A stretch of 64,000 nucleotides of DNA, taken from Roseimaritima multifibrata. Lineage in GTDB: Bacteria; Planctomycetota; Planctomycetia; Pirellulales; Pirellulaceae. The stretch spans positions 2,294,001 through 2,358,000 of the forward strand of contig NZ_CP036262.1 of NCBI RefSeq assembly GCF_007741495.1. Reading direction: 5' to 3'. Position numbers and translations under genes: made by a program. Below, one piece after another: positions 1-64,000 of this stretch. Each line of letters begins with the position of its first letter. Positions within the stretch are counted from its first letter, which is position 1. The notes beneath the pieces are model-generated. The model did no database searches, was not told the DNA's origin, and saw only the letters and a list, made by a program, of their open reading frames with translations.

Positions 1-114
1 ACCAAAGACGGAAAATTGTCCGCTCAGTTCGAGCATTCGGTCTTGATGACCGAAACCGGCCCAGAGATTCTGACGTTGACGCAAGATGGTCCCCGTCGAG
101 GGCATCGGTTCTAA
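1..114 (+). CDS. map: Methionine aminopeptidase type I, C-terminal end (partial)
   Basis: The first 37 codons in frame 1 read through to a TAA at 112-114. The translated end contains the segment [20 protein letters not shown], which matches the C-terminal strand region of type I methionine aminopeptidases (typically ...AQFEHT...GPEILT). This enzyme removes the initiator Met from nascent proteins in the cytoplasm and is a dimetal hydrolase; the metal ligands lie upstream of the window. Its last residues (DGPRRGHRF) form a short basic tail. Only the 3' end is visible, so full length and start cannot be judged. Confidence 0.8.
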
Positions 115-280
115 GGTTTGGCGTTCTTGAAATGTGTGCTCGGATGAAAGCGGGCACGCAATAGGTTAGGAACAACGTCCCTGTCGTAGCTGCACTCGCC
201 ATCGCGTGGGCAGGCCGGCGATTCGGCACAAATCGATTTTACGTTATTTGGGCGAGACTAACGGATTGCCAAAACGACAA

Positions 281-315
281 AAAAACCCCGCCACAATCGT
301 GACGGGGTTTTCTGG
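281..315 (-). terminator. Rho-independent terminator after the BBP7 gene
   Basis: Read on the minus strand, AAAACCCCG and CGGGGTTTT arms enclose an inner CAC/GTG pair and a short loop, followed directly by a run of T. It lies about 30 bp past the stop of the BBP7 gene. The stem is symmetrical enough to act on plus-strand transcripts from map too. Confidence 0.85.
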
Positions 316-343
316 GATCTTCATTCCATCGGACAATCTATCA

Positions 344-1861
344 CTACCAAGTGTACTCGGCTCCGAACGTGAACCCTTGAAGGACAAGAGGATCGTAGCT
401 GACCGGAGCGTTGGCGTTGCTTACTTGTGGAGTCAGCAGCAAGTTGCGGCTTTCGGTCAAGTTCATGCCTCCGCCGATTTCGTCGACAGCAAGGATGTAG
501 TAGGAGGACCGGAACGCCCATGAGTGGCTCAAGCGATAGACGATCGCCGTGTTCAGTTCCAGCATTCCTGTCGTTTCCGAGCTTCCGATAAAGTCACCGC
601 GAGATCCAGCGGTTGCACCTGCTCCGATGTTGCTGCCGGTTGCGTAGATGTTGCGATTCACGTCATTTTCTAGGACCCCAAGCTTAAGCTCCGATCCGAT
701 GCTGACGCCAGCCATTAGGTTCCACCAAAGGTCTCCACCAATCTGGACACCAAACAGGTCGTTTTTGGTGCTGTTGGTCAAGTTCAGGTAGCGTGGGGTT
801 CCTCCGACGTTTCCTGTCGATGTGAATGTCAGTGCTTCATCCAAGCGAATGTAGCGAAGTCCTGCAAGCCACGATCCTTGCAATCGCCCGGTCGCACCGG
901 CTGTCCGCTGGCGGTAGTTAATTTCCCCACTGTGGAAATTCGCTTCCCCAGAAATGCCCTGCCGGGATGCATTGTCGGAATCTGCATAGCCACCAACGGG
1001 GTTCGTGCCGTAGAAGCTGATGAACGAGAACAGGTTTAAGGGGGGGGCGGTAGTGGCGTTCACTGCGGAACTATCTTCCCACTTGTTGCCGCCCATGTAG
1101 GTCAGTTCAAGATTGCTTCCGACGCCCAAGATAATGGCTCCGGACAGACGGATCCCTGCTTCGATGTCCTCCAAGTCGGCAGCACTGCTATACAACGCTG
1201 GCGTTCCTGCGGCACCAAAAGTGGAAAGTAGCGACGATGGGTTTTGAGTGTTCCGCTTAAGGAAGGTCGCTTCGGCAGAGAAGTCAAACCAACGTGGAGC
1301 GTTGGGTCCGGCTTCACCGTAGGGCATTAGCATGCCGAGCAAGCCCGCGATGTGCCCATGTCGGAGGCGTCCGTTTCCGAGCAGCCCCATGCCGCCACAG
1401 CTACCGCAGCCACAGCCGCCGCCATGACCCATCATGCCGTATCCCATGGGGCCTTGCCCCATCATGCCAGGGCCGCCGCCACGCATGCGATCCAAAATGC
1501 CGCCGCTTCCGACCGGGCCGGAGCTGCAGCGGTTGCAACCGTATCCAAGGCAATCACAGCCGGATGCGTCGCATCCCGAGCTGCCGTTGAAGCCGGCGGG
1601 AGAAACTCCCTGGCCTCCTGGCATTCCCATTCCGCCTGCCTGCATCACTCCCATCGGAGGACCGGGCATCGCGGAATACATCGCGGGCATGACGCCCGGT
1701 GTGCCTACAGGGGGCATCCCCCGAGGTGTTAAGTAACCGCTGGCACCGTAATCGGCGTCGGCGGCAGGCGGCATCGGCGGTGCGGCAACAGCGAAGGTCG
1801 CTACTGCCAACGTGGCCGCCAAAGTCAGAACGGTGCGAGACCATTGAATTATTTTAGGCAT
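344..1861 (-). CDS. BBP7-family outer-membrane beta-barrel protein
   Basis: 505 residues. An N-terminal signal peptide (about residues 1-27, ending TFAVAA) is followed by a low-complexity Gly/Met/Pro/Cys-rich stretch (about 30-170) with GCDCLGYGC and GGCGCGSCGG clusters. The rest is an alternating beta-rich region that starts near PRWFDFSAEATFLKRNT and ends in GFTFGAEYTW. The aromatic last residue and the FDFSAEATFL opening fit the planctomycete BBP7 family (PF07585), predicted outer-membrane barrels. The start is backed by GGAGA 9 nt upstream. The gene stands alone, facing away from the next gene and ending in a strong terminator. The Cys-rich linker could bind metal or crosslink at the surface; this is inference. 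The function of the family is not established. Confidence 0.85.
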   Translation of the reverse strand: MPKIIQWSRTVLTLAATLAVATFAVAAPPMPPAADADYGASGYLTPRGMPPVGTPGVMPAMYSAMPGPPMGVMQAGGMGMPGGQGVSPAGFNGSSGCDASGCDCLGYGCNRCSSGPVGSGGILDRMRGGGPGMMGQGPMGYGMMGHGGGCGCGSCGGMGLLGNGRLRHGHIAGLLGMLMPYGEAGPNAPRWFDFSAEATFLKRNTQNPSSLLSTFGAAGTPALYSSAADLEDIEAGIRLSGAIILGVGSNLELTYMGGNKWEDSSAVNATTAPPLNLFSFISFYGTNPVGGYADSDNASRQGISGEANFHSGEINYRQRTAGATGRLQGSWLAGLRYIRLDEALTFTSTGNVGGTPRYLNLTNSTKNDLFGVQIGGDLWWNLMAGVSIGSELKLGVLENDVNRNIYATGSNIGAGATAGSRGDFIGSSETTGMLELNTAIVYRLSHSWAFRSSYYILAVDEIGGGMNLTESRNLLLTPQVSNANAPVSYDPLVLQGFTFGAEYTW

Positions 1862-2286
1862 TAGGAATGTCTCCGCGGCCCCCCGGCCGCTGCTGCTTGT
1901 CCGAATGGCGAAGACGGAGACATACTGATTAGGTCAGTACGCCGTGATTCAGCTTGTATACGGATGGTGCACACAAACGAAACCACGGTCGCTCGACCGC
2001 AGTCAAGCGACTCCCCCCTGGCATAGTTTTTCTGCGATTCCCGAAACCCTACCGGATTTAACGGAGTCCTTGCGAACTCCGTTCCACCAACCGGTACGAT
2101 CGCACGAATCGCTCCCGACGGAATTATCGGCATGATCGGACCTAATGTTTTGTGAATTCCGGTGGTTCCTGCCAGGAAAACTTTGCCGGTCGTACGCAAT
2201 GGATCGTTCGTGCCGACATTGCACCCCGCAATTCGTTACGATTAGTTGGTCTGACCTACCTCTTTCGAGGCGAGGAAAAAACACGA
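1862..2286. other. Divergent intergenic region with nested inverted repeats
   Basis: This 425-bp gap separates the BBP7 gene (minus) from the next plus-strand gene, so it should carry both promoters. I see a TACTGA-N5-TCAGTA inverted repeat at 1923-1939 and a nested stem at 2051-2095: outer ACCGG/CCGGT arms and inner AACGGAGT/ACTCCGTT arms around an 8-nt loop. Open frames crossing the gap in both directions have no recognisable protein content. No confident -35/-10 pair was found. Confidence 0.5.
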
Positions 2287-3837
2287 ATGACTGCCAACTT
2301 CGAATCGATCGCTCAGCTGATGGAGCGGCTTGGGCCGCCGCCGCAGGCCATTATGGATGACTGGATCGCGCAGCTCACCGCGGGATCAAGCTTCCACGAA
2401 GAGGCCACCGACGGCGATTTTGGACTGCGAGACGTCGCCACGCGGTATGCGGTCGATCGACAAAATCGCTTGGTGCGAATGGAAGATTCCCCTCAGTCTT
2501 CAGCCAGCGGAAACCTATGGCAATCACCTGATGCCGTCAACGAATCGCGGGAAGTTGTCGTGACGACCGCTCGGTCGCCTGCCGGGCGTGTCAGAGCGAA
2601 TCGAGGACGGAGGGTTGCTCGCTTTCGGCGTGGTGCGATCCCGCTTGCCGGTCTGGGCTGTGTGGGGGCGTTGGTCGGCTGGGGGATTTTCGCTAAGTCT
2701 TCTGGGACCTCCGGTTCGGACGTGGTCGAAAAAAGTAAACCTGCCGAGAAAAGCAAACCTGTCGCACAAGCGATGCCCAACGTCCTCGATGCGAACGCTC
2801 GTTTGCACTCGTCGCAGGGCCGAGGGGACGCGTTTTCTCTTTTTAAGCCTGAACCTGAGGGCTTTGTCCTTGGAGATCAGGGGGAGCAGGAACTGGAAGA
2901 GATCGACCATGACAACGGGGATGGATTGGCTGTGAGTGGAGCGAAGCCCGTCGTGAGCCTACAAGGGATTCCTGAACGCTTGCAGCCGGCCGCGATGGTT
3001 GATGCAGCGGTGGAGGAACTTCGGCAGGAGGACTATGACGCGTTGCCCGGCCAAGAGGTTCGAACGGCAAACCAGGCGGATTCAGAAGCCCCGGCGACTG
3101 GGGATTCGCCGGTCCATCCCTCTTCACCGCAGCTTGAAATCGATCCGTTGGTATTTGAATTTTATGAACATGACCAACGAAAGGCTTGGCACTTAGGGAC
3201 GGCACCACCAGCCGAACGAACGCAGCTAGGTTTCTCGTTTGTGCTTCCCGCGGATATCGATTTGATCTGGGTAATGCCTCCCGAAAACGATTCCCAACGT
3301 GCGTCGATGTTCGTGGTTCAGTTGACGTCTGCAGATAACCGTGAAGTCGCGATCCAGCTTCGCTATGACCTTCGCATTGCGAAGCGACTGACCTGTCGGC
3401 GGAGGCTTTATGCAAGGTTGGATCCGCAGCTCCCCTGGTTTCCGCTTGAGGCTCCCAAGTTCAGCGAATGGATGCACCAACAATTCTTTCAGCAGAAGCA
3501 GCAAGGGATTTTGTTGGCCGCAATGGAACGTCGGTATGCGGATGCTGATTCCTCGACACGTCGTCAACTGCGCCCGCAACGCGATGCACTGCGACAATCG
3601 ATCGAGCAGGTCGAATCGGTTCTCGAACGTTCCAGTCAGCTCTCACACTTGCTTGATTCGCTTGCTGCACCAGCATCGATGGACCTCAGGCTTCAGGTTC
3701 GGTCACCGGAAAAAAACGAGATCCTCTTAAGTTCTCGCGGCGCCGATTTTTTGCCTGAGCGAGATCTGCCCGATGGTTACCATGTGGTTCGATTTGAAGA
3801 AGAACCACGTGACGTTCCGCGGGAGAATCCGAAGTGA
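2287..3837 (+). CDS. Hypothetical single-pass membrane protein
   Basis: 516 residues from ATG 2287, chosen because GAGG lies just upstream and the frame above it has no protein-like content. The N-terminal ~110 residues resemble a cytoplasmic segment rich in Arg near its end, followed by one membrane span (about 116-136, PLAGLGCVGALVGWGIF). After that come an acidic, probably disordered stretch and a folded region from about 270. A helical, coiled-coil-like segment (RDALRQSIEQVESVLERSSQ) lies near the C-terminus. I do not recognise a family. The stop overlaps the GTG start of the MfnE-like kinase in a GTGA, which indicates translational coupling. No catalytic motif is visible. Confidence 0.7.
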   Translation: MTANFESIAQLMERLGPPPQAIMDDWIAQLTAGSSFHEEATDGDFGLRDVATRYAVDRQNRLVRMEDSPQSSASGNLWQSPDAVNESREVVVTTARSPAGRVRANRGRRVARFRRGAIPLAGLGCVGALVGWGIFAKSSGTSGSDVVEKSKPAEKSKPVAQAMPNVLDANARLHSSQGRGDAFSLFKPEPEGFVLGDQGEQELEEIDHDNGDGLAVSGAKPVVSLQGIPERLQPAAMVDAAVEELRQEDYDALPGQEVRTANQADSEAPATGDSPVHPSSPQLEIDPLVFEFYEHDQRKAWHLGTAPPAERTQLGFSFVLPADIDLIWVMPPENDSQRASMFVVQLTSADNREVAIQLRYDLRIAKRLTCRRRLYARLDPQLPWFPLEAPKFSEWMHQQFFQQKQQGILLAAMERRYADADSSTRRQLRPQRDALRQSIEQVESVLERSSQLSHLLDSLAAPASMDLRLQVRSPEKNEILLSSRGADFLPERDLPDGYHVVRFEEEPRDVPRENPK

Positions 3838-4421
3838 AGCAGGCAGTCGTACACCGACGAGTCATCAAGCTGGGAGGGAGTTTGCTCGCTGCGCCCGACT
3901 TGGTGTCGCGAATTCAAAGCTGGCTGAATAGACAGCCGAAAGCTAACGAAAACCTGTGGATCATCGGTGGCGGAGAAATCGTGGAAGGTCTTCGGGTGTA
4001 CGATCAAATTCACCTGCTTGATCCGGTTGCGATGCATTGGCGTTGTGTGCGCCAGATGCGGTCAACGTTCGAGATCCTCGCCGAATTGTTTCCTGCTTGG
4101 ACGCAAATTACCAGCGAAGCTGAATTTAGTGCGGCTTGCAGTCGGGGGCGGTTTGCACCGCAAACATTGATCGCGGCCGACACATTCTTTACGCCGGCCA
4201 ACGACGGTCATCTGCCAGCAGACTGGACGACGACCAGTGATTCCATCGCAGCTTTCTTGGCACAGCAGACCGATGCGGAGGAGCTTGTGTTGCTGAAATC
4301 GTGTGAGATTTCGGCCCAAGCGACGATCGCTGAATTGGTTGCCAACGGGACGATCGATCAGGCTTTCTTGTTCGCATCCAAAGGGCTTCCCTTGGTCCGA
4401 GCCGAAGCATTAGAGGGCTAG
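3834..4421 (+). CDS. MfnE-like amino acid kinase superfamily protein (COG2054 type)
   Basis: 195 residues from a GTG that overlaps the previous stop. The fold signature of the aspartokinase/uridylate kinase superfamily is present: VIKLGGSLL near the N-terminus, WIIGGGEIVEGL, and a C-terminal TSDSIAAFL...ELVLLKS. The HLLDPVAMHW segment and the TSDSIAA block are typical of COG2054 kinases. In methanogens this family includes MfnE, which phosphorylates the furan intermediate F1-P to F1-PP in methanofuran synthesis. Planctomycetes and methylotrophs carry relatives tied to H4MPT/methylofuran C1 transfer. The presence of MfnD-like and MfnF-like genes 26 kb away supports this role. Exact substrate is inferred. 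Confidence 0.7.
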   Translation: MKQAVVHRRVIKLGGSLLAAPDLVSRIQSWLNRQPKANENLWIIGGGEIVEGLRVYDQIHLLDPVAMHWRCVRQMRSTFEILAELFPAWTQITSEAEFSAACSRGRFAPQTLIAADTFFTPANDGHLPADWTTTSDSIAAFLAQQTDAEELVLLKSCEISAQATIAELVANGTIDQAFLFASKGLPLVRAEALEG

Positions 4422-5139
4422 GAGTCGCCACGTTAACGCTTGGGAGAGAGGGGAGTCGCTGGCTCTTGCACTGGAGGCTGGCGATTCGATTGGTAAGAAA
4501 TGCGGGCGAGCAAAACGGAACCTCTTGCGGCCGCGGGGCGGTTTTCCGGTGCCAGCTGCTTTCTTAGCGCCCGCGGCACGAGCCGCCTGCTGATTTAGTG
4601 ATGGTCCCCTTTCGCTCGGAACGTGAAATTTATCACTGACGATTTCAACCCTGCCCATCCGAGTCTGGGTGCAGTGCTTTTAACCCAGCGGAGGGGGGGG
4701 TAAGTGAAGAAAGTCTGGCTCCCCTCGCCCTCAAAACAAGCTCGCTTAAAAAAAGTTTGATACTGAATCAACGGTTTGCCAGCTAATGCAATTAAGTACG
4801 ATTCAAAGGCTTGTTTTGGGGGAGAGGGGCAGGGGGAGAGGGGCCGACAGCGTTGGGCAAGGCGTGGCATAATCGCTTGAAATCCGAGGCTTTCACCGCG
4901 TCTTCGCTGCAAAATCGCCGCCTGGAAATCTCCCCCTCTCCCCCAGCCCTTCTCCCCCAAGCAAGCTTCACTAAATCAAGTAAAGAGGCAGAGATCACGT
5001 AACGAGCTAGCAGAGATTTCTTCCGCACCAAAGAGCTCGCTTAGGGGCGAGGGGAGCTAGACTTTCTTCATTTATATATCTGCCGCCCTCCGCCCTCCGG
5101 GCCCTGCTTCGCGATCGGTGAAACCTGCATGACCGCAGG
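4422..5139. repeat. Repeat-rich intergenic region, no gene seen
   Basis: 718 bp with no convincing coding frame. A module at about 4609-4690 (core CCTGCCCATCCGAGTCTG followed by GTGCTTTTA and a CCCAGCGG tail) recurs at about 40890-40975 and 41360-41420. A second element is a long imperfect inverted repeat: purine-poor CCCCTCGCCCTCAAAACAAGC (ending at 4741) against GCTTGTTTTGGGGGAGAGGGG (from 4809), with further C/T-rich CCCCCTCTCCCCCAG copies near 4930-4965. A short piece of the CTGCCGCCCTCCGGGC motif lies near 5080-5100. These look like dispersed intergenic repeats at gene ends. Confidence 0.7.
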
Positions 5140-6630
5140 CTACGCTTCGGCGATCTTTTGCAGCAGCGTTTGTCTTAGCTGGCCGGGATTGATGTTGGGA
5201 TTGATCTTTTTTGCTTGCCCGATCAAGGACCCGATAGCTTGCGGTTTTCCGCCCTGCACGTCTTCGATGACCTGCGGATTTGCGGCCAGCAATTGATCGC
5301 AGATGGTGTCCAGTTCGTTATCATCCACCGCTTCAATGCCGAGCGATTTTGTCGCTTCGGCTACGGTCCCGCCGTTGGCGAGGAGGTGCTGGAAAACGTC
5401 CCTGGCTCGGTTGTTGTCCAGTTTGCCCGCTTGGACTTCTCCTAGCAATTCGCCCAGCGTTTCCGCTTGGATGGGGAAATCTTCCAGGTCGATTTGCTGT
5501 TCTTTCAGGGTCCGCATGACATCTTGCTGGATCCATGAGCTGACGCGTTTGGGAGCCTTGGCGATGCCTGCTGCGGTTTCGAAAAATCCGACCATCGCAG
5601 GGCCTTGGTTTACCAGCACATCGGCGTCGTAGGGGGCAAGGCCGTGTTGGGTTTGGAATCGTTCGCGGGTTTCGGCGGGCAGTTCACCCATCGCTTGGCG
5701 AACGGCTTCGACCTGTTCCTTGGGGATTTGCACCGGTAGCAAATCGGGGTCTGGGAAATAGCGGTAATCGGCGGATTCTTCTTTTTCCCGCTGTACAAAC
5801 GTGGTTTCGGTGGCGTCATTCCAGCCGAAGGTGCGTTTGCCCATCGTTTCAATCGTGATGCCCGTATCTTCCCATTCTTGGTATTGGCGAATGGCTTCGA
5901 ATTCGATCGCCCGTTCGACAGCTCGGAAGCTGTTCATGTTCTTGACTTCGACGATCGGCGTCGCAATCCGCTGGTTGTCTTTATCGATGTGCAGGTTCAC
6001 ATTTGCGTCGACGCGCAAGCTGCCTTCCTGCATTTCGCAGTCAGAAACTTTTAGGTGTCTGAGCAGCAAACGTAGTTCGGTTAGATAGTTTTTCGCTTCA
6101 GCGGCGGAACGCAGTTCTGGTTTGCTGACGATTTCTAGCAGCGGAGTACCGCAGCGATTCAAGTCGATCCGCGTAAAGTCACGCCCCGAGGTTTCGTCGT
6201 GCATGCTCTTGCCGGCGTCCTCTTCCAGATGTGCTCGGAAGAGTCCGATTCGTCTGGTTTCCTCGTCATTTTCCGGGTCGGTAATGTCAAGGTAACCTTC
6301 GGCACAGATCGGCAGATCGAATTGGCTGATCTGGTATCCCTTGGGAAGGTCGGGATAGAAGTATTGCTTGCGATCCCATTTCGTCAGAGGCGGGATCGTG
6401 CAGTTTAGGGCTAACCCCGTGACGATTGCTAAGGAGATCGCCTCTTCGTTCAAGACCGGCAGGGCTCCGGGCAAGCCGAGGCAGACCGGGCAGACCTGCG
6501 TGTTGGGGGCGGCTCCGAATTGGGCGCTGCACCTGCAGAACAATTTCGTTTGCGTTTTCAGTTGGGCATGGACTTCCAGCCCGATCACAATCTTGTGGGG
6601 AAAACGTCCGTCATCTAATCGCTCGCTCAC
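5140..6630 (-). CDS. gatB: Asp/Glu-tRNA(Asn/Gln) amidotransferase subunit B
   Basis: 496 residues, normal GatB length. GatCAB converts mischarged Glu-tRNA(Gln) and/or Asp-tRNA(Asn) to the amide form; GatB binds the tRNA and carries out the kinase/transamidase step. The N-terminus has the family signature IGLEVHAQL and a zinc site made by C32, C34, C47 and C50. The middle includes DANVNLHI and EVKNMNSFRAVERAIEFE. The C-terminal YqeY-like tail (GSLIGQAKKINPNINPGQLR) is intact. Translation starts at a GTG that overlaps the gatA stop (GTGA), so it is coupled to gatA. It is the last gene of an rpmB-gatC-gatA-gatB cluster. Confidence 0.97.
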   Translation of the reverse strand: MSERLDDGRFPHKIVIGLEVHAQLKTQTKLFCRCSAQFGAAPNTQVCPVCLGLPGALPVLNEEAISLAIVTGLALNCTIPPLTKWDRKQYFYPDLPKGYQISQFDLPICAEGYLDITDPENDEETRRIGLFRAHLEEDAGKSMHDETSGRDFTRIDLNRCGTPLLEIVSKPELRSAAEAKNYLTELRLLLRHLKVSDCEMQEGSLRVDANVNLHIDKDNQRIATPIVEVKNMNSFRAVERAIEFEAIRQYQEWEDTGITIETMGKRTFGWNDATETTFVQREKEESADYRYFPDPDLLPVQIPKEQVEAVRQAMGELPAETRERFQTQHGLAPYDADVLVNQGPAMVGFFETAAGIAKAPKRVSSWIQQDVMRTLKEQQIDLEDFPIQAETLGELLGEVQAGKLDNNRARDVFQHLLANGGTVAEATKSLGIEAVDDNELDTICDQLLAANPQVIEDVQGGKPQAIGSLIGQAKKINPNINPGQLRQTLLQKIAEA

Positions 6631-8114
6631 GCCACGGGTCTCCGGCGATGATGGGTGGTAGCCTGTTGGAACATGGCTCCTGCACGGAACAACGTTGATT
6701 CTTTTAGTGGTGGAGCCTGCAATTGGACGCCCAGTGGCAGTCCGCTTTCGGTGGTTCCCGCAGGAAGCGAGAGGGCGGGGATGCCGGCTAGGTTGGCTCC
6801 GACGGTAAACAGGTCGCAGAGGTACATTTGCAACGGGTCTTCCATCTTGTCGCCAAGTGGGAAGGCGGCCGATGGAGTGACCGGGCTAAGCAGGGCGTCG
6901 ACTTTTTCAAAAGCCGCGTCATAGTCGCCACGGATCAGTCGTCGGACTCGCAGCGATTTGGCGTAATACTTTGCCGAATACCCTTCGCTAAGGGCATACG
7001 TCCCCAGCATGATTCGTCGCTTCACTTCGTCGCCAAAGCCTTCGCTGCGTGATTTGCAGTAGGTGGCGACCAGGGGGCCGTCTTTTTTTGCGGCCGCTTC
7101 ATCGATTTCGGCGCGGTGTCCGTAGTGTGCACCGTCATAGCGAGACAGGTTACTGCTCGCTTCGCAGGGGGCGATGATGTAGTAGGTTGGGACCCAGTAC
7201 TTACTGTGAGCAAATTCAACATCGACCAGCGTCGCACCGGCGTCGCGGTAAACATCGATTGCTGCCGCCACGGCGGATCGAGCATCGGGATCGAGGCCCG
7301 GGTCATCCAGTTGCCCACGCATGACTCCGATTCGCATCCCCTTCACGTCGGGTTTGGCTGCGGCCGCGGAATAATCCTCGACCGGAGCATCTAGCGAAGT
7401 CGAATCGCGAGGGTCAAAGCCAGCGATATGGTCTAGTAGTAGTGCCGTATCCGCAACGTCCCAGCCGAGCGGGCCGACTTGGTCCAGGCTGCTTGCGAAG
7501 GCAACCAAACCGAATCGGCTGACACGACCGTAGGTTGGTTTCAGGCCTGTGACGCCGCAAAAGGCGGCGGGCTGTCGAATGGAACCGCCGGTATCGCTTC
7601 CCAGGCTGAGAGGCACATTTTGAGCGGCGACGACGGCGGCGGCCCCTCCACTGCTTCCGCCTGGGGTGCGGGTCAAATCCCAAGGATTTCGGGTGACACC
7701 AAAGGCACTGTTTTCCGTACTGGCACCCATCGCAAACTCGTCCATGTTGGTTTTGCCGACCAACAGGGCGTCTGCGGATCGCAATTTTGCGACCACGGTT
7801 GCATCATACGGGGGATGAAAGTCCTTCAGCATCTTTGACGAACAGGTCGTCGGCATGTCTGCCGTGCAGAGGACATCCTTGATGGCGATGGGGATCCCAG
7901 CCAAAGGGCCAAGGGATTCGCCAGCGACGCGTCGGCGGTCGATGTCTGCGGCTTGGGCAAGCAGCGATTCGGTCGCAAGGTGCGTAAAAGCCGATACGGT
8001 CGGTTCTGTGGTGGCCGTCCGGTCTAGGGTCGCCTGAGCGACTTCAGCAGCGGACACTTCACGGCTCTGCAACATTTGTTGCAGGCGTGCAGCCGAATCG
8101 AGCGGGATCGTCAT
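6627..8114 (-). CDS. gatA: Asp/Glu-tRNA(Asn/Gln) amidotransferase subunit A
   Basis: 495 residues from ATG 8114, 10 nt after the gatC stop; the frame continues upstream but overlaps gatC, so the internal start is preferred. GatA is the amidase-signature glutaminase that releases ammonia for GatB. The catalytic Ser-cisSer-Lys triad is visible as K79 (IAIKD), S154 in PGGSSGGAAA and S178 in SDTGGSIR. The C-terminal part (VGANLAGIPALSLPAG, GVQLQAPPLKE) matches the family. The stop overlaps the gatB start. Confidence 0.97.
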   Translation of the reverse strand: MTIPLDSAARLQQMLQSREVSAAEVAQATLDRTATTEPTVSAFTHLATESLLAQAADIDRRRVAGESLGPLAGIPIAIKDVLCTADMPTTCSSKMLKDFHPPYDATVVAKLRSADALLVGKTNMDEFAMGASTENSAFGVTRNPWDLTRTPGGSSGGAAAVVAAQNVPLSLGSDTGGSIRQPAAFCGVTGLKPTYGRVSRFGLVAFASSLDQVGPLGWDVADTALLLDHIAGFDPRDSTSLDAPVEDYSAAAAKPDVKGMRIGVMRGQLDDPGLDPDARSAVAAAIDVYRDAGATLVDVEFAHSKYWVPTYYIIAPCEASSNLSRYDGAHYGHRAEIDEAAAKKDGPLVATYCKSRSEGFGDEVKRRIMLGTYALSEGYSAKYYAKSLRVRRLIRGDYDAAFEKVDALLSPVTPSAAFPLGDKMEDPLQMYLCDLFTVGANLAGIPALSLPAGTTESGLPLGVQLQAPPLKESTLFRAGAMFQQATTHHRRRPVA

Positions 8115-8124
8115 ATTGTCGAAA

Positions 8125-8418
8125 TCAAGAGGGCGGCAGAACGGGAGGGACGAGAAAACACTCGTCGTCGGCCAATGGAGCGTTGGCCAAGGCCGCTTCA
8201 CGAGAGAGACTAGGAGCCGGTTCGTCAGCCATCCAGCGATTGGAAACATCCAACGCGGTTGTCATCGGTTCGACTTCGTCCGTATTCAATTCCGCCAACT
8301 GTTCAACGAACCCGAGGATTCGTTCCAGTTGAGGACCTAGCCTTTGGACTTCCTGGTCGGTTAGTTCTAACCGAGCCAGGTGCGCAACTTTGCGAATGTC
8401 GTCGTCAGAAAATGCCAT
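8125..8418 (-). CDS. gatC: Asp/Glu-tRNA(Asn/Gln) amidotransferase subunit C
   Basis: 97 residues, typical for GatC, the small subunit that wraps around GatA and stabilises the GatAB interface. The N-terminal helices (IRKVAHLARLELTDQEVQRL, then ILGFVEQLAELNTDEVEP) and the C-terminal LREDEP-like belt, here MADEPAPSLSREAALANAP, are recognisable. It starts 32 nt after rpmB and ends 10 nt before gatA, fitting one transcript. Confidence 0.95.
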   Translation of the reverse strand: MAFSDDDIRKVAHLARLELTDQEVQRLGPQLERILGFVEQLAELNTDEVEPMTTALDVSNRWMADEPAPSLSREAALANAPLADDECFLVPPVLPPS

Positions 8419-8450
8419 GGCGGTAAGATTGCCGATCGGTTTCTGGACGG

Positions 8451-8729
8451 TTATTTCTTGGCAGGTTTCTTGTCACCAAGCTCAAATGGCTTGACGTGAA
8501 CTTTCTTGCGAACTGCTCCACTGCGGATGCAGGACGTGCAGACACGTACCGATTTGTTTTCACCACTTGGCGTGGTGATGTGGACTTTTTGCAAGTTCGG
8601 TACGAACTTTCGGCGAGTAATACCAGTGATTTTGGTACCGACTCCACCTAGGTATTTGGCTTTACCACGTGTTTCGACGCGGTTGCCCATTTGGACTTTC
8701 TTGCCACAGGCTTCGCATTGACGGGCCAT
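8451..8729 (-). CDS. rpmB: 50S ribosomal protein L28, zinc-binding form
   Basis: 92 residues from ATG 8729, with GGAG 7 nt upstream; a GTG one codon earlier is less likely. The N-terminus (MARQCEACGKK) and the SVRVCTSCIRSG segment each carry a Cys-x2-Cys pair, so this is the C+ zinc-ribbon form of L28. ITRRKFVPNLQKVHI is the family core. It sits in the large ribosomal subunit. It precedes gatC by 32 nt and probably shares its transcript, linking a ribosomal protein to tRNA amidation genes. Confidence 0.96.
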   Translation of the reverse strand: MARQCEACGKKVQMGNRVETRGKAKYLGGVGTKITGITRRKFVPNLQKVHITTPSGENKSVRVCTSCIRSGAVRKKVHVKPFELGDKKPAKK

Positions 8730-8980
8730 CACTCTACTCCGACGTTATTCTAAAACGATATGCGTAATTTATGCGTTTTTTAGCAAGCCCGAGAGTATAT
8801 CGCGAAGATCTGCGAACACAACCTCGGTTGGGACCACAATTTTTCTTTCTCTTTTTACTCCAGTCCGACCAGGAAAGGGCCGATACCCCCTACAGCTCTC
8901 CTAATCGTCACAAGCGACCGGGGAGCGAAAGATTCCCGGGGGGGAACCACAATTGATTCTCATTGATACTTTGGTGCCCC

Positions 8981-9511
8981 ATGCGATTTCACTCCGCATT
9001 CTTCCCGATTTCTGTGCTTGCAGCGGTACTCTGTGCCGGTTGTTCTCTGACCGGCTCCAGTTCCACTGGGGCCCTTTCCGAACGGGTGCAGCCGACCGAA
9101 GGTGCTTTGGTGGCGTTAAGTGCCCCGGCCAGCGAAGAAGTCTTTCGCAAAATCAAACAAGCGAAAGCTCAGAACTCTATCGTTTTGCAGGTCGCCGGTG
9201 ACGACGAGCCGGTTCGGGTTCTGCCGCTCCCGCCGGAAGGTCAGACCGTGCATGTCAGCACTCTGCTGGATCAGACGGGAGTCCGGTCGGCCATCAAGCA
9301 TATGCGGGTTCGGGTCTATCGAAGTGAAACCGGAGACTGGAACTGCCCGCCGATGGAAGTTGCTTTTGATGGCAAGCAAGTTCGGCCGGAAAACGACTAT
9401 GCCTTGCACCCCGGTGACCGAATTGAAGTCCAAGCGGACAAGACGGGGGTCCTGGATAATTTCATAGGGTCGCTCATCCCACTAAATACACGCCGAGCCC
9501 TTGGTGGCTAG
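8981..9511 (+). CDS. Predicted lipoprotein, unknown function
   Basis: 176 residues. ATG 8981 is preferred over the upstream TTG because it places a short charged N-terminus before the hydrophobic stretch. A lipoprotein signal ends in LCAGC, making C21 the lipidated residue. The mature part (RVQPTEGALVALSAPASEEVF...) contains FDGKQVRPENDYALHPGDRIEVQAD, similar in spirit to the SLBB/export-type turn where a low-PGD motif ends a strand, but I cannot place it in a family. It stands alone on the plus strand, with a 159-bp repeat array beginning 11 bp after its stop. Confidence 0.65.
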   Translation: MRFHSAFFPISVLAAVLCAGCSLTGSSSTGALSERVQPTEGALVALSAPASEEVFRKIKQAKAQNSIVLQVAGDDEPVRVLPLPPEGQTVHVSTLLDQTGVRSAIKHMRVRVYRSETGDWNCPPMEVAFDGKQVRPENDYALHPGDRIEVQADKTGVLDNFIGSLIPLNTRRALGG

Positions 9512-9521
9512 GCACTGTGAA

Positions 9522-9920
9522 TTGGAAGCGTGAATGAGCCGGTGGAACCCGCCCGCGAGGCAGATATGTAACTGCCTTGCGGGCGAATGGCTCCTTCTCT
9601 GGCTGGTCATCCAAGCAGACCAGCGGTGCTTCATGGAAGTGAAATACAGATGCTCAGCCTTCGTAGGCTGATGATGGAGATTGGAAGCGTGAATGAGCCG
9701 GTGGAACCCGCCCGCGAGGCAGATATGTAACTGCCTCGCGGGCGAATGGCTCCTTCTCTGGTTGGTCACACAACCAGACCAGCAGTGCTTTTGCGAAATG
9801 AAATACAGATACTCAGCCTTCGTTGGCTGGTGATGGAGATTGGAAGCGTGAATGAGCCGGTGGAACCCGCCCGCGAGGCAGATATGTAACTGCCTCGCGG
9901 GCGAATGGCTCTTTCTTGGA
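9522..9920 (+). repeat. Tandem array of a 159-bp unit (about 2.5 copies) with hairpins
   Basis: The unit begins TTGGAAGCGTGAATGAGCCG at 9522, 9681 and 9840, a period of exactly 159 bp. Each unit holds a 13-bp stem (GCCCGCGAGGCAG / CTGCCTCGCGGGC around ATATGTAA). Complete units also hold a CTGGTC/GACCAG stem and a CAGCC/GGCTG stem. Copy 1 has one G-T pair in the large stem and copy 2 has a T-G pair in the second, so pairing is kept. The third copy stops after the first stem. Confidence 0.85.
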
Positions 9921-9990
9921 TAGGCGTAATCATACCTGCTGTCGTGCCACCGACTAACGAATTACCCACAGTTATTTGCTCGGGATGATT

Positions 9991-10136
9991 TTCTTAGCGG
10001 AACGGCGCGAGCCGTCCGGCCTTTTCGCGAGAGGTGGTTGCCGGGCCGGACGGCTCGCGCCGTTCCGCTAAGAATGCGTACCGCCAATATCGTTTCCAGG
10101 GCGGTGGCCGGACGGCTTGCGCCGTTCCGCTAAGAA
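9991..10136. repeat. Large palindrome plus a third arm (GGAACGGCGCGAGCCGTCCGG family)
   Basis: Two perfect 31-bp inverted arms lie at 9991-10021 and 10044-10074 around a 22-bp loop; the arm begins TTCTTAGCGGAACGG and ends CCGTCCGGCC. A third arm in the same orientation as the second lies at 10106-10136 with one mismatch and is preceded by TTCCAGGGCGGTGG. The same element, including that flank, occurs at 54300-54385. It looks like a REP/MITE-like mobile palindrome. It also lies just past the end of the acetyltransferase gene, so it could act in 3'-end formation. Confidence 0.85.
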
Positions 10137-10156
10137 TTTATACGGCCTATATCGCT

Positions 10157-11128
10157 CTAGATCTGGAAATTTAATTCGGGATCGTGGGATTCGGCCGACG
10201 CGGCACCACGTACTCGCAGTTGCGGTTTTTCCAATGTTACCGTGGTATAGGGTGACACGGTCTTGGTAATCCAGACGCTTGATCCGATCACGCTGTCGTG
10301 ACCGACAACGGTCCGTCCACCCAAGATTGTGGCATTGGCGTAAACCACCACACGGTCTTCGATCGTAGGATGCCGCTTGGTGCCTCGGATCAATTGACCA
10401 TCGGCATCGGTCGGAAAACTGAGGGCCCCGAGCGTGACACCTTGGTAAAGTTTCACATGGGCTCCGATTTCGCAGGTTTCGCCAATCACCACTCCGGTGC
10501 CGTGATCGATGAAAAAGTGATTTCCAACGGTCGCACCTGGGTGAATATCGATTCCTGTTGTTTTGTGAGCCCATTCCGTCATCATTCGAGGAATGAATGG
10601 GACTCCAAGCTGCAGCAATTCGTGGGCGATACGGAAGACCGTGATCGCTTCGAATCCGGGATAGCAAAAGACAATCTCGTCGGTCGTGTGGCAGGCTGGG
10701 TCGCCGTCAAAAGCGGCCTGCACATCGGTCGATAGGACTTTGCGTAGTTCCGGAATTCGCCGCAGCAATTCAATCGCCATCGCCTGCCCCTTGGCTTCGA
10801 AGTCGATATCGCTTTCGCAGTCATTGTGACTATTGCGAACTCGATCATCGTGCCGGAGGGCTCGAGCGATTTGCGTTGTCAGCGAATCATGTAGTTGGTC
10901 GATTAAACCTCCGACATGATATTGAATGTTCCCCGAATGCAGGCCGACTTTGCGGCGGTATCCAGGGTAAAGAATGTCCTTTAGGTCGGACAGGATTTCG
11001 ATGACCGCTTCGTAGCTGGGAAGCGGACAGTGCCCTAAATGGTTAATGACGTCGTCGGGGGTGTAGGTTTCCACGATCTTTTCGGTCAGATCGGGTAACT
11101 GCTGCTTCAAACGGAAATCAGAAGCCAT
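10157..11128 (-). CDS. Serine O-acetyltransferase
   Basis: 323 residues. It makes O-acetylserine from serine and acetyl-CoA, the committed step of cysteine synthesis, in the cytoplasm. An N-terminal helical region (1-165, with YPGYRRKVG and [20 protein letters not shown]) precedes a left-handed beta-helix of hexapeptide repeats ([61 protein letters not shown]). The catalytic-type His residues of the DIHP and IDHGTG segments are present. The long N-terminal region and the PAC..TDEI block match the EpsC/SrpH-like branch more than short CysE. It stands alone, with a CysE-like role in feeding the sulfur pathway. Confidence 0.93.
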
Positions 11129-11230
11129 CGACGGACATCCTTCGGTAATCTAAGTGTGTCAAACCAGGAACACTGCGTAGCCTATGCTACGCAGTTGTCC
11201 TTGTAATAAGCAATGGGCGACGCCGATTGC

Positions 11231-11632
11231 CTAGTTGCCAATCGTCGGTGGGTTGTCGAGCAAAAAGTCTCGAGGTCCACGCGTGGTGTAGTACGGGTAG
11301 GCAACCGTGCCGGATGCTGGCCCTGGGTTGGCAGGCCGCGTATTGGACCCTTGTGCCATGTGTCCCGTCGCCAAGCCTTCGCTGTAGTTCAGGCCACCCT
11401 GCTGCCATCGCAGAGGTCCAGGGCGACAGCCAACAGCGACGCCTGATTGGCAACTTTGGCATTCATTGCGTCCGCCTAAGCGACTGAGCAATCCGCCACC
11501 ATTGCCGCCATTACAGTTTTGTCCGCATTGTCCTGATTGGCAGGACCCATGGTTTCCAACACCGCGGTGACTCGCACAGCCAGTGAAAGAAAACAGCCCC
11601 GCACACAGGGCAATAAGCATTAAGTGTTTCAT
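11231..11632 (-). CDS. Cys/Gly-rich lipoprotein with C-terminal YPYYTTRGPRDFL motif
   Basis: 133 residues from ATG 11632, with GGAAGG upstream. A lipoprotein signal (MKHLMLIALCAGLFSFTGC) makes C19 the lipid-bearing residue. The mature part is rich in Cys, Gly, Asn and Gln (SCQSGQCGQNCNGGNGGG, NECQSCQSG). It ends in AYPYYTTRGPRDFLLDNPPT, a tail I know as recurrent in small planctomycete secreted proteins. Function is unknown. The conserved tail suggests a binding or sorting role, which is inference. Confidence 0.75.
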   Translation of the reverse strand: MKHLMLIALCAGLFSFTGCASHRGVGNHGSCQSGQCGQNCNGGNGGGLLSRLGGRNECQSCQSGVAVGCRPGPLRWQQGGLNYSEGLATGHMAQGSNTRPANPGPASGTVAYPYYTTRGPRDFLLDNPPTIGN

Positions 11633-11966
11633 CGGGGAAACCTTCCGTGGTAAGCCACCGCAAATGTTCATTGAACTTCTTCAGCAAAAAAGACCATCAC
11701 GAGGTCCTCTCCGCAATCACCATCGGCGCACCTTTCCCCTTCGATGCAGAGAATCGTTAGAACCGAACCGATCCTCTTTACCCCCGCCACGCATAAAGTC
11801 TCAAGGTTCTCTATCTTGCCACCCTGCCCTGGTTTGGGAGGGGCATGGCCGTGGTTTAGGTGGAAGTTGACATCGTTTCAGTCAACAGCCGCTCGTCGGA
11901 ACCGTCGATCCAACGCGGCGGAGATAGCCGAGGGCGTTTCTCAGCTGTTTGAACGCTAGCTAATGG
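11633..11966. other. Intergenic region without recognised gene
   Basis: 334 bp between the lipoprotein start and the end of the receiver gene, both on the minus strand, so the lipoprotein promoter should lie at its left side. Short open frames here show no protein-like pattern. No strong terminator stem was seen. Confidence 0.5.
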
Positions 11967-12326
11967 CTAGGCTTGCGGGCAAGCACGGATGATCGCTGCT
12001 TGCAACGAGGTGAGGCTGACAGGTTTGAGCAGGAAATCGCTGATGCATTCGGTCTGTGTCTGAGGCCGCTCGTGCGCGGAGACAACGATGATCGGGATGG
12101 AATGGGTTTTCGAGAGCTCATTCGCCGCTTCGATCCCTGACATGATCGGCATGCGAATGTCGGTGATGACGACGTCGGGGGTCGTTTCGCGGCAGCAACT
12201 TAGCAGTTCATGCCCATTGGAGGCTTCGCCCACGACCTCGTAGGCGAGTTTTGCCAAGAGTCGATGCAAACCGTGCCGAATGTCTTGTTCGTCGTCAGCG
12301 ATCACAATTCTGAGGGGGGGTGTCAT
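11967..12326 (-). CDS. Stand-alone response regulator receiver protein
   Basis: 119 residues, a receiver domain only. The acidic pocket (ADDEQD), the phosphoacceptor D56 (VVITDIRMP) and the conserved Lys of FLLKPVS are all present, so it should be phosphorylated. There is no output domain, so it acts through a partner, as CheY-type proteins do. Its ATG overlaps the stop of the histidine kinase (ATGA), so the two are translated together and form a cognate pair. Confidence 0.92.
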   Translation of the reverse strand: MTPPLRIVIADDEQDIRHGLHRLLAKLAYEVVGEASNGHELLSCCRETTPDVVITDIRMPIMSGIEAANELSKTHSIPIIVVSAHERPQTQTECISDFLLKPVSLTSLQAAIIRACPQA

Positions 12327-13942
12327 TCAAGCTCTCTTGGCAATGTCATTACAAATTCGGCTCCATCGCCATGATCGTTGCCGATCGCGATGGACCCTTT
12401 GTGGGCTTCGAGGAATCGTTTAGCGACTGCCATACCCAATCCCGTTCCCTTGGCTTTTGTTGTGTGAAAAGCTTCGAAAACCAATGGGCGAATTTCCTCA
12501 GGCAATCCCGGGCCGTTGTCTCGCACTTGGATAGAAAGCGATGGTACTCCATCGACCTCGACGTTGCGACAAGAAATACAAATACGGACAGGGTCTTCGC
12601 AGGCTGCTAGTGAATTTTCAAAAAGATTGCGGAACACCTGTTCGATCCGAAAGGCATCCATCGGGCATTTTAGATCGACCGTATCAATTTGTTCGCACAG
12701 TCGAGCATCGCGATCGGTACGCGACACTTGCAAATTTTTCCAGGCTTTTTGCCAGACTTCGGAAAGATCGCCCTGGGAAATGTCCAGTTGGATTGGCCCC
12801 GCATAGTTGCACAGTTCTTCGTGCAGGCGTTGAAGGTCGGTTGTTGCATGGCTGATGCGGTCCAGGTCGTCGCGTGCCTCGGCGTCCTCGGCCATCTCGT
12901 ATTGAAGGATATCGACGCAGACCTGAATTCTTTGCAGGGCGTTTCGGCTTTCGTGTGCAATCGCCGAGACCATTTCGCCCATTGCCGCCAAACGTTCCGC
13001 TTGGACAAGTTTCCTTTGGCTCTCGGCTAATTTCGCTTCGGCTGCCTTGCGGTCGGTGATGTCGCGAATCAGCCCCAGATAGCCCAGCGATTTACCTTGT
13101 TCATCGCGGATGGTCGTCGCCACAATTTCACCGGGGAAAGTCTCTCCGGATTTTTTCTTCCATTCGACTTCGGTTGCTGCCAGGACGGGCGCATGCGCAG
13201 CCTTAAAGGGAAAACTGCCAAGGCGATGGTAGTCATCGGAATTGGCATACAGTTCCAGTGTTGGCATCCCCATGGCTTCGGTTGCCGCATAACCAAACAA
13301 CTGTGCGGCACTCGCGTTGTAGTGAGTGATTTTGCGGTCCAGGCTGCTTGAGATAAGCGCGTCGGGGATGCCTCCCACGATCGTCTTCAGCAGCGCGCGT
13401 TCCCCTTCGACTTCACGTTGGTGCCGGACGCGTTCGATCGCCAATGCCGCAAGGTTTGCACTGCTGGATACAAATTCCAGTTCGCTCTGCTCGGGGGCTC
13501 GAGGCGTTTTGTAGTACATCGCCAGAGTCCCAAGGACTTCGCCGGTCGACCCGATGATCGGTTCGGACCAACAGGCTCGCAGGGAGGCACGCTGGGCAAA
13601 TTCGCGCACGCCGGACCAGAGTGGATCCGTATCGATGTCGGTTACGATGACTCGTTTGCCGGTATAGGCCGCCGTTCCGCAGGAACCAACGCTTGGCCCT
13701 GGCATCAAACCTTCACAGGCATCCATATAAAATTTGGGCAGCTGACGCGCGGCCCCCATTCGCAAGCAACCTGTTTCTCGGTCGACCAACAAAATCGAGG
13801 CGATCATTTCCGGACGCGATTCTTCGGCGACTTCCACCAACGTTTGCAGGATGTCTTCCAGGGAGTCGCCTTTGGCCAATCGTTTAAGAACGCGGGTCTG
13901 CCCTTGAAGGTCGCGTGCAAGTAGATTGCGGTTGTCGTTCAT
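12323..13942 (-). CDS. GAF-PAS sensor histidine kinase
   Basis: 539 residues with no membrane segment, so cytoplasmic. Order: a GAF domain (about 20-170, with SVGSCGTAAYTGKRVIVTDI), a PAS domain (about 185-300, ending GYLGLIRDITDRKAAE), a short coiled coil, a HisKA-like dimerisation helix with phosphoacceptor H330 (SAIAHESRNALQRI) and a HATPase domain with N-box (FRNLFENSLAAC), DNGPGLP and GTGLGMAVA. The HESRNALQ variant of the H-box is the type seen in planctomycete and NtrB-like kinases. It is followed by its receiver partner in the same operon. The signal sensed by GAF and PAS is not visible from sequence. Confidence 0.93.
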   Translation of the reverse strand: MNDNRNLLARDLQGQTRVLKRLAKGDSLEDILQTLVEVAEESRPEMIASILLVDRETGCLRMGAARQLPKFYMDACEGLMPGPSVGSCGTAAYTGKRVIVTDIDTDPLWSGVREFAQRASLRACWSEPIIGSTGEVLGTLAMYYKTPRAPEQSELEFVSSSANLAALAIERVRHQREVEGERALLKTIVGGIPDALISSSLDRKITHYNASAAQLFGYAATEAMGMPTLELYANSDDYHRLGSFPFKAAHAPVLAATEVEWKKKSGETFPGEIVATTIRDEQGKSLGYLGLIRDITDRKAAEAKLAESQRKLVQAERLAAMGEMVSAIAHESRNALQRIQVCVDILQYEMAEDAEARDDLDRISHATTDLQRLHEELCNYAGPIQLDISQGDLSEVWQKAWKNLQVSRTDRDARLCEQIDTVDLKCPMDAFRIEQVFRNLFENSLAACEDPVRICISCRNVEVDGVPSLSIQVRDNGPGLPEEIRPLVFEAFHTTKAKGTGLGMAVAKRFLEAHKGSIAIGNDHGDGAEFVMTLPRELE

Positions 13943-14131
13943 CGCCCGGTCTTTCGGTTGCCTATATCGTTTCGGTCATTGTAGACGTCGGTTCAGACGC
14001 TTTGGGAGTCAAATCGGTGTTTTTGCCTGCCACCTGGCAGTGGCTAGAGGCGTTTGGGCTGAAGAAGTGCCCCTAACTGGGCTTGGGGACACTCCGGAAG
14101 CCTTCATTAATTTTCTGCAAAAGATTCTGGT

Positions 14132-16435
14132 TTAAGCCAACCCCCATCGCCGGCGGAGTGCCCAGTCCGTCCCCAAACAGCCCGCAAATAGTAGGAATAG
14201 CAACCAGCCCGTCCCCGGATCATTTCCTAAACGATACTGTTTGGTGATCGGCAGCGCCGCATCGCTACGCCGTCGGTTAATGGCATCGATCAATTGATCC
14301 AGTTCGTCGACGGCAAATGCTTTCCCTCCCGCCTCGCCGGTTAAATCCGCCAGTTGTTCTAAGAAAGCGGGATCGGCGATCGGGCGGAGTTTTTCACGAT
14401 CATTGTCGATTACCTGGAACGCGATCTCATCCGGTTTCAGCGGAGAATCCTCGCCGCTGGCACTCGCCCGCATTCGATAGATCCCGGGACTTAGGTTGGA
14501 TAGTTTTCCCGACACAATCGCTTCACCATCGGCTGCAGGTTGTCGAATGACCGGAAGCGAGGTGACGGTACCCGCCGAATCGACCAGTTCCGCGGTCAAG
14601 GGAGTTTCCAATGTTTTCGATTGAGAGAACCGAGCCCGGACGGTGAAGCTAGGGGTTGCATCGACAGCAAACCGCCGGCCTTCGAGTTCGATGGCGATCG
14701 CATCGTCGGAAAGGGTGTCGCGAGCCATCAGCCATAACATGATTTGCCGCCAGAATCGTCGATGCTGTAGGCTTGCCCCTTTCCGCCACCATTGCCAGGT
14801 ACTGTCGCCAGCGAATGTAACGACACGTCCATTGCCGTATTCACCCACCACCAACAATGGATCTTTTTGGTCGCTTTCCAACAATACTTGGACTCCGGGA
14901 ATCGCTTTGATTCCGGTGAAACGGTTGGCACCCGTCAGTGGCGGAAGTTGGTCAAAGGTGGCTTGCGGTCTGTTGGCGTCGCCGATCTGAACCAAAGGGT
15001 GATTGCGGACAACGCGAAGCGGTACGGGGCCCTGAATTTGCATTTCCGGCGAGGGAGGCGAATCGACAGGACGCGCCGCTTCGGGGGAAAGCTGGATCGG
15101 TAGCACCTCGGCCAACGGAGATTGTCCGTAGCCCCCTTCGTCGTAGGTGTTTAATCCACCCAGCATCATCAATCCAGCCCCTTCAGCGACCCGTTTCTGT
15201 AGCAATTCCAATTGGTCGTTCCCCAGTGCCTTGGCATGGAGGTCGCCCAATATGTAAATGTCAAACTGGTCGGGCTGGAGGGCCGCCGACAGATCAACCG
15301 GCCAAGTCGATTCGGTGTCACGACGAATCCATTGGTAGACCAGTTCCAGGTCGGGGAAGCGTCGCAGCGCCAGCCGTAGCCGAAGTTGTTCTTCGCGTGG
15401 TTCGCCTTCGAGGTAGAGGATGCGTCCGCCCCCCTCTCGCACATCGACAAATGCGATCTGTTGGTTGTTGATGGTCAGTGCTTCGCCCGCTTGGTTATCG
15501 GCGGAGACTTCCAGTTGGTAACGCCCCGGTGCAGGAGCTTCTAAAGAGAACTCCATCGCCTGGGAGTCAGACTGAGTACGCGGGACGACGGAGCGAATGG
15601 ATGTTTCGTTTTCAATCGGGGCGCTCGGTTGCCCGCTGGCATCGAGGGCCTGTGGCACCCAGCGGACGCGAACCGGGATGTCCGCCCCTGCCAGCGATTG
15701 TGTGCGGATCGTTACGGGCAGCTTAAAACTGTTTCCACTAAACAAACGAAGGCTTTCAGGGACATCGGTGATTTCGACATCCCGTTCGGTTTCATCGCCA
15801 CGACGTTGACCGATCGGAACGGTCCATAGCGGGACTTCCAGGGCAGCCAGCAGCCGAGCCGATTGCTGGGCCCCGCCCCCTTGCGCTCGGCTGGTCTGCG
15901 TTCCATCGCCAACCATCACGACTCCAGCAAGTGGTCGACCGGAGGCCTGGGAAACCGCGGATTGAAGTGGAATCGATAGGTCGGTTTCTCTGCCTGTTGG
16001 TTGCGTGCTCAGCCAATCGCTGACAGCTTCCATGGTTAGCGGAGAGGCTTTTTGAGCGTACTGAAATACTTGAACGTCCAGCATTTCGTCGCGTCCCTGC
16101 AGCGAAGGCAAAAGCTTGCTCCAGACTTCCGATTGGACGGTCCAGCGGTCGCGACCGTCGCCGCTTGGTAGGGACATGCTGCTGGAGCCATCCAGTAAAA
16201 CAGCAAGCGTCGCGGGCACCGGGGTTTCGGTTGTACGGACCATCGTCGGACGCAACATCGCGAGAAGTAATATCAGGGCCCCGCCACTGCGCAGCCCCAG
16301 CAACCAACGTTGGCGGCTTGGCGTCAGGCCGTCTTGTTGTGGACGGACCAGGTACAGCAGCAGAAAGACGATCACAAAGGCTAGCACGACCAGCCAAATC
16401 GATCCGAAGGTGGGGTTCCAAGTGATCTGCATCAA
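14132..16435 (-). CDS. VWA-domain membrane protein with glutamine-amidotransferase-like domain
   Basis: 767 residues. Two N-terminal membrane spans (LVVLAFVIVFLLLYLV and SGGALILLLAML) are followed by a von Willebrand A domain with MIDAS motif LLDGSSSMSLP. A central class-I amidotransferase-like domain follows (GRILYLEGEPREEQLRL, FDIYILGDLHA, LMMLGGLNTYDEGG), and a last span lies near GWLLFLLFAGCLG. This architecture is common in planctomycete and Bacteroidetes BatA-neighbour genes; the amidotransferase-like part has no nucleophile that I can point to. Its start overlaps the stop of the upstream BatA-type gene (ATGA). Such pairs are usually near MoxR/DUF58 genes, but neither is in view. Confidence 0.82.
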   Translation of the reverse strand: MMQITWNPTFGSIWLVVLAFVIVFLLLYLVRPQQDGLTPSRQRWLLGLRSGGALILLLAMLRPTMVRTTETPVPATLAVLLDGSSSMSLPSGDGRDRWTVQSEVWSKLLPSLQGRDEMLDVQVFQYAQKASPLTMEAVSDWLSTQPTGRETDLSIPLQSAVSQASGRPLAGVVMVGDGTQTSRAQGGGAQQSARLLAALEVPLWTVPIGQRRGDETERDVEITDVPESLRLFSGNSFKLPVTIRTQSLAGADIPVRVRWVPQALDASGQPSAPIENETSIRSVVPRTQSDSQAMEFSLEAPAPGRYQLEVSADNQAGEALTINNQQIAFVDVREGGGRILYLEGEPREEQLRLRLALRRFPDLELVYQWIRRDTESTWPVDLSAALQPDQFDIYILGDLHAKALGNDQLELLQKRVAEGAGLMMLGGLNTYDEGGYGQSPLAEVLPIQLSPEAARPVDSPPSPEMQIQGPVPLRVVRNHPLVQIGDANRPQATFDQLPPLTGANRFTGIKAIPGVQVLLESDQKDPLLVVGEYGNGRVVTFAGDSTWQWWRKGASLQHRRFWRQIMLWLMARDTLSDDAIAIELEGRRFAVDATPSFTVRARFSQSKTLETPLTAELVDSAGTVTSLPVIRQPAADGEAIVSGKLSNLSPGIYRMRASASGEDSPLKPDEIAFQVIDNDREKLRPIADPAFLEQLADLTGEAGGKAFAVDELDQLIDAINRRRSDAALPITKQYRLGNDPGTGWLLFLLFAGCLGTDWALRRRWGLA

Positions 16436-18966
16436 GCCGCTCCAGACGAACGAAGTCGTGTGGAGAGTGCGGGCCGACTATTGCCCGTGCGGTAGAAACG
16501 ATTTGCCAGAATTTGTTCGAAAAGAAACAGCCCTAATACCAACAGCATCGCTTGTGAGTAGAGGGGGCGAAGGTCGCGGCCGCCACCTTCGGATTCGCGG
16601 ATCGATTCCGCATCGGAAATGAAATCAAAATTTTCCGCTCCCAGCAGAGCCTCTAGGTCGGCCGGTTCGATCGACTTTAGGTTGGTCGCTTCGGGAGACA
16701 GGTTTACTGAAAATCCGATGGCCGGTTGGATTCCGCGAAGCCAATAGTTCCCTCCGTTTGAGGTTGTTCCCACCGTCGCTAAGCCGCTGGTTACCGGAAC
16801 GGGGACGGGAGGCGAATCGGCTGAGAACATTTGCAGTCGTCGGAGGTCTTCTGAAGCGTCTTGGTTTTCGCTTTCCGCATCCCTTACGCCAACGGCCAAC
16901 GCAACCGCATCGCCGACTTGGACATTCAGGCCCGGTTCGTCGCGGTTCCCCAGATAGCTGAAGATCTGTCGCAGCATCAAAAAGGAGGGCCAGGCGCTTC
17001 CTGCACTCGATAGTTCGTTCCAGTCCGCTTGTGGATGCTGGTACGAGGGAGCAAGCGGCGTGGTCATCAAGATCATTCGCCCACTGCCGAAGGCGCGTTC
17101 AATGACGGCGCCATTGGATGTACCTGCGTAACGGGCCAGCACCGAATCGCTCGGGTCGGTCGCTAGTTGCCAGTATCGATGGATTCGAAACGGAGCCCAC
17201 GGGACGCCGCCGGGAATCGCCGATAGTTCCTGCATCACCGGATGGTCCGGGCGAATGATTTCTAAAAACGTGCCTGGTTCGGGGACTCGCCAGATTCGTT
17301 TCAAAGGGAACAGCCGTCGCCGAGGAGGGCGTTGGTCGTCGACGATCGCCTCTTCGTCGCTGGAAGCTGTCGGTGCCGTGGACGGTTCGGTGGTGACAAG
17401 CGAGCCGCGGGAACTTCCGCCCAACGCAACAAATAGACTGCCTCCTTCGGAAACCCATTTAAGGAGGGAGTTCGCATCGGTTTCAGAAACCTGATCCGGA
17501 TTCGGGTCCAGCAACGCAACCGCATCGACGGCCTGCAGTTGAGCCGCAGTCCACTTGGTGCCACGCGTGCGTTGCACGACAAATTCGGCGCGCGGGTCCC
17601 CGGGACCGAAATCGGCGTTTAATAGTTTTTCTAGGTGGTCGGCCGCGGCCGTGTCGCTGCTGGCAATCAATAGTTTGGCCGGTGGACGGACAACCAAACT
17701 AAAGAAACGTGTGTCGTCAATTGCCAGCGGATCGTTTCCTAGTAAATGGATCTGACCGTGATGCGTGCCGATGGGAAGAGGAGGTAGCGTCAGGATCATC
17801 TCCGCCGATTCGCCACCAGCCAGTTGAACGCTGGTTCGGTCGACGGTCTGAAGTTTGGGGAGCACTGTTTGCCCATCGCGGACCGCCGGCAGTGTCGGAT
17901 CGAGGGCGTACAGCTGAGCCTCGCAGCGAACTTCGCTTGCCGGTGTGTCCGGTTCTGAAGTGACAACAATCTGAAGCGGGACCGATACCTGCTGAGGAGG
18001 CGAAGTGTCGGAGAGTCGGGGCAGTCCCAAGCGGCGGTTTTGCGGCGGAGTTGTCGGAGGTGATTCGCGGCCGTCGCGTTGGAAATCAACGGGAAGGATT
18101 TGCAAGCGAACCGGCGGGGCTTCGGAAAGTAGCCGGAGCAAAGGAGACTCCGCCGTTTCAGGATCGTCTTTGCCGGAAGGAAACCAGCTTTGTTCCGATA
18201 GGTCCGATAGCACAAAGACGGCTTTGCGTTCCAGTTCGCTGCTCCGCACCAGCCGGACTGCGGCTTCGATGCGGTCCGCCAATGGTTGAACGTTTTGCAG
18301 TGGATCCAGTTTGTCGATTCCGCGAACCGCGGCAGCCGTATCCAATGAATAGGAGGCCGGGCGAGCCGAGCGATCCATGATGGTGATCCGGCTGTCGGCG
18401 GGGTAGCGAGTTACCAGCCATCGCGCTGTCGATTTCAGTTTGTCCAGTCGAGTCTTATTTTCGATCAGGTATCCGCTTCGGGGGGAATTGTCGATGACGA
18501 TAGCGACGGCGGCTGGTGATGAATCAAGGGCTTGCACTGGGGCGGTGCCTGCCCACACAAATCCGCTCCACCCGATCGCTAGGATCAGCAGGGCAAGGCC
18601 AGCGGCGGTCAGTCCTAGAACAAGGCTTCGCGTCATTTGTCGCGAGATGGCGGTTGCCGCTAAGGCCAGCAGCGCCAACCCGAATAGAAATGCGATTGCG
18701 ATCGTCAGCCAGGTCCCGCCAGCACTTGCGTGAATCTGGGGTTGAGCAAGTGCCAGGGCTAGTATTGCCAGTAGCGCTGCGCGAAGGGCCAGCAGCAACC
18801 ATCGCCGGATTCGCAGCTTGGAACGTTGCACCTCGACACGTTCTGACAAAAAACGGACCGCCGGGAAGAGCATCCGCTGCGGTTGTTTCTTGGCGATCAG
18901 GTGCAGCACGATAGGGATCGCAGCGGCCAAAGCCCCAAAGATCAAAGTCGCGTTAAGAAAAGACAT
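16432..18966 (-). CDS. BatA (aerotolerance regulator N-terminal) and VWA-type membrane protein
   Basis: 844 residues. The N-terminus (FLNATLIFGALAAAIPIVLH, then RMLFPAVRFL and RRWLLLALRAALLAILALAL) is the classic BatA module with its membrane spans. Further spans lie before a VWA-like domain (VAIVIDNSPRSGYLIENKT), and a C-terminal span (AMLLVLGLFLFEQILANRF) closes the protein. The middle has a beta-rich periplasmic region and a second amidotransferase-like segment (DAVALLDPNPDQ, GGSLFVALGG). It is the upstream partner of the 767-residue protein. Role in envelope function or stress is known only by family association. Confidence 0.85.
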   Translation of the reverse strand: MSFLNATLIFGALAAAIPIVLHLIAKKQPQRMLFPAVRFLSERVEVQRSKLRIRRWLLLALRAALLAILALALAQPQIHASAGGTWLTIAIAFLFGLALLALAATAISRQMTRSLVLGLTAAGLALLILAIGWSGFVWAGTAPVQALDSSPAAVAIVIDNSPRSGYLIENKTRLDKLKSTARWLVTRYPADSRITIMDRSARPASYSLDTAAAVRGIDKLDPLQNVQPLADRIEAAVRLVRSSELERKAVFVLSDLSEQSWFPSGKDDPETAESPLLRLLSEAPPVRLQILPVDFQRDGRESPPTTPPQNRRLGLPRLSDTSPPQQVSVPLQIVVTSEPDTPASEVRCEAQLYALDPTLPAVRDGQTVLPKLQTVDRTSVQLAGGESAEMILTLPPLPIGTHHGQIHLLGNDPLAIDDTRFFSLVVRPPAKLLIASSDTAAADHLEKLLNADFGPGDPRAEFVVQRTRGTKWTAAQLQAVDAVALLDPNPDQVSETDANSLLKWVSEGGSLFVALGGSSRGSLVTTEPSTAPTASSDEEAIVDDQRPPRRRLFPLKRIWRVPEPGTFLEIIRPDHPVMQELSAIPGGVPWAPFRIHRYWQLATDPSDSVLARYAGTSNGAVIERAFGSGRMILMTTPLAPSYQHPQADWNELSSAGSAWPSFLMLRQIFSYLGNRDEPGLNVQVGDAVALAVGVRDAESENQDASEDLRRLQMFSADSPPVPVPVTSGLATVGTTSNGGNYWLRGIQPAIGFSVNLSPEATNLKSIEPADLEALLGAENFDFISDAESIRESEGGGRDLRPLYSQAMLLVLGLFLFEQILANRFYRTGNSRPALSTRLRSSGAA

Positions 18967-18993
18967 CGCTTCCCCATCCGTAGGCTAAGTCGA

Positions 18994-19491
18994 TCATGGA
19001 AAGGAACTAAACCCAACGATGGTGAGCAGAAGCATCAGTCCCATCAAACCGATCATCATTCCAAAACAAACGAGGACGATGATGCCTGTGACTTGCCAGA
19101 ATTTTGCTTGTTGATAAATAAGCTGCGCCCAAGAGTTTGAGTTCGGCTGGTTCGCGAATTGTCGCGACGCTCCGGCGGCTCGCCATAAAAATACAGAAGG
19201 AAGGACGTAGATAACGATCACTGATATTGCCGAAATCGCAAAGGAGAACAGAAACGGTACGATCCCCGCTGCTTCCCCCGTAGCAAAGACGACTACGTAG
19301 TTGCCCAGTACCAGAATCGCCAAGCCGATAATGATCATGGCGACAAACCGCTGCCATCGAGCCAGCGATTTCGCCAGCTCGACGTTTCGATCCTTCGTGA
19401 CGTGGTCCAAGGATGCGACGCGGTCGGTGGGAGGGCTGCTGACGGCGGCCGTTAACGGATCGACGGCATGTGGTTCAATCGGCTCATTCAC
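18994..19491 (-). CDS. Small multi-span membrane protein, paralogue of its upstream neighbour
   Basis: 165 residues from GTG 19491. That start is supported by GAGGG about 8 nt upstream and by lying 1 nt past the previous stop. About three or four spans are predicted (FVAMIIIGLAILVLGNYVV, FLFSFAISAISVIVIYVL, VTGIIVLVCFGMMIGLMGL). The segment VIYVLPSVFLWRAAGASRQF aligns with FFYLLPAISIMRAGATAKQY of the upstream gene, so the two arose by duplication. Family unknown to me beyond resemblance to DUF5362-type membrane proteins. Confidence 0.72.
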   Translation of the reverse strand: MNEPIEPHAVDPLTAAVSSPPTDRVASLDHVTKDRNVELAKSLARWQRFVAMIIIGLAILVLGNYVVVFATGEAAGIVPFLFSFAISAISVIVIYVLPSVFLWRAAGASRQFANQPNSNSWAQLIYQQAKFWQVTGIIVLVCFGMMIGLMGLMLLLTIVGFSSFP

Positions 19492-19492
19492 G

Positions 19493-20077
19493 CTAGGTGC
19501 CCTCTTCGGAGGAAAGCGATGTGGCGGGCTGGGACGGTTGCAGTGAATCGCTTTCCACGGGGACCGTGACATCCCTTACCGCGGGACCCAGTGCACCGGG
19601 GGGGCTGGAGGTCACTGTTCGCCCGACCGTTAACGCTAATGCACTGAAGCTAAACACCACGCCTAGTAGTGCTAGGCTACCAAGCACGCGCCAGGTTCTT
19701 AATTGTCGCTCCAGGAGCAGCGTTTGTTGGACGGCATCGGGGGTGACGCTGTACTGCTTGGCGGTGGCACCCGCCCGCATTATCGAAATGGCTGGTAAGA
19801 GGTAGAAAAAGGCCATTATCAGAATCACTAAACCGACGCCGATGACCCCGGCTATCGATCCGGCCAGTACGCCTGCAAGGAGCATTTGCAGCCCTAGGAT
19901 AAGGACCACGATTCCGAAAATGGCAAGCAGGATAATCCCCAGAAAGAACTGCCAGAAACCGAGGCGTCTAGCGTCTGTTTGGGGAGTGTTGACCGTCGCG
20001 GCAACGTCACTGTGCAGGCTTATGTTTCCTGTCGCGGCGGCGTACGGATTTTGGTTCGATGGATTCAGATCAGTCAT
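19493..20077 (-). CDS. Small multi-span membrane protein (first of paralogous pair)
   Basis: 194 residues. An N-terminal Asn/Thr-rich cytoplasmic-like segment (LNPSNQNPYAAATGN) is followed by spans at FWQFFLGIILLAIFGIVVLI, LAGSIAGVIGVGLVILIMAF and LGSLALLGVVFSFSALAL. The loop YLLPAISIMRAGATAKQYS is shared with the downstream paralogue. The NPYAA start is frequent in planctomycete membrane proteins of this sort. The pair lies just upstream of the BatA genes, on the same strand. Confidence 0.72.
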   Translation of the reverse strand: MTDLNPSNQNPYAAATGNISLHSDVAATVNTPQTDARRLGFWQFFLGIILLAIFGIVVLILGLQMLLAGVLAGSIAGVIGVGLVILIMAFFYLLPAISIMRAGATAKQYSVTPDAVQQTLLLERQLRTWRVLGSLALLGVVFSFSALALTVGRTVTSSPPGALGPAVRDVTVPVESDSLQPSQPATSLSSEEGT

Positions 20078-20277
20078 GACGCCGAAGCTATGGCAAATGG
20101 AACCGGCAGGTTTGCTTGGAGAGGTTTATGTCGGAGGTGCCGGATTGACTGGATGACGTACGATTTGTCGATTGGAAACGAAACCCAGCACGCCCGTTCG
20201 TCGATGGAAACAGGCAGATGCATTGGCTTCGTCCCTTTTATCCTACCGCAAACGGACAAACGTGGGGCAAAGCTTGG

Positions 20278-23200
20278 TTAATGCGGTCCCGGGTCCGAGG
20301 ATGGGTCGTACTGATGAGGCTGGTCGGTTCGTAAACCACGCGTTCGTAGCGATGCCGGAGGTGGAACGCTTGAACGAGTCTGACTTTGCGGTTGCGATTC
20401 TGCTGAATGCGGGCCGGAACCAGAGCTGCGCCCGTTTTCATTCGAAGTTGAATCGAATTCAGGTGGATCCTGTTCGCTTATTGGAGCGGTCAAGTTCGCC
20501 GTTGGTTTCGGCGGACGTGCCTTGAAAAGTCGACCGAGCGGGCCGGCAAGTAACGCTGGCAAGAAGATCAAGTCGCCGACCAGTGCCGCCGCTAACATGA
20601 CCAGCATCAACGTCCCAAATTGTTGAGTCGGAGTGAACGAACTAAGTGCAAATACAAACAGACCAAGCCCGCCGACGATGGTCGTTTGAGTCATCGCAGG
20701 ACCGACACGACGGTAGGTCGCTTTGATCGCTTCAATGCGTTCCATACCCGTGTCAAGGTTATGCCGGAACCACGATAGGAAGTGGATCGTATCGTCCACC
20801 GCAACACCCATGGCCACCGAGGCGGTCATCATCGTTCCGATGTCGATCTTGATCCCCATGTGACACATCGTTCCGAACACGACTGCGACGGGGAAAATGT
20901 TGGGAATCATCGCCACGCATCCCGCGGCAAATCCAAATCCCAGGTTGCTGGGGGCGAACCAAGTGAAAGGCATTCGGCCTGGGTTTAGTAAAATTGTCAT
21001 CACGCCGGCGATCAGCACAAATGCCCAGCCGATCGACTCCACCAAGCTGTGCAGCAGGGTTCGCTGGGCTTTGTAGACCACGGGAACCACCCCGGTATAA
21101 ACGACTTCTACCGGCCCAGCATTTTCCGCCACGGGGATTTCGTCAACGACTGTCGGGATCGTCCTGTCAAAGGGGATTTGACGGACATCGATCCAGTTTT
21201 TTGCATGCTGTTCGATGAACGATAGGTCGTAGTCCTCGTGGTCCCGAAGCATGATGATCATGTCGGCCGATTCAAGGTTTTTTCCCCACTGCTCGTGAGT
21301 CTCTTTGCCGTCCAGTTTGCCATCGCTTGGGTCGTGCCAGAGAACTCGCGTGCTGCTGTGATTTCTAAGCAATTCCGCCAACGTGGTTTCATAGATCGAA
21401 CGTTGGTCAATCACTCTGGAATCGGTTGCCGGAGGCGTCCCTTCGAGGAATCGGAGGGTCCGCTGAGCAAGCGTTTCGGATGCCTTTCGCTCTTCAGGCG
21501 TCATTTCAGGTTTGGGTTGCAGAACCGGTTCGACGCCCAGGTGTTCCGGCGCACCACGCCCCAAGACAACAATCTTGCGAACGCCTCGTGAGCGAGTCGG
21601 CATTCGCTGTTTGATTTGTTCCTCGGACCGATAGGCCTCGAGTACTGGTTCAACCGTTTCACGCAGTTGGTAGATGAAACGTCCGTAATCGACGTCGGAC
21701 AGCGCGCTGACGCGTAAGCTGATTCGGAATAAGTCGCTGCCGGCAAAGGGGCCGTTTTCTTCGACGCGGAAGTAGTCGCTTCCCTTTAAATCATTGCGTC
21801 CTACGGTCAGTTCTTGATTGAACAGGTAACGCTCAGACTTGATGGCTCCGTTTGATGGCGGAGGTAGGTCCGGTAGGAACGTGGCGGTGCTCATCGCCTG
21901 CCCTACGATTCCCAGGCCTGTTTCTCCCAGCGCCTGTTCCACAACATGTTGGATCCTGGAAACCGCTTCCACTTTTTCCAGCATGCTCATCTCGGGATCC
22001 GCCGAGGTGGTTGCCGCGTTGCTTGCGGTTTGGTTCCAGCTGCTGCGAGTATCCTCGGCGGGCTCCGCCGCTGCAACTTCCGCGTCTGGGGATTCGGGCA
22101 GCCGAACAACCAGTTCCATCGGAACCAGTTTGCCAAAATTGTCTTCCAGCCAAGCGTAGTCGTTGATGATGCGACTGTCCGCACTGAATAACTTCAGCAG
22201 TTGGACAGTCGTTTGGATTTTGAATAACCCGAGCAAGCAAAAAATCAGCAAGGCTGTCGCTGCGGTCGAAACCCACCAGTGGCGTTTGACGATGAAATCT
22301 CCAACCGCACCCCAGGCTCGCCCTAAGACGCCGCCATCGCCGATCGATTTCTTCTTGGTTTGCCTTTTCTTGGCCAGGTGGGGAATGAATGTTTCCAGAG
22401 CGGCCGGCAGGTACGCAAACAGAATGATGACCGTCGCCAAAACCCCCAACGCCGAGAAGAAACCGAACTTTCGGATCGGGGTAATGTTGCTGGTGTACAG
22501 CGACATCAAACCGATGGCCGTTGTAACGGCGGCTAAGGTGCAGGGAACCAACGCATGACGAAACGCACGACCAGCAGCCCCTGCCGGGCCTTCGGATTCC
22601 ACTTCATCGCGGTAGTAGTTGACGACGTGAATCGCCCCGGATAACCCTAAGACATAGACCAGCGAGGGCATGCTGAGGAGGATTGCATCGACCGCCGTTC
22701 CCGTCCATCCGACCATCGCCATTCCAAAGACCGCCGACATCCCGCCGACGGCGAAAATCATGATCGTTACTTTCAGGCTTCGGAAGCACAGGTAGGACAG
22801 CCCGAAACCAAGCAGGACGCTATATCCCACCAGCCGACTTAGGGTGATCGTCCCTTCTTCGTCGATCGTTACATTGTCGACCGGAGGACCCCCTAGACGT
22901 AGCGGAGGTCGACCACTGCTGCCGACCGCTTCGACAACGTTGAATGGAGGCGGAGCTGACGAGGGGATCGCGGCGGCTTCTAGTCCGGATTGTTCCGCCA
23001 GGGTTAGCAGTCTTCCGCGTGGGCCTCCCATCACTCCGCGACCAACCACGTAAGGCAATTTCTGTTCGCCAAGCGGAGTCAGGGTAACCATCACACAGGT
23101 TTGTCGCGGCGGCGGTTTGATTTCGACGGCGTCAAAAACGGCGTACCAAGCTTCGTCGTGCTGTTTTGTGTCGGCGTTTAGTAGGGCTTCGCGGTCCCCT

Positions 23201-24198
23201 TGGTACCTCGCCTGCGTGAATTGCTGGAGCGCTAAATCAAAGGCCTCCACCAATTCCGCTGGAAGCGGTTTTGATGAATCGGTCGCAACTTCGCTCGCTG
23301 CTTCGGCCGAAGCGATATCGTCAGATTCCTCGGACTTCGAGTCGCGATATTCTTCTACGACCCGTGCAAAGCCCTCGGCGGTCCAGTCAAATTCGTGAGG
23401 GACTGCGGGGGCATAAAGCGTTCCGGTCAATCGGTCGATGGCATGACGGCGGGCGATTTGTGGTTTTAATTCGGGGTCGGTTAGGTCTACCGGCCACAAT
23501 GGGCCACCCTCCACTGCCAGCAAACTGGCAACGTCGGGACCGGTCTGCACGCTACGAAATAGCGGCGCTGAAAGCAGGGCGGGGTCGTTGTAGTACGGAT
23601 TGGCGACTCTTTTCCCGGGCGGGCCGCCAAAAGCAGCGACGAAGGTCCCATCCAGCTTGTAACTTCCGGTGGCTCGCTGAAACGCGATCCATGAAGAATG
23701 AACGGCGTTCGATTCGACGTCCCAGCGGTATAGTTTTCCGTCTGGCGTTAGGTAATACCAACGTCCCGTCGCGCTGACCAACCATTTCTCGTCCAGGCCA
23801 CCCCAGTTCTTGTGATGGTCCGAAGGGAGCATCAACTGCAATTTTGCAGCGGTTTCTTTTGCGGCTTCCCAGTTCGCCGGCAGGACCGCAGGCGTCGACC
23901 CTTCCGCTTCGCTTCTCAGTTTCTGAGCAAACAGCTGCAGTCGTTGATCGTCCTCGGTGCAGCCTGGCCAGGTTGCAAGGATGAAACGTTCCCCGGCGAA
24001 ATATTTACCAAACCAAGCAAGTTCGGAGGTTTCGCGGAATTCCGATGGCAGCCAATCCTTAACATTGTTCTCCGTGTGCTGGAGACTCATCCGCGCTGAT
24101 CGGATGGCCCAAGGGACAAAGAAAAAGATCACCAAAAGGATGACGAGCGCGTTGGAAATCCCGAAGGGAGAGCGCTTTGAGAGGAACGATTGTTTCAT
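20278..24198 (-). CDS. Giant MMPL/RND-superfamily transporter
   Basis: 1306 residues, larger than most MMPL proteins. An N-terminal span (ALVILLVIFFFVPWAI) leads to a large extracytoplasmic domain, then a five-to-six-span block (VGYSVLLGFGLSYLCF, VYVLGLSGAIHVVNYYRD, LAAVTTAIGLMSLYTS). A second large domain and a second span block follow (IGWAFVLIAGVMTILL, MTASVAMGVAVDDTIHF, ALVGDLIFLPALL). The VAVDDTIHF motif is the proton-relay-type signature of RND proteins. The cytoplasmic C-terminus is Ser/Pro/Gln-rich and disordered. Likely exports lipids or hydrophobic compounds across the inner membrane; no TolC-type or adaptor gene is nearby. Substrate unknown. Confidence 0.9.
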   Translation of the reverse strand: MKQSFLSKRSPFGISNALVILLVIFFFVPWAIRSARMSLQHTENNVKDWLPSEFRETSELAWFGKYFAGERFILATWPGCTEDDQRLQLFAQKLRSEAEGSTPAVLPANWEAAKETAAKLQLMLPSDHHKNWGGLDEKWLVSATGRWYYLTPDGKLYRWDVESNAVHSSWIAFQRATGSYKLDGTFVAAFGGPPGKRVANPYYNDPALLSAPLFRSVQTGPDVASLLAVEGGPLWPVDLTDPELKPQIARRHAIDRLTGTLYAPAVPHEFDWTAEGFARVVEEYRDSKSEESDDIASAEAASEVATDSSKPLPAELVEAFDLALQQFTQARYQGDREALLNADTKQHDEAWYAVFDAVEIKPPPRQTCVMVTLTPLGEQKLPYVVGRGVMGGPRGRLLTLAEQSGLEAAAIPSSAPPPFNVVEAVGSSGRPPLRLGGPPVDNVTIDEEGTITLSRLVGYSVLLGFGLSYLCFRSLKVTIMIFAVGGMSAVFGMAMVGWTGTAVDAILLSMPSLVYVLGLSGAIHVVNYYRDEVESEGPAGAAGRAFRHALVPCTLAAVTTAIGLMSLYTSNITPIRKFGFFSALGVLATVIILFAYLPAALETFIPHLAKKRQTKKKSIGDGGVLGRAWGAVGDFIVKRHWWVSTAATALLIFCLLGLFKIQTTVQLLKLFSADSRIINDYAWLEDNFGKLVPMELVVRLPESPDAEVAAAEPAEDTRSSWNQTASNAATTSADPEMSMLEKVEAVSRIQHVVEQALGETGLGIVGQAMSTATFLPDLPPPSNGAIKSERYLFNQELTVGRNDLKGSDYFRVEENGPFAGSDLFRISLRVSALSDVDYGRFIYQLRETVEPVLEAYRSEEQIKQRMPTRSRGVRKIVVLGRGAPEHLGVEPVLQPKPEMTPEERKASETLAQRTLRFLEGTPPATDSRVIDQRSIYETTLAELLRNHSSTRVLWHDPSDGKLDGKETHEQWGKNLESADMIIMLRDHEDYDLSFIEQHAKNWIDVRQIPFDRTIPTVVDEIPVAENAGPVEVVYTGVVPVVYKAQRTLLHSLVESIGWAFVLIAGVMTILLNPGRMPFTWFAPSNLGFGFAAGCVAMIPNIFPVAVVFGTMCHMGIKIDIGTMMTASVAMGVAVDDTIHFLSWFRHNLDTGMERIEAIKATYRRVGPAMTQTTIVGGLGLFVFALSSFTPTQQFGTLMLVMLAAALVGDLIFLPALLAGPLGRLFKARPPKPTANLTAPISEQDPPEFDSTSNENGRSSGSGPHSAESQPQSQTRSSVPPPASLRTRGLRTDQPHQYDPSSDPGPH

Positions 24199-24816
24199 CG
24201 GGGGTCAGCAGCAACAGGGAGCAAGGGATAGCGAATTGCATGCAATCGCTGTAAGCGTATCGGTGCACGCCGTTTGGGTCCACGTCAATCGGCGCCTTCG
24301 TTGGGACTTCCAGCGGTATCCACAGCGCGGGACCACGGTCATGCGGGTTAGCGAAGCCGCACAGGGCATCGTTTGCTGGGGCGATCTGGGGATATCGCAT
24401 TCCCGTTCCGCGGAACGCTCCCCGGTGCCAACCTGAAAACCTGGCAACTCCTTGGCGGCATTCGTCACCCTTAAATCGGGCAAATCATGCCGTCCAAGGC
24501 TGAAATGCATCCCTCGTCGGCCGATTCCCATCGCTGGATGCATTGGAACTTCATTTGGCTTTGCAGGCACGAAAGCCCGGATCTGTTCAGCACCGGTGTC
24601 GCGGAGCCCGCGGGCCGATTTCGCTGGAGTGTCATTCGAGGTGCGTCCTCCGTTCTTGCTAGCATCGATGGAGAAAAAATTTGCAAAATCCGAATAACCT
24701 GACCATTTGGGAATGGAATATCCCACTGGGGCACCAGAAATGGACATCGCCGGACGATTGCCTGGGCGATACTTCCCAGAAGACTCTCTCCTCTTTCGAA
24801 CACCTGTCTTGCGTAA
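24199..24816. other. Intergenic region, no gene supported
   Basis: 618 bp between the divergent MMPL gene and the small YjfB-like gene. The longest minus-strand frames are Arg/Ser-rich and lack start or composition support. Short inverted repeats occur near 24703-24725 (CCATT/AATGG and TGGGA/TCCCA). Nothing else was recognised. Confidence 0.5.
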
Positions 24817-25014
24817 ATGTCCAGTATTCCCGCTCCTGTCCGTCAAGTATTGCAAGCGCGCAGTGATGCGACGCTACAGAAGATTGACATGGCTGTGCTG
24901 GCAAAACATCTAGACGTCCAGCAGCAGGCGGGTGATTCGGTTAACGAATTGTTGCAGCAGAACGCGACCATTCAGCGCCAGTTGGCTGCAGGCTACCTCG
25001 ACGTCCGCGTCTAA
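24817..25014 (+). CDS. Small YjfB-like protein
   Basis: 65 residues, mostly helical. The pattern DMAVLAKHLDVQQQAGDSVNELLQQ resembles the YjfB putative motility protein family (PF14070), short proteins with an AVLKK-LD-QKQQG-LL pattern, but the match is by eye only. No good Shine-Dalgarno precedes it. It lies 112 bp before the SufR-like regulator on the same strand. Could be a chance frame, but its composition and regular helix pattern favour a real gene. Confidence 0.5.
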   Translation: MSSIPAPVRQVLQARSDATLQKIDMAVLAKHLDVQQQAGDSVNELLQQNATIQRQLAAGYLDVRV

Positions 25015-25073
25015 CCCTCTATATTCAGCCTTTGCTAGCGGAAGTTCCTTTTGGCGGATTCTCTGACATTGAA

Positions 25074-25117
25074 TTTTGACATCAAGGGTTGTCAAAAACC
25101 GGCTCTCTCCATAGATT
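25074..25117 (+). promoter_or_regulatory. Putative sufR promoter with overlapping palindromic operator
   Basis: TTTTGACA (25074-25081) and TGTCAAAA (25090-25097) form an inverted repeat with an 8-bp spacer. A -35-like TTGTCA (25089-25094) and a -10-like TAGATT (25112-25117) are 17 bp apart. The ATG is at 25127, so the leader would be only a few nt. The operator overlaps the -35, fitting self-repression by the encoded regulator. Confidence 0.5.
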
Positions 25118-25126
25118 ACCAGAGAG

Positions 25127-25846
25127 ATGAGCCATTCAACCAATCCTCCTGCCGCGATTTCGTTGCGATCTGTTGATCGTGAATTGCTTGATGCCCTTCG
25201 TGGTGGCGAGCGACTAGGAGTCCATGAATTGACTTTGGCCCTTGATGTTACGGCGACCGCCGTTCGTCAGCGGTTGGAGCGTCTTTTGGCAGACGGGCTG
25301 ATTGAACGCCATAAAGTGGTCGCAGGGCGAGGTCGTCCGACCTTCAGTTATTCGCTGACGGTGCTTGGTCACCGCCATGCGGGAGCGAACCATGGCGAAT
25401 TGGCCGATGCGATGTGGCAGGAGATCTTGCTGATCCCTGACGCGGGCATTCGGGACAATTTGCTTGCTGGGATAGCTCGACGCCTTGGACAGGGCTACCG
25501 GGAGCATTTGGCCACCGGCAAGTCCGACTCAGGGAGCTTGGAGGAGCGGATGCGAGAGCTATCACGGCTGATGGCTGGCAACCGAATTCCGAGTGATGTC
25601 ACCCTTCGGGGGGAAGAGTCGCTTCCGGTGCTGGGAATCACGGCCTGTCCGTACCCTGGCCTGACGGACGATTCGGAGCTTCGTTCCATGTGTCATTTAG
25701 AAGAAGAAATGTTGAGTGAGGCTTTGGGGAGTCCCGTCGAATTGACCAGCTGCCGCCTCGATGGCCATGCGTGTTGTCAATTTTCGCCGAAGGAGAGCGG
25801 TCCAGAAACCGCTCCAGCGAACGATTTGTGTGAGAACGAATCGTAG
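25127..25846 (+). CDS. sufR: SufR-like Fe-S-sensing transcriptional regulator
   Basis: 239 residues. An N-terminal winged helix-turn-helix of DeoR/ArsR type (about 15-70: LGVHELTLALDVTATAVRQR, GRGRPTFSYSLT) precedes a helical middle. The C-terminal half has Cys at 174 (ITACPYPG), 189 (RSMCHLEEEM), 209 (TSCRLDG) and 216/217 (HACCQF). This layout matches SufR, which binds an Fe-S cluster and represses suf genes when clusters are plentiful. It directly precedes sufC in the same direction with a 219-bp gap, the position of SufR in other suf loci. A palindrome upstream may be its own operator. Confidence 0.85.
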   Translation: MSHSTNPPAAISLRSVDRELLDALRGGERLGVHELTLALDVTATAVRQRLERLLADGLIERHKVVAGRGRPTFSYSLTVLGHRHAGANHGELADAMWQEILLIPDAGIRDNLLAGIARRLGQGYREHLATGKSDSGSLEERMRELSRLMAGNRIPSDVTLRGEESLPVLGITACPYPGLTDDSELRSMCHLEEEMLSEALGSPVELTSCRLDGHACCQFSPKESGPETAPANDLCENES

Positions 25847-26065
25847 GACGGCAGTTAGACAACCCCTCAGCAACCAACATCCATTCCGAAGCAGATCAGC
25901 CGAAACGCGACCGAGAAGCGAAGCCCGCGGCCCTTGTCATCGAACCACACTTTGTTGGTTCCAATCGCAACGGGTCGTTGAAGCCACTACGAAATCAAAG
26001 CGAACAGACCTACTACATATCACTGCAAATCTTTTGCAACGACCGAGTTTAAGAGGAAGCTACCG

Positions 26066-26890
26066 ATGAGCCACGTTCTGAAAATCGAAAATTTGCATGT
26101 TGCCGTCGACGGCAAACCGATTCTTCGAGGGGTAAACCTGACGATGAATCATGGCGAAACCCATGCACTGATGGGGCCAAACGGTAGCGGAAAAAGTACG
26201 CTCGGTTTGGCCATCATGGGGCATCCCAATTACGAAGTGACCGAAGGTTCGATCACTTTGGACGGAAAAAATGTCCTGGAAATGGAGCCCAACGAACGAG
26301 CCCGAGCTGGGTTGTTCTTGGCTTTCCAGCGTCCGATCGCCGTCCCGGGCGTGAAGATGGCCGATTTCCTTCGGCATGCCACGACGAATGTTCGTCGGCC
26401 CGATCGTAAGGAAGGCGAAGAACTGATTCCGATGCGGGAATTCCGTAAGGAACTGAAAGACAAAATGCAGCATCTGCGAATGGATGTTGAATTTGCTCGC
26501 CGATACGTCAACGACGGTTTTTCCGGTGGCGAAATGAAGCGAGCCGAAATCCTGCAGTTGGCGATGCTGCAGCCCAAGTTTGCGATCCTGGACGAAACGG
26601 ACAGCGGCTTGGACGCCGACGCGGTTCGTTTGGCAAGTGAATCGATCGCGGAGATCGGTGGTCGCGACAAAATGGGTCTGTTGATCATCACGCATCACGA
26701 CAAGTTGTTGGAACACAACCCTCCTGAGTACACGCACGTCATGTTGGGTGGACGCATTGTTGAAACCGGAGGCAAGGAATTGGCGGAAGAATTGCATCAG
26801 AGTGGGTACGACCGAATTCGTACTTCCCACCCTGAAGCCGATGCTCGTAACCAAGAGATGCTGAGCGAAGAAACCGAAGTCGCCAGCTAA
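26066..26890 (+). CDS. sufC: Fe-S cluster assembly ATPase SufC
   Basis: 274 residues, slightly longer than the usual ~250. An ABC-type ATPase that drives the SufBC2D scaffold in the cytoplasm. Walker A GPNGSGKST (37-45), signature FSGGEMKR and Walker B FAILDETDSGLD are all in place; DETDSGLD is the SufC form of the D-loop region. RBS AGAGGAAG lies 7 nt before ATG. It precedes sufB by 62 bp and is the first structural gene of the operon. Confidence 0.96.
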   Translation: MSHVLKIENLHVAVDGKPILRGVNLTMNHGETHALMGPNGSGKSTLGLAIMGHPNYEVTEGSITLDGKNVLEMEPNERARAGLFLAFQRPIAVPGVKMADFLRHATTNVRRPDRKEGEELIPMREFRKELKDKMQHLRMDVEFARRYVNDGFSGGEMKRAEILQLAMLQPKFAILDETDSGLDADAVRLASESIAEIGGRDKMGLLIITHHDKLLEHNPPEYTHVMLGGRIVETGGKELAEELHQSGYDRIRTSHPEADARNQEMLSEETEVAS

Positions 26891-26952
26891 TCGTTGCCTG
26901 CAAATTATCCATTTAACCACTCAAGACCGCCCCTAATAGGAATCTTTCGACT

Positions 26953-28359
26953 ATGGCTACTGACGTCAGCGAAAAAGATCAGATTGGCGATATCAATAAG
27001 TACAATTTCCGGACGGAAACGACCGGTGTGTTCAAAGCCAAGAAGGGTTTGAACAAAGATGTCATCAATCAGATCTCGGATATCAAGAACGAACCCGACT
27101 GGATGCGTAAGTTCCGGTTGGATGCACTGGAGGAATTCAACCGCCGTCCAATGCCCAAGTGGGGTGGTGCAATCGATCTGGATTTCCAGGACATCTTCTA
27201 CTACTTGCGTCCCACAAGTGAGCAGGGACGTACGTGGGACGATGTTCCTGATGAAATCAAAGAAACCTTTGATCGTCTGGGAATTCCCGAAGCCGAGAAG
27301 AAGTTCTTGGCCGGTGTGAAAGCTCAGTTCGAGAGCGAGGTCGTTTACGGTTCGTTGCAGGAAGATCTTGCCAAGCAAGGTGTTCTGTTCACCGATACCG
27401 ACAGTGCCCTTCGCGAACATCCCGATTTGCTTCGCGAGTATTTTGGGACGATCATCCCGACGGGCGATAACAAGTTCTCGGCCCTGAATAGTGCCGTTTG
27501 GTCGGGTGGGTCGTTTATTTATGTCCCACCGGGAGTTCACATCGAATTCCCCTTACAGGCTTATTTCCGGATCAATGCGGAAAGCATGGGCCAGTTTGAA
27601 CGGACGTTGATCATCGTCGACGAAGGTGCCAGCGTGCACTACGTCGAAGGCTGTACCGCTCCGATGTACACGACGGAAAGCCTGCACAGTGCGGTTGTGG
27701 AAGTGGTTGTGAAACGGAACGCTCGTTGCCGCTACACCACGATTCAGAACTGGGCAAACAATATTTACAACTTGGTCACCAAGCGGGCACATGCCTACGG
27801 GGATGCGACCATGGAATGGGTCGACGGAAACCTTGGTAGCAAGTTGACCATGAAGTACCCAGCGGTTCACATGATGGAACCAGGCGCTCGTGGCGAGATC
27901 CTTTCGATCGCGTTCTCCAGTGCAGGGCAGCATCAAGATGCTGGAGCCAAACTGGTTCATTCCGCTCCGCACACCACGGGGCAGATCATCAGTAAGAGTA
28001 TCAGCAAGAACGGTGGCCGCAGCAGTTATCGCGGACTGGTTCGCGTTGACCCAGGTGCCCACCACAGCAAGAACAGTGTTGTCTGTGACGCATTGATTCT
28101 AGACCCCGAAAGCCGTAGCGATACGTATCCTTACATCGAGGTCATGGAACAGGATGTTCAGATTGGACACGAAGCGTCTGTTTCCAGAATCGGTGAAGAG
28201 CAGATGTTCTACTTGCTCAGCCGTGGGCTAAGTGAAACCGAAGCGAGCACGATGATCGTTAATGGATTTATCGAGCCTTTGGTCAAAGAACTGCCAATGG
28301 AATATGCCGTCGAAATGAACCGCTTGATTCAATTGCAAATGGAAGGGAGCGTCGGCTAA
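26953..28359 (+). CDS. sufB: Fe-S cluster assembly scaffold SufB
   Basis: 468 residues, normal for SufB, the site where persulfide sulfur and iron are combined. The N-terminus includes [16 protein letters not shown]. The beta-helix core has [28 protein letters not shown] and [20 protein letters not shown]. The C-terminal block [18 protein letters not shown] carries the conserved His-Glu pair, and the VVCDAL Cys sits at the position used for cluster or persulfide binding in this family. The next gene, sufD, starts 2 nt past the stop. Confidence 0.97.
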
Positions 28360-28360
28360 C

Positions 28361-29677
28361 ATGAGTGAATCGACCACAGAAACGATGACGACCCAGTTTG
28401 ATGCCGAAGGTTTTAAAGCCTTTTTAGCGACTCGGGATGAACCCGCTTGGTTGAGTGAAATGCGCCAGCAAGGCTGGGATCATTTTGCGGCAATGGAATG
28501 GCCTGCACGCCGAAGTGAAGAGTGGATCCGATCGGACCTGCGTCTGTTCCAGTTGAAGAAATATCACGTTCCATTAAACGATCCTGGCCCTCACGAGAGC
28601 AAGGATCAGTTGATGGAAGGAGTTGACCTGGGGGGACAGATCTCGACGGTTGACGGTCACTTGCAGGAAGACGCGCTCTCTGCAGAGCTTGCGTCCAAGG
28701 GCGTGATCTTTGGCAGTTTGGAACGCTTGGCAAAAGAGCAACCCGAACTCGTACGCAAGTATTTGTTCAGCGCGTTCGATCCTGATTATGACCGCTTCGC
28801 AGCCCTCCACGCTGCCTTTTTCTGCGGCGGACATTTTCTTTACGTGCCAAAAGGTGTGGTGATTGAACAACCGCTCCATATCGGTTCATTGTTGACCGAT
28901 GGTGGAACGCACGTCGCACACACTTTGTTGGTCCTGGACGAAGGTGCCGAAGCAACCGTGTTGCACGAATCGAACGGAGTCACCGAGACTTCGGGTGGTT
29001 TGCATGTCGGAGCGCTGGAAATTATCCAAGAAGCGAATTCGCACCTGCGATACGTTGACCTGCAGGAATGGGGAACAAAAACGTTCCATTTCGACCATAA
29101 AAACGCTCGCGTTGGACGGGATGCCTCCCTTCAGTGGACGCTGGCCGCAATGGGGGCAGGGTTCGCCAAAGTCAACCAGACGGTCGAATTGGTCGGAGCG
29201 GGTGCCACCAGCCAAGTGAATGGTGTTATGTTCACTCATGGCCGGCAGCACATGGCGTTCCACACCCAACAACATCACAAAGCGCCTAGCTGTCACAGTG
29301 ATTTTCTGTACAAATCGGCTCAGCAGGATCATAGCCGCACCGTTTGGCGGGGAATGATCAAAGTTGATAAGATTGCACAGAAGACCGATGGTTATCAACG
29401 CAACGACAACCTCGTGCTTTCAAACACCTCTCGAGCGGATTCGATCCCTGGATTGGAAATTGAAGCCGATGACGTTCGCTGTACCCACGGCAGTACGACT
29501 GCTAAGGTTGATGAGGAACAGATTTTTTACGCCCTCTGTCGCGGGTTTACTCGCAAAGAAGCGGTGCGCATGATTGTCACAGGGTTCTTCCAGCAAATCT
29601 TCGATCGCATTACGATCGATAGTGTGCGGGAAGCACTTGGTCGCTCCATTGCACGGCAGGTTCGTGAATACGAATAG
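28361..29677 (+). CDS. sufD: Fe-S cluster assembly protein SufD
   Basis: 438 residues, paralogue of SufB and its partner in the SufBC2D complex, where it helps iron delivery. The N-terminal PAWLSEMRQQGWDHF and the C-terminal NLVLSNTSRADSIPGLEIEA plus DVRCTHGSTT block (the conserved Cys-x-His) are intact, followed by DEEQIFYALCRGF. It starts 2 nt after sufB and ends 9 nt before the sufT-like gene. Confidence 0.96.
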   Translation: MSESTTETMTTQFDAEGFKAFLATRDEPAWLSEMRQQGWDHFAAMEWPARRSEEWIRSDLRLFQLKKYHVPLNDPGPHESKDQLMEGVDLGGQISTVDGHLQEDALSAELASKGVIFGSLERLAKEQPELVRKYLFSAFDPDYDRFAALHAAFFCGGHFLYVPKGVVIEQPLHIGSLLTDGGTHVAHTLLVLDEGAEATVLHESNGVTETSGGLHVGALEIIQEANSHLRYVDLQEWGTKTFHFDHKNARVGRDASLQWTLAAMGAGFAKVNQTVELVGAGATSQVNGVMFTHGRQHMAFHTQQHHKAPSCHSDFLYKSAQQDHSRTVWRGMIKVDKIAQKTDGYQRNDNLVLSNTSRADSIPGLEIEADDVRCTHGSTTAKVDEEQIFYALCRGFTRKEAVRMIVTGFFQQIFDRITIDSVREALGRSIARQVREYE

Positions 29678-29686
29678 GAAATATTG

Positions 29687-30007
29687 ATGTCGCTTTCAGA
29701 AGATACCATCCGAGAATCGCTCAAGCAGGTCATCGACCCTGAGCTGTTCGTCAATATCGTTGACCTCGGTCTGATCTACACCGTAGACATTCAGGAGCCC
29801 AACGAAGATGGGCAACATGATGTTTTGGTGGAAATGACCATGACCAGTCCAATGTGTCCGGCGGGGCCGCAGCTAGTTGCGGGCGCCAAAGGGGCCGTGG
29901 CAGAGGTTGAGGGCGTCAACGAAGTGGAAATCAAGGTCGTCATGGATCCACCTTGGACCCAGGACCGGATGACCGATGACGCTCGCGATCAATTAAACAT
30001 CTTTTAA
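29687..30007 (+). CDS. sufT: SufT/MIP18-family Fe-S assembly factor
   Basis: 106 residues from ATG 29687, 9 nt after the sufD stop, with TAGGA upstream; the TTG three bases earlier is less likely. The MIP18/DUF59 signature is clear: DPELFVNIVDLGLIYTVDI and MTSPMCPAGPQL, whose Cys is the conserved one. SufT helps Fe-S maturation under high demand. No sufS, sufE or sufU follows in this operon; the next gene is a MfnD-like ligase 11 nt downstream, so the transcript may continue into the C1 cofactor genes. Confidence 0.92.
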   Translation: MSLSEDTIRESLKQVIDPELFVNIVDLGLIYTVDIQEPNEDGQHDVLVEMTMTSPMCPAGPQLVAGAKGAVAEVEGVNEVEIKVVMDPPWTQDRMTDDARDQLNIF

Positions 30008-30018
30008 AACGGCGCGGC

Positions 30019-31053
30019 ATGATGGCCTCGACCAAAATTTTTGCTGCTGAATTTGTCTGCGGTGGAGGTTTCCGGCAACGAAATGTTGCCGCGATTCCTA
30101 AACCACTGCGGGACGAAGGAACGGCGATGCTAAAAGCTCTCTCGGCGGACCTAAGTGCGTTGGGAGAGGTGATTGTTCCGCTCGATTTGCGTGTGGACGT
30201 TGAATTGCCTCCAGGCGTCCGGGCGTTTCCAATCGATGCTTCTTTGCCGTTGTGGTCGCAGTGGATTGCCGCTGCACAAGACTGTGATGCCGCGATCATC
30301 GTCGCGCCAGAACACAGCGGTGCGCTGGCTCAGGCGGTTGCGATGATGCGTGCCGGAGCGGTCGATCCGGTCATGTCGAGCGGAGATTTTCTCCGAATCG
30401 CTAGCGATAAGTGGGAAACGGCTCGAGCATTTGCGTCGCAGTTGGTCCCGCATCCGCCCACTTTTTCCATCGCCACGATCGATTCGATCGATCCCAACCT
30501 GGCCAATCAGTGGATTATGAAACCGCGCGATGGCGTCGGTTCCGAACGGTTTGTGATTACCGATGATCTGGAGGCTGCTAAGGCTCAATTGCAGGCCGAC
30601 AGTGTCTTGCAGCCCTATATTAGTGGTCTGCCCGCTTCGATTAGTTTGATTGTCAGCGGCACTCAAATGCACCTATTGCCAGCCGTTTCCCAGGTTATTG
30701 ATCCGCATACCGGTGAGTATTTGGGTGGAAGTGGGCCTCTTGATCAAGACCTGCAACGCAGGGCGACCGCGCTCGCGACCCGAGCGATCGAAGCGATGCC
30801 CCCAATGGCCAAAGGCTTTATCGGAATCGATTTGATCCTAGGCGAAGACGCTCGCGATGACTGTGTGGTGGAAATCAATCCGCGGCTGACGACCTCGTAT
30901 GTCGGGCTCCGTCATATGGTCGAAGGGAATCTTGCGGAGTGGATTTTAGGCCAGGGCACTGGACCGATACGCTGCAAAGTTTCTGCCGGCGAGGTCCGCT
31001 GGACTCCGGACGGGCAGGTTTGGCATGGGTCTGAGTCGCTTGAGGTTTGTTAG
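30019..31053 (+). CDS. ATP-grasp ligase, MfnD-like (tyramine-glutamate ligase type)
   Basis: 344 residues. The N-terminal FAAEFVCGGGF and the ATP-grasp core (KWETARAFASQL, NQWIMKPRDGVGSERFVITDD, LQPYISGLPASISLIVSG, GFIGIDLILGED, VVEINPRLTTSYVGLRHM) place it in COG1821. Its characterised methanogen member MfnD joins tyramine and glutamate in methanofuran synthesis. The metal-binding D and E/N of GIDLI and EINPR are kept. The next gene overlaps by 7 bp and is MfnF-like, which strengthens the assignment. Substrate in this organism is inferred. Confidence 0.82.
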   Translation: MMASTKIFAAEFVCGGGFRQRNVAAIPKPLRDEGTAMLKALSADLSALGEVIVPLDLRVDVELPPGVRAFPIDASLPLWSQWIAAAQDCDAAIIVAPEHSGALAQAVAMMRAGAVDPVMSSGDFLRIASDKWETARAFASQLVPHPPTFSIATIDSIDPNLANQWIMKPRDGVGSERFVITDDLEAAKAQLQADSVLQPYISGLPASISLIVSGTQMHLLPAVSQVIDPHTGEYLGGSGPLDQDLQRRATALATRAIEAMPPMAKGFIGIDLILGEDARDDCVVEINPRLTTSYVGLRHMVEGNLAEWILGQGTGPIRCKVSAGEVRWTPDGQVWHGSESLEVC

Positions 31054-32135
31054 TCCTGGACAATTTAGCTTTTGATGATCCGGGATACTGCATTGGGATC
31101 GATATCGGCGGAGCCAATCTGAAGCTGGCCGATACCGCGGGAAACGCCAACGAACAGGCTTTCCCACTGTGGAAAAAACCGTCCGAATTGGCCGACGCGA
31201 TCGCTCAATTGTTGGCTCCGTTTCCAGTGGATTCCACGCTTGCGGTGACCATGACCGGCGAGCTGGCTGATTGCTACCTGGACGCTGCCATCGGTGTCCA
31301 GTCGATCGCAAGTGCGACCATGCAGGCTGCGAATGGGCTGGGCGTCCAGGAACCGTCTGCTGGGCGTGTCGCCGCCGCGGTTGCCAGAAAGGTTTTGTTT
31401 TACGGGGTGGACGGAAAGTTTGCCGGTCTGGATCAGGTCGTTTCGACCCCCGATCGATTTGCGGCTTCGAATTGGCACGCGTTGGCGTTGTTTCTTGCCC
31501 AGTCCGTCACCGAGTCGACTTTGCTGGTCGACGTAGGTTCGACAACGTGCGATCTCATTCCCTTGCTTCCCGGCGAGGTTGGTACGCGATCTCAAAGCGA
31601 TTTTGACCGTTTGTTGGCAGCGGAGCTTGTCTATTTGGGGATTGGACGCACTCCAGTCTGTTCCCTTGTGGATCATTTTCCGGTTCGCGGAAAGCGAGTC
31701 GCGGTAATGAATGAATTCTTCGCCAGTACCGATGATTGTGCCATTCTGTTGGACTGGGTCGATGAATCGCCAGAAGACTGTGACACCGCGGACGGTAGGG
31801 GGCGAACGAAGGAACATGCGCGGGGACGGATGGCGAAAATGGTCGGGCTGGATCGCCGTTTCTTCAGCCTTGAAGAAGCGGCCGAGTGCAGCCGTTACGT
31901 GTTTCAGCAGGTGCGGAAGCGACTGGATGCGGCGATCGAACAATCGCCGCCGCACACCGCAAGGATCTATAGCGGGCATGGTCAGCAACTGGTGTCGGAG
32001 CCCCTTCTAGGATCCTGTTCGGATGACCGTTGGGACGCGATCCCCTTTCGCGATCTGAGGGACGACTGGGGGGCCGCGTTAAGCCGGGTCGCACCTGCCT
32101 ATGCGGTCGCTTGTCTGGCTGGAAACCAAAAGTAA
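31047..32135 (+). CDS. Hydantoinase/oxoprolinase-fold protein, MfnF-like (H4MPT-linked C1 pathway)
   Basis: 362 residues from a TTG; no ATG or GTG is available before the conserved CIGIDIGGANLKLADTAG. The actin-like ATPase fold of COG1548 is visible: GIDIGGANLK, LAVTMTGELADCY and TLLVDVGSTTCDLIPLLPG. The methanogen relative MfnF condenses F1-PP with gamma-glutamyltyramine in methanofuran synthesis. It overlaps the MfnD-like gene by 7 bp, so the two are coupled. Proteins of this family in methylotrophs and planctomycetes are annotated as H4MPT-linked C1 transfer proteins. An alternative CTG start at 31056 would sit better behind GAGG at 31042. Confidence 0.82.
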   Translation: MLVLDNLAFDDPGYCIGIDIGGANLKLADTAGNANEQAFPLWKKPSELADAIAQLLAPFPVDSTLAVTMTGELADCYLDAAIGVQSIASATMQAANGLGVQEPSAGRVAAAVARKVLFYGVDGKFAGLDQVVSTPDRFAASNWHALALFLAQSVTESTLLVDVGSTTCDLIPLLPGEVGTRSQSDFDRLLAAELVYLGIGRTPVCSLVDHFPVRGKRVAVMNEFFASTDDCAILLDWVDESPEDCDTADGRGRTKEHARGRMAKMVGLDRRFFSLEEAAECSRYVFQQVRKRLDAAIEQSPPHTARIYSGHGQQLVSEPLLGSCSDDRWDAIPFRDLRDDWGAALSRVAPAYAVACLAGNQK

Positions 32136-32428
32136 AAGCAGCCGCTGCGCCTGCAAGGTGTTCGGCAGTGATGGCGGCGAAGTGGCTTTCGGTCAGGCAG
32201 CCTTGTGGGAGGCATTGCTTCGGTAAGCAAGCGGAATGGGGGCGTGAGGGCCTTCGGATTGGATCTGGTCGTGGTCCCCTTCGTTTTTCTGCTGAACCGT
32301 TTGGTCAGCCGGTCCGTAGCAACCAGTCTATGATCGCAGCCATGTTGAGCGATCTGGAGGTGCCGATATATTGGTCCTCTACCGTACGGATCCTTCCTCC
32401 CCCTTCCCGCTAGTTCAAACGAAACTCC

Positions 32429-33184
32429 ATGAGCGAAACGAAAACGCCAGCAAAGCCGATGATCGAGGCCGATCAGCTGAGCAAGTTTTACGGGCCGTTC
32501 GCCGCCAGCCGTAACGTGTCATTTACGGTCCGTGAAGGCGAATTGGTCGCTTTCCTCGGTCCCAACGGGGCTGGTAAGAGCACCACGATGAAGATGCTGA
32601 CGGGCTATATTGCCCCCAGCGAAGGAGAAGCACGGATCGCGGGGCACAACATGTTGAGCGACCGTATCGAAGGGAGCAAACGGCTGGGGTACCTGCCCGA
32701 AAATGGGCCGCTCTACCCTGAGATGTCACCCTATAGCATGCTTAGCTTTTTTGCCGATGCCCGCGGGTTGTCCCCAGCGTATCGCAAGGAACGGATCGAA
32801 GCGGTTGTCGAAATCTGTGACCTTTCGACCGTGATGTACAAAGCGACCAGCAAGCTGTCGAAGGGATTTAAGCAGCGTGTCGGTATGGCTCAGGCCCTGC
32901 TGCACGAGCCCGACGTATTGATTCTGGACGAACCGACCGCCGGCTTGGATCCCAATCAGATCCGTGAAGTGCGGCGAACGATGCGGCGTTTAAGTGAAAC
33001 CAAGACGATCCTGCTGAGCACTCATATTCTGCAAGAGGTCGAGGCGATGGCCGACCGCGTTGTGATGATCAACGAGGGCCGCGTTGTGTTTGATGGCGAT
33101 GTCGCAGGTTTACGTGAATGCGGAACCGACCTCGATGATGCTTTCCACAACTTGACCAATCCGGACGCGGCTCCCGCATCCTAA
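32429..33184 (+). CDS. ABC transporter ATP-binding protein (GldA-like)
   Basis: 251 residues. Walker A GPNGAGKSTTMKML, a Q-loop near LGYLPENGPLYPEM, signature LSKGFKQRVGMAQ and Walker B VLILDEPTAGLDPNQI are complete, with the switch His in LLSTHIL. The NGPLYPEMSPYSML stretch is typical of the CcmA/NatA/GldA group that powers export-type or gliding-associated ABC systems. It is followed within 52 bp by the fused permease and then by a DUF4340 protein, the usual three-gene set. Confidence 0.93.
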   Translation: MSETKTPAKPMIEADQLSKFYGPFAASRNVSFTVREGELVAFLGPNGAGKSTTMKMLTGYIAPSEGEARIAGHNMLSDRIEGSKRLGYLPENGPLYPEMSPYSMLSFFADARGLSPAYRKERIEAVVEICDLSTVMYKATSKLSKGFKQRVGMAQALLHEPDVLILDEPTAGLDPNQIREVRRTMRRLSETKTILLSTHILQEVEAMADRVVMINEGRVVFDGDVAGLRECGTDLDDAFHNLTNPDAAPAS

Positions 33185-33236
33185 CGCTTGGCCACTGTTC
33201 ACCCCCACTTCGAATTTCGCTTCAAAAAATAGAAAC

Positions 33237-36158
33237 ATGTCTACGACTCTCGGATCCGTCCTGCTCGTTTTGGTCAACCTGTTGTTGATCGACCTGCTGT
33301 TTGTCGCCTTCTTGGCGGTGGTGGTTGCCATCCTGGCGAAATCCAAGCAAGCTGCTTTTGCGGTGATGCGGCGTAATTTTGTCGGCTATTTCAGTAATCC
33401 GACCGGCTATGTCTTCCTTTGCATCTTTGTCTTCTTGACATCGTTAGCCGCATTTTGGCCCTATGAATTTTTCAATCAAAACCTGGCGACGCTGGATCAA
33501 CTGAATGGTTGGTTCCCGTTGATCATGTTGGTTTTTATCCCTGCCATTACGATGAGTATTTGGGCGGAGGAAAAACGTCAGGGGACCGATGAATTGCTGC
33601 TGACCTTGCCCGCGGACGATTTCGATATCGTGATCGGCAAGTACATGTCGGCCGCCGCCATTTTCACCGCATCCCTGTTGTTTTCGCAGCTTGCGACCTT
33701 CTTGACTTTGGCGATTTTGACTCAGGGGCAAGTCGACACCGGGCTGATCTTTACGACTTATCTTGGATATTGGTTTGTCGGTTTGGTGATGTTGGCGATC
33801 GGTATGATCGCATCTTTCCTGACTGGAAACCTAACGGTCGGTTTCATCCTGGGGGCACTCTTTAATGCTCCACTTGCCTTTGCATCGCTGTCCGGTTCTT
33901 TGCTTCCTCCCGGCCGTCTTGCCGGATTGTTGGAGGCTTCGGGAATTTCGGCCGCGTTTGATGACTTTGGACGTGGAGTGATCAGTACTTCGTCAGTGAT
34001 TTATTTCCTGATGGTGGCGAGTGTCGCCCTGTATGTCTGCATGGTTCTGATCGGACGTCGTCACTGGACCGGAGGCAAAGACGGCAACACGATGGCATGG
34101 CACTACATCGCTCGTGTGCTGGCCTTGGTGGTCGTCACCGGCGGAGCCGTGCTGGTGTTCCGCAGTTGGGATGTGGTTCGAGTGGACGCGACCGAAGGAA
34201 AGGTCAGTTCGCTGTCGGCCGCTACCAAAAAGATGATTCGCAATCTTGATCCCGATCGCCCGGTAGTGATCGATGCGTTCATCAGCGACGAAGTTCCTGA
34301 ACAGTACGCCCGCACGCGATACCAACTGGTCAACCTGCTGAAAGAGTTTCGCAGTGAAGCTTCCAAGGCGGGACGCGAAATTGTTGTCAACCTGCACGAC
34401 AATATCGAATTGTTCAGCGATGAAGCTCAGCTGGCTGATGATCGTTTCGGCATCGTTCCTGTACAGCGAACGGTGCGAGAAAAAGGAGCCGTTCAGCAGA
34501 AGCAGCTGATCCTCGGTGCCGCGCTGCGAAGTGGCTTGAACAAGGTGACCATTCCGATCATGGAATATGGTATCCCGGTTGAATACGAGTTGGTTCGTTC
34601 GATCGAAACGGTTTCTCGAGCCGAAAAGAAGAAACTGGGGATCGTGTCGACCGATGCTCGCCTGATGGGCGGAAGCGTGATGGCGGGCATGGGAATGCAA
34701 CAGGTTCCTCAGCATCCGCTTGTCGATGAACTTGCCAAGCAGTACGACGTGGAACAGGTATCGTTGGATGCTCCACTGGAAAAAGGGCAATACGATGTGT
34801 TGCTTGCCGTCCAGCCTTCCTCGCTTTCGCCAGACCAATTCAATCGTCTTCTTGAAGCGATCAAGGTTGGTATCCCGACGGCGGTCTTTGAAGATCCGTT
34901 CCCAGCCGCTCGAAGTTACATCACCGCGACGGGGCAACCTAAGCAAAGCCCCGGCGGGTTCATGGGGGGCGGCGGTCCCGTTCCTAAAGGTGAGATTCGC
35001 CAGTTGTGGGATTTGCTGGAATTAGATGTTCCTACGCGTCCGGGGATGAGTGCTCCTGGCACGCCTCCAATGATGAACCCCGATTTGGTTTGGCAGCGAT
35101 ACAATCCCTATCCAAATATGCCGATGCCGATGAACGATCTGTTTGTCTTTATCGATGATCAGGCTCCCGGTAGCGAAGATTCGCTTAGCCATGATAGCCC
35201 CATCACTCGCAATCTCCATGAAATCTTGATCATGTTTGCGGGATCGGTTTCGCCAAAAGAGAATGCGACGCTGAAGCACACTCCGCTGCTGAAAACCGGA
35301 AGCCTGGCGGGCACGATTGGGTTAAGCGATGTTCAGGAAACGATGGCCCAGCCTGATGAACTGATAAAACGTCAAGGCATTGGCGGGGAGCGTTCGATCG
35401 TTGCCGTCGCTGTCGAAGGAAGTGCAAGCGGAGCCAGCGAAGAGGGGGCCGCCGAAGAAACCGAAGAGGAAGCGAGTAAGTCGGAAGAGGGCGGAGAGGC
35501 AAAAGACAATGAGAATATCAAAGTGGTTTACGTCACCGACACCGACTTGATGATCCCCGATTTCTTGATGCTTCGTGCCGATCCAAATCAATCGGACGAC
35601 GTTCGTTTTCAAATGGAGAACGTTTCGTTCTTGTTGAACGTGGTCGATTGGCTGGCGGGCGAAATGGATTTCATTGAAGTTCGTAGCCACAAACCTTTCG
35701 TCAGCTCTTTGGCCATGGTCGAAGAAGTGAAAATGGAAGCGGCTAAAGATGAACGAGCCGAAGTGGAGGCGTTCCAAAGTGAATACGATGAAATCGAGCG
35801 GGTGGCCGAGGAGACTCGAATCACCAAAGCGAAGCAATATCAGGACGAAATCAATAAGCTTCAGCGGGACGGAAAAAACCAGGCGAAGGCTCAAAAGATC
35901 CTCCAAGAGTTTCGCAACTGGGAAGCCATTGAAGAGCGACGCAAGCAGGTCGCTCAGCGTACGCAGGAACGCGAAATGGCAAAAACCCGAAAACAGATTC
36001 GCCGCCGGGCTGACACCCGTGTTGAGAATATTCAAAACATCGTCAAAGCGACTGCAGTCACCCTTCCCTGTCTGCCTCCGCTGATCGTGGGGATCATTGT
36101 CTTCTCCTCACGTCGGTTGCGTGAACGGGAAAACGTAGCGAAGAGCCGACTGCGGTAA
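33237..36158 (+). CDS. Fused GldF-type ABC permease and GldG-type auxiliary protein
   Basis: 973 residues. The first ~290 are an ABC-2 permease with several spans (VNLLLIDLLFVAFLAVVVAI, YVFLCIFVFLTSLAAFW, LFSQLATFLTLAILTQG, LVMLAIGMIASFLTGN). A linking span (ARVLALVVVTGGAVLVF) leads to a large GldG-like extracytoplasmic region (VSSLSAATKKMIRNLD, YGIPVEYELVRSIETVSR, DVLLAVQPSSLSPDQF). An acidic EEGAAEETEEEASK linker, a C-terminal coiled coil and a last span (LPPLIVGIIVFSSRRL) follow. GldF and GldG are separate in Bacteroidetes; fusion is common in planctomycetes. It should form one transporter with the adjacent ATPase. Confidence 0.88.
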   Translation: MSTTLGSVLLVLVNLLLIDLLFVAFLAVVVAILAKSKQAAFAVMRRNFVGYFSNPTGYVFLCIFVFLTSLAAFWPYEFFNQNLATLDQLNGWFPLIMLVFIPAITMSIWAEEKRQGTDELLLTLPADDFDIVIGKYMSAAAIFTASLLFSQLATFLTLAILTQGQVDTGLIFTTYLGYWFVGLVMLAIGMIASFLTGNLTVGFILGALFNAPLAFASLSGSLLPPGRLAGLLEASGISAAFDDFGRGVISTSSVIYFLMVASVALYVCMVLIGRRHWTGGKDGNTMAWHYIARVLALVVVTGGAVLVFRSWDVVRVDATEGKVSSLSAATKKMIRNLDPDRPVVIDAFISDEVPEQYARTRYQLVNLLKEFRSEASKAGREIVVNLHDNIELFSDEAQLADDRFGIVPVQRTVREKGAVQQKQLILGAALRSGLNKVTIPIMEYGIPVEYELVRSIETVSRAEKKKLGIVSTDARLMGGSVMAGMGMQQVPQHPLVDELAKQYDVEQVSLDAPLEKGQYDVLLAVQPSSLSPDQFNRLLEAIKVGIPTAVFEDPFPAARSYITATGQPKQSPGGFMGGGGPVPKGEIRQLWDLLELDVPTRPGMSAPGTPPMMNPDLVWQRYNPYPNMPMPMNDLFVFIDDQAPGSEDSLSHDSPITRNLHEILIMFAGSVSPKENATLKHTPLLKTGSLAGTIGLSDVQETMAQPDELIKRQGIGGERSIVAVAVEGSASGASEEGAAEETEEEASKSEEGGEAKDNENIKVVYVTDTDLMIPDFLMLRADPNQSDDVRFQMENVSFLLNVVDWLAGEMDFIEVRSHKPFVSSLAMVEEVKMEAAKDERAEVEAFQSEYDEIERVAEETRITKAKQYQDEINKLQRDGKNQAKAQKILQEFRNWEAIEERRKQVAQRTQEREMAKTRKQIRRRADTRVENIQNIVKATAVTLPCLPPLIVGIIVFSSRRLRERENVAKSRLR

Positions 36159-36246
36159 TGTTTGGTTGCTGTCAGCCAAACGTTGATTCTTGATTTCATT
36201 GAAAATAACCACTACTACATCATTAATCTCTGAGGAGATTCATAAC

Positions 36247-38247
36247 GTGAACGAAGAGGCAAAAACGGGCATCTTCTGGGCTGTCGCCATTGTGGTCGCT
36301 GCCGTCGCAACTTTTGTCGCATGGCCAACCACCATCGAAAGTGAAGAAAGTGCGCAGGTAGGTAAGCCCCTGTTTGAAAAGTTCACCGATCCGCTGGCAG
36401 CCGCCAGTCTAAAGATCGTTACTTTCGACGCGGATCAGAGTTCACTAAGTGATTTTGAAGTTGCTAAAGGGGCCGACGGTGTTTGGCGGATCCCGACGCA
36501 TGGCAGTTACGCTGCCGATGCGGAACAGCAAATGCAGAAGGCCGCGACGGTCTTTCTGGATAAAAAAATCCTTGATGTCAGTACGACGAACCGCGAAGAA
36601 CATGCTGGATTTGGAGTCATTGACCCATCCTCCAGCGATGTTGAAGTCGGGACCGTTGGCGTGGGACGGTTGGTCACCATGAAAGATGATAAGGGGACCA
36701 CGCTCGTCTCCCTGATCGTCGGCAACGAAGTGGAGAATCAACCAGGGCAACGATACGTTCGCCGCCCCGGACAAGATATTGTCTATGCGGTTGAACTGAA
36801 CGATGAAGCCTTGGCAACGAAGTTTACCGACTGGATCGATGCGGACTTGTTGCAGTTGGCGGCGTTTGATGTTGCCGAAGTCACGCTGGATAATTACTCC
36901 GCAGCGTTGGATATGCTGCAAGGTTCTGTCCGGATGAATCGTGATTTCCTGGCTGAACTGAGTGTCGATGGCAGCGACTGGAAGCTTGATCGTTTGGATG
37001 TCTTCAAAGGTGGGACAAGCGTTCCCCGGCCTTTGAAGGAAAATGAACAGCTGAATGTCACCAAACTGAACGAATTGAAGCAGGCACTGGACGAACTGAA
37101 AATTGCGGATGTTGGACGCAAGCCCGAAGGAGTCAGTGCAAATTTGAAGGCGTCCAAGATCGCCGCCGATGATCAGGAAACGGTCGCGTCGCTTCTCGCT
37201 CGTGGATTCATTCCATTGCTTCAGCAGGATGGCAAGGAAACCGAAGTGATTGCCGCTAACGGTGAAATGACCGTAAGCATGAAGGATGGAGTGCGATATA
37301 TCTTGCGATTCGGAAACGTCGCTGGACTGTCTGAAAACGAGCAAGATCCTGCACAGCCAGCTGAAGCTGCAGGAAATGAACCAGGCATGATGGGGTCGAA
37401 TCGCTATCTGTTGGTGACAACCGATGTCGACGAATCGATGATCCCTGTTCCGCCATTGCAGTCCATTCCACAAACGATTGAAGAACTGGATGGACCCGCA
37501 GAAGAACCGAAGAAAGACGATCCTGCTGAAGCTGGCGATATGAAAGAAGAACCAAAGGCTCCTGCCGAAGAAAAACCGGCTGAAGAGCCTGAAATGAAAG
37601 ACGAAAAGCCAGCCGACGAAAAACCGGCCGATGAGAAACCAGCTGACGAAAAGCCAGCTGACGAAAAACCAGCTGACGAAAAATCTGCTGACGAAAAATC
37701 TGCTGACGAAAAATCTACTGACGAAAAGCCTGCTGACGAAAAGCCTGCTGACGAAAAGCCTGCTGATGAAAAGCCTGCTGAGAGTGGAGAGACGACTCAG
37801 GAAGGAAGTGGAGATGGCTCGGCAACGGGACAAGGTATGCAGGCCGACGATAAGGCCGCTGATGAACCTGTAGCCGATTCAGCCAAAGAAGAAGAAGCGG
37901 ACGCTCCAGCTGCGGATGCTGACAAGAAAGCAGCGGACGCTCCGGAAAAGGTCGAAGAGACCGCGCAGGAAAAACAAGAACGTCTTGAAGCGGCTCAGGA
38001 GCAGATCACAAAGCTCAATCAGCGGTTGATGGATGAACGCAATGAAAAACTGGAAGCGGCTCGGAAGCGGAGCACGGAATTGAATGCTCGATTCGCGGAT
38101 TGGTATTATGAAATCTCTGAATCGACCTTCAGCAAGCTTCAGCTTGGATTAGACGTTCTGATCGAACCCAAGACCGATCCCAATGGGGCTCCTGCGAACG
38201 ATCCTGCTGCAAATTTGCCGCAATTCCAATTTCCAGGCGTCAACTGA
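36247..38247 (+). CDS. DUF4340 protein with a DEKPA repeat region
   Basis: 666 residues from GTG 36247, chosen because GAGGAGA lies 8 nt upstream and the residues before it are not signal-like. An N-terminal span (AKTGIFWAVAIVVAAVATFV) is followed by DUF4340-type repeats (FDADQSSLSDFEVAKGADG, IVGNEVENQPGQRYVRRPG). A long acidic Pro/Lys/Glu tail contains about 12 copies of DEKPA (a few DEKSA/DEKST) encoded by 15-bp repeats near 37610-37780, then a Glu/Ala-rich coiled coil. DUF4340 proteins accompany GldA/GldFG-like ABC genes and probably work on the outer face of the inner membrane. Repeat number may vary between strains. Confidence 0.85.
   Translation: MNEEAKTGIFWAVAIVVAAVATFVAWPTTIESEESAQVGKPLFEKFTDPLAAASLKIVTFDADQSSLSDFEVAKGADGVWRIPTHGSYAADAEQQMQKAATVFLDKKILDVSTTNREEHAGFGVIDPSSSDVEVGTVGVGRLVTMKDDKGTTLVSLIVGNEVENQPGQRYVRRPGQDIVYAVELNDEALATKFTDWIDADLLQLAAFDVAEVTLDNYSAALDMLQGSVRMNRDFLAELSVDGSDWKLDRLDVFKGGTSVPRPLKENEQLNVTKLNELKQALDELKIADVGRKPEGVSANLKASKIAADDQETVASLLARGFIPLLQQDGKETEVIAANGEMTVSMKDGVRYILRFGNVAGLSENEQDPAQPAEAAGNEPGMMGSNRYLLVTTDVDESMIPVPPLQSIPQTIEELDGPAEEPKKDDPAEAGDMKEEPKAPAEEKPAEEPEMKDEKPADEKPADEKPADEKPADEKPADEKSADEKSADEKSTDEKPADEKPADEKPADEKPAESGETTQEGSGDGSATGQGMQADDKAADEPVADSAKEEEADAPAADADKKAADAPEKVEETAQEKQERLEAAQEQITKLNQRLMDERNEKLEAARKRSTELNARFADWYYEISESTFSKLQLGLDVLIEPKTDPNGAPANDPAANLPQFQFPGVN
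37608..37787 (+). repeat. 15-bp in-frame minisatellite coding for DEKPA units
   Basis: About 12 units of GACGAAAAGCCTGCT type (with GAAAAACCAGCT and GAAAAATCTGCT variants) encode DEKPA/DEKSA. Three nearly identical neighbours (DEKSA, DEKSA, DEKST) and four at the end show recent slippage. Confidence 0.8.
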
Positions 38248-38270
38248 TTTGTGATCGCTGCTTGTCGCAT

Positions 38271-38300
38271 GGGAAACGTCATTGATTGGTGGCGTTTCCC
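38271..38300 (+). terminator. Probable stem-loop terminator after the DUF4340 gene
   Basis: GGGAAACG (38271-38278) pairs with CGTTTCCC (38293-38300) over a 14-nt loop, 24 bp past the DUF4340 stop and before the convergent desulfurase-like gene. A weak GGTTGTATCTGTTC stretch follows rather than a clean T-run. Confidence 0.5.
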
Positions 38301-38380
38301 GGTTGTATCTGTTCTTAACGTCGGCAGGGGATGGAAGCATTTTCGCCGCGTGACCCTACGCCCTTCGGAACACGCACGTT

Positions 38381-39505
38381 CTAGAGCGTGCTAATTTCCC
38401 AGGTCTCGGCAAGTAATTCTACCGAGCGGTCGACTTGGTCTTGGCTTGTGTTCCAGCCCAAGCTGATGCGTAGGGCTCGTGAAATTTCGTTTGGCTTCAG
38501 TCCAATCGCTCTGAGGCTGCGGGTCATCTGATCCGGCGGGCTTGCTGATCGAGCGGCAGCCATGATCAGGCGGTCTGCCATTTTCTGAACACGTCTAGCA
38601 TCCGTCGGTAGCAATAGCGTCAGAGTGTTGGGAAGCCGTGCGGAATCTTCGCAGACGATTTGCAGTTCGGGATCGACCGTTTCACGCAGACGCGATAAGA
38701 AACGCTGACTCAGTTCTTCTAGCCGGTCGGCCGCTTGGTCTGCGCATCGGCTTGCCAATAGTGAAGCCGCTCCAAGGCCGATGATGCCCGGGATGTTTTC
38801 CGCTCCTGGTCGCAATCCCATTTCCCTGGGCTCGCCAAATCGAAATGGTTTGAGCGATAGGCCGCGGCGGACGAAGAGGGCTCCTGTCCCTTTGGGCCCA
38901 TAAAACTTGTGCCCGCTAACCGACATGGTGTCGGCCCCAAGCGAACTGACATCGACCGGCATTTTCCCGAACATCTGAGTCGCGTCGCAGTGCAGGCGAA
39001 CGTCGTGTTTATGGCAAACTTCCGCGATGTCACGGATCGGTTGGAGGGTTCCTAGGATCGGGTTCGCGGCCTGGACGCAAACCAATTCGGTGTCGGGCTG
39101 CAGTCGCGATTCGACCGCGTCGACTGAAATAACTCCGTTGGGATCGCAAGGGATTTGATCGACTTTCCACCCGGATTCCATAAGCGACTCGGCAGCCAAT
39201 AGAACGGATTCATGTTCCAGGATGCTGACCAGGATATGTCCCGGCGCCTTCGCATCGCCCATGCCTAGAATCGCCAGGTTGTTTGCTTCGGTTCCACCGT
39301 CGGTGAACACGATTTCAAACGAATCGCAGCCGACCAGTTCGGCCACCTGTTCGCGCGCCCGTTCGATCCCCTCTCCGATGGCGCGACCTTGCTGGTGTTC
39401 TTGGCTGGGCAATAAAAAATGCTCACACCAAAATGGGTGCATGGCTTCGAGGACCGAAGGGGCCAGCGGAGTCGTGGTGTTGTAGTCGAGATAAATCGGC
39501 GGCAC
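38381..39505 (-). CDS. NifS/IscS-family protein lacking the catalytic cysteine
   Basis: 374 residues. A fold type I PLP enzyme: IYLDYNTTTPLAPSVLEAM, TDGGTEANNLAI, ILEHESVLLAA, LHCDATQMFGKMPVDV and the PLP Lys K200 in SVSGHKFYGPKGTGALF. In class-I cysteine desulfurases the catalytic Cys lies in a GSAC loop near residue 325. Here the loop reads AAARSASPPDQM, with S322 (codon AGC, 38540-38542) where Cys is expected. The rest of the C-terminus (LRAIGLKPNEISRALRISLG) is normal. It may be an inactive or repurposed paralogue, possibly acting on another PLP substrate. It stands alone, 8 kb from the suf genes. Confidence 0.88.
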   Translation of the reverse strand: MPPIYLDYNTTTPLAPSVLEAMHPFWCEHFLLPSQEHQQGRAIGEGIERAREQVAELVGCDSFEIVFTDGGTEANNLAILGMGDAKAPGHILVSILEHESVLLAAESLMESGWKVDQIPCDPNGVISVDAVESRLQPDTELVCVQAANPILGTLQPIRDIAEVCHKHDVRLHCDATQMFGKMPVDVSSLGADTMSVSGHKFYGPKGTGALFVRRGLSLKPFRFGEPREMGLRPGAENIPGIIGLGAASLLASRCADQAADRLEELSQRFLSRLRETVDPELQIVCEDSARLPNTLTLLLPTDARRVQKMADRLIMAAARSASPPDQMTRSLRAIGLKPNEISRALRISLGWNTSQDQVDRSVELLAETWEISTL

Positions 39506-39760
39506 GGTTGTCGCTCATGGTGGTGATGGGACGCTACGGAGGGCGTAATCTGGCTGTGAGTCTGGTTTTCCAGGCTAATCAGGGCCTAGTTGTTGGGTAG
39601 GAGCGGCCTAATAAAACGTTCGTTTTTGTTAATTTATGGGCTGATCGGCACCAACTTAGGCCCATTCTATGGACTTTGCAGCGCGACTATGGGAGACTAG
39701 AGCAGCCCGAGCGGCAATTGTCGCTACCTTGTCTTTTATTCTTTTTCCGGGAGCGGAACC
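39506..39760. other. Divergent promoter region
   Basis: 255 bp between the desulfurase-like gene (minus) and the DUF1559 gene (plus). It contains A/T-rich stretches (GTTCGTTTTTGTTAATTTATGG near 39615) that could carry the promoter for either gene. No confident motif pair was assigned. Confidence 0.35.
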
Positions 39761-40816
39761 ATGCGCAAGCGTCTACAGGCCGGTTTTACGCTGGTTGAAC
39801 TGTTGGTTGTCATCGCGATTATTGGCATCCTGATGGGGCTTGCTTTGCCCGCCATCGGACATGTTCGCGAACTAGCACGTCAAACCGAGTGCCAAAATAA
39901 TATTCGCGGGATGACGCAGGGAGTCATCGGATTCGCGACCAGTAAAGACCAACTACCTAAGTATCTGAAAAGTTTTGGAACCTGGACCGCTGGTACCGGG
40001 GACCCCGCTGACCCGGGCAACAGCATTGCGACTACCCATGTGAAATTGGGCGGGTGGCAAGTTGCGATCCTGCCGTATGTAGACAACCAACCTGTCTACG
40101 ACATCTGGAATGAAGACCGTTATCCTGTTCTTTCTGCCGGTTCTGTCGAAACCGCACCGGATGGATACAGCCGCAACGCCGCGATGGTGCTGCCTCTGTT
40201 CGCTTGTCCAAGCAACACGTTGATGATCGGCCAAGCCGGGCAGAACTCGTACATCGGGAACACCGGAATGTACCCACCCTCCGGTGGATCGGTGACCTTC
40301 GCTGCTAGCCAGTCCAAAGCAAACACGCTTTTCAACAACGGATATGACGGGGATGTCGTTGGACCAACGGTCCGTATGGATGACGTCTCCGATGGGCTAT
40401 CGAACACTCTAGCCATTTCTGAAAATGTGCAGGCTCGACCTTGGCATCACGTTGGTTTTGACACCGCTGGTTTGACCACTCCAGGCTACCCTGCGGCCTC
40501 ACGTTTCGTCCAAGGAATGGTTTGGCATTACTATGATCCGCAAACTGCCGGTGGTGCTCCGGTGGTTCCTGCTCCAGAATATATGATCAATGGCGGAGAC
40601 TTTGAAAACGTCACCATGACGGCTGCGAACGCACCAATCTTGGCTCGTCCTTCTTCGGCACATGGCGATATTGTCTTTGGCGGCTTTTTGGATGGGTCGA
40701 CTCGATCGATTTCGCAAGATATCGATTATCGAGTCTATCAAGCGATCCTGACTCCAAAAGGTAAATCGAGCAACGTGCCGTTTAACGAGTTCATCTTGCC
40801 ATCGGACGCGCTGTAA
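39761..40816 (+). CDS. DUF1559 prepilin-like secreted protein
   Basis: 351 residues. The N-terminus AGFTLVELLVVIAIIGILMG is a prepilin-type signal with cleavage before Phe and Glu at position 5, followed by LPAIGHVRELARQTECQNN, the DUF1559 signature. The DUF1559 end (HGDIVFGGFLDGSTRSIS) carries the usual His and Asp-Gly residues. This family is expanded in planctomycetes and is thought to form pseudopilin-like surface or wall-associated proteins; function is not known. A prepilin peptidase is expected elsewhere in the genome. The gene stands alone and ends in a stem-loop. Confidence 0.92.
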   Translation: MRKRLQAGFTLVELLVVIAIIGILMGLALPAIGHVRELARQTECQNNIRGMTQGVIGFATSKDQLPKYLKSFGTWTAGTGDPADPGNSIATTHVKLGGWQVAILPYVDNQPVYDIWNEDRYPVLSAGSVETAPDGYSRNAAMVLPLFACPSNTLMIGQAGQNSYIGNTGMYPPSGGSVTFAASQSKANTLFNNGYDGDVVGPTVRMDDVSDGLSNTLAISENVQARPWHHVGFDTAGLTTPGYPAASRFVQGMVWHYYDPQTAGGAPVVPAPEYMINGGDFENVTMTAANAPILARPSSAHGDIVFGGFLDGSTRSISQDIDYRVYQAILTPKGKSSNVPFNEFILPSDAL

Positions 40817-40835
40817 GAAACGGTGAAGAGAACCA

Positions 40836-40868
40836 ATTAGCGGAACCGCACACGTCGGTCCCGCTAAT
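40836..40868 (+). terminator. Stem-loop terminator after the DUF1559 gene
   Basis: ATTAGCGG (40836-40843) and CCGCTAAT (40861-40868) with inner ACCG/CGGT pairs form a 12-bp stem with one A-C mismatch, 20 bp past the stop. The downstream T content is modest. Confidence 0.55.
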
Positions 40869-40879
40869 AGGCTTTGTCC

Positions 40880-41570
40880 TCTAGTGTCGTCTTTCGCTCG
40901 GAACGTGAAACTTGTAGGTGACGATTTCACCCTGCCCATCCGAGTCTGAGTGCCGTGCTTTTAGCCCAGAAGGCGGCAGGTACTTTCCGGTGGTGTGAAC
41001 CATCGGAAACCAATCGTGCGTGCGAATGAAAGCCCAGCGGGCGACAGACAGGGATGGTTCTGTCGCCCGCTGGGTTTTCCTTTTCGCGGTTCCCACCTGT
41101 AAGCCCGGAGGGCGGCAGATACTTGCCGGTGGTGTAAACCACCGGTTCGATGCGAAGTGAACCTTTAGCCCGGAGGGCGGCAGAATCTGTAGAGCGGTGC
41201 GCCGGTGGCAGATGTTCTGTCGCCCTCCGGGCTGAGGATACTCCAGCAGGGTATCCGGCGGCTGACGCCGCCGGCAAGTATCTGCCGCCCTCCGGGCTAC
41301 GTGTTCACTCGGCCAATGTAGACTTGTCAACGACTGCACCTTCGTCATTTATAGATTTCAGCCCTGCCCATCCGAGTCTGAGTGCGGTGCTTTTAGCCCG
41401 GAGGGCGGCAGATACTTGCCGGTGGTGTAAACCACCGGTTCGATGCGAAGTGAACCTTTAGCCCGGAGGGCGGCAGAATCTGTAGAGCGGTGCGCCGGAG
41501 GCAGATGTTCTGTCGCCCTCCGGGCTGAGAATACTCCAGCAGGATATCCGGCGTCTTCTAAACATGCGAA
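40880..41570. repeat. Mosaic intergenic repeat block
   Basis: About 690 bp with no gene. Direct copies of 159 bp lie at 41102-41260 and 41395-41553 (offset 293 bp) with only a few differences. They carry GCCCGGAGGGCGGCAGA in direct and CTGCCGCCCTCCGGGC in inverse orientation, able to pair. The module GCCCATCCGAGTCTGAGTG-GTGCTTTTAGCCC occurs at about 40935 and 41365 and again near 4650. Short frames crossing both copies encode similar peptides only because the DNA is repeated. Confidence 0.75.
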
Positions 41571-42251
41571 TCAAGCATCCCCTTGTTTCCACTCACTGGT
41601 GTCGGGTTGCTTGCCCGATCGGTTGACTTCTATGACCGCTTGGTAGAGCTGAATCGGCAGCAATAGGGCTCCGAACAGGACCAACCCTGTTAGGCCTACC
41701 GTCGCCAATTGAATCGGCAGGATGGTTCCTAGCCAGCCGAAACTGGCTATGGTCAAGAGGATCCCAAAGGTGGCGAGAAGAGTCTTGAATTCGGTGGGGC
41801 CGAAGGATGCTAGGACAAATTGATCGGTCAGTTTTGCGCGAATGTTTGTCAGCACGGCCATGGCCATCAGGATCGTGACCGCCGCCAGGCCCCATTCCAA
41901 TTGTCCGCAAGCGACCGCCAATCCGATCAGCCAGTAGCTGAAGGAAAGTGGGTCGGTGAAGTGATCTAGCAGTTCTCCGCCGTTGCGGCATTGTCCGGTG
42001 GCGCGTGCATGTTTGCCGTCGACGCAGTCGGCAACGTGGTTTCCGACAATGCCTGCCGCGGCTAGCAGCCCGCCCCAAGCGAACTGCGTTGATAAACCAA
42101 GGCCGATGGCACCGGCGATCGCTGATAGGTGGCCGCAGGCGACGATTCCCTCTGGCGGAAACCAACGTGGAATAGGCATCCACTGATAAAGAGAGCTCAA
42201 ACGTGGACCAATGTGTGGGTCCAGCAGGCTATGAGAGATTCTTGCGGACAT
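41571..42251 (-). CDS. CDP-alcohol phosphatidyltransferase family protein
   Basis: 226 residues from ATG 42251. The full CDP-alcohol phosphotransferase motif D-x2-DG-x2-AR-x8-G-x3-D-x3-D is present as D75, D78, G79, A82, R83, G92, D96 and D100, with the usual spacing. About six membrane spans follow (GGLLAAAGIVGNHVA, WLIGLAVACGQLEWGLAAV, LATFGILLTIASFGWLG, VGLTGLVLFGALLLPI). It makes a phospholipid head-group linkage from CDP-diacylglycerol or a CDP-alcohol at the inner membrane; the alcohol acceptor cannot be read from sequence. The gene is flanked by the repeat block and a terminator. Confidence 0.9.
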   Translation of the reverse strand: MSARISHSLLDPHIGPRLSSLYQWMPIPRWFPPEGIVACGHLSAIAGAIGLGLSTQFAWGGLLAAAGIVGNHVADCVDGKHARATGQCRNGGELLDHFTDPLSFSYWLIGLAVACGQLEWGLAAVTILMAMAVLTNIRAKLTDQFVLASFGPTEFKTLLATFGILLTIASFGWLGTILPIQLATVGLTGLVLFGALLLPIQLYQAVIEVNRSGKQPDTSEWKQGDA

Positions 42252-42327
42252 GGTCGGGTTTCCGTGGACGGGAAGGTTGGTGCTTACCTTCCTCAGAGCC
42301 CATTCCCGACCAATGTTTCGCGAGGCG

Positions 42328-42383
42328 CATAAAAAACCGGCCGTGCGTTTAGTGAGCCTAACGCACGGCCGGGAGTTTTGTAT
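42328..42383 (-). terminator. Strong terminator after the amidotransferase-like gene
   Basis: GGCCGTGCGTT and AACGCACGGCC arms of 11 bp surround a short loop; on the minus strand a GGTTTTTTATG T-run follows. It lies between the peptidase C26 gene and the phosphatidyltransferase start, so it ends the former's transcript and keeps the two genes apart. Confidence 0.85.
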
Positions 42384-42545
42384 TCCATCACCTTCTATTG
42401 GGCCCGATCCTTCGGTCCCATGCATCCATGCCATCGAATCCAGCGATCCTTCGCCAGACGGTTCAGCTCCCAAATTTGCTTCCTGCAATCAAGCGGCAGA
42501 GTCCGTTACCGTTTGGGAGATTGCGTTTACGCGGGATCAAGCAAA

Positions 42546-43295
42546 CTATGCGACCAATCGCAGTTCGTTCTCGGCTCGTTCTCGCACTCCATCAATGAAT
42601 TCTTCAAAAATACGAATGTCCAGAGCCGATGCGGCTCCTGATTCAGGGTGGAACTGGGTTCCTAAAGCAAACCAATCCATCATTTCTGACTCAATTGCCT
42701 CGATTACGCCGTCTGGGCAACGTGCGGTGACTCGGAAACCGGCGGCCACTTCATCGATCGCCATGTGATGGCGGCTGCTAACGCGAATTTCGCCATCGCC
42801 AAAGACGCGTCCGACCAATGAATCGGATTCGACATCAAGGCTATGGCGATGATTTAGGTCCTGAGCATCGCGGTGGGGGACCGCGTCAGGCAAGTCTTCG
42901 GGAATATGGAAGAACAGATTCCCTCCTTCGTTGACGTTCAATAATTGCATTCCTGCGCCAATTCCGAACACGGGCAACCGTCGCTCGGAAATTTCAGCCA
43001 TCAACATGCGGTCGAATCGCTCACGCTTTGGAGCCATTTCACGAATGCTGGGGTGTTTCATGAATCCGTCGTTGCGGGGATCAAGATCGCCGCCACCGAT
43101 CAAAATAAATCCATGCATCGCATCCAGTGCGGTCTGGATCGATTCTTCGTCTTGTAATGGGGGCAGGATGACGGGCACGCCTCCAGCCTTGATTACCGAC
43201 TGAAAATAACCTGCTGCCAAAAACGAGAACGCCGGGGTGGAGCGTGCTTCGTTTCTGAAATCCGCATTCAAACCAATGATAGGCTTCAACGACAT
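42546..43295 (-). CDS. Peptidase C26/gamma-Glu-GABA hydrolase homologue lacking the nucleophile
   Basis: 249 residues, normal for PuuD-like class-I amidotransferases. FILIGGGDLDPR, MQLLNVNEGGNLFFHI, HRHSLDV, SSRHHMAID and the catalytic His-Glu block GTQFHPES are intact. The nucleophile elbow should read GIC-x-G but reads FGIGAGMQ: Gly at residue 113 (codon GGC, 42957-42959) replaces Cys. The Cys-His-Glu triad is therefore broken, so ordinary hydrolysis is unlikely; a binding or regulatory role is possible. It is monocistronic with a strong terminator. Confidence 0.88.
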   Translation of the reverse strand: MSLKPIIGLNADFRNEARSTPAFSFLAAGYFQSVIKAGGVPVILPPLQDEESIQTALDAMHGFILIGGGDLDPRNDGFMKHPSIREMAPKRERFDRMLMAEISERRLPVFGIGAGMQLLNVNEGGNLFFHIPEDLPDAVPHRDAQDLNHRHSLDVESDSLVGRVFGDGEIRVSSRHHMAIDEVAAGFRVTARCPDGVIEAIESEMMDWFALGTQFHPESGAASALDIRIFEEFIDGVRERAENELRLVA

Positions 43296-43707
43296 CTGAA
43301 GTTCCTCGTCAGACAGTACGTTCGAAAATGACTAGAGGGCGGGCGCCCTATACCGTTTGGCCATATCTATGTTCACCCGCCGATTCGCGTCCGATTCGAA
43401 TTGACGTTCCGTGCATAAATACGGTATCGATCATCAAGTTGGCCTCCGTGGCCGTCTCAAAGATGCGTGGACTCTACCGCCACACTTTCAGTCTGCAACA
43501 ATAAACAGGTATGTTGTTGAAAGGCTGCTTTGCTAGCCCTGTCCCTGGTGCTAGCAAAGATAAATCACGTTTGCTAGCAAAGAAATGTGTGCGGTTTGGC
43601 GATCTCGAAATGGGGGACAGCGGGTTCGGTAAGGAGCCCGCGGGCGGTAAACTAGGTCCCAGATCAGTCGATCTGGCCTCCCGCAACTCCATCCTGTTTC
43701 TTGAATC
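43296..43707. promoter_or_regulatory. Promoter region with TTTGCTAGCAAA-type palindromes
   Basis: 412 bp between divergent genes. CTTTGCTAGC (43528-43537) and GCTAGCAAAG (43550-43559) form a palindrome with a 12-bp gap. A third, self-complementary TTTGCTAGCAAA sits at 43570-43581. Three copies of one half-site about 20 bp apart suggest a regulator-binding array for the thiolase gene starting at 43708. No CDS was seen here. Confidence 0.5.
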
Positions 43708-44808
43708 ATGCATTTTGACAAGGTTTCGTTCGCTTCGATCGGAGCGACGCTCCCCACTGAAGTCTGGTCCAGTCAGCAGCTGGAGCAATTTTTGCGGCCT
43801 CTTTATGAGCGTTTAAAGCTGCCGGAAGGGCGTCTTGCCCTGATGAGCGGGATCCATGAACGGCGTGTATGGGATGCCGGGACGCTACCGAGCGAGCCAA
43901 GTATTCAGAGCGGCCTGGCAGCGATCGAGGCGTCGGGAATCGCACCTGCGGAGATCGGCTGTTTGATCCACGCCAGTGTTTGTCGCGATTTCTTAGAACC
44001 GGCCACCGCATCCCGCGTTCACCATGGATTGGGATTGGGGGAGGACTGCTGGGTGTACGACGTTTCCAATGCTTGTCTGGGGCTGTTGAATGGGGTCGTG
44101 CAGATTGCCAATTTGATCCAAGCCGGGGCGATCCGAGCTGGAATCGTGCTGGGGACAGAAAACAGTCGCCCGCTGCTAGAGCAAACGATCGCTCACTTGA
44201 ACGGAGACACATCGCTGACGCGAAAGTCGGTCAAGCCAGCGTTTGCCTCGTTGACGATCGGTTCCGGTAGCTGTGCCTTTTTGCTCTCGCATCGTGACCT
44301 TGCCCCCGAAGGTAGCCAGCTTAAGTTTGCCGTCGCCAAGGCTCGCACGCAGTTTCACGACCTCTGCCGGAGTGATCAAGATTCGGCAGGAGCCGGGATG
44401 GCTCCATTGATGGAAACCGATTCTGAGCGTTTATTGATTGAAGGGGTGGCGACCGGGGCGGCCGCTTTCAAAAGTTTTCAGGCGGCCGGGGGTTGGGCCA
44501 GCGATTCGATAGATCGCTCGGTCTGCCATCAAGTCGGCGGGAAACATCGGGCTTTGATGCTGGAGGCGATGGGGTTGCCTGTCGACCGCGACGTGGCGAC
44601 CTTCGGTTGGCTGGGAAACACCGGATCGGTGGCATTGCCGCTTTCGGTGGCGGCCGGCGCCCATTGGAATCAGATCCAAGCCGGAGAACGTGTCGGGATG
44701 TTTGGAATCGGCTCGGGCATCAACAGCGTGATGCTGGGGTGCGAGTGGGGAACGACGCCTGTTGCTGGCAACCTGCCAGAAAGCGAACCGGTCTTTCTCG
44801 CAGAGTAA
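43708..44808 (+). CDS. OleA/FabH-like thiolase-fold condensing enzyme
   Basis: 366 residues. A KAS III-type thiolase fold: IHERRVWDAGTLPSE, LIHASVCRDFLEP, DVSNACLGLLNGVVQ, CHQVGGKHRALML and FGWLGNTGSVALPL. The C-H-N catalytic triad is C123, H274 and N304. SNACLGLLNG and the TENSRPLLEQTI stretch resemble OleA, which joins two acyl-CoAs head-to-head in long-chain olefin synthesis, more than housekeeping FabH. No oleB, oleC or oleD homologue is visible nearby, so it may act as an orphan or with genes elsewhere. Palindromic motifs lie upstream. Confidence 0.85.
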   Translation: MHFDKVSFASIGATLPTEVWSSQQLEQFLRPLYERLKLPEGRLALMSGIHERRVWDAGTLPSEPSIQSGLAAIEASGIAPAEIGCLIHASVCRDFLEPATASRVHHGLGLGEDCWVYDVSNACLGLLNGVVQIANLIQAGAIRAGIVLGTENSRPLLEQTIAHLNGDTSLTRKSVKPAFASLTIGSGSCAFLLSHRDLAPEGSQLKFAVAKARTQFHDLCRSDQDSAGAGMAPLMETDSERLLIEGVATGAAAFKSFQAAGGWASDSIDRSVCHQVGGKHRALMLEAMGLPVDRDVATFGWLGNTGSVALPLSVAAGAHWNQIQAGERVGMFGIGSGINSVMLGCEWGTTPVAGNLPESEPVFLAE

Positions 44809-45240
44809 ACCAGCAGGCAATGCCGCCAGACGATGATGCCGCCAAACGAAGGTGCCGGGTTTGGGCGATCGGCCGCAAGGCTGTTTGCCGACGCGTCGCT
44901 CGCGTCGGCTTCGCCACAACCGATCGGTTGAAAGGGAACCGCCCCGGTTCAGGTGTCTGCCTGAACGCGTCACTTGCCGGAGGTCCGTTTTCGGCGGAAT
45001 CGGCCCCTTTTGGGGTGTTTGTTTCCGGTTCGGGTGGTTTTTATTGCGGCTACGATACCTTTGGGCTCCTAATTGGTTCTACAATAAGAGTTGTTGGATC
45101 CTAGCGAGTGGGGGGCATAACCGTCGATTCGGTTCCAAAGGGGTGGGTTCCAGTGCAGTCTGGTCAACTTCTGCATGTGTCCTTTTCGAAGGTTGCCGCT
45201 TCAGGCTGCTCCAAAGTTCCACTAAGTGAAGGGACGAACA
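44809..45240. other. Intergenic region without gene
   Basis: 432 bp. Frames here are Arg/Cys-rich, lack a ribosome site and look like non-coding DNA. A short AATTGGTTCTACAATAAG stretch near 45070 could carry a promoter for the downstream small gene. Confidence 0.4.
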
Positions 45241-45465
45241 ATGTCGACCGATTGGTTTTTCTTGAAGAAGGGCTGGTTTGGGAAAGCTCGAGCCGTAGGT
45301 CCGCTCAATGAACCGGATCTTCTGGTGAGGATTGAGCGGGGGGAAATTGCTCCGGAAACGCTTTTGCAAAGTGAAAGCAAAACGCGCGGTCGTTGGATCC
45401 CAATGAATCGAGTGGGCCCAGCGTTTAAGCACTGGAAGAAACAGCATCCTGAAACTCCCGCCTAG
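45241..45465 (+). CDS. Small GYF_2/DUF4339-like protein
   Basis: 74 residues from ATG 45241, preceded by AAGGGA. The pattern WFFLKKGWFGKARAVGPLN followed by DLLVRIERGEIAPETLLQSE and RWIPMNRV resembles the GYF_2/DUF4339 fold (W-F, G-P, L-x-I-x2-G-x-I-x-P-x-T) often found at the N-terminus of planctomycete membrane proteins. Here it stands alone. These domains are believed to bind proline-rich or membrane-associated partners. Assignment is by pattern only. Confidence 0.6.
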   Translation: MSTDWFFLKKGWFGKARAVGPLNEPDLLVRIERGEIAPETLLQSESKTRGRWIPMNRVGPAFKHWKKQHPETPA

Positions 45466-45599
45466 CATTCCCCGTCGCCTGATTCACTGCCGTTTCAATC
45501 GGAAGCGAAAGGCGACCATCGCTAAGTCACCAGCCTGCCTGAGTCGCTGAAGTGATCGATAGCGGCAGGACGCTTGCTCGGTTTCCTCTTCTTGCTTGA

Positions 45600-46742
45600 C
45601 TAACTCAGTGACATCGATCGTTGATGGTCTTGCCAGCGGTCGTGAACGAACGCTTGCATCTGTTGTTGGAAACGAGACGCCGAAAATTGCTCCGCGTGCT
45701 GGCGGATCCGTTCGGGTTCGAACCGGTTAGGATCTTTAACGAACCTTTCGATCGCGTCGACGACCGAGTCGGCCGTTTGCTGTGGAAAGTGCAGGCCGGT
45801 TTGACCGCATGCAATGGTTTCCAGGGACCCGCCCACTCCGTAAGCGATGCAGGGGGTGCCGCATGCTTGGGCTTCGACGGGGGTGATTCCAAAATCTTCA
45901 TCCGCGGCAAACACGAACGCGCGGGCCCCTTGCATCCACTGACGCAGTTCCGCGTGGGATTGGTAACCGACACACTCCACATTGCTTCCTGCTAAACGTT
46001 TGATTTTTTCCATGTCGGGGCCATCGCCGACAACCACTAAGCGTTGCTTGGGCAGTTTCTGGAAAGCTTCGACAACGATGTCGACTCGCTTGTAGGGAAC
46101 CAGTCTGGAAGCTGTTAGGAAGTAGTCCTGCTTTTCGGTTTGCAGTGGAAACGCTTCCACGTCGACCGGTGGGTAGATGACCTCGCAGGGACGCCGGTAG
46201 GTTTTTTGAACACGTTTGGCGACGTAGTGCGAATTGGCAACATAGTGGTCGACGCGATCGGCGGCGGTCCGGTCCCAAAGTCTCATGTAGTGCAAGATCA
46301 TACGAACGATCATCGACCGGATACCCCAGGACAGCCCGCTTTCCCGCAGGTATTGGTGCTGCAAATCCCAGGCATAGCGAATCGGACTGTGGACGTAACT
46401 GATGTGCAATTGATCGGCGCGGGTGAGGGCTCCGTGTGCCACGCAGTGACTACTGCTAAGGACAACGTCAAACGGGTCAAAACAGAACTGCTCGACGGCC
46501 AACGGCATCAGCGGCAGAAAACCTCGAAAGGTCCGTTTGGCAAACGGCAATCGTTGCATGAACGAGGTCGTCACCTCGCGTCCCTTTAGGAATTCGCGAT
46601 CCTCTGGTTTGAGGAAATCACATAGTGCGAATAGATCCGCCTGCGGAAAGACCTCCAGCATCTGCTCAACAACACGTTCGGATCCCGCATAGGAATCAAA
46701 CCATTCGTGTAGCAGAGCGACTTTGGGGGGCGTGTTGGACAT
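45600..46742 (-). CDS. GT4-family glycosyltransferase
   Basis: 380 residues with a GT-B fold. KVALLHEWFDSYAGSERVVE is the N-terminal glycine-rich acceptor motif and LTASRLVPYKRVDIVVEAF the nucleotide-sugar domain start. EDFGITPVEAQACGTP carries the E-x7-E donor-binding motif. Family members add sugars to lipids or polysaccharides at the cytoplasmic face of the membrane; DRTAADRVDHYVANS is also typical of capsule or exopolysaccharide GT4 enzymes. The gene is alone and divergent from the Gfo/Idh gene, so its substrate cannot be read from context. Confidence 0.92.
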   Translation of the reverse strand: MSNTPPKVALLHEWFDSYAGSERVVEQMLEVFPQADLFALCDFLKPEDREFLKGREVTTSFMQRLPFAKRTFRGFLPLMPLAVEQFCFDPFDVVLSSSHCVAHGALTRADQLHISYVHSPIRYAWDLQHQYLRESGLSWGIRSMIVRMILHYMRLWDRTAADRVDHYVANSHYVAKRVQKTYRRPCEVIYPPVDVEAFPLQTEKQDYFLTASRLVPYKRVDIVVEAFQKLPKQRLVVVGDGPDMEKIKRLAGSNVECVGYQSHAELRQWMQGARAFVFAADEDFGITPVEAQACGTPCIAYGVGGSLETIACGQTGLHFPQQTADSVVDAIERFVKDPNRFEPERIRQHAEQFSASRFQQQMQAFVHDRWQDHQRSMSLS

Positions 46743-47020
46743 GGACCAAGCGAATAGCAGGCGAAAAAATTATCCTCGCTCAAATCTTACGGATTCGGTC
46801 GACGCCAAGCGGGGGGATGTCGTTCGACGGACGAGAGCTTCAAGAATGAATCTAAGTATATTCACGAAACCGAAAATTCCTGCGGCAAGCGGAGCCCAAA
46901 CCGGTCGATTGGTAGGTCTTCTTCGGGTTAAAGCGATTTTATTGGTCATGCCCCTAAAGCGGCTCGCGCCGCATTACAATAGTGGTCCTGCCTTCATCCT
47001 TCCCTCCTAGGAGCACAAAC
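46743..47020. other. Divergent promoter region
   Basis: 278 bp separating the glycosyltransferase (minus) and the oxidoreductase (plus). It contains an interrupted GCGGCTCGCGCCGC palindrome at about 46960-46973 just upstream of the plus-strand gene. An AGGAG ribosome site lies 8 nt before ATG 47021. Confidence 0.4.
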
Positions 47021-48370
47021 ATGCCTCAACCCAATCTTTTGAATCGCCGTCAGGCACTGCTTGCCGGCGGCGTTGCCGCAACCGCCGTGGTCGGAAGCCG
47101 TGCACTGCAAGCGGCAGCCAATGACCGGCTTCGCGTCGCATTTATTGGGGTTGGTGGTCGAGGTGGTTCGAATCTGGCAGCGATCACCTCTTCGGGGCAG
47201 GTTGATGTTGTCGCGGTTTGCGACGTCGATTCGCGAGCGACCGACCGAATGGCCGAACGGCATCCGAAGGCGCAGCGATTTCAGGATTTTCGGAAACTGT
47301 ACGACGCGGTTGGCAATCAAATCGACGCCGCTGTGGTCAGCACTACCGAGCACACGCATGCCTACGCGACGATGCCTGCCCTGCTGCTGGGAAAACATGT
47401 CTACTGCGAAAAACCTTTGGCATACAACGTCGCCGAGACTCGCCGAGTCACCGAGGCTGCAGCGGAAGCTGGAGTCGTGACGCAAATGGGAACTCAGATC
47501 CACGCTGGCAACAATTACCATCGAGTCGTGGAATTGATCCAGAGCGGCGCGATCGGTGACGTTAGCGAAGCACACGTTTGGGTTTCCAGGGCATGGGGAT
47601 TGCAAAGCAAGGAGGACGCGGCGAAGCACAAAGACCGTCTGTTCATCGATGCCCGTCCGACGGAAGCGATGACGCCACCGGATTACTTTGACTGGGACCT
47701 GTGGTTGGGGCCAGCTCCGAATCGGCCCTACAATTCCGCTTACTTCCCCGGCCCCAATTGGTATCGCTGGTGGGATTTTGGAAACGGAACCATGTCGGAC
47801 CTTGGCAGTCACTGGAATGATCTGCCGTACTGGGCGCTGAAGTTGGATGCGCCGAAAACCATCGAAGCCTTCGGCTTGCCGCCGCATCCCGAAATTGCTC
47901 CCGCATCGATGACTGCGGTTTACGAGTATGGCGCCCGAGGCGACATGCCACCGGTTCAACTGAGTTGGTACCAGGGGACCGACAAACCGGAATTGTGGAA
48001 ACAGAAAGCGATCCCACAGTGGGGCAGCGGCGTTTTGTTTGTCGGTTCCAAGGGGATGTTGTTATCCGATTATGGAAAGCACGTACTGTTGCCCGAAGCC
48101 AATTTTACCGATTTCCAGCCACCCGCCCCGTTTGTTCCCGATTCTCCTGGTCATCACCAAGAATGGTTGAACGCTTGCTTGGGCGAAGGACAGACGGCCA
48201 GTCCGTTCTCCTATGCAGGGCCTTTGACCGAAGCCAACCATCTAGGGAATGTCGCTTATCGAGTCGGCAAGAAAATCAGCTGGGACCCGAAACGTATGGA
48301 GTGCCCAGGGGTACCTGAAGCGAATCCGTTCCTCCGCCGTGAACCACGTGAGGGCTGGTCCTTAGGCTAG
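47021..48370 (+). CDS. Gfo/Idh/MocA-family oxidoreductase with Tat-type leader
   Basis: 449 residues from ATG 47021. A twin-Arg-like leader ([18 protein letters not shown]) suggests export. The Rossmann motif [14 protein letters not shown] binds NAD(P). Further family marks are [36 protein letters not shown] and the catalytic-type CEKPLAYN. The C-terminal half has [19 protein letters not shown] and WAVKL-like [13 protein letters not shown], typical of planctomycete secreted Gfo/Idh proteins. Substrate is unknown, probably a sugar or sugar acid. The next gene follows 70 bp downstream on the same strand. Confidence 0.9.
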
Positions 48371-48440
48371 GCATCGATCATGCTTGCGTGTGAATTCGTC
48401 CCCTTTTGGTCACGGTTTTTCTCCCCACAGTGAAGCGCGG

Positions 48441-49580
48441 ATGAATTTGTTGATCGGTCTGCAATGGACAATGGTTGCCCTCCTTACCTGCTTGGTGGGA
48501 GGGACTCTTGTCAATTTAAGTCGACACCCGCACTGGTTCATTCGCGGCTGGGATTTTCCTCGCCTGCAAATTGTTCTTTTGGCAATCCTGATTCTGGCCA
48601 TCTACTTGGTGTGTGGATGGCAGTTGGGGAACCTTTGGCGGACGGTTGATGTCGCGGTTGTCGTGACGGCTAGCAGTTTGATTGCTTTGCATACCTTCCG
48701 CATCTTTGCTTACACGCCGCTTGCGCCGCGGCAGGTGTTGCGAACCCGACGACCCGATGATCGTCGTACGATTCGAGTGGTGGTGTCGAATGTCGAAATG
48801 GAAAATGAGCAGCACTCTTTGTGGCTGGAAACGGTTCGCCAAGCGGACCCGGATGTTGTGATCGCAATTGAGACCAACCAACGCTGGGTGGATCAGGTTT
48901 CAGGCCATTTCTCGGATTACCCTTATCAGGTGCTTCAGCCGCAGGAAAACTGGTACGGGATGTCTCTCTTTTCCAGATTTCCCTTGGAATCAAGCGAGGT
49001 CCGATTTCTCGTGCAGTCGGACATCCCCTCGATTCATGTGCACGCCCGAATGTCTTGCGGCCAGATCATTCGAATTTGTGGCGTCCATCCCCGCCCACCC
49101 GAACCTCTTCGTAATAATTCGTCGTCGCACCGGGATGCGGAACTGGTCCTGCTGGCCGAGGAATTGCAGGAGGCTAGTCTGTCGGCGATTGTCGCCGGCG
49201 ATTTAAACGATGTGGCTTGGTCGGCGACGACGCGACTTTTTCTGAAACGAAGTTCGTTGCTGGATCCACGCCGCGGACGTGGTTTTTTTAATAGTTTTCA
49301 TGCCGCCCATTGGTGGTTTCGTTTCCCGCTTGACCATGTCTTTCATTCCAGGGAATTCAGCTTGCGCCGCGTGCAGCGGCTGGGCTATGTAGGCTCGGAT
49401 CACTTTCCCATATTAGCGGAACTTCAGTACGATCCGGTCCACCAGCATGAGCAAGCTCCTTTAGAGAGCGAAGCCGAAGACGAGAATTTTCGCGATGAAA
49501 TTATCGAACGAGAACTCCAGACCGATGGCTCGGAAATACCCAACGAGATTGCTGAAGAGTTTAAACCCAACGAAAAATGA
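48441..49580 (+). CDS. Membrane-anchored endonuclease/exonuclease/phosphatase-fold protein
   Basis: 379 residues from ATG 48441; the TTG at 48384 is less likely. Three N-terminal spans (LLIGLQWTMVALLTCLVGGT, LQIVLLAILILAIYLVCG, VVVTASSLIALHTFRIFA) precede an EEP domain with SNVEMEN, the metal-binding ETN (VIAIETNQRWVDQV), GDLNDVAWS and GSDHFPI. The N, E, D and H catalytic positions are kept, so it should hydrolyse a phosphoester outside the cytoplasm. A disordered acidic tail ends in PNEK. The stop overlaps the ATG of the cyclase gene (ATGA), so the two are coupled, which ties this phosphatase-like protein to the terpenoid genes. Confidence 0.88.
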   Translation: MNLLIGLQWTMVALLTCLVGGTLVNLSRHPHWFIRGWDFPRLQIVLLAILILAIYLVCGWQLGNLWRTVDVAVVVTASSLIALHTFRIFAYTPLAPRQVLRTRRPDDRRTIRVVVSNVEMENEQHSLWLETVRQADPDVVIAIETNQRWVDQVSGHFSDYPYQVLQPQENWYGMSLFSRFPLESSEVRFLVQSDIPSIHVHARMSCGQIIRICGVHPRPPEPLRNNSSSHRDAELVLLAEELQEASLSAIVAGDLNDVAWSATTRLFLKRSSLLDPRRGRGFFNSFHAAHWWFRFPLDHVFHSREFSLRRVQRLGYVGSDHFPILAELQYDPVHQHEQAPLESEAEDENFRDEIIERELQTDGSEIPNEIAEEFKPNEK

Positions 49581-51661
49581 TGCATGACCCAAACAGTCCT
49601 TTAGCTTCGGGGGCATCGCCGAATTTGAAGCACACCTTACAGAAACTGCGAACCAACCTGCTGGCAGAACGAACCCCGTCAGGGCACTGGGTCGGTTGGC
49701 TGTCCCCATCGGCTCTTTCGACCGCGACCGCCGTCAGCGCGATTGCCGCAGTCCTCCGTTCAACCGGTACCGACACCCAGCAGGCAACCGGTCTGCAGGC
49801 GTTGGTGCAACGCGGGATCGGCTATCTGCGAACCGCGCAGAATGCCGACGGAGGTTTCGGCGACACCGATCGAAGCCATTCCAATATCGCAACAACCTAC
49901 CTTGCGGTTGCGGCGTTCCGCTTGGCAAGTCCCTATCTGTCCGGTCCCGGTTTCTCGACGAATGGTTCTGCGCAGGAAGATGTCAGTGGCGACGATGCAT
50001 CCGGGGACGCACTGCGGATCTCACGGGCCGAATCCTACCTGAAGGTGTCCGGAGAAATTGACGGTCTGCGAGCCCGTTACGGGACCGACAAAACGTTTGT
50101 TGTTCCGATCCTGACCAATTGTGCGATCGCTGGCATGGTCCCTTGGAAAGAGGTTCCTCGACTTCCTTTCGAAGCCGCCCTGTTTCCGCAGTCGATGTAC
50201 CGGTTCTTGCAGATGCCGGTTGTTAGTTATGCGATCCCTGCACTTGTTGCGATCGGGCAGGCACGACATTTCCAGGGGCCGCCCGCTTTTTTGCCGATTC
50301 GAGCGATACGAGCCGCCGCCGTTCCCAAAACAATGCGTGTTCTGGAATCGATGCAGCCGGCGAGTGGAGGCTACCTGGAAGCGACTCCGCTGACTGCGTT
50401 TGTTCTGATGAGTCTGGCAGCAACCGATCGAGCCGATTGTCAGGTCGCACGACGAGCGATTGAATTTCTTGAACGAAGTGTGCTGGAGGACGGTAGTTGG
50501 CCGATCGATACGAACCTTGCCACGTGGGTTAGTTCGCTATCGATGTTCGCTTTGGCAGAGACCGAAACGCTGCAGTTGGAAGGGGCGGACGATTCGTGGT
50601 GTTCACAAGAGTTGATCGACTGGCATCTGAGTTGCCAACATCGCCAACGGCATCCGTTCACCGGGGCTTCACCCGGGGGATGGGGCTGGAGTGATTTGAG
50701 CGGTGCGGTTCCCGATGGCGATGACACGCCGGGGGCAATGCTCGCTCTGTTGTCATGTTTGGGTAGAGCCAAACCGTTGGGTGCCGCGGAGGATCGCAAA
50801 GCCGACATCGAAAGGGCGAGTCTTGAGGGGGCCGAATGGTTGCTGAAACTGCAGAATCGAGATGGCGGTTGGCCAACCTTCTGCCGTGGATGGGGGAAAC
50901 TGCCTTTCGATCGCAGCAGCGTCGATTTGACGGCTCATGCGATTCGGGCGCTGACGAAACTTTTCGCGGCAGAATCGACGGCGGCCAGCAACGTTGATTT
51001 GAAACAGCGAGTCGACAAAGCGATTGATAAGGGATTTGAATTTTTGGAACGTCAGCAGCAAGCCGATGGCAGGTGGCTTCCTTTGTGGTTTGGCAACCAG
51101 GATCTGCCAAATGAAGAAAACCCGTTTTACGGGACTGGCCGAGTTTTGCTGGCGTATGCCGAAGGGAAACGAGAGCGGCCGGCGGTGGTGCAGAAAGCGG
51201 TTCAGTTTCTGGTCGATCAACAGAACCCCGACGGAGGTTGGGGAGGGGGCCCCTCGCTGGGTGGTTGGCTGAAGTCGCGTGGGTACGCGACAGAGAATCG
51301 ACAAGGGATTCCGCTCAGTAGTAGTGTGGAAGAAACCGCCGTAGTCACGGAAGGATTGGCTGCGGTTGCAGAGAAGGACCCTAATCTGGCCCTTTCCTTG
51401 CAGGAAACCGAAACCGATCCCACAACGGGTGAAAATCCGGATATGATGGGGACAAGGTTGCCACAAGTGATCTCGCGGGGGGCTCACTTTTTGGTGGATG
51501 CCGTGGCGGCGGGTCGCGAGCAGGAAGCTTGGCCGATTGGGTTTTACTTTGCCAAATTGTGGTATCACGAAAGAATGTATCCAGCCGTATTTGCGACCTC
51601 CGCACTTTGCCGGGTTCTAAAGTTTCACGCCGCAAATGATAATGCGTCGGAAACATGTTAG
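49577..51661 (+). CDS. Squalene-hopene-cyclase-like class II terpene cyclase
   Basis: 694 residues, near the usual 630-720 of SHC. Repeated QW-type motifs are visible (NADGGFGDTD, LEDGSWPIDTN, NRDGGWPTF, NPDGGWGGG). The proton-donor motif DxDD is present as D380-G381-D382-D383 (VPDGDDTPGAML), where bacterial SHC has its catalytic aspartates. The C-terminus WPIGFYFAKLWYHERMYPAV has the FYFxKLWYxExxYP form common in planctomycete and related cyclases rather than hopene-type. No signal peptide; it is probably membrane-attached. Substrate may be squalene or a shorter polyprenyl diphosphate. The ATGA overlap with the upstream phosphatase-fold gene and the co-directional prenyl synthase downstream support a terpenoid pathway. 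Confidence 0.9.
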   Translation: MMHDPNSPLASGASPNLKHTLQKLRTNLLAERTPSGHWVGWLSPSALSTATAVSAIAAVLRSTGTDTQQATGLQALVQRGIGYLRTAQNADGGFGDTDRSHSNIATTYLAVAAFRLASPYLSGPGFSTNGSAQEDVSGDDASGDALRISRAESYLKVSGEIDGLRARYGTDKTFVVPILTNCAIAGMVPWKEVPRLPFEAALFPQSMYRFLQMPVVSYAIPALVAIGQARHFQGPPAFLPIRAIRAAAVPKTMRVLESMQPASGGYLEATPLTAFVLMSLAATDRADCQVARRAIEFLERSVLEDGSWPIDTNLATWVSSLSMFALAETETLQLEGADDSWCSQELIDWHLSCQHRQRHPFTGASPGGWGWSDLSGAVPDGDDTPGAMLALLSCLGRAKPLGAAEDRKADIERASLEGAEWLLKLQNRDGGWPTFCRGWGKLPFDRSSVDLTAHAIRALTKLFAAESTAASNVDLKQRVDKAIDKGFEFLERQQQADGRWLPLWFGNQDLPNEENPFYGTGRVLLAYAEGKRERPAVVQKAVQFLVDQQNPDGGWGGGPSLGGWLKSRGYATENRQGIPLSSSVEETAVVTEGLAAVAEKDPNLALSLQETETDPTTGENPDMMGTRLPQVISRGAHFLVDAVAAGREQEAWPIGFYFAKLWYHERMYPAVFATSALCRVLKFHAANDNASETC

Positions 51662-51781
51662 TCCTTTAGAAATCCAATTGCTCCCGGTTGTATCGCCTGT
51701 TGGCGGCAGCATTCCCCCACCGCAGCGTCCCCAAAATCGTTTTCTAAACGCACAGAATCGTACGCTTTGAGGAACTCCCAC

Positions 51782-53650
51782 TTGTCGACTGCCCCGCTCC
51801 CCTCCACCGATGCGAATTCCGTGGCTTCGTCTCGAACCTCGGTTGCTCCGCCGACTCGTACTGCCCGTCGTAAAACCAGCCACCTGAAGATGGTGCCCGA
51901 AACGCTTACCGAGCGCGAAGCGCTGCGCCAGCGGTGCAATGAAGTGGCGGCCAAACTGGACAAGGCGGTCCCTCTGAACAAGGACCAAATGGAGCAGGTT
52001 GCCCGGCGTACCCTGGAAGACGCAGGGCTGCCCGAAGGTTACCTCGGCTGGGCCATGGTGATGTTAAGCTCGGCGTTCTGGAAAGACGCTGTTGCGGCAA
52101 CGGAGCCTTCTCGCCGGTTGTTTCTGCTGCCCCACTGCTTGAAACATGCGGAAGGCTGTCCGGCGGATTACGATCAATTCGGAATGGACTGCAAACGCTG
52201 CGGTGCCTGCTCGATCGCCGATTTTCGTAGTGAAGCGGAAGCCCAAGGATATCGCGTCTTGGTGGCCGAGGGCTCGCCCGTCGTGATGAAAATTATTGTC
52301 AGCGGGTACGTCGACGCGATTGTCGGTGTGGCCTGCTTGAACGTGCTGGAAAAAGCGATCGACAAAATCTTGTTGGCAGGTATTCCCTGCATGGCGGTTC
52401 CCCTGCTAAGCAGCGACTGTCGCAATACCAGTGTGGATGAACCCTGGGTCGCAGACATGATCCGGACGGAGTACCGTCCCGCAGTCGCCAAGACTCGCTC
52501 TTATGTGCATCTGATGCGGGCTGCCGCCGATCTTTTTACTCCCGATACGTTGACGCGTATCGTCCCGCCGCAACGATCAAAAGATCCGATTGTGATTCCC
52601 GATGGGGATTCGCCATTGGCCGGGATCGATCCGATCGCGGCGACAGAAGCGATCGCTTACGATTTTCTTTCCCGCGGCGGAAAGCACTCCCGTCCGTTTA
52701 TTACGCTTGCCGCGTACGATGCATTAAGCGGAGACCGTTGCACCGGGCCTGAGGGGGCTGAAGCGACGACGGAGATTTCCGATAGCGTTCGCCGGGCGGC
52801 AATGTCGATCGAAAGCTTCCACAAAGCCAGCTTGGTTCATGATGACATCCAAGACGATGATAGTTTCCGGTATGGACAACCGGCCCTGCATCATCGCCAC
52901 GGTTTGGCGACCGCGATTAACGTTGGAGACTACTTGATCGGCATGGGCTACCGATTGGTCAGCCGAGAAGCTGCCAGCTTGGGCGCCGACACCGCGGCCG
53001 ATCTGCTTGATAATCTGGCGGCTGCTCACATGCGGCTTTCAGAAGGGCAGGGGGCCGAATTGATTTGGCGAGACTCGTTGGATAAACGTTTGAAGCCGAT
53101 TGACGCACTGAAGGTCTACGCACTGAAAACCTCTCCTGCTTTTGAAGCGGCCCTCTACAGCGGAATCCGAATGGCGGGTGACGCGACGGAATATGTGGAC
53201 GCCATTCGAACCTTTAGCAGGAATATGGGAGTCGCGTTTCAGATCCTAAATGATCTGGGGGACTGGAACGGCGATAGCGATAACAAACTGATCGCCGGCG
53301 GAGACGTTTTGGGCGGCCGACCGACCATCCTGTGGGCACTGGCACTCGAAGCCCTCGATCCTGCGGGTCAGGAAGAACTGCTGGCAACGGTTGCCAAGGA
53401 TTCGACTCTTAGTGCGGGTGAACGGATTGCGACCGTGCGTCGACTGTATCGCTCCTCCGGAGCATTTGATGCGGCGGCTCGGTTGGTCGACAAGCATCAG
53501 GCTCGCGCTGAACAGGTCGCCGACGGACTGGAAAGTGAACCGCTGCGAAGACTGTTTTACTTCCTGGTCGATACCGTTCTCGAACGGCCTAGCGAACCTA
53601 CTACGCCCGACATTCCGCTGACCAATATCAGCACGCTTGGCACTGTCTAA
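51782..53650 (+). CDS. DUF116-polyprenyl synthetase fusion protein
   Basis: 622 residues, from a TTG 51782 preferred because AGGA lies 8 nt before it; ATG 51890 would remove only disordered residues. N-terminal DUF116 domain (about 55-240) with Cys at 119, 126, 137, 140 and 143 (DCKRCGAC) plus 185, 203 and 213. The polyprenyl synthetase (about 275-600) has GGKHSRP, first Asp-rich motif HDDIQDDD (354-360), PALHHRHGLATAINVGDYL and NDLGDWNGD (490-498) in place of the usual second DDxxD. N replaces the first Asp there. It condenses isoprenyl diphosphates; the Cys-rich domain could hold a metal or Fe-S centre (inference). Gap to the cyclase is 120 bp. Confidence 0.88.
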   Translation: MSTAPLPSTDANSVASSRTSVAPPTRTARRKTSHLKMVPETLTEREALRQRCNEVAAKLDKAVPLNKDQMEQVARRTLEDAGLPEGYLGWAMVMLSSAFWKDAVAATEPSRRLFLLPHCLKHAEGCPADYDQFGMDCKRCGACSIADFRSEAEAQGYRVLVAEGSPVVMKIIVSGYVDAIVGVACLNVLEKAIDKILLAGIPCMAVPLLSSDCRNTSVDEPWVADMIRTEYRPAVAKTRSYVHLMRAAADLFTPDTLTRIVPPQRSKDPIVIPDGDSPLAGIDPIAATEAIAYDFLSRGGKHSRPFITLAAYDALSGDRCTGPEGAEATTEISDSVRRAAMSIESFHKASLVHDDIQDDDSFRYGQPALHHRHGLATAINVGDYLIGMGYRLVSREAASLGADTAADLLDNLAAAHMRLSEGQGAELIWRDSLDKRLKPIDALKVYALKTSPAFEAALYSGIRMAGDATEYVDAIRTFSRNMGVAFQILNDLGDWNGDSDNKLIAGGDVLGGRPTILWALALEALDPAGQEELLATVAKDSTLSAGERIATVRRLYRSSGAFDAAARLVDKHQARAEQVADGLESEPLRRLFYFLVDTVLERPSEPTTPDIPLTNISTLGTV

Positions 53651-53706
53651 TCATTAACCGACAGATAGACGCGGATGTGTTTTGAAGCGGTAGGAAGGAT
53701 GCGATC

Positions 53707-54246
53707 GTGAACCCTCTGATTGAACTTGAAGAACTCTGTGCCCTTTTTCCGGAACCGGATAAAGAGCCGCTTTTTTTGTCGGCAGAACATGTCGCCAGAG
53801 AGTCGACGCCGCCTCCCTATCACGATCTGTTGGTGCATGAACACCACATGACGATCTCGATGGAGCAATATCATGGTTGCTTGGTCGATGTCGAAGTGAT
53901 CGATTCACGGTTTGTCGATTCACTCTATTGCCGAGAAATTCTGCTCCGTAAAAAAGATCGATCCGATGTGGTGCAGTTCGGTATCGTGCGATTTAATTTT
54001 GAATACGTCACGCAGCAGGTTCGGCAAGAGATCGAGGCGCAGAAAACTCCGTTGGGGCGAGTCTTGATTCAACACAACGTGCTGCGACATATCGATCTTG
54101 GTGCGATTGTCAAACTGCAGGCAGGCCCAGGGCTTAGTCGGCATCTTCAAATGCCCGTTGGCGAATCAACCTATGGGCGGATGGCCACGATTTTCTGCAA
54201 TGGAGCCCCCGCCGTGGACCTTCTTGAAGTTTCACAGGTGCTTTAG
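53707..54246 (+). CDS. Chorismate lyase (UbiC)-like fold protein
   Basis: 179 residues from GTG 53707, with AGGAAGGA 8 nt upstream. The C-terminal half (REILLRK, TPLGRVLIQHNVLRHID, STYGRMATIFCNGAPAVDLL, EVSQ) follows the chorismate lyase/UTRA pattern: TPLGR-L, YGR and a final L-x-E. In UbiC the matching Arg and Glu help bind chorismate-derived 4-hydroxybenzoate. Similarity is by eye, so enzyme activity is not certain. It sits 56 bp after the prenyl synthase fusion, so one operon with the cyclase is likely, and it could supply an aromatic acceptor for a prenyl chain. This is inference. Confidence 0.65.
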   Translation: MNPLIELEELCALFPEPDKEPLFLSAEHVARESTPPPYHDLLVHEHHMTISMEQYHGCLVDVEVIDSRFVDSLYCREILLRKKDRSDVVQFGIVRFNFEYVTQQVRQEIEAQKTPLGRVLIQHNVLRHIDLGAIVKLQAGPGLSRHLQMPVGESTYGRMATIFCNGAPAVDLLEVSQVL

Positions 54247-54299
54247 TCCAAGCTATCGCAACAAGTCGGACGAGCAGTGCCAACCGCGGACAATTTTCA

Positions 54300-54385
54300 T
54301 TCCTAGCGGAACGGCGCGAACCGTCCGGCCGCCGCCCTGGAATCCCCGTCTATTTGCCGGACGGTTCGCGCCGTTCCGCTAGGAA
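54300..54385. repeat. Palindromic repeat, second locus of the 10-kb family
   Basis: Perfect 30-bp arms at 54300-54329 and 54356-54385 around a 26-bp loop. The arm differs from the 10-kb locus at a few positions (CTAG for TTAG, GAACCG for GAGCCG), and each change is mirrored in the opposite arm. The CCGCCGCCCTGGAA flank also matches the 10-kb locus in inverse orientation. Confidence 0.85.
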
Positions 54386-54500
54386 TGTCACTGGCATCGT
54401 CCTGTCTCCCCCGGGGCTTTGGATGCAGCGATTGCGAGCCATTCTGCGGGGCTGATTTCTATTTGCGGCGATTCGGATATTTGGTAAACATCCCTTTACC

Positions 54501-55949
54501 ATGACGAACTGCAAACCAAATCCTGAAATCGTACTTTCTATCCACGGCACTTTTGCTGCCTCGGAACTGGATCGTGGACCCGGCTGGTGGCAGATTGGCA
54601 GTTCTTTTTCAGAACGCTTTGCCAGCAAATTGCCTCGTGGCGTTACCATGCCCGACGGAAGTGAACCGCTATTTCACTGGTCGGGAGCCAATACGGAACG
54701 TGATCGCGAATTGGCTGCGGTCAAGTTGCTGGAAACTTTGCAAGCCCACGATCTTGCCGGTCGGTCCTACCATTTAATTGGCCATAGCCACGGCGGGTCG
54801 TTAATCTGGGCTGCCTTGCGAATGGCTTGTCGAAAAGGGATTCTGCTGAAGGGGCTTCGCAGTTGGTCAACGGTAGGCACCCCGTTTCTGAATAAAAAAT
54901 CGCTCAGCATGATCCGCTGGAGCAGTGCGCTGCGGTGCGGTATTGGTTTGGTGCTGGCGGGGCCCTGCCTTGTTTCGGCTGTCCTGTTAGGAAAGTTTTT
55001 GCTCGCCAATGCCTCCGAAGTGTCGGGCCCTTTGCAGGTTGTCGGCGGTTTGACGCTACTGGTGCTGTGCTTGTATGCGGCGTTGTGCATTCTGTCGATG
55101 CTTGCGGCACCTCTGCTGGAATCTTGGCAAATCCGTCAGGATGAGCAACTAGACCGCAAAGCGATGGAACTGTACGGAGACCGCTGGTTGGGATTGTGGT
55201 CTCCCGACGATGAGGCAATCAATGGGCTCCGAGCAACTCTGGACATGCCCCTCTCGTTTGTCGGTCGGTATTCGCCGCGGGAACAAGTCTTTGCTTCGGA
55301 TCGGCTGCATGCTTTAGGGCGTCCGCACCAATGGTTGTTTGGACTGGCCTATAACGGAGTTTTACAGCCGGTTTTAAATCGGATCGTAACTCGGCAGGTG
55401 ATCAAAACCTTGCAAGGAAACAATCGACCCGGTGGGAAAATTGTTTCGGTTCATCCCTGGCCTACCGAAAACGTGTTGGGAAGAGAGTACCCGCAGTTGC
55501 CCAGTTGGCTATGTGAGCGAATCGTTCAGCGCGCTGATCAGGGAGCCCGAAACATGGCTCCAAAACTTCGCCAGTTGTTGGCAGGATCTCCGTTAACCGC
55601 GGCTTCACGTCTTGCCGAATCGGTTTCAGGAAGCGAATTGGTTCATACTTCCTATTTCGTGGATGACCAAATCGGCAGCCTGCTGGCGTTGCACATTGCC
55701 TGGGCAACCAATAATCGTGTCTACCTTTCAAGAATGACCGAAACATGGCCCCAAGGGGTGATTTGGTTCGGGCGATTTAAATCCTCTCTTGGTGTTCGCG
55801 TTTCCACGGCGATCGATAGCGGTCAGACATGGCTTGCCGAATCTGTGCAGAATCAGCAACGCGGTCCGGCTCCGATCCATCGGTTCTATTCGGAACTGGA
55901 TGCATTGATCCACGAAGATTCGACCGCGACCAAAAGAAAAGCTGCCTAA
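54501..55949 (+). CDS. Membrane alpha/beta hydrolase (lipase-like)
   Basis: 482 residues. IVLSIHGTFA gives the oxyanion His-Gly motif and IGHSHGGS the nucleophile elbow with S96. Two membrane spans (CGIGLVLAGPCLVSAVLLG, GGLTLLVLCLYAALCILSML) follow directly after the core, then a long helical C-terminal region ending QRGPAPIHRFYSELDAL. The Asp and His of the triad cannot be fixed by eye. A lipid or ester substrate near the membrane is likely. It shares its direction with the terpenoid genes but is separated by the palindrome, so it may belong to its own unit. Confidence 0.8.
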   Translation: MTNCKPNPEIVLSIHGTFAASELDRGPGWWQIGSSFSERFASKLPRGVTMPDGSEPLFHWSGANTERDRELAAVKLLETLQAHDLAGRSYHLIGHSHGGSLIWAALRMACRKGILLKGLRSWSTVGTPFLNKKSLSMIRWSSALRCGIGLVLAGPCLVSAVLLGKFLLANASEVSGPLQVVGGLTLLVLCLYAALCILSMLAAPLLESWQIRQDEQLDRKAMELYGDRWLGLWSPDDEAINGLRATLDMPLSFVGRYSPREQVFASDRLHALGRPHQWLFGLAYNGVLQPVLNRIVTRQVIKTLQGNNRPGGKIVSVHPWPTENVLGREYPQLPSWLCERIVQRADQGARNMAPKLRQLLAGSPLTAASRLAESVSGSELVHTSYFVDDQIGSLLALHIAWATNNRVYLSRMTETWPQGVIWFGRFKSSLGVRVSTAIDSGQTWLAESVQNQQRGPAPIHRFYSELDALIHEDSTATKRKAA

Positions 55950-55978
55950 TGACTGCCCCGTAAGGCGGGGTGATTAGG
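55945..55978. terminator. Stem-loop between convergent genes
   Basis: CCTAAT/ATTAGG (55945-55950, 55973-55978) outer arms and CCCCG/CGGGG (55956-55960, 55966-55970) inner arms flank the hydrolase stop codon. It could end transcripts from either side, but there is no long T-run. Confidence 0.45.
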
Positions 55979-56067
55979 AGCCGCAACCGGTTTTCTTGTT
56001 GATATAAAGAAGCGGTCGTTCTTTGCGGCGAATGGGGATGGCATCGATGTTCCAATAAGAAAGAACA

Positions 56068-56427
56068 TCAGTCGTGCAGCGGGCAGACGACTTCGGCTCC
56101 TTTCAATTGATAGGCACCTCCCTGCGCTGGGCATTTTGGTAGGCCGTTGGCAAAGTAGGTGGCGGTATTTAGTTCTCGCAGGTCGCTGCGTGGCAGTAGA
56201 CCGGTTTCCCCTTGGTATCGGCCCAATTCGAACTGCACGGTCTGTCGAGTCAGTTCGCAGGCTTGGTCATGGGAGTGGGCGCCCGTTGGCCGCATATAGT
56301 GCAACCCCATCATTGCCACCATGGATGAAATCACGATCGCTAAAATGATCTCAAGCAAGCTAAAGCCGGGACGTAGAGCGTTGCTGTACCCGTCAGGTTT
56401 CGTCGTCGTAATCAAATGGATCATCAT
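56068..56427 (-). CDS. Prepilin-type N-terminal domain protein (pseudopilin)
   Basis: 119 residues. PGFSLLEIILAIVISSMVAM is a type IV prepilin/pseudopilin signal: cleavage after Gly, N-methylated Phe, Glu at mature position 5. The rest is short (HSHDQACELTRQTVQFELG), so this is probably a minor pseudopilin. Its start overlaps the stop of the GspF-like gene by one base (TAATG), so the two are coupled. It needs a prepilin peptidase encoded elsewhere. Confidence 0.88.
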   Translation of the reverse strand: MMIHLITTTKPDGYSNALRPGFSLLEIILAIVISSMVAMMGLHYMRPTGAHSHDQACELTRQTVQFELGRYQGETGLLPRSDLRELNTATYFANGLPKCPAQGGAYQLKGAEVVCPLHD

Positions 56428-57581
56428 TATTCCATGACTTCGAACATGTGGAACATGGGCATATAGATCGACAGCACGACGGCTCCGATCAAGACCGCCA
56501 ACATGATGGTCAGGACAGGTTCGATCAAGCCAATGGTTGCATCCATTCGGGATTCCAGCCGTTCACGCAAATGGATGCACGTCCCGCTGATCGCTTTGGG
56601 GAAATTACCTGATTGTTCGCCGATGCTAACTAACTGGCAGAGCGTCGAAGGGAATAGGCGTGGTTGTCGTGCCAGTTCGGTACTTAGTTTTTCGCCGCGA
56701 CTGCAAGACCGGCTGACGGTTTGAACCGCAGCCCGAACCGCTCGGTTTTGAACGCAGCCAACCGACATTTGAACGGCATCGACGGGAACGAAACCACATT
56801 CCACCATCGATAGCGTTGTTTCAGCAAACTGCAAAACCGCAACGTCTCGGAGCCATGGACCAAGCAGCGGGACGTGCAGAAGCACACTGTCCATCCAGTA
56901 CGCCAGTTTGGGCTGTGAGCGGATGACAAACAGAGATGCGATGAAACCCAGAGCGGTAATGATCAGTAACCAGCCATACTGCAGCAGCAGGCGACTAAGC
57001 CCGGTGACAACCTGAGTGACGGCCGGCAGGTCAACTCCGCTGGAATTGTAAATCCCTTCGAATTCAGGGACGACGTAAGTGACCATGAAAATGATCAACC
57101 CGAAACCCGCGACCAAAATCAGGATGGGGTAGCTGACCTTTTTGATCACGCGTTTGCGCATTTGAACGCTGCGTTCCAGTTGCTCACAAACTCGCTCCAT
57201 CGCATGTTCCAGCGAACCTGATTGTTCGCCGATCGCGATCTGTTGGGTTTGCATTTTTGAAAATGTTCGCGGCATGCGAGCCATCGAATTGCTCAGCGTA
57301 TTGCCTGCTTCGACGCTGCTTTTCATTCGCATCAATGCAGGCTTGTATCGCCGGACCGAGCGGTCGGCTGCGAGGGCCGTTAAAGATCGGGGCAAGGACA
57401 GACCGTTTTGCAGAAGCATCAACAGCATTCGCATTAAGTGCGCTTGCCCGGATGCCGAGATTCGAATGCCTTGGGCGGCGCTGGATGGACCGACTTCGAT
57501 GGACTGAAGTTTCCGTATCCAATACATCAGCCCGCTTCCACCGCGTGCAATCGTCTTGGGTTTTGATAAGGAGCTGGCCAT
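56427..57581 (-). CDS. Type IV pilus/type II secretion inner-membrane platform protein (PilC/GspF)
   Basis: 384 residues. Two homologous GspF halves, each with MRxxLGL-like helices and spans (SYPILILVAGFGLIIFMVTYVV, WLLIITALGFIASLFVI, VLTIMLAVLIGAVVLSIYMPM). IGEQSGSLEHAMERV and SIGEQSGNFPKAI are the conserved GE-SG motifs of the family. It anchors the ATPase to the inner membrane during pilin assembly. One-base overlaps on both sides (TAATG) tie it to PilB and the pseudopilin. Confidence 0.93.
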   Translation of the reverse strand: MASSLSKPKTIARGGSGLMYWIRKLQSIEVGPSSAAQGIRISASGQAHLMRMLLMLLQNGLSLPRSLTALAADRSVRRYKPALMRMKSSVEAGNTLSNSMARMPRTFSKMQTQQIAIGEQSGSLEHAMERVCEQLERSVQMRKRVIKKVSYPILILVAGFGLIIFMVTYVVPEFEGIYNSSGVDLPAVTQVVTGLSRLLLQYGWLLIITALGFIASLFVIRSQPKLAYWMDSVLLHVPLLGPWLRDVAVLQFAETTLSMVECGFVPVDAVQMSVGCVQNRAVRAAVQTVSRSCSRGEKLSTELARQPRLFPSTLCQLVSIGEQSGNFPKAISGTCIHLRERLESRMDATIGLIEPVLTIMLAVLIGAVVLSIYMPMFHMFEVME

Positions 57582-59332
57582 TAGCTTAAAACTCCGCTCT
57601 CTTGTTCGCGGCGGTCTTCCGCACCTTCGCGCCGATCCCAGCCATCCGACATGGTTTTGATGTAAACCTCTTCTAGAGTGGTTCGTCCGGCGATCGCTTG
57701 TTCTAGCCCTGCTTGGCGAAGTTCGATCATTCCGTTTTTAAGTGCCAAAGCACGGAGCTGCGAGTGTGGCATCCCCGCTTCGACCGCGGCGACCACTTCG
57801 GTGGTCATCGACATGATTTCGAAGATCGGCAACCGACCTGCCAGTCCTGTTTGCAAACACTTTTTGCAACCCGCACCTCGGTAAAAGGTGGTTCCGACCG
57901 GGATTTTTCCATGCGGATCAAGTGCACGCAAAAGTCCGGCTTTGGGAACGACAGGTTCTTTGCAGAACCGACAGACACAGCGGAGCAGACGCTGGGCGAC
58001 GCTTCCCAGGAGGGCGCCGGCGATTTTAAAGTTGTCGATTCCCAGATCGCTCATTCGCTGAACCGCTCCAACGGCGTCGTTGGTGTGCAGTGTGCTGATC
58101 ATCATGTGGCCGGTGAGAGCGGCCTGAACGGCAGTCCCGGCCGTTTCACGGTCACGAATTTCCCCGACCATAATCACGTCAGGGTCTTGCCGCATGATGT
58201 ACTTGAGGGCGTTTGAAAACCCCATCCCGAATTCATTATCACTTTGAACTTGATTGATGCCGGGAAGCCGGAATTCGACAGGGTCCTCAACGGTCACGAT
58301 ATTGCAATCGACCTTGTTGAGGTGTTGTAGCACGGCATACAGCGTCGTGCTTTTGCCGCTCCCCGTGGGGCCGGTAACAACAAACATTCCGTAGGGTTTT
58401 TCGATGATTTCACGGACCGTTTTCTGGTCTCGTTCCGTCATCCCCAGGCCGTCTAGCTGGAACGTCTTTCCCCCTTCGTCCAGCAGCCGAAGGACAAGTT
58501 TCTGACCATCAATCGTGGGGATGCTGCTGACACGAAAACCGACTCGCTTCCCATTGTCGAATACGACTAGGTGCCCATCTTGTGGACGACGGTTTTCGGT
58601 CGTGTCCATATCCGCCATCACCTTGATTCGGCTGATCACCGAATTTTCAATGTGGTTGGGGATGGTCATGATCTGTTGCAGTTCGCCGTCGACGCGGTAG
58701 CGAACTCGCATTTCGGGTTTGTGCGGTTCCAGGTGGACATCGCTTGCCTTGGCGGTGGCCGCACCGGAAAGGATCGCCTGGACCAGGCGTACCACGGGCG
58801 TCTCTTCCTGTTCAACCAGAACGGCGAGTGCTGGGTCTTCGGTCCCCGTTTCCCTGGCTTCACGCAGTTCCGCTAGTTTCAGGTCAACGATTGTTTGACG
58901 GGCGAGAGAGCGATCGTCGTAGGCTCGGTTCAGGATTTGCTTCACGTCCTCTGCCAAGGCAACGGCTGGTTGAATTTCATACCCGGTCATCAGTTCCGCT
59001 TCGGCGATCGTTTCAATATCGTCCGGGGCAACCATAGCCAACGTCATTTGCCGCCCATGGATTTGGGTCGCAGCCGCTTCATGACTGCGGGCAAAATCTT
59101 CGGGGATCAGACGGGCAACCTGTGGATCGACCGAGGTGGCGTCGATGTCCAATGCGGGAACACCAAATTGCTCTGCAAGCGCTTGGATTAGGTCGGCGGA
59201 CGTCAGAAATTGCTTCTCGACCATCCAGTCGCCAAGCATCTCTCCACGTGGTTTTGTGGACAGCGCTTCGTCAAGCTGCTCGATGGAAAGCAGCTTCAAT
59301 TCCAGCAGGACATCTCCCAAGCGACGGTTCAT
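57581..59332 (-). CDS. PilB/GspE-type assembly ATPase
   Basis: 583 residues. An N-terminal MshEN/GspE_N region (DVLLELKLLSIEQLDEAL, LIQALAEQFGVPALDID) is followed by the ATPase: Walker A GPTGSGKSTTLY, Asp box (VTVEDPVEFRLPGI), Walker B DPDVIMVGEIRDRETA and the His box (LTGHMMISTLHT). The four Cys of a zinc site appear as CVCRFC and GCKKC. It powers pilus or pseudopilus assembly from the cytoplasmic side. Its start overlaps the stop of the receiver gene (ATGA). Confidence 0.95.
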   Translation of the reverse strand: MNRRLGDVLLELKLLSIEQLDEALSTKPRGEMLGDWMVEKQFLTSADLIQALAEQFGVPALDIDATSVDPQVARLIPEDFARSHEAAATQIHGRQMTLAMVAPDDIETIAEAELMTGYEIQPAVALAEDVKQILNRAYDDRSLARQTIVDLKLAELREARETGTEDPALAVLVEQEETPVVRLVQAILSGAATAKASDVHLEPHKPEMRVRYRVDGELQQIMTIPNHIENSVISRIKVMADMDTTENRRPQDGHLVVFDNGKRVGFRVSSIPTIDGQKLVLRLLDEGGKTFQLDGLGMTERDQKTVREIIEKPYGMFVVTGPTGSGKSTTLYAVLQHLNKVDCNIVTVEDPVEFRLPGINQVQSDNEFGMGFSNALKYIMRQDPDVIMVGEIRDRETAGTAVQAALTGHMMISTLHTNDAVGAVQRMSDLGIDNFKIAGALLGSVAQRLLRCVCRFCKEPVVPKAGLLRALDPHGKIPVGTTFYRGAGCKKCLQTGLAGRLPIFEIMSMTTEVVAAVEAGMPHSQLRALALKNGMIELRQAGLEQAIAGRTTLEEVYIKTMSDGWDRREGAEDRREQESGVLS

Positions 59333-59769
59333 CGGACGCTCCCTGTTTTGGCGTTTAGATTCGGCCGGTTTTTCCGAACCGCCGATCGATAGGCCTGCAG
59401 AAGGTCTTGGATCTTTTGTTCTAGAACCGAAGGGTCGTAGGGAGTGATCAGGTAGTCTTGGGCCCCGGCGGCGAACGCTCGCTCGACGGTTTCTAAACTG
59501 GAATCGAGTGAGCAGATTAGAATCGGAAGTTGTTCAGGCGGGTTTTTGGTGCGCAATCGGGCAACCAATTCGATCCCGTCGCCGTCGCGAAGTTCGGTCC
59601 CCATGATTAGTAAATCGGGGAGTTCGCGTGAGAGGCTGGATAACGCGTCGCTGCCCGAATTCAATGTTTCAATTTGAAACCCCAGCAGTTCCAGGCGGAA
59701 CGAGGTCAAATCGGAAAGCAATGGGTCCGATTCAACTAGCAATAGTTTCGATTGGGACGAATGAAACAC
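59329..59769 (-). CDS. Degenerate response-regulator receiver protein
   Basis: 146 residues from a GTG. The receiver fold is clear (KLLLVESDPLLSD, LLGFQIETLNSGSDAL, LPILICSLDSS, RAFAAGAQDYLITPYDP). The phosphoacceptor Asp is missing: PDLLIMGTELRDGDG puts Gly 57 where Asp normally sits. The conserved Lys of the K-P motif is replaced by Thr (LITPYD). It cannot be phosphorylated in the normal way, so it is a pseudoreceiver, probably a protein-protein partner. It is first in the operon with PilB, PilC and the pseudopilin, so it may regulate or dock onto the assembly ATPase. Confidence 0.85.
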   Translation of the reverse strand: MFHSSQSKLLLVESDPLLSDLTSFRLELLGFQIETLNSGSDALSSLSRELPDLLIMGTELRDGDGIELVARLRTKNPPEQLPILICSLDSSLETVERAFAAGAQDYLITPYDPSVLEQKIQDLLQAYRSAVRKNRPNLNAKTGSVR

Positions 59770-59795
59770 TGGAATCGTCGGGATAGGAGGATTGT

Positions 59796-59843
59796 GCAGA
59801 CGGGCGATCCCCTGGACATCGGGGATCGCGTTTCACCGTCTGC
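59796..59843 (-). terminator. Long stem-loop between symporter and pilus operon
   Basis: GCAGACGG/CCGTCTGC outer arms (8 bp) and GCGATCCCC/GGGGATCGC inner arms (9 bp) with a 6-nt bulge on one side. It lies between the symporter stop and the pseudoreceiver start, so it may end the symporter transcript or act as a leader element. No clear T-run was seen. Confidence 0.5.
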
Positions 59844-59865
59844 GGATACCTAACCCTAGGTCACA

Positions 59866-61254
59866 TTAACCGTCGGTGGCTGTTGGCGGCACCTCGTTCG
59901 GGATCGTACAGTCAACCACCGCCGCACCAACCGCGTCTCCCCAGCAGTTCACCGCCGTGCGGAAGCGATCGAGAAGCCAGTCGACCGATAGAATCAAGCC
60001 AATGTATTCAATTGGCAGATTCACTGCATTGAGAACAATCAGCATCGTGACCAGACCGGCTTCGGGGATCCCCGCGGCCCCGATCGCAGCCAGGGTTGCA
60101 GTTAAGGCGATGATGATCTGCTGGGTCAGCGTCATGTCTAGGCCGAGGACCTGAGCGATAAACAGGACCGCGGCAGCTTCGTAGAGAGCGGTCCCGTCCA
60201 TGTTGATGGTCGCCCCCAACGGAATGACGAACTCGCTAGAACGCCGCGATACGCCTGCGTCTTCGACCGATTTCATCGTGACCGGTAAGGTTGCGGATGA
60301 ACTTGCCGTTGAAAATGCGGTTAGCAATGCCTGGGATAAATCCAGCATGTAGCGGTAAGGATTTTTTCGAGTGACGATCCAGTAGATCAGTGGCAAAACC
60401 AGGCCAGCATGGATTGCTAACCCGGCGATCACGGCTCCGAAGTACCAACCGATTTGCTTGATTTCCTGAGCAAATTGTCCCGCCAATTGAGCTTCGCCAA
60501 AACGGGCCGCGACCAAACAAAAAATGCCCAGCGGGGCGATTTTCATCAGCAACATAACGAACTGCAATAAAGCGTCGTTGATTTGGACGATGCATGCGGT
60601 CAGTGTGGAAACGCGATTGCCCATCGTCGTCAACATTCCCGCGAAGATGATTGCAAACATGATGATGGGAAGCAGTTCGGTTTCGGCAGCGGCGACCACT
60701 AGATTGTCGGTGACCAACATCAACGCCATGTTCTCGACAATTGCGGTCACGCTTGGAGACGACGATTCTCCCTCAGGCAAATCGGCTAGGACCTCCGCAA
60801 CTTCTCCTTTCGATAGCCCGCTGCTACTTGCTAAAGACGAAATAATCTTGCCCTTAGGACTTCCAACGTTTTCGCTTGTATGTTCGGCGACGACCGATGC
60901 GGCGACAGTCCCGACTCCGGGCTTCAGCACGTTGACGACAATTAGTCCAAGTGTGACCGCCAGGATGGTGGTTAGCAGGTAATACACCACCGCGGTCAGC
61001 CCCGGTTTTCCTAAGCGGCGAATGTCACCCATTCCCAACACCCCGCACATCACCGAAGTGAAAACCAGGGGAACAACAATCATCCGCAAACTGCGCAGAA
61101 ACAGTTCGCCGCCAAGTTTGGTATGGACGGCGATATGAGGCGCTACCAAGGCGAGTACGATTGCTGCGATGATTCCACCGCCAATCCAGTAGGTCAGCCG
61201 ATTGTCATGACCTCCAGGCTTTCCTTCGGGGGAGTCATTGTTGTGATCTGGCAT
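59866..61254 (-). CDS. Dicarboxylate/amino acid:cation symporter (SDF/DAACS family)
   Basis: 462 residues from ATG 61254, with a purine-rich AGGAACGGAA upstream. Eight-span glutamate/aspartate transporter type. FSTASSSATLPVT is the serine-rich hairpin motif and NMDGTALYEA the substrate/cation site motif; GAAGIPEAGLVTMLIV closes the second hairpin. MIVVPLVFTSVMCGVLGMG is an early span. It takes up glutamate, aspartate or C4-dicarboxylates with Na+ or H+ at the inner membrane. A Ser-rich loop (ISSLASSSGLSKGE) sits between early spans, as in many planctomycete members. Confidence 0.93.
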   Translation of the reverse strand: MPDHNNDSPEGKPGGHDNRLTYWIGGGIIAAIVLALVAPHIAVHTKLGGELFLRSLRMIVVPLVFTSVMCGVLGMGDIRRLGKPGLTAVVYYLLTTILAVTLGLIVVNVLKPGVGTVAASVVAEHTSENVGSPKGKIISSLASSSGLSKGEVAEVLADLPEGESSSPSVTAIVENMALMLVTDNLVVAAAETELLPIIMFAIIFAGMLTTMGNRVSTLTACIVQINDALLQFVMLLMKIAPLGIFCLVAARFGEAQLAGQFAQEIKQIGWYFGAVIAGLAIHAGLVLPLIYWIVTRKNPYRYMLDLSQALLTAFSTASSSATLPVTMKSVEDAGVSRRSSEFVIPLGATINMDGTALYEAAAVLFIAQVLGLDMTLTQQIIIALTATLAAIGAAGIPEAGLVTMLIVLNAVNLPIEYIGLILSVDWLLDRFRTAVNCWGDAVGAAVVDCTIPNEVPPTATDG

Positions 61255-61540
61255 TTCCGTTCCTGTTACTTGCGAGTCATTGCAGTTCGTTAGAACGACA
61301 ATGTAGTCAATCTTGAAAGCGGGCGTCCAGCAAACACGCAATCTATTTCATCGAATGGGGAGGGGAGTGCCAAACGCGTAATCTGGGGGCGAATGAAGCG
61401 CCGTTTTGATCGATAAAGACTTGCGAATTATGAAGCGTTCCGTGCGGAAGAATCGCGTGCGACTGCGCAGGTCGAGGCAGATTTGGTATCTTTACGGAAA
61501 CCTTAGCCGATCCTAACTACCTGTGCGTTTGGAACCCTTT

Positions 61541-62176
61541 ATGTGGCAAATCACTGAACCTGGCCGTGCATCCTGTGAATTACCCGCGAACCACTTGTCG
61601 CTTAGCTTGGATGCAGCGGACCAGAGTGGGGTGGTTTCCATGCAAGTTCAGCATGCCGACGATCGACTGGAAGTGCTGCTGGCGGATGCCACTGGTGAAC
61701 GCTTGCCAGAAGTTTCCGATGATTATGCCCGTCAAGACAATTACGTCGTTCGATTGACGGAAAGCGAAAACGACAAATTTGGGGTGACGTTGCAGTCGCG
61801 TGTCGCTCCGTTAGAAAATGGTTTGACAGCCTTTGAGTGGGTTTTGGCGACGCAGACACGGTTGCTTGATAGCCATCCAGCACTCTCGCTTTCGTTTTCC
61901 GATTGCAAATTCGAAGAACGCGGGCCGGGGGACGTTCTGCTTCATTCGAACGGTCAATGTTATTCGGTGCTTATGTCACGTTCGGATCAAGCCATTTCCA
62001 CGTGGACGGACGAAGCGGACTGCAAGCTGCAGATCTTTGGAGACTTCCTAGAAAAAGGAGTCATCCAGAAATTCCGTGTTTGGGTGGTCGCTTGGGGAAC
62101 AAAAGTCCCGGGCCGAGAGGAAACGCAATGGGTGCTGCAGCAATTGGCCGATGCACCGCTTCCGTTAACAACCTAG
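61541..62176 (+). CDS. Hypothetical protein, soluble beta-rich
   Basis: 211 residues from ATG 61541, where GGAA sits 7 nt before; a GTG 18 bp upstream is possible. No signal peptide or span is seen. The sequence alternates polar and hydrophobic residues (NYVVRLTESENDKFGVTLQS, FEWVLATQTRLLDSHPALSL) as in a beta-sandwich. It ends with TKVPGREETQWVLQQLADAP. I do not recognise a family. It overlaps the convergent UPF0104 gene by 12 bp at its 3' end. Confidence 0.6.
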   Translation: MWQITEPGRASCELPANHLSLSLDAADQSGVVSMQVQHADDRLEVLLADATGERLPEVSDDYARQDNYVVRLTESENDKFGVTLQSRVAPLENGLTAFEWVLATQTRLLDSHPALSLSFSDCKFEERGPGDVLLHSNGQCYSVLMSRSDQAISTWTDEADCKLQIFGDFLEKGVIQKFRVWVVAWGTKVPGREETQWVLQQLADAPLPLTT

Positions 62177-63154
62177 TTCGTCGTCGGTTGGTGGGGTAAC
62201 TCGAGCGGTACCGATTCGCATTTGAGCGGCACCCTCCCACAGTTCATGGACCACCATCAAGATGATCCCGAACAGCATTGGCAGCACGTAGTACAGCACG
62301 CGAAAAATCAGGATGGACGCGAGTACGGTTTGCCCTACGGTTCCCGCCAACAGTTTAAGCAAAATCAATTCCAGGATCCCCAGCCCGCCGGGGACCTGTG
62401 TCGCCAAAGCCACCGCGATCGCTACTAGGTAAGCCGCCAGCACCAGCGTAAAGGGAACGACCGTGTTGGCGGGGAGCACCAGGTACAGAGCGGTTGCTGA
62501 AATCGTTAAATCGACAGCCGCAACGGAGGTCTGCAACCCCATCAATCCGATATGCGGGGTGCGAAGGCTTAGTCCACCAATCGGTATTGGCTTGTGCCAG
62601 ATCGCACAGGAAAGTGCGTATCCAATCCAGAGCGCGAGCAGGACGACGCCCAGGGCTCGGGTGCCGATCGGTAGGCTGATGTCTTCGGGCAAAGAGACTG
62701 GGTACGCGATCAGGACGATTCCGCCAAGAAAGCAAAGCCCACTCCAGAACGTCAGCCCCAGAAACGCAATCAGGGCGACAATTTGTGAAGGCGAAAGTCC
62801 CCATCGCGTGTAGAAATGAAACCGCAGAGGGGCGGCCGCGATCAGCGTTCCCAAGTTGTTCCCAAGGGAGTATCCCAGGAAACCAACCAAAGCGACTCGC
62901 CGGAGCGGAAGGGGTCTGCGCAGGTATCGCAGCGCCAGAAGATCGTAAGTGATCAGCAGCACATAATTCATTGCGATCAGCAGAGAGGCGATCCCGAGGT
63001 AGATCCAGGGTATCCCCGTCAGTGCCGCAGTGAATTCATCCCAGCTGATCTTTTTCGCTTCGCCAACCAGCAAACGCATGGCAGCTAAAAACAGCACCAA
63101 AGCGAGCAAAGGTCCAGCGATACTTCGCAGGCGGTTCTTCCAAACGGGACTCAA
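62165..63154 (-). CDS. UPF0104/lysylphosphatidylglycerol synthase TM-region family membrane protein
   Basis: 329 residues from TTG, the only start available before the first span. About eight spans (GPLLALVLFLAAMRLLVGE, YLGIASLLIAMNYVLLITYD, VALVGFLGYSLGNNLG, ALIAFLGLTFWSGLCFLGG, LVLAAYLVAIAVALATQVPG, ILIFRVLYYVLPMLFGIIL). The NNLG and QVPGGLGILELILL segments match the flippase-like UPF0104/MprF N-terminal family. Members move or modify lipids across the inner membrane; a partner hydrolase or transferase is not visible. Confidence 0.82.
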   Translation of the reverse strand: MSPVWKNRLRSIAGPLLALVLFLAAMRLLVGEAKKISWDEFTAALTGIPWIYLGIASLLIAMNYVLLITYDLLALRYLRRPLPLRRVALVGFLGYSLGNNLGTLIAAAPLRFHFYTRWGLSPSQIVALIAFLGLTFWSGLCFLGGIVLIAYPVSLPEDISLPIGTRALGVVLLALWIGYALSCAIWHKPIPIGGLSLRTPHIGLMGLQTSVAAVDLTISATALYLVLPANTVVPFTLVLAAYLVAIAVALATQVPGGLGILELILLKLLAGTVGQTVLASILIFRVLYYVLPMLFGIILMVVHELWEGAAQMRIGTARVTPPTDDELGC

Positions 63155-63209
63155 TGCGGATACCTGTCGAAAGCATTTGTTGAATCAGGAAGGAAACCAA
63201 AAGATCCGC

Positions 63210-63698
63210 TTACTCAGCGGCCGAATAGAGTTCCGCATACTCCACCACCCAAGCATCGATAATATGCTCGAATGATTCCAGCTCGACATCTTGAAGATGT
63301 TCAAAATGGCTGCGATTGAAGATCTCTTTGTTAGCAACCGTTCCTTTGCCTTTTAGTTCCAGCACAAAGTATTCATTTAGCGGGCGAACCATCAATTCGA
63401 TTCGGCTGAACAAATTATTGCGTCGTCCCTCTTCGACATTCAGGTTGTCTCGCCAGCACGCTGCACCCCAGCCTTGTTCCCCATAAAGCGTTTCGTATCG
63501 AAAGCCTGGGAAATGGTTGGCAAGTCTGGAAACCGCTTGTTCAATCCGTTCGGAAAGTGCTAGGCGATACTCGGTGTGCAATCGTCGCAGTTCTTCCGCG
63601 GAAAGTTTTTCTTTGCGTTCCGCTTCTTTGTGGAATTGGCTGCGCCGTTGTCCACGATTGATTGCCGCTTCGATACGTTCGTCAAAGTCATCGCTCAT
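63210..63698 (-). CDS. Hypothetical protein, cytoplasmic
   Basis: 162 residues. An N-terminal charged, helical part (RIEAAINRGQRRSQFHKEAE, LSAEELRRLHTEYRLALSE) is followed by a folded C-terminal half (FPGFRYETLYGEQGWGAACW, MVRPLNEYFVLELKGKGTVA, EIFNRSHFEHL). No family recognised. Its ATG overlaps the stop of the next upstream frame (ATGA), so it is the distal gene of a two-gene unit with the window-edge gene. Confidence 0.65.
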   Translation of the reverse strand: MSDDFDERIEAAINRGQRRSQFHKEAERKEKLSAEELRRLHTEYRLALSERIEQAVSRLANHFPGFRYETLYGEQGWGAACWRDNLNVEEGRRNNLFSRIELMVRPLNEYFVLELKGKGTVANKEIFNRSHFEHLQDVELESFEHIIDAWVVEYAELYSAAE

Positions 63699-64000
63699 TC
63701 GGACGATTCATCCTTCCCTTCCGTGGAGGGATTGCTTTGATCGGAAGGCGGGGCTTCCGAGGCTGGTTGAGGGGGTTTGGTTTCGGTTGGCTTGGTTTCG
63801 GTTGCCGGTTTGGCGACGGCCTTAGGTTCCGCAGGTTCGACTTTCTTTTGCAAGAATTGAGCCAAATCGCCGAACGATCGCATTGGTTCGTCACCCTTGA
63901 CCATCGCGTCACTGATGGGAGGTGGCGGAGCGGTTTTGCGAGCCACTTTGGTGAAGGTGCGAGGCGTTCCTTCACGGCGTCCACTGTCGCGGCCTCGTGA
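63695..64000 (-). CDS. Partial protein, low-complexity C-terminal region (5' end outside window)
   Basis: The minus-strand frame is open from the window edge, and the stop overlaps the next gene's start. The visible 101 residues begin with a basic stretch (SRGRDSGRREGTPRTFTKV), then RSFGDLAQFLQKKVEPAEPK, and end in a disordered Pro/Thr/Lys/Glu tail with TETKPTETKPPQP repeats. The GTG at 63946 could start a shorter protein, but the upstream residues look protein-like, so a longer gene extending left of the edge on this strand is preferred. Family cannot be judged. Confidence 0.55.
   Translation of the reverse strand, partial: SRGRDSGRREGTPRTFTKVARKTAPPPPISDAMVKGDEPMRSFGDLAQFLQKKVEPAEPKAVAKPATETKPTETKPPQPASEAPPSDQSNPSTEGKDESSE

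Follow-up and report, generated by a model that had tools for sequence, protein, structure and literature searches.

A conserved planctomycete gene block with a probable role in building and cyclising a long lipid chain

Introduction

The window, a stretch of 64,000 nucleotides from the genome of Roseimaritima multifibrata, contains a row of four plus-strand genes encoding an EEP (endonuclease/exonuclease/phosphatase) protein, a cyclase resembling squalene-hopene cyclase (SHC), a fusion of DUF116 to a polyprenyl diphosphate synthase (DPS) and a UbiC-like protein. A preliminary description had proposed that exactly these four genes form a single pathway, combining prenyl chain synthesis, class II cyclisation, a possible chorismate-derived ring and dephosphorylation by the EEP protein. 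Ring-bearing lipids matter as geological biomarkers, and the locus raises the question of which of its genes belong together and what they might make.

Organisation of the locus

The open reading frame (ORF) calls agree with the gene order and strand described previously, and the following features were delimited:

48384 (TTG) or 48441 (ATG) to 49580, plus strand: EEP ORF (ORF call)
49577 to 51661, plus strand: cyclase ORF, SHC-like class II, 694 aa (Pfam SQHop_cyclase C and N)
50714 to 50725, plus strand: DGDD general-acid motif of the cyclase, D380-D383 (VPDxDDT alignment)
51767 (TTG; alternative start 51782) to 53650, plus strand: DPS, DUF116-polyprenyl diphosphate synthase fusion (PF01976 and PF00348 above cut-off)
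52022 to 52459, plus strand: DUF116 domain with seven conserved cysteines, C124, C131, C142, C145, C148, C190 and C218
52841 to 52855, plus strand: first Asp-rich motif of the prenyl synthase, D359-D360-x-x-D363 (invariant in alignment A1)
53707 (GTG) to 54246, plus strand: UbiC-like protein, 179 aa (predicted chorismate-lyase fold, AlphaFold2 model and Foldseek)

The cyclase ATG (49577-49579) overlaps the EEP stop codon (49578-49580) in the ATGA reported before, and the gap preceding the UbiC-like gene measured 56 bases, as had been stated. The 120-bp gap described between the cyclase and DPS genes holds when counted from the second in-frame TTG (51782) and not from the first (51767), which leaves 105 bases. 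The sequence AGGAAGGA is located shortly 5' of the GTG start of the UbiC-like gene. Between positions 48000 and 54600, neither promoter-like sites (3, versus 2.6 in shuffles) nor terminator-like sites (7, versus 8.0) were in excess.

A conserved trio that excludes the EEP gene

The main survey covered 60 genomes, including that of the window (labelled G000), and its counts ignore kinship. The cyclase was present in 47 genomes, counting matches above about 300 bits plus one truncated at a contig end (G036) and leaving out weaker matches, which ran from about 1e-9 and worse up to 4e-15 and were regarded as other members of the SHC family. DPS was present in 49, a count of DPS-type matches transcribed from match tables (a prenyl synthase match of some kind occurs in every one of the 60) that includes divergent copies of 36-42% identity (G003, G013, G017, G042, G043, G052), and the UbiC-like gene in 57. 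All three genes occurred together in 43 genomes and were contiguous on one strand, in the order cyclase-DPS-UbiC, in 34, an order that exceeds chance. The neighbourhood table covered 52 of the 57 UbiC loci, and the remaining five were examined separately. DPS is next to UbiC in 41 of 47 genomes, whereas the radical-SAM gene discussed below (rSAM) is found no more than 3 kb from the cyclase in only 16 of 42 (same contig in 23); thus, the trio outlasts the other neighbours. These findings establish cyclase, DPS and UbiC-like genes as a conserved planctomycete block, co-localised over many families.

The EEP gene behaved differently from the trio. Its product matches PF03372 (E 7e-32), and some EEP match was found in 23 of the 60 genomes, that of the window included, which carries further copies away from the block. 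Among the 60 genomes, an EEP gene stood at the block only in G000, and its gene order there was no more than chance. Consequently, the EEP protein was rejected as a phosphatase of the pathway, and we judge its gene to be a neighbour, apparently by chance, outside the conserved block. The proposed neighbourhood was therefore recovered for three of its genes and lost the fourth, and the idea of one pathway of exactly four genes is not supported; moreover, UbiC occurs with neither cyclase nor DPS in 7 of the 57 UbiC-bearing genomes.

Two further observations were set aside. Aldehyde- and iron alcohol-type dehydrogenase genes found upstream in several relatives were taken as neighbours by inherited order and not as partners, and correlations of 0.58-0.69 between UbiC, DPS and cyclase distances (29 loci) were left unused, as they may only mirror kinship.

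DPS and its iron-sulphur partners

DPS matches both DUF116 (PF01976, 2.6e-37) and polyprenyl synthase (PF00348, 5.8e-41). Its PF00348 score (140.8 bits versus 27) and two Asp-rich motifs mark it as a predicted trans-polyprenyl diphosphate synthase; the first motif, DDxxD, is kept even in copies lacking the DUF116 cysteines, and the second is NDxxD here. DPS and the cyclase belong to a larger group, set A, together with rSAM, ferredoxin-like and H-protein-like genes, which is also found in Verrucomicrobiota and others, where no UbiC gene was seen nearby. The GcvH-like and toroid genes were scored in genomes other than G000.

Within the 60 genomes, rSAM was detected in 43 (E <=1e-100) and the ferredoxin-like gene in 45 (E <=1e-20). 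The presence of a DPS with intact DUF116 cysteines agreed with that of a ferredoxin-like match in all 60 genomes, some of these matches being partial (some 100 residues from the Fe-S part in G052, the first part only in G019, the Fe-S part in G003, G013, G017, G042 and G051), and with that of rSAM in 58 of 60. Four genomes (G039, G043, G053, G055) lack cyclase, rSAM and ferredoxin-like genes, and their DPS copies have lost the DUF116 cysteines and kept the synthase motifs. Hence the DUF116 cysteines are kept only with the ferredoxin-like gene and nearly always with rSAM too.

A fold search with the DUF116 model gave no PDB match at E <=0.001, so that the putative Fe-S centre is deduced from the cysteines alone. 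The domain scores above the PF01976 cut-off and has the conserved cysteines, and differs in being fused to a prenyl synthase; stand-alone copies occur in another family of planctomycetes, and two methanogen controls also contain the domain. With one archaeal-protein title (PMC5898192) as a possible exception, no title among the literature matches listed concerns DUF116, a string that also matches longer numbers.

One joined pathway or two adjacent ones

A second group, set B, consists of HemN-like radical-SAM, UbiC-like and FAD reductase-like genes. A wider survey of 294 genomes recognised UbiC in 43, a phylum-level count that leaves out three weak, fragmentary matches of 46; the FAD gene was present in all 43 and the HemN-like gene in 42, and fewer than 200 bases separated HemN from UbiC in 25 of the 27 genomes measured from transcribed positions. 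The best explanation of the trio is that it forms the core kept together in Pirellulales where sets A and B meet.

The strongest competitor, which we consider rather unlikely, holds that set A, as a terpenoid pathway, merely lies beside set B, an unrelated pathway of HemN, UbiC and FAD genes, their adjacency in Pirellulales being inherited gene order. It draws on the distribution of set B, which other planctomycetes carry at a distance from the cyclase. The fused synthase (open frames >=480 aa) occurs in 64 planctomycete genomes, 29 of which gave no UbiC match, a further departure from the four-gene pathway first proposed. In family f21, all 16 sampled genomes carry both UbiC and DUF116, but either on separate contigs or with about 200 kb or more between them, and within the fetched flanks of loci whose synthase is at most 44% identical, UbiC was recognised only in L145. 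The absence of any association between UbiC and rSAM within the order (p=1) is expected because UbiC is near-universal there, and lends no support to a joint pathway either. Against two separate pathways, DPS and UbiC stay adjoined while the other neighbours disperse, and L145, from a more distant planctomycete, has HemN, DPS, UbiC and FAD genes in a row. Furthermore, Cys-poor DPS genes adjoin UbiC in four loci: those of G039, G043 and G053 (not G055), and one in G051, which has a full set A besides. In G037 and G049, the cyclase adjoins UbiC without DPS.

Nearest precedents

By analogy, the nearest precedents are the cyanobacterial genes for merosterolic acid and tolypodiol. GG-DHB, named below, is geranylgeranyl dihydroxybenzoate. 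The preliminary description knew of no pathway joining such genes, a statement that has to be withdrawn: according to the available text, the merosterolic acid synthase MstE, a class II cyclase, cyclises GG-DHB, an aromatic ring with a prenyl chain whose terminal double bond it protonates (PMC9401909), and the putative tolypodiol cluster of cyanobacterium HT-58-2 holds ubiC, ubiA and crtE together, that is, ubiC and a geranylgeranyl diphosphate synthase gene in one cluster (PMC8073705). The likeness is partial. MstE is called monodomain, and the available part of that source is silent on any DUF116, rSAM or ferredoxin-like partner (PMC9401909); the tolypodiol cluster has ubiA, ubiH, ubiE and a P450, with no DUF116 fusion among the rows listed in the part of the source at hand (PMC8073705).

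These precedents suggest a special case of the joined pathway, in which the UbiC-like protein would supply 4-hydroxybenzoate, the chain made by the synthase would be attached to it, and the resulting prenyl-aryl product would be ring-closed by the cyclase. The similar activities in both cyanobacterial gene sets, the DxDD kept in the cyclase and the predicted chorismate-lyase fold and residues of the UbiC-like protein (see below) are in its favour. Of the three UbiA proteins of G000, all away from the block, one gives sub-cut-off matches to 4-hydroxybenzoate polyprenyltransferase models and also resembles MqnP-type transferases. Nevertheless, we regard this route as unlikely: in contrast to the MstE pathway, no UbiA-type aryl prenyltransferase was found within 10 kb of the block among the matches listed (the nearest, in G035, is ~20 kb away), cyclase and synthase occur without UbiC nearby, and the DUF116, rSAM and ferredoxin-like partners would be left unexplained.

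A published account of planctomycete terpene gene clusters, as far as the accessible text goes, reports generic terpene-cyclase and polyprenyl-synthase genes (PMC4982196). Among the matches listed, no sterol or hopanoid title dealt with the gene set of the block, and the class II cyclase and meroterpenoid literature contained no planctomycete term; a search for work joining at least four of H-protein, radical SAM, CobW, polyprenyl and squalene cyclase found none.

The UbiC-like protein

Searches of Pfam and NCBIfam, including the curated UbiC models, assigned the UbiC-like protein to no family at E <=0.1, and a sequence-only PDB search with its profile gave one weak relevant match (2nwi, E 0.05). 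Its AlphaFold2 model (pLDDT 94.9), in turn, bore out the structural match to chorismate lyase that had been anticipated, Foldseek retrieving 1g81 (E 5.4e-5, TM 0.56/0.61), 1fw9, 1jd3 and 1g1b; DUF98 (2nwi, E 5.8e-8) and the UTRA domains of GntR regulators rank higher. We take the active-site residues of E. coli UbiC to be M34, R76, L114 and E155 (numbering one higher in our entry L171). Equivalents of this Met, Arg, Leu and Glu are present: across 32 sequences M48, T49, L116 and E174 are invariant and R76 nearly so, and four true UbiCs keep Arg and Glu invariant, with Met replaced by Leu in two and Leu by Ile in one. Compared with E. coli UbiC (1g81), the protein has the same overall fold and an unchanged succession of S[ML]T/HMT, Arg, PLGR-like, WGR/YGR-like and Glu motifs, of which the final two were matched by eye, and differs in its 16-20% identity in fold alignments and in having no ubiA neighbour.

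The hhalign probability (13.7 with E. coli UbiC alone, 39.2 with four true UbiCs) is weak by itself, and a shuffle control and the fold model were therefore used: the score of 31.9 against true UbiCs was reached by 0 of 200 shuffles (mean 13.4, maximum 30.6), over a segment that stops before the Glu motif, which was placed by eye. Fold model and residues together indicate a chorismate-lyase fold with its key residues, and hence a predicted relative of the 4-hydroxybenzoate-making enzyme. The available part of a published comparison enters Planctomycetes with menaquinone and futalosine genes, and its planctomycete row has no entry in the apparent UbiC column (PMC3914697).

It is improbable, in our estimation, that the protein is instead a non-enzymatic, UTRA-related ligand binder that senses or tunes the pathway, a role compatible with any reading of the other genes. 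The higher rank of UTRA domains and the lack of a UbiC family match would fit such a role; the kept pocket residues argue against it, as does the best fold match, the DUF98 protein AF1396, whose family is related to chorismate lyase.

The cyclase and its substrate

The cyclase matches the squalene-hopene cyclase families of Pfam (C-terminal 1.1e-28, N-terminal 2.4e-13). The DGDD motif at D380, noted previously as the mark of a class II enzyme, is indeed present, and an alignment of 36 homologues shows VPDxDDT in at least 90% of them; the DxDD general acid was read in 34 of 39 per-locus rows, was absent in three and went unread in G014 and G042, where the pattern matched elsewhere. The best PDB E-values, 3e-11 to 7e-11, span both squalene-hopene cyclase 1gsz and the 7xq4/8zg0 group (514-539 aa), presumably class II prenyl-diphosphate cyclases, so that neither group is favoured. 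Toroid domains, DxDD and QW-type repeats are common to all; unlike them, the cyclase of the block pairs with a prenyl synthase and occurs where no squalene synthase was found.

A squalene or phytoene synthase (SQS/PSY) match was found in 38 of the 60 genomes, 32 of which have two or more. The cyclase is present in 27 of these 38, among them G000 with two adjacent matches, and in 20 of the 22 genomes without one, some of which are incomplete (G027, G036). Squalene appears unlikely as its substrate in view of the latter 20 genomes. That it is an ordinary squalene/hopanoid-type cyclase with incidental neighbours, as its TIGR and Pfam family matches and the frequency of SQS/PSY might suggest, is highly improbable given those 20 genomes, its pairing with a prenyl synthase and a score of 85.7 bits for the equivalog TIGR01507, far below the 431.1 cut-off.

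Proposed pathway

Taken together, the products of the conserved block probably build a long lipid chain and close rings in it. The readings weighed here overlap, and the confidence given to each is not exclusive of the others. Our preferred one, held tentatively and at somewhat less than even confidence, is a terpenoid pathway with Fe-S/radical-SAM chemistry that in Pirellulales is tied to a chorismate-derived ring, its product being predicted only in outline. The synthase domain would supply an all-trans polyprenyl diphosphate, and the DxDD of the cyclase would protonate the far end of this chain, and not squalene, closing rings there. The putative DUF116 Fe-S centre, with rSAM, ferredoxin-like and lipoyl H-protein-like partners, may modify the same lipid in a reductive or radical step. 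The UbiC-like protein would convert chorismate to 4-hydroxybenzoate or a close relative, from which the HemN-like and FAD proteins could build an aromatic part sharing the prenyl chain. Such a pathway would end in a membrane terpenoid, possibly of prenyl-aryl type.

A more far-reaching version appears doubtful to us: an undescribed, squalene-free polycyclic terpenoid pathway of Planctomycetota, Verrucomicrobiota and some other phyla, comprising the DUF116 Fe-S-fused prenyl synthase, rSAM, a ferredoxin-like protein, a CobW-like GTPase, a lipoyl H-protein-like carrier and the SHC-like cyclase, to which the planctomycete HemN-UbiC-FAD genes would add a ring derived from chorismate; the end product would be a membrane lipid or redox carrier of cyclised prenyl-aryl type.

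The agreement of the cysteines with the ferredoxin-like and rSAM genes gives DUF116, a domain of unknown function, a testable set of partners. Finally, a block of class II cyclase and prenyl synthase that is widespread in Pirellulales, and present where squalene synthase was not found, points to a lipid worth looking for.

Results

ORF reading confirmed the four plus-strand genes of the preliminary description in the window from Roseimaritima multifibrata (genome G000, 7.2 Mb), and Pfam searches assigned three of the products to families:

48441-54246, plus strand: EEP protein, SHC-like class II cyclase, DUF116-polyprenyl synthase fusion and a fourth protein without any family (UbiC-like)

The ATGA overlap between the EEP and cyclase genes is real and was seen in G000 only. 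EEP matches were present in 23 genomes (G000 counted) of a set of 60 from the order Pirellulales that also includes G000, and in five (G000, G001, G002, G016 and G022) they were ≥35% identical along most of the protein; outside G000, none of the match places in the 60 genomes lay at the block. The proposed membership of EEP in a four-gene pathway was therefore abandoned. Of the 60 genomes, 57 have the UbiC-like gene, 49 the DUF116 synthase and 47 the cyclase; all three occurred together in 43, and in 34 they were contiguous on the same strand, as judged by a 700-base rule applied to match ends. The neighbourhood is thus conserved for cyclase, synthase and UbiC-like genes, and the single four-gene pathway first suggested gives way to a block of three. 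The synthase adjoins the UbiC-like gene in 41 of the 47 genomes having both; among the remaining six, one lies at contig ends (G020), three have a divergent sole synthase copy (G013, G017, G042), and two carry the genes on separate contigs (G045, G055). The nearest named records to the synthase sequence, among the matches listed, include Rhodopirellula and Stieleria.

Other features were noted in the window. The product of 43708-44808 is a ketosynthase III-like protein above the NCBIfam PRK09258 cut-off (430.9 versus 285 bits), and may be termed OleA-like. By eye, ORFs on the two strands overlap at 40881-41461 and repeatedly show KYLPPSGL/ARRAAD-like strings, suggesting a short DNA repeat family, and minus-strand genes at 56068-59769 resemble those for a pseudopilin, GspF-type and GspE-type secretion/pilus proteins and a response regulator.

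The three-gene block marks the junction of two gene sets: set A (DUF116 synthase, cyclase, radical-SAM, ferredoxin-like and H-protein-like GcvH genes) and set B (HemN-like radical-SAM, UbiC-like and FAD reductase-like genes). HemN-like, GcvH-like and ferredoxin-like genes were located upstream of the trio in at least 7 of 52 UbiC loci, often with a radical-SAM gene beside them, and in 20 of these 52 loci the first gene recognised beyond UbiC was a FAD reductase-like gene. Scanning public genomes with a synthase profile yielded at least 566 confirmed relatives, and the 80 loci kept revealed a recurring order, with small changes, of GcvH, CobW, a small protein, ferredoxin-like protein, radical-SAM, DUF116 synthase, a 300-residue toroid protein and cyclase. 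Loci L141 and L161 hold all eight genes in a row, separated by short gaps or overlapping, and in L141 a class V aminotransferase gene follows the cyclase. Recognisable GcvH and CobW genes accompany the synthase together in 7 of the 80 loci, many of the others ending at contig edges; by title, two of these seven belong to Planctomycetota, one to Thermoanaerobaculia and four to Verrucomicrobiota, including two MAGs named as Akkermansia. Within the flanks of loci whose synthase is at most 44% identical, UbiC was recognised only in L145, a more distant planctomycete locus with a row of HemN, Cys-poor synthase, UbiC and FAD genes.

Within the order, the radical-SAM gene was detected in 43 of 60 genomes and the ferredoxin-like gene in 45, some of the latter matches being partial (about 100 residues in G052). 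The 15 genomes without a ferredoxin-like match are spread over 11 families, which makes more than one loss likely, probably several. The same 45 genomes keep the seven conserved DUF116 cysteines in their synthase, and presence of the radical-SAM gene agrees with intact cysteines in 58 of 60 genomes (exceptions, G036 and G040). Four genomes (G039, G043, G053, G055) still encode a synthase domain bearing the Asp-rich motifs and have lost the DUF116 cysteines, this cyclase and the radical-SAM and ferredoxin-like genes. These genomes provide a natural dissection in which the DUF116 half tracks set A and the synthase half survives without it. In G000 itself, the radical-SAM (C1:1262453) and ferredoxin-like (C1:2402577) genes are present but lie apart from the block. 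A decayed DUF116 domain, its cysteines lost and the fused synthase motifs kept, was also seen on contig C86 of G051; stand-alone DUF116 proteins (ORFs of about 150-170 aa) occur in genomes of another planctomycete family, f62, and DUF116 is present in two methanogen controls. The DUF116 model (pLDDT 85.3) gave no confident PDB match in a structure search.

In the synthase, Ala-Ser occupies positions -5/-4 ahead of the first Asp motif, an arrangement that goes with longer chains in known prenyl synthases; G000 encodes two further prenyl synthases. The cyclase motif read VPDxDDT or LPDxDDT in 34 of 39 rows, and the pattern matched elsewhere in two. DxDD was not found in the G049 cyclase, whose gene neighbours UbiC with no synthase gene there, or in two short fragments resembling the cyclase that adjoin UbiC (G042, G059). 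An SQS/PSY match was missing from 22 of the 60 genomes, 20 of which carry the cyclase, indicating that the cyclase is independent of squalene synthase. Squalene could in principle be a substrate where both coexist, G000 included; the cyclase is present in 27 of the 38 genomes having an SQS/PSY match.

Among 294 genomes drawn from the planctomycete phylum, for which counts reflect relatedness and do not represent independent events, 43 have UbiC (three weak fragments excluded), 59 the HemN-like gene (E ≤1e-120) and 61 the FAD gene (E ≤1e-100). Every one of the 43 genomes with UbiC also carries the FAD gene, and HemN and UbiC lie less than 200 bases apart on the same strand in 25. The fused DUF116 synthase occurs in 64 of the 294, of which 48 have the HemN-like gene and 35 UbiC. 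The HemN-like gene and the GGR/halogenase-like FAD gene are strongly linked, occurring together in 59 of 61 genomes having either and sometimes adjacent, with UbiC present or not (e.g. loci L185 and L189). In G000, set B is scattered (HemN-like, C1:3081008; FAD, C1:4761100 and C1:3908796).

Four true UbiCs show counterparts, likewise ordered, of the UbiC-like motifs HMT, YxR, PLGR, YGR and LLE; in these four the Arg and Glu do not vary, unlike the Met and Leu. Profile comparison with true UbiCs gave 31.9, spanning the first three motifs, against a mean of 13.4 and a maximum of 30.6 for 200 column-shuffled controls and at most 21.6 for six unrelated profiles. The confident AlphaFold2 model (pLDDT 94.9) did match chorismate lyase in the PDB, the comparison proposed in the preliminary description, though ranked below the DUF98 protein AF1396 and UTRA effector domains.

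Discussion

A chorismate-lyase-type fold, as predicted here, cannot by itself separate an enzyme from a ligand-binding domain; from the conserved pocket residues, we favour a putative enzyme. An earlier survey records menaquinone, along with the futalosine genes, for Planctomycetes, and what appears to be its UbiC column is without entry for them (PMC3914697); on that showing, 4-hydroxybenzoate from the block would probably not serve ubiquinone.

No UbiA aryl prenyltransferase was found within 10 kb of the block among the matches listed for the 60 genomes. G000 encodes three UbiA proteins. The first passes a UbiA-like subfamily model and also matches the models for MqnP and for 4-hydroxybenzoate transferase, scoring under the cut-off of each; it could supply the missing prenyl transfer from elsewhere in the genome. 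The second is just at the heme O synthase cut-off, and the third (L198, C1:33776), nearest to the SCO3242/EboC models and below cut-off, is a possible candidate for an unassigned prenyl transfer.

No published account of the DUF116 fusion with its partner set was found among the matches listed in literature on DUF116, sterols/hopanoids, planctomycete terpene clusters, planctomycete chorismate lyase, the partner-gene combinations and class II cyclases/meroterpenoids. The MstE and putative tolypodiol systems, as described in PMC9401909 and PMC8073705, offer precedents for a chorismate lyase, a prenyl synthase and a class II cyclase. These findings are best read as a terpenoid pathway that involves Fe-S and radical-SAM chemistry and, in Pirellulales, is linked to a chorismate-derived ring.
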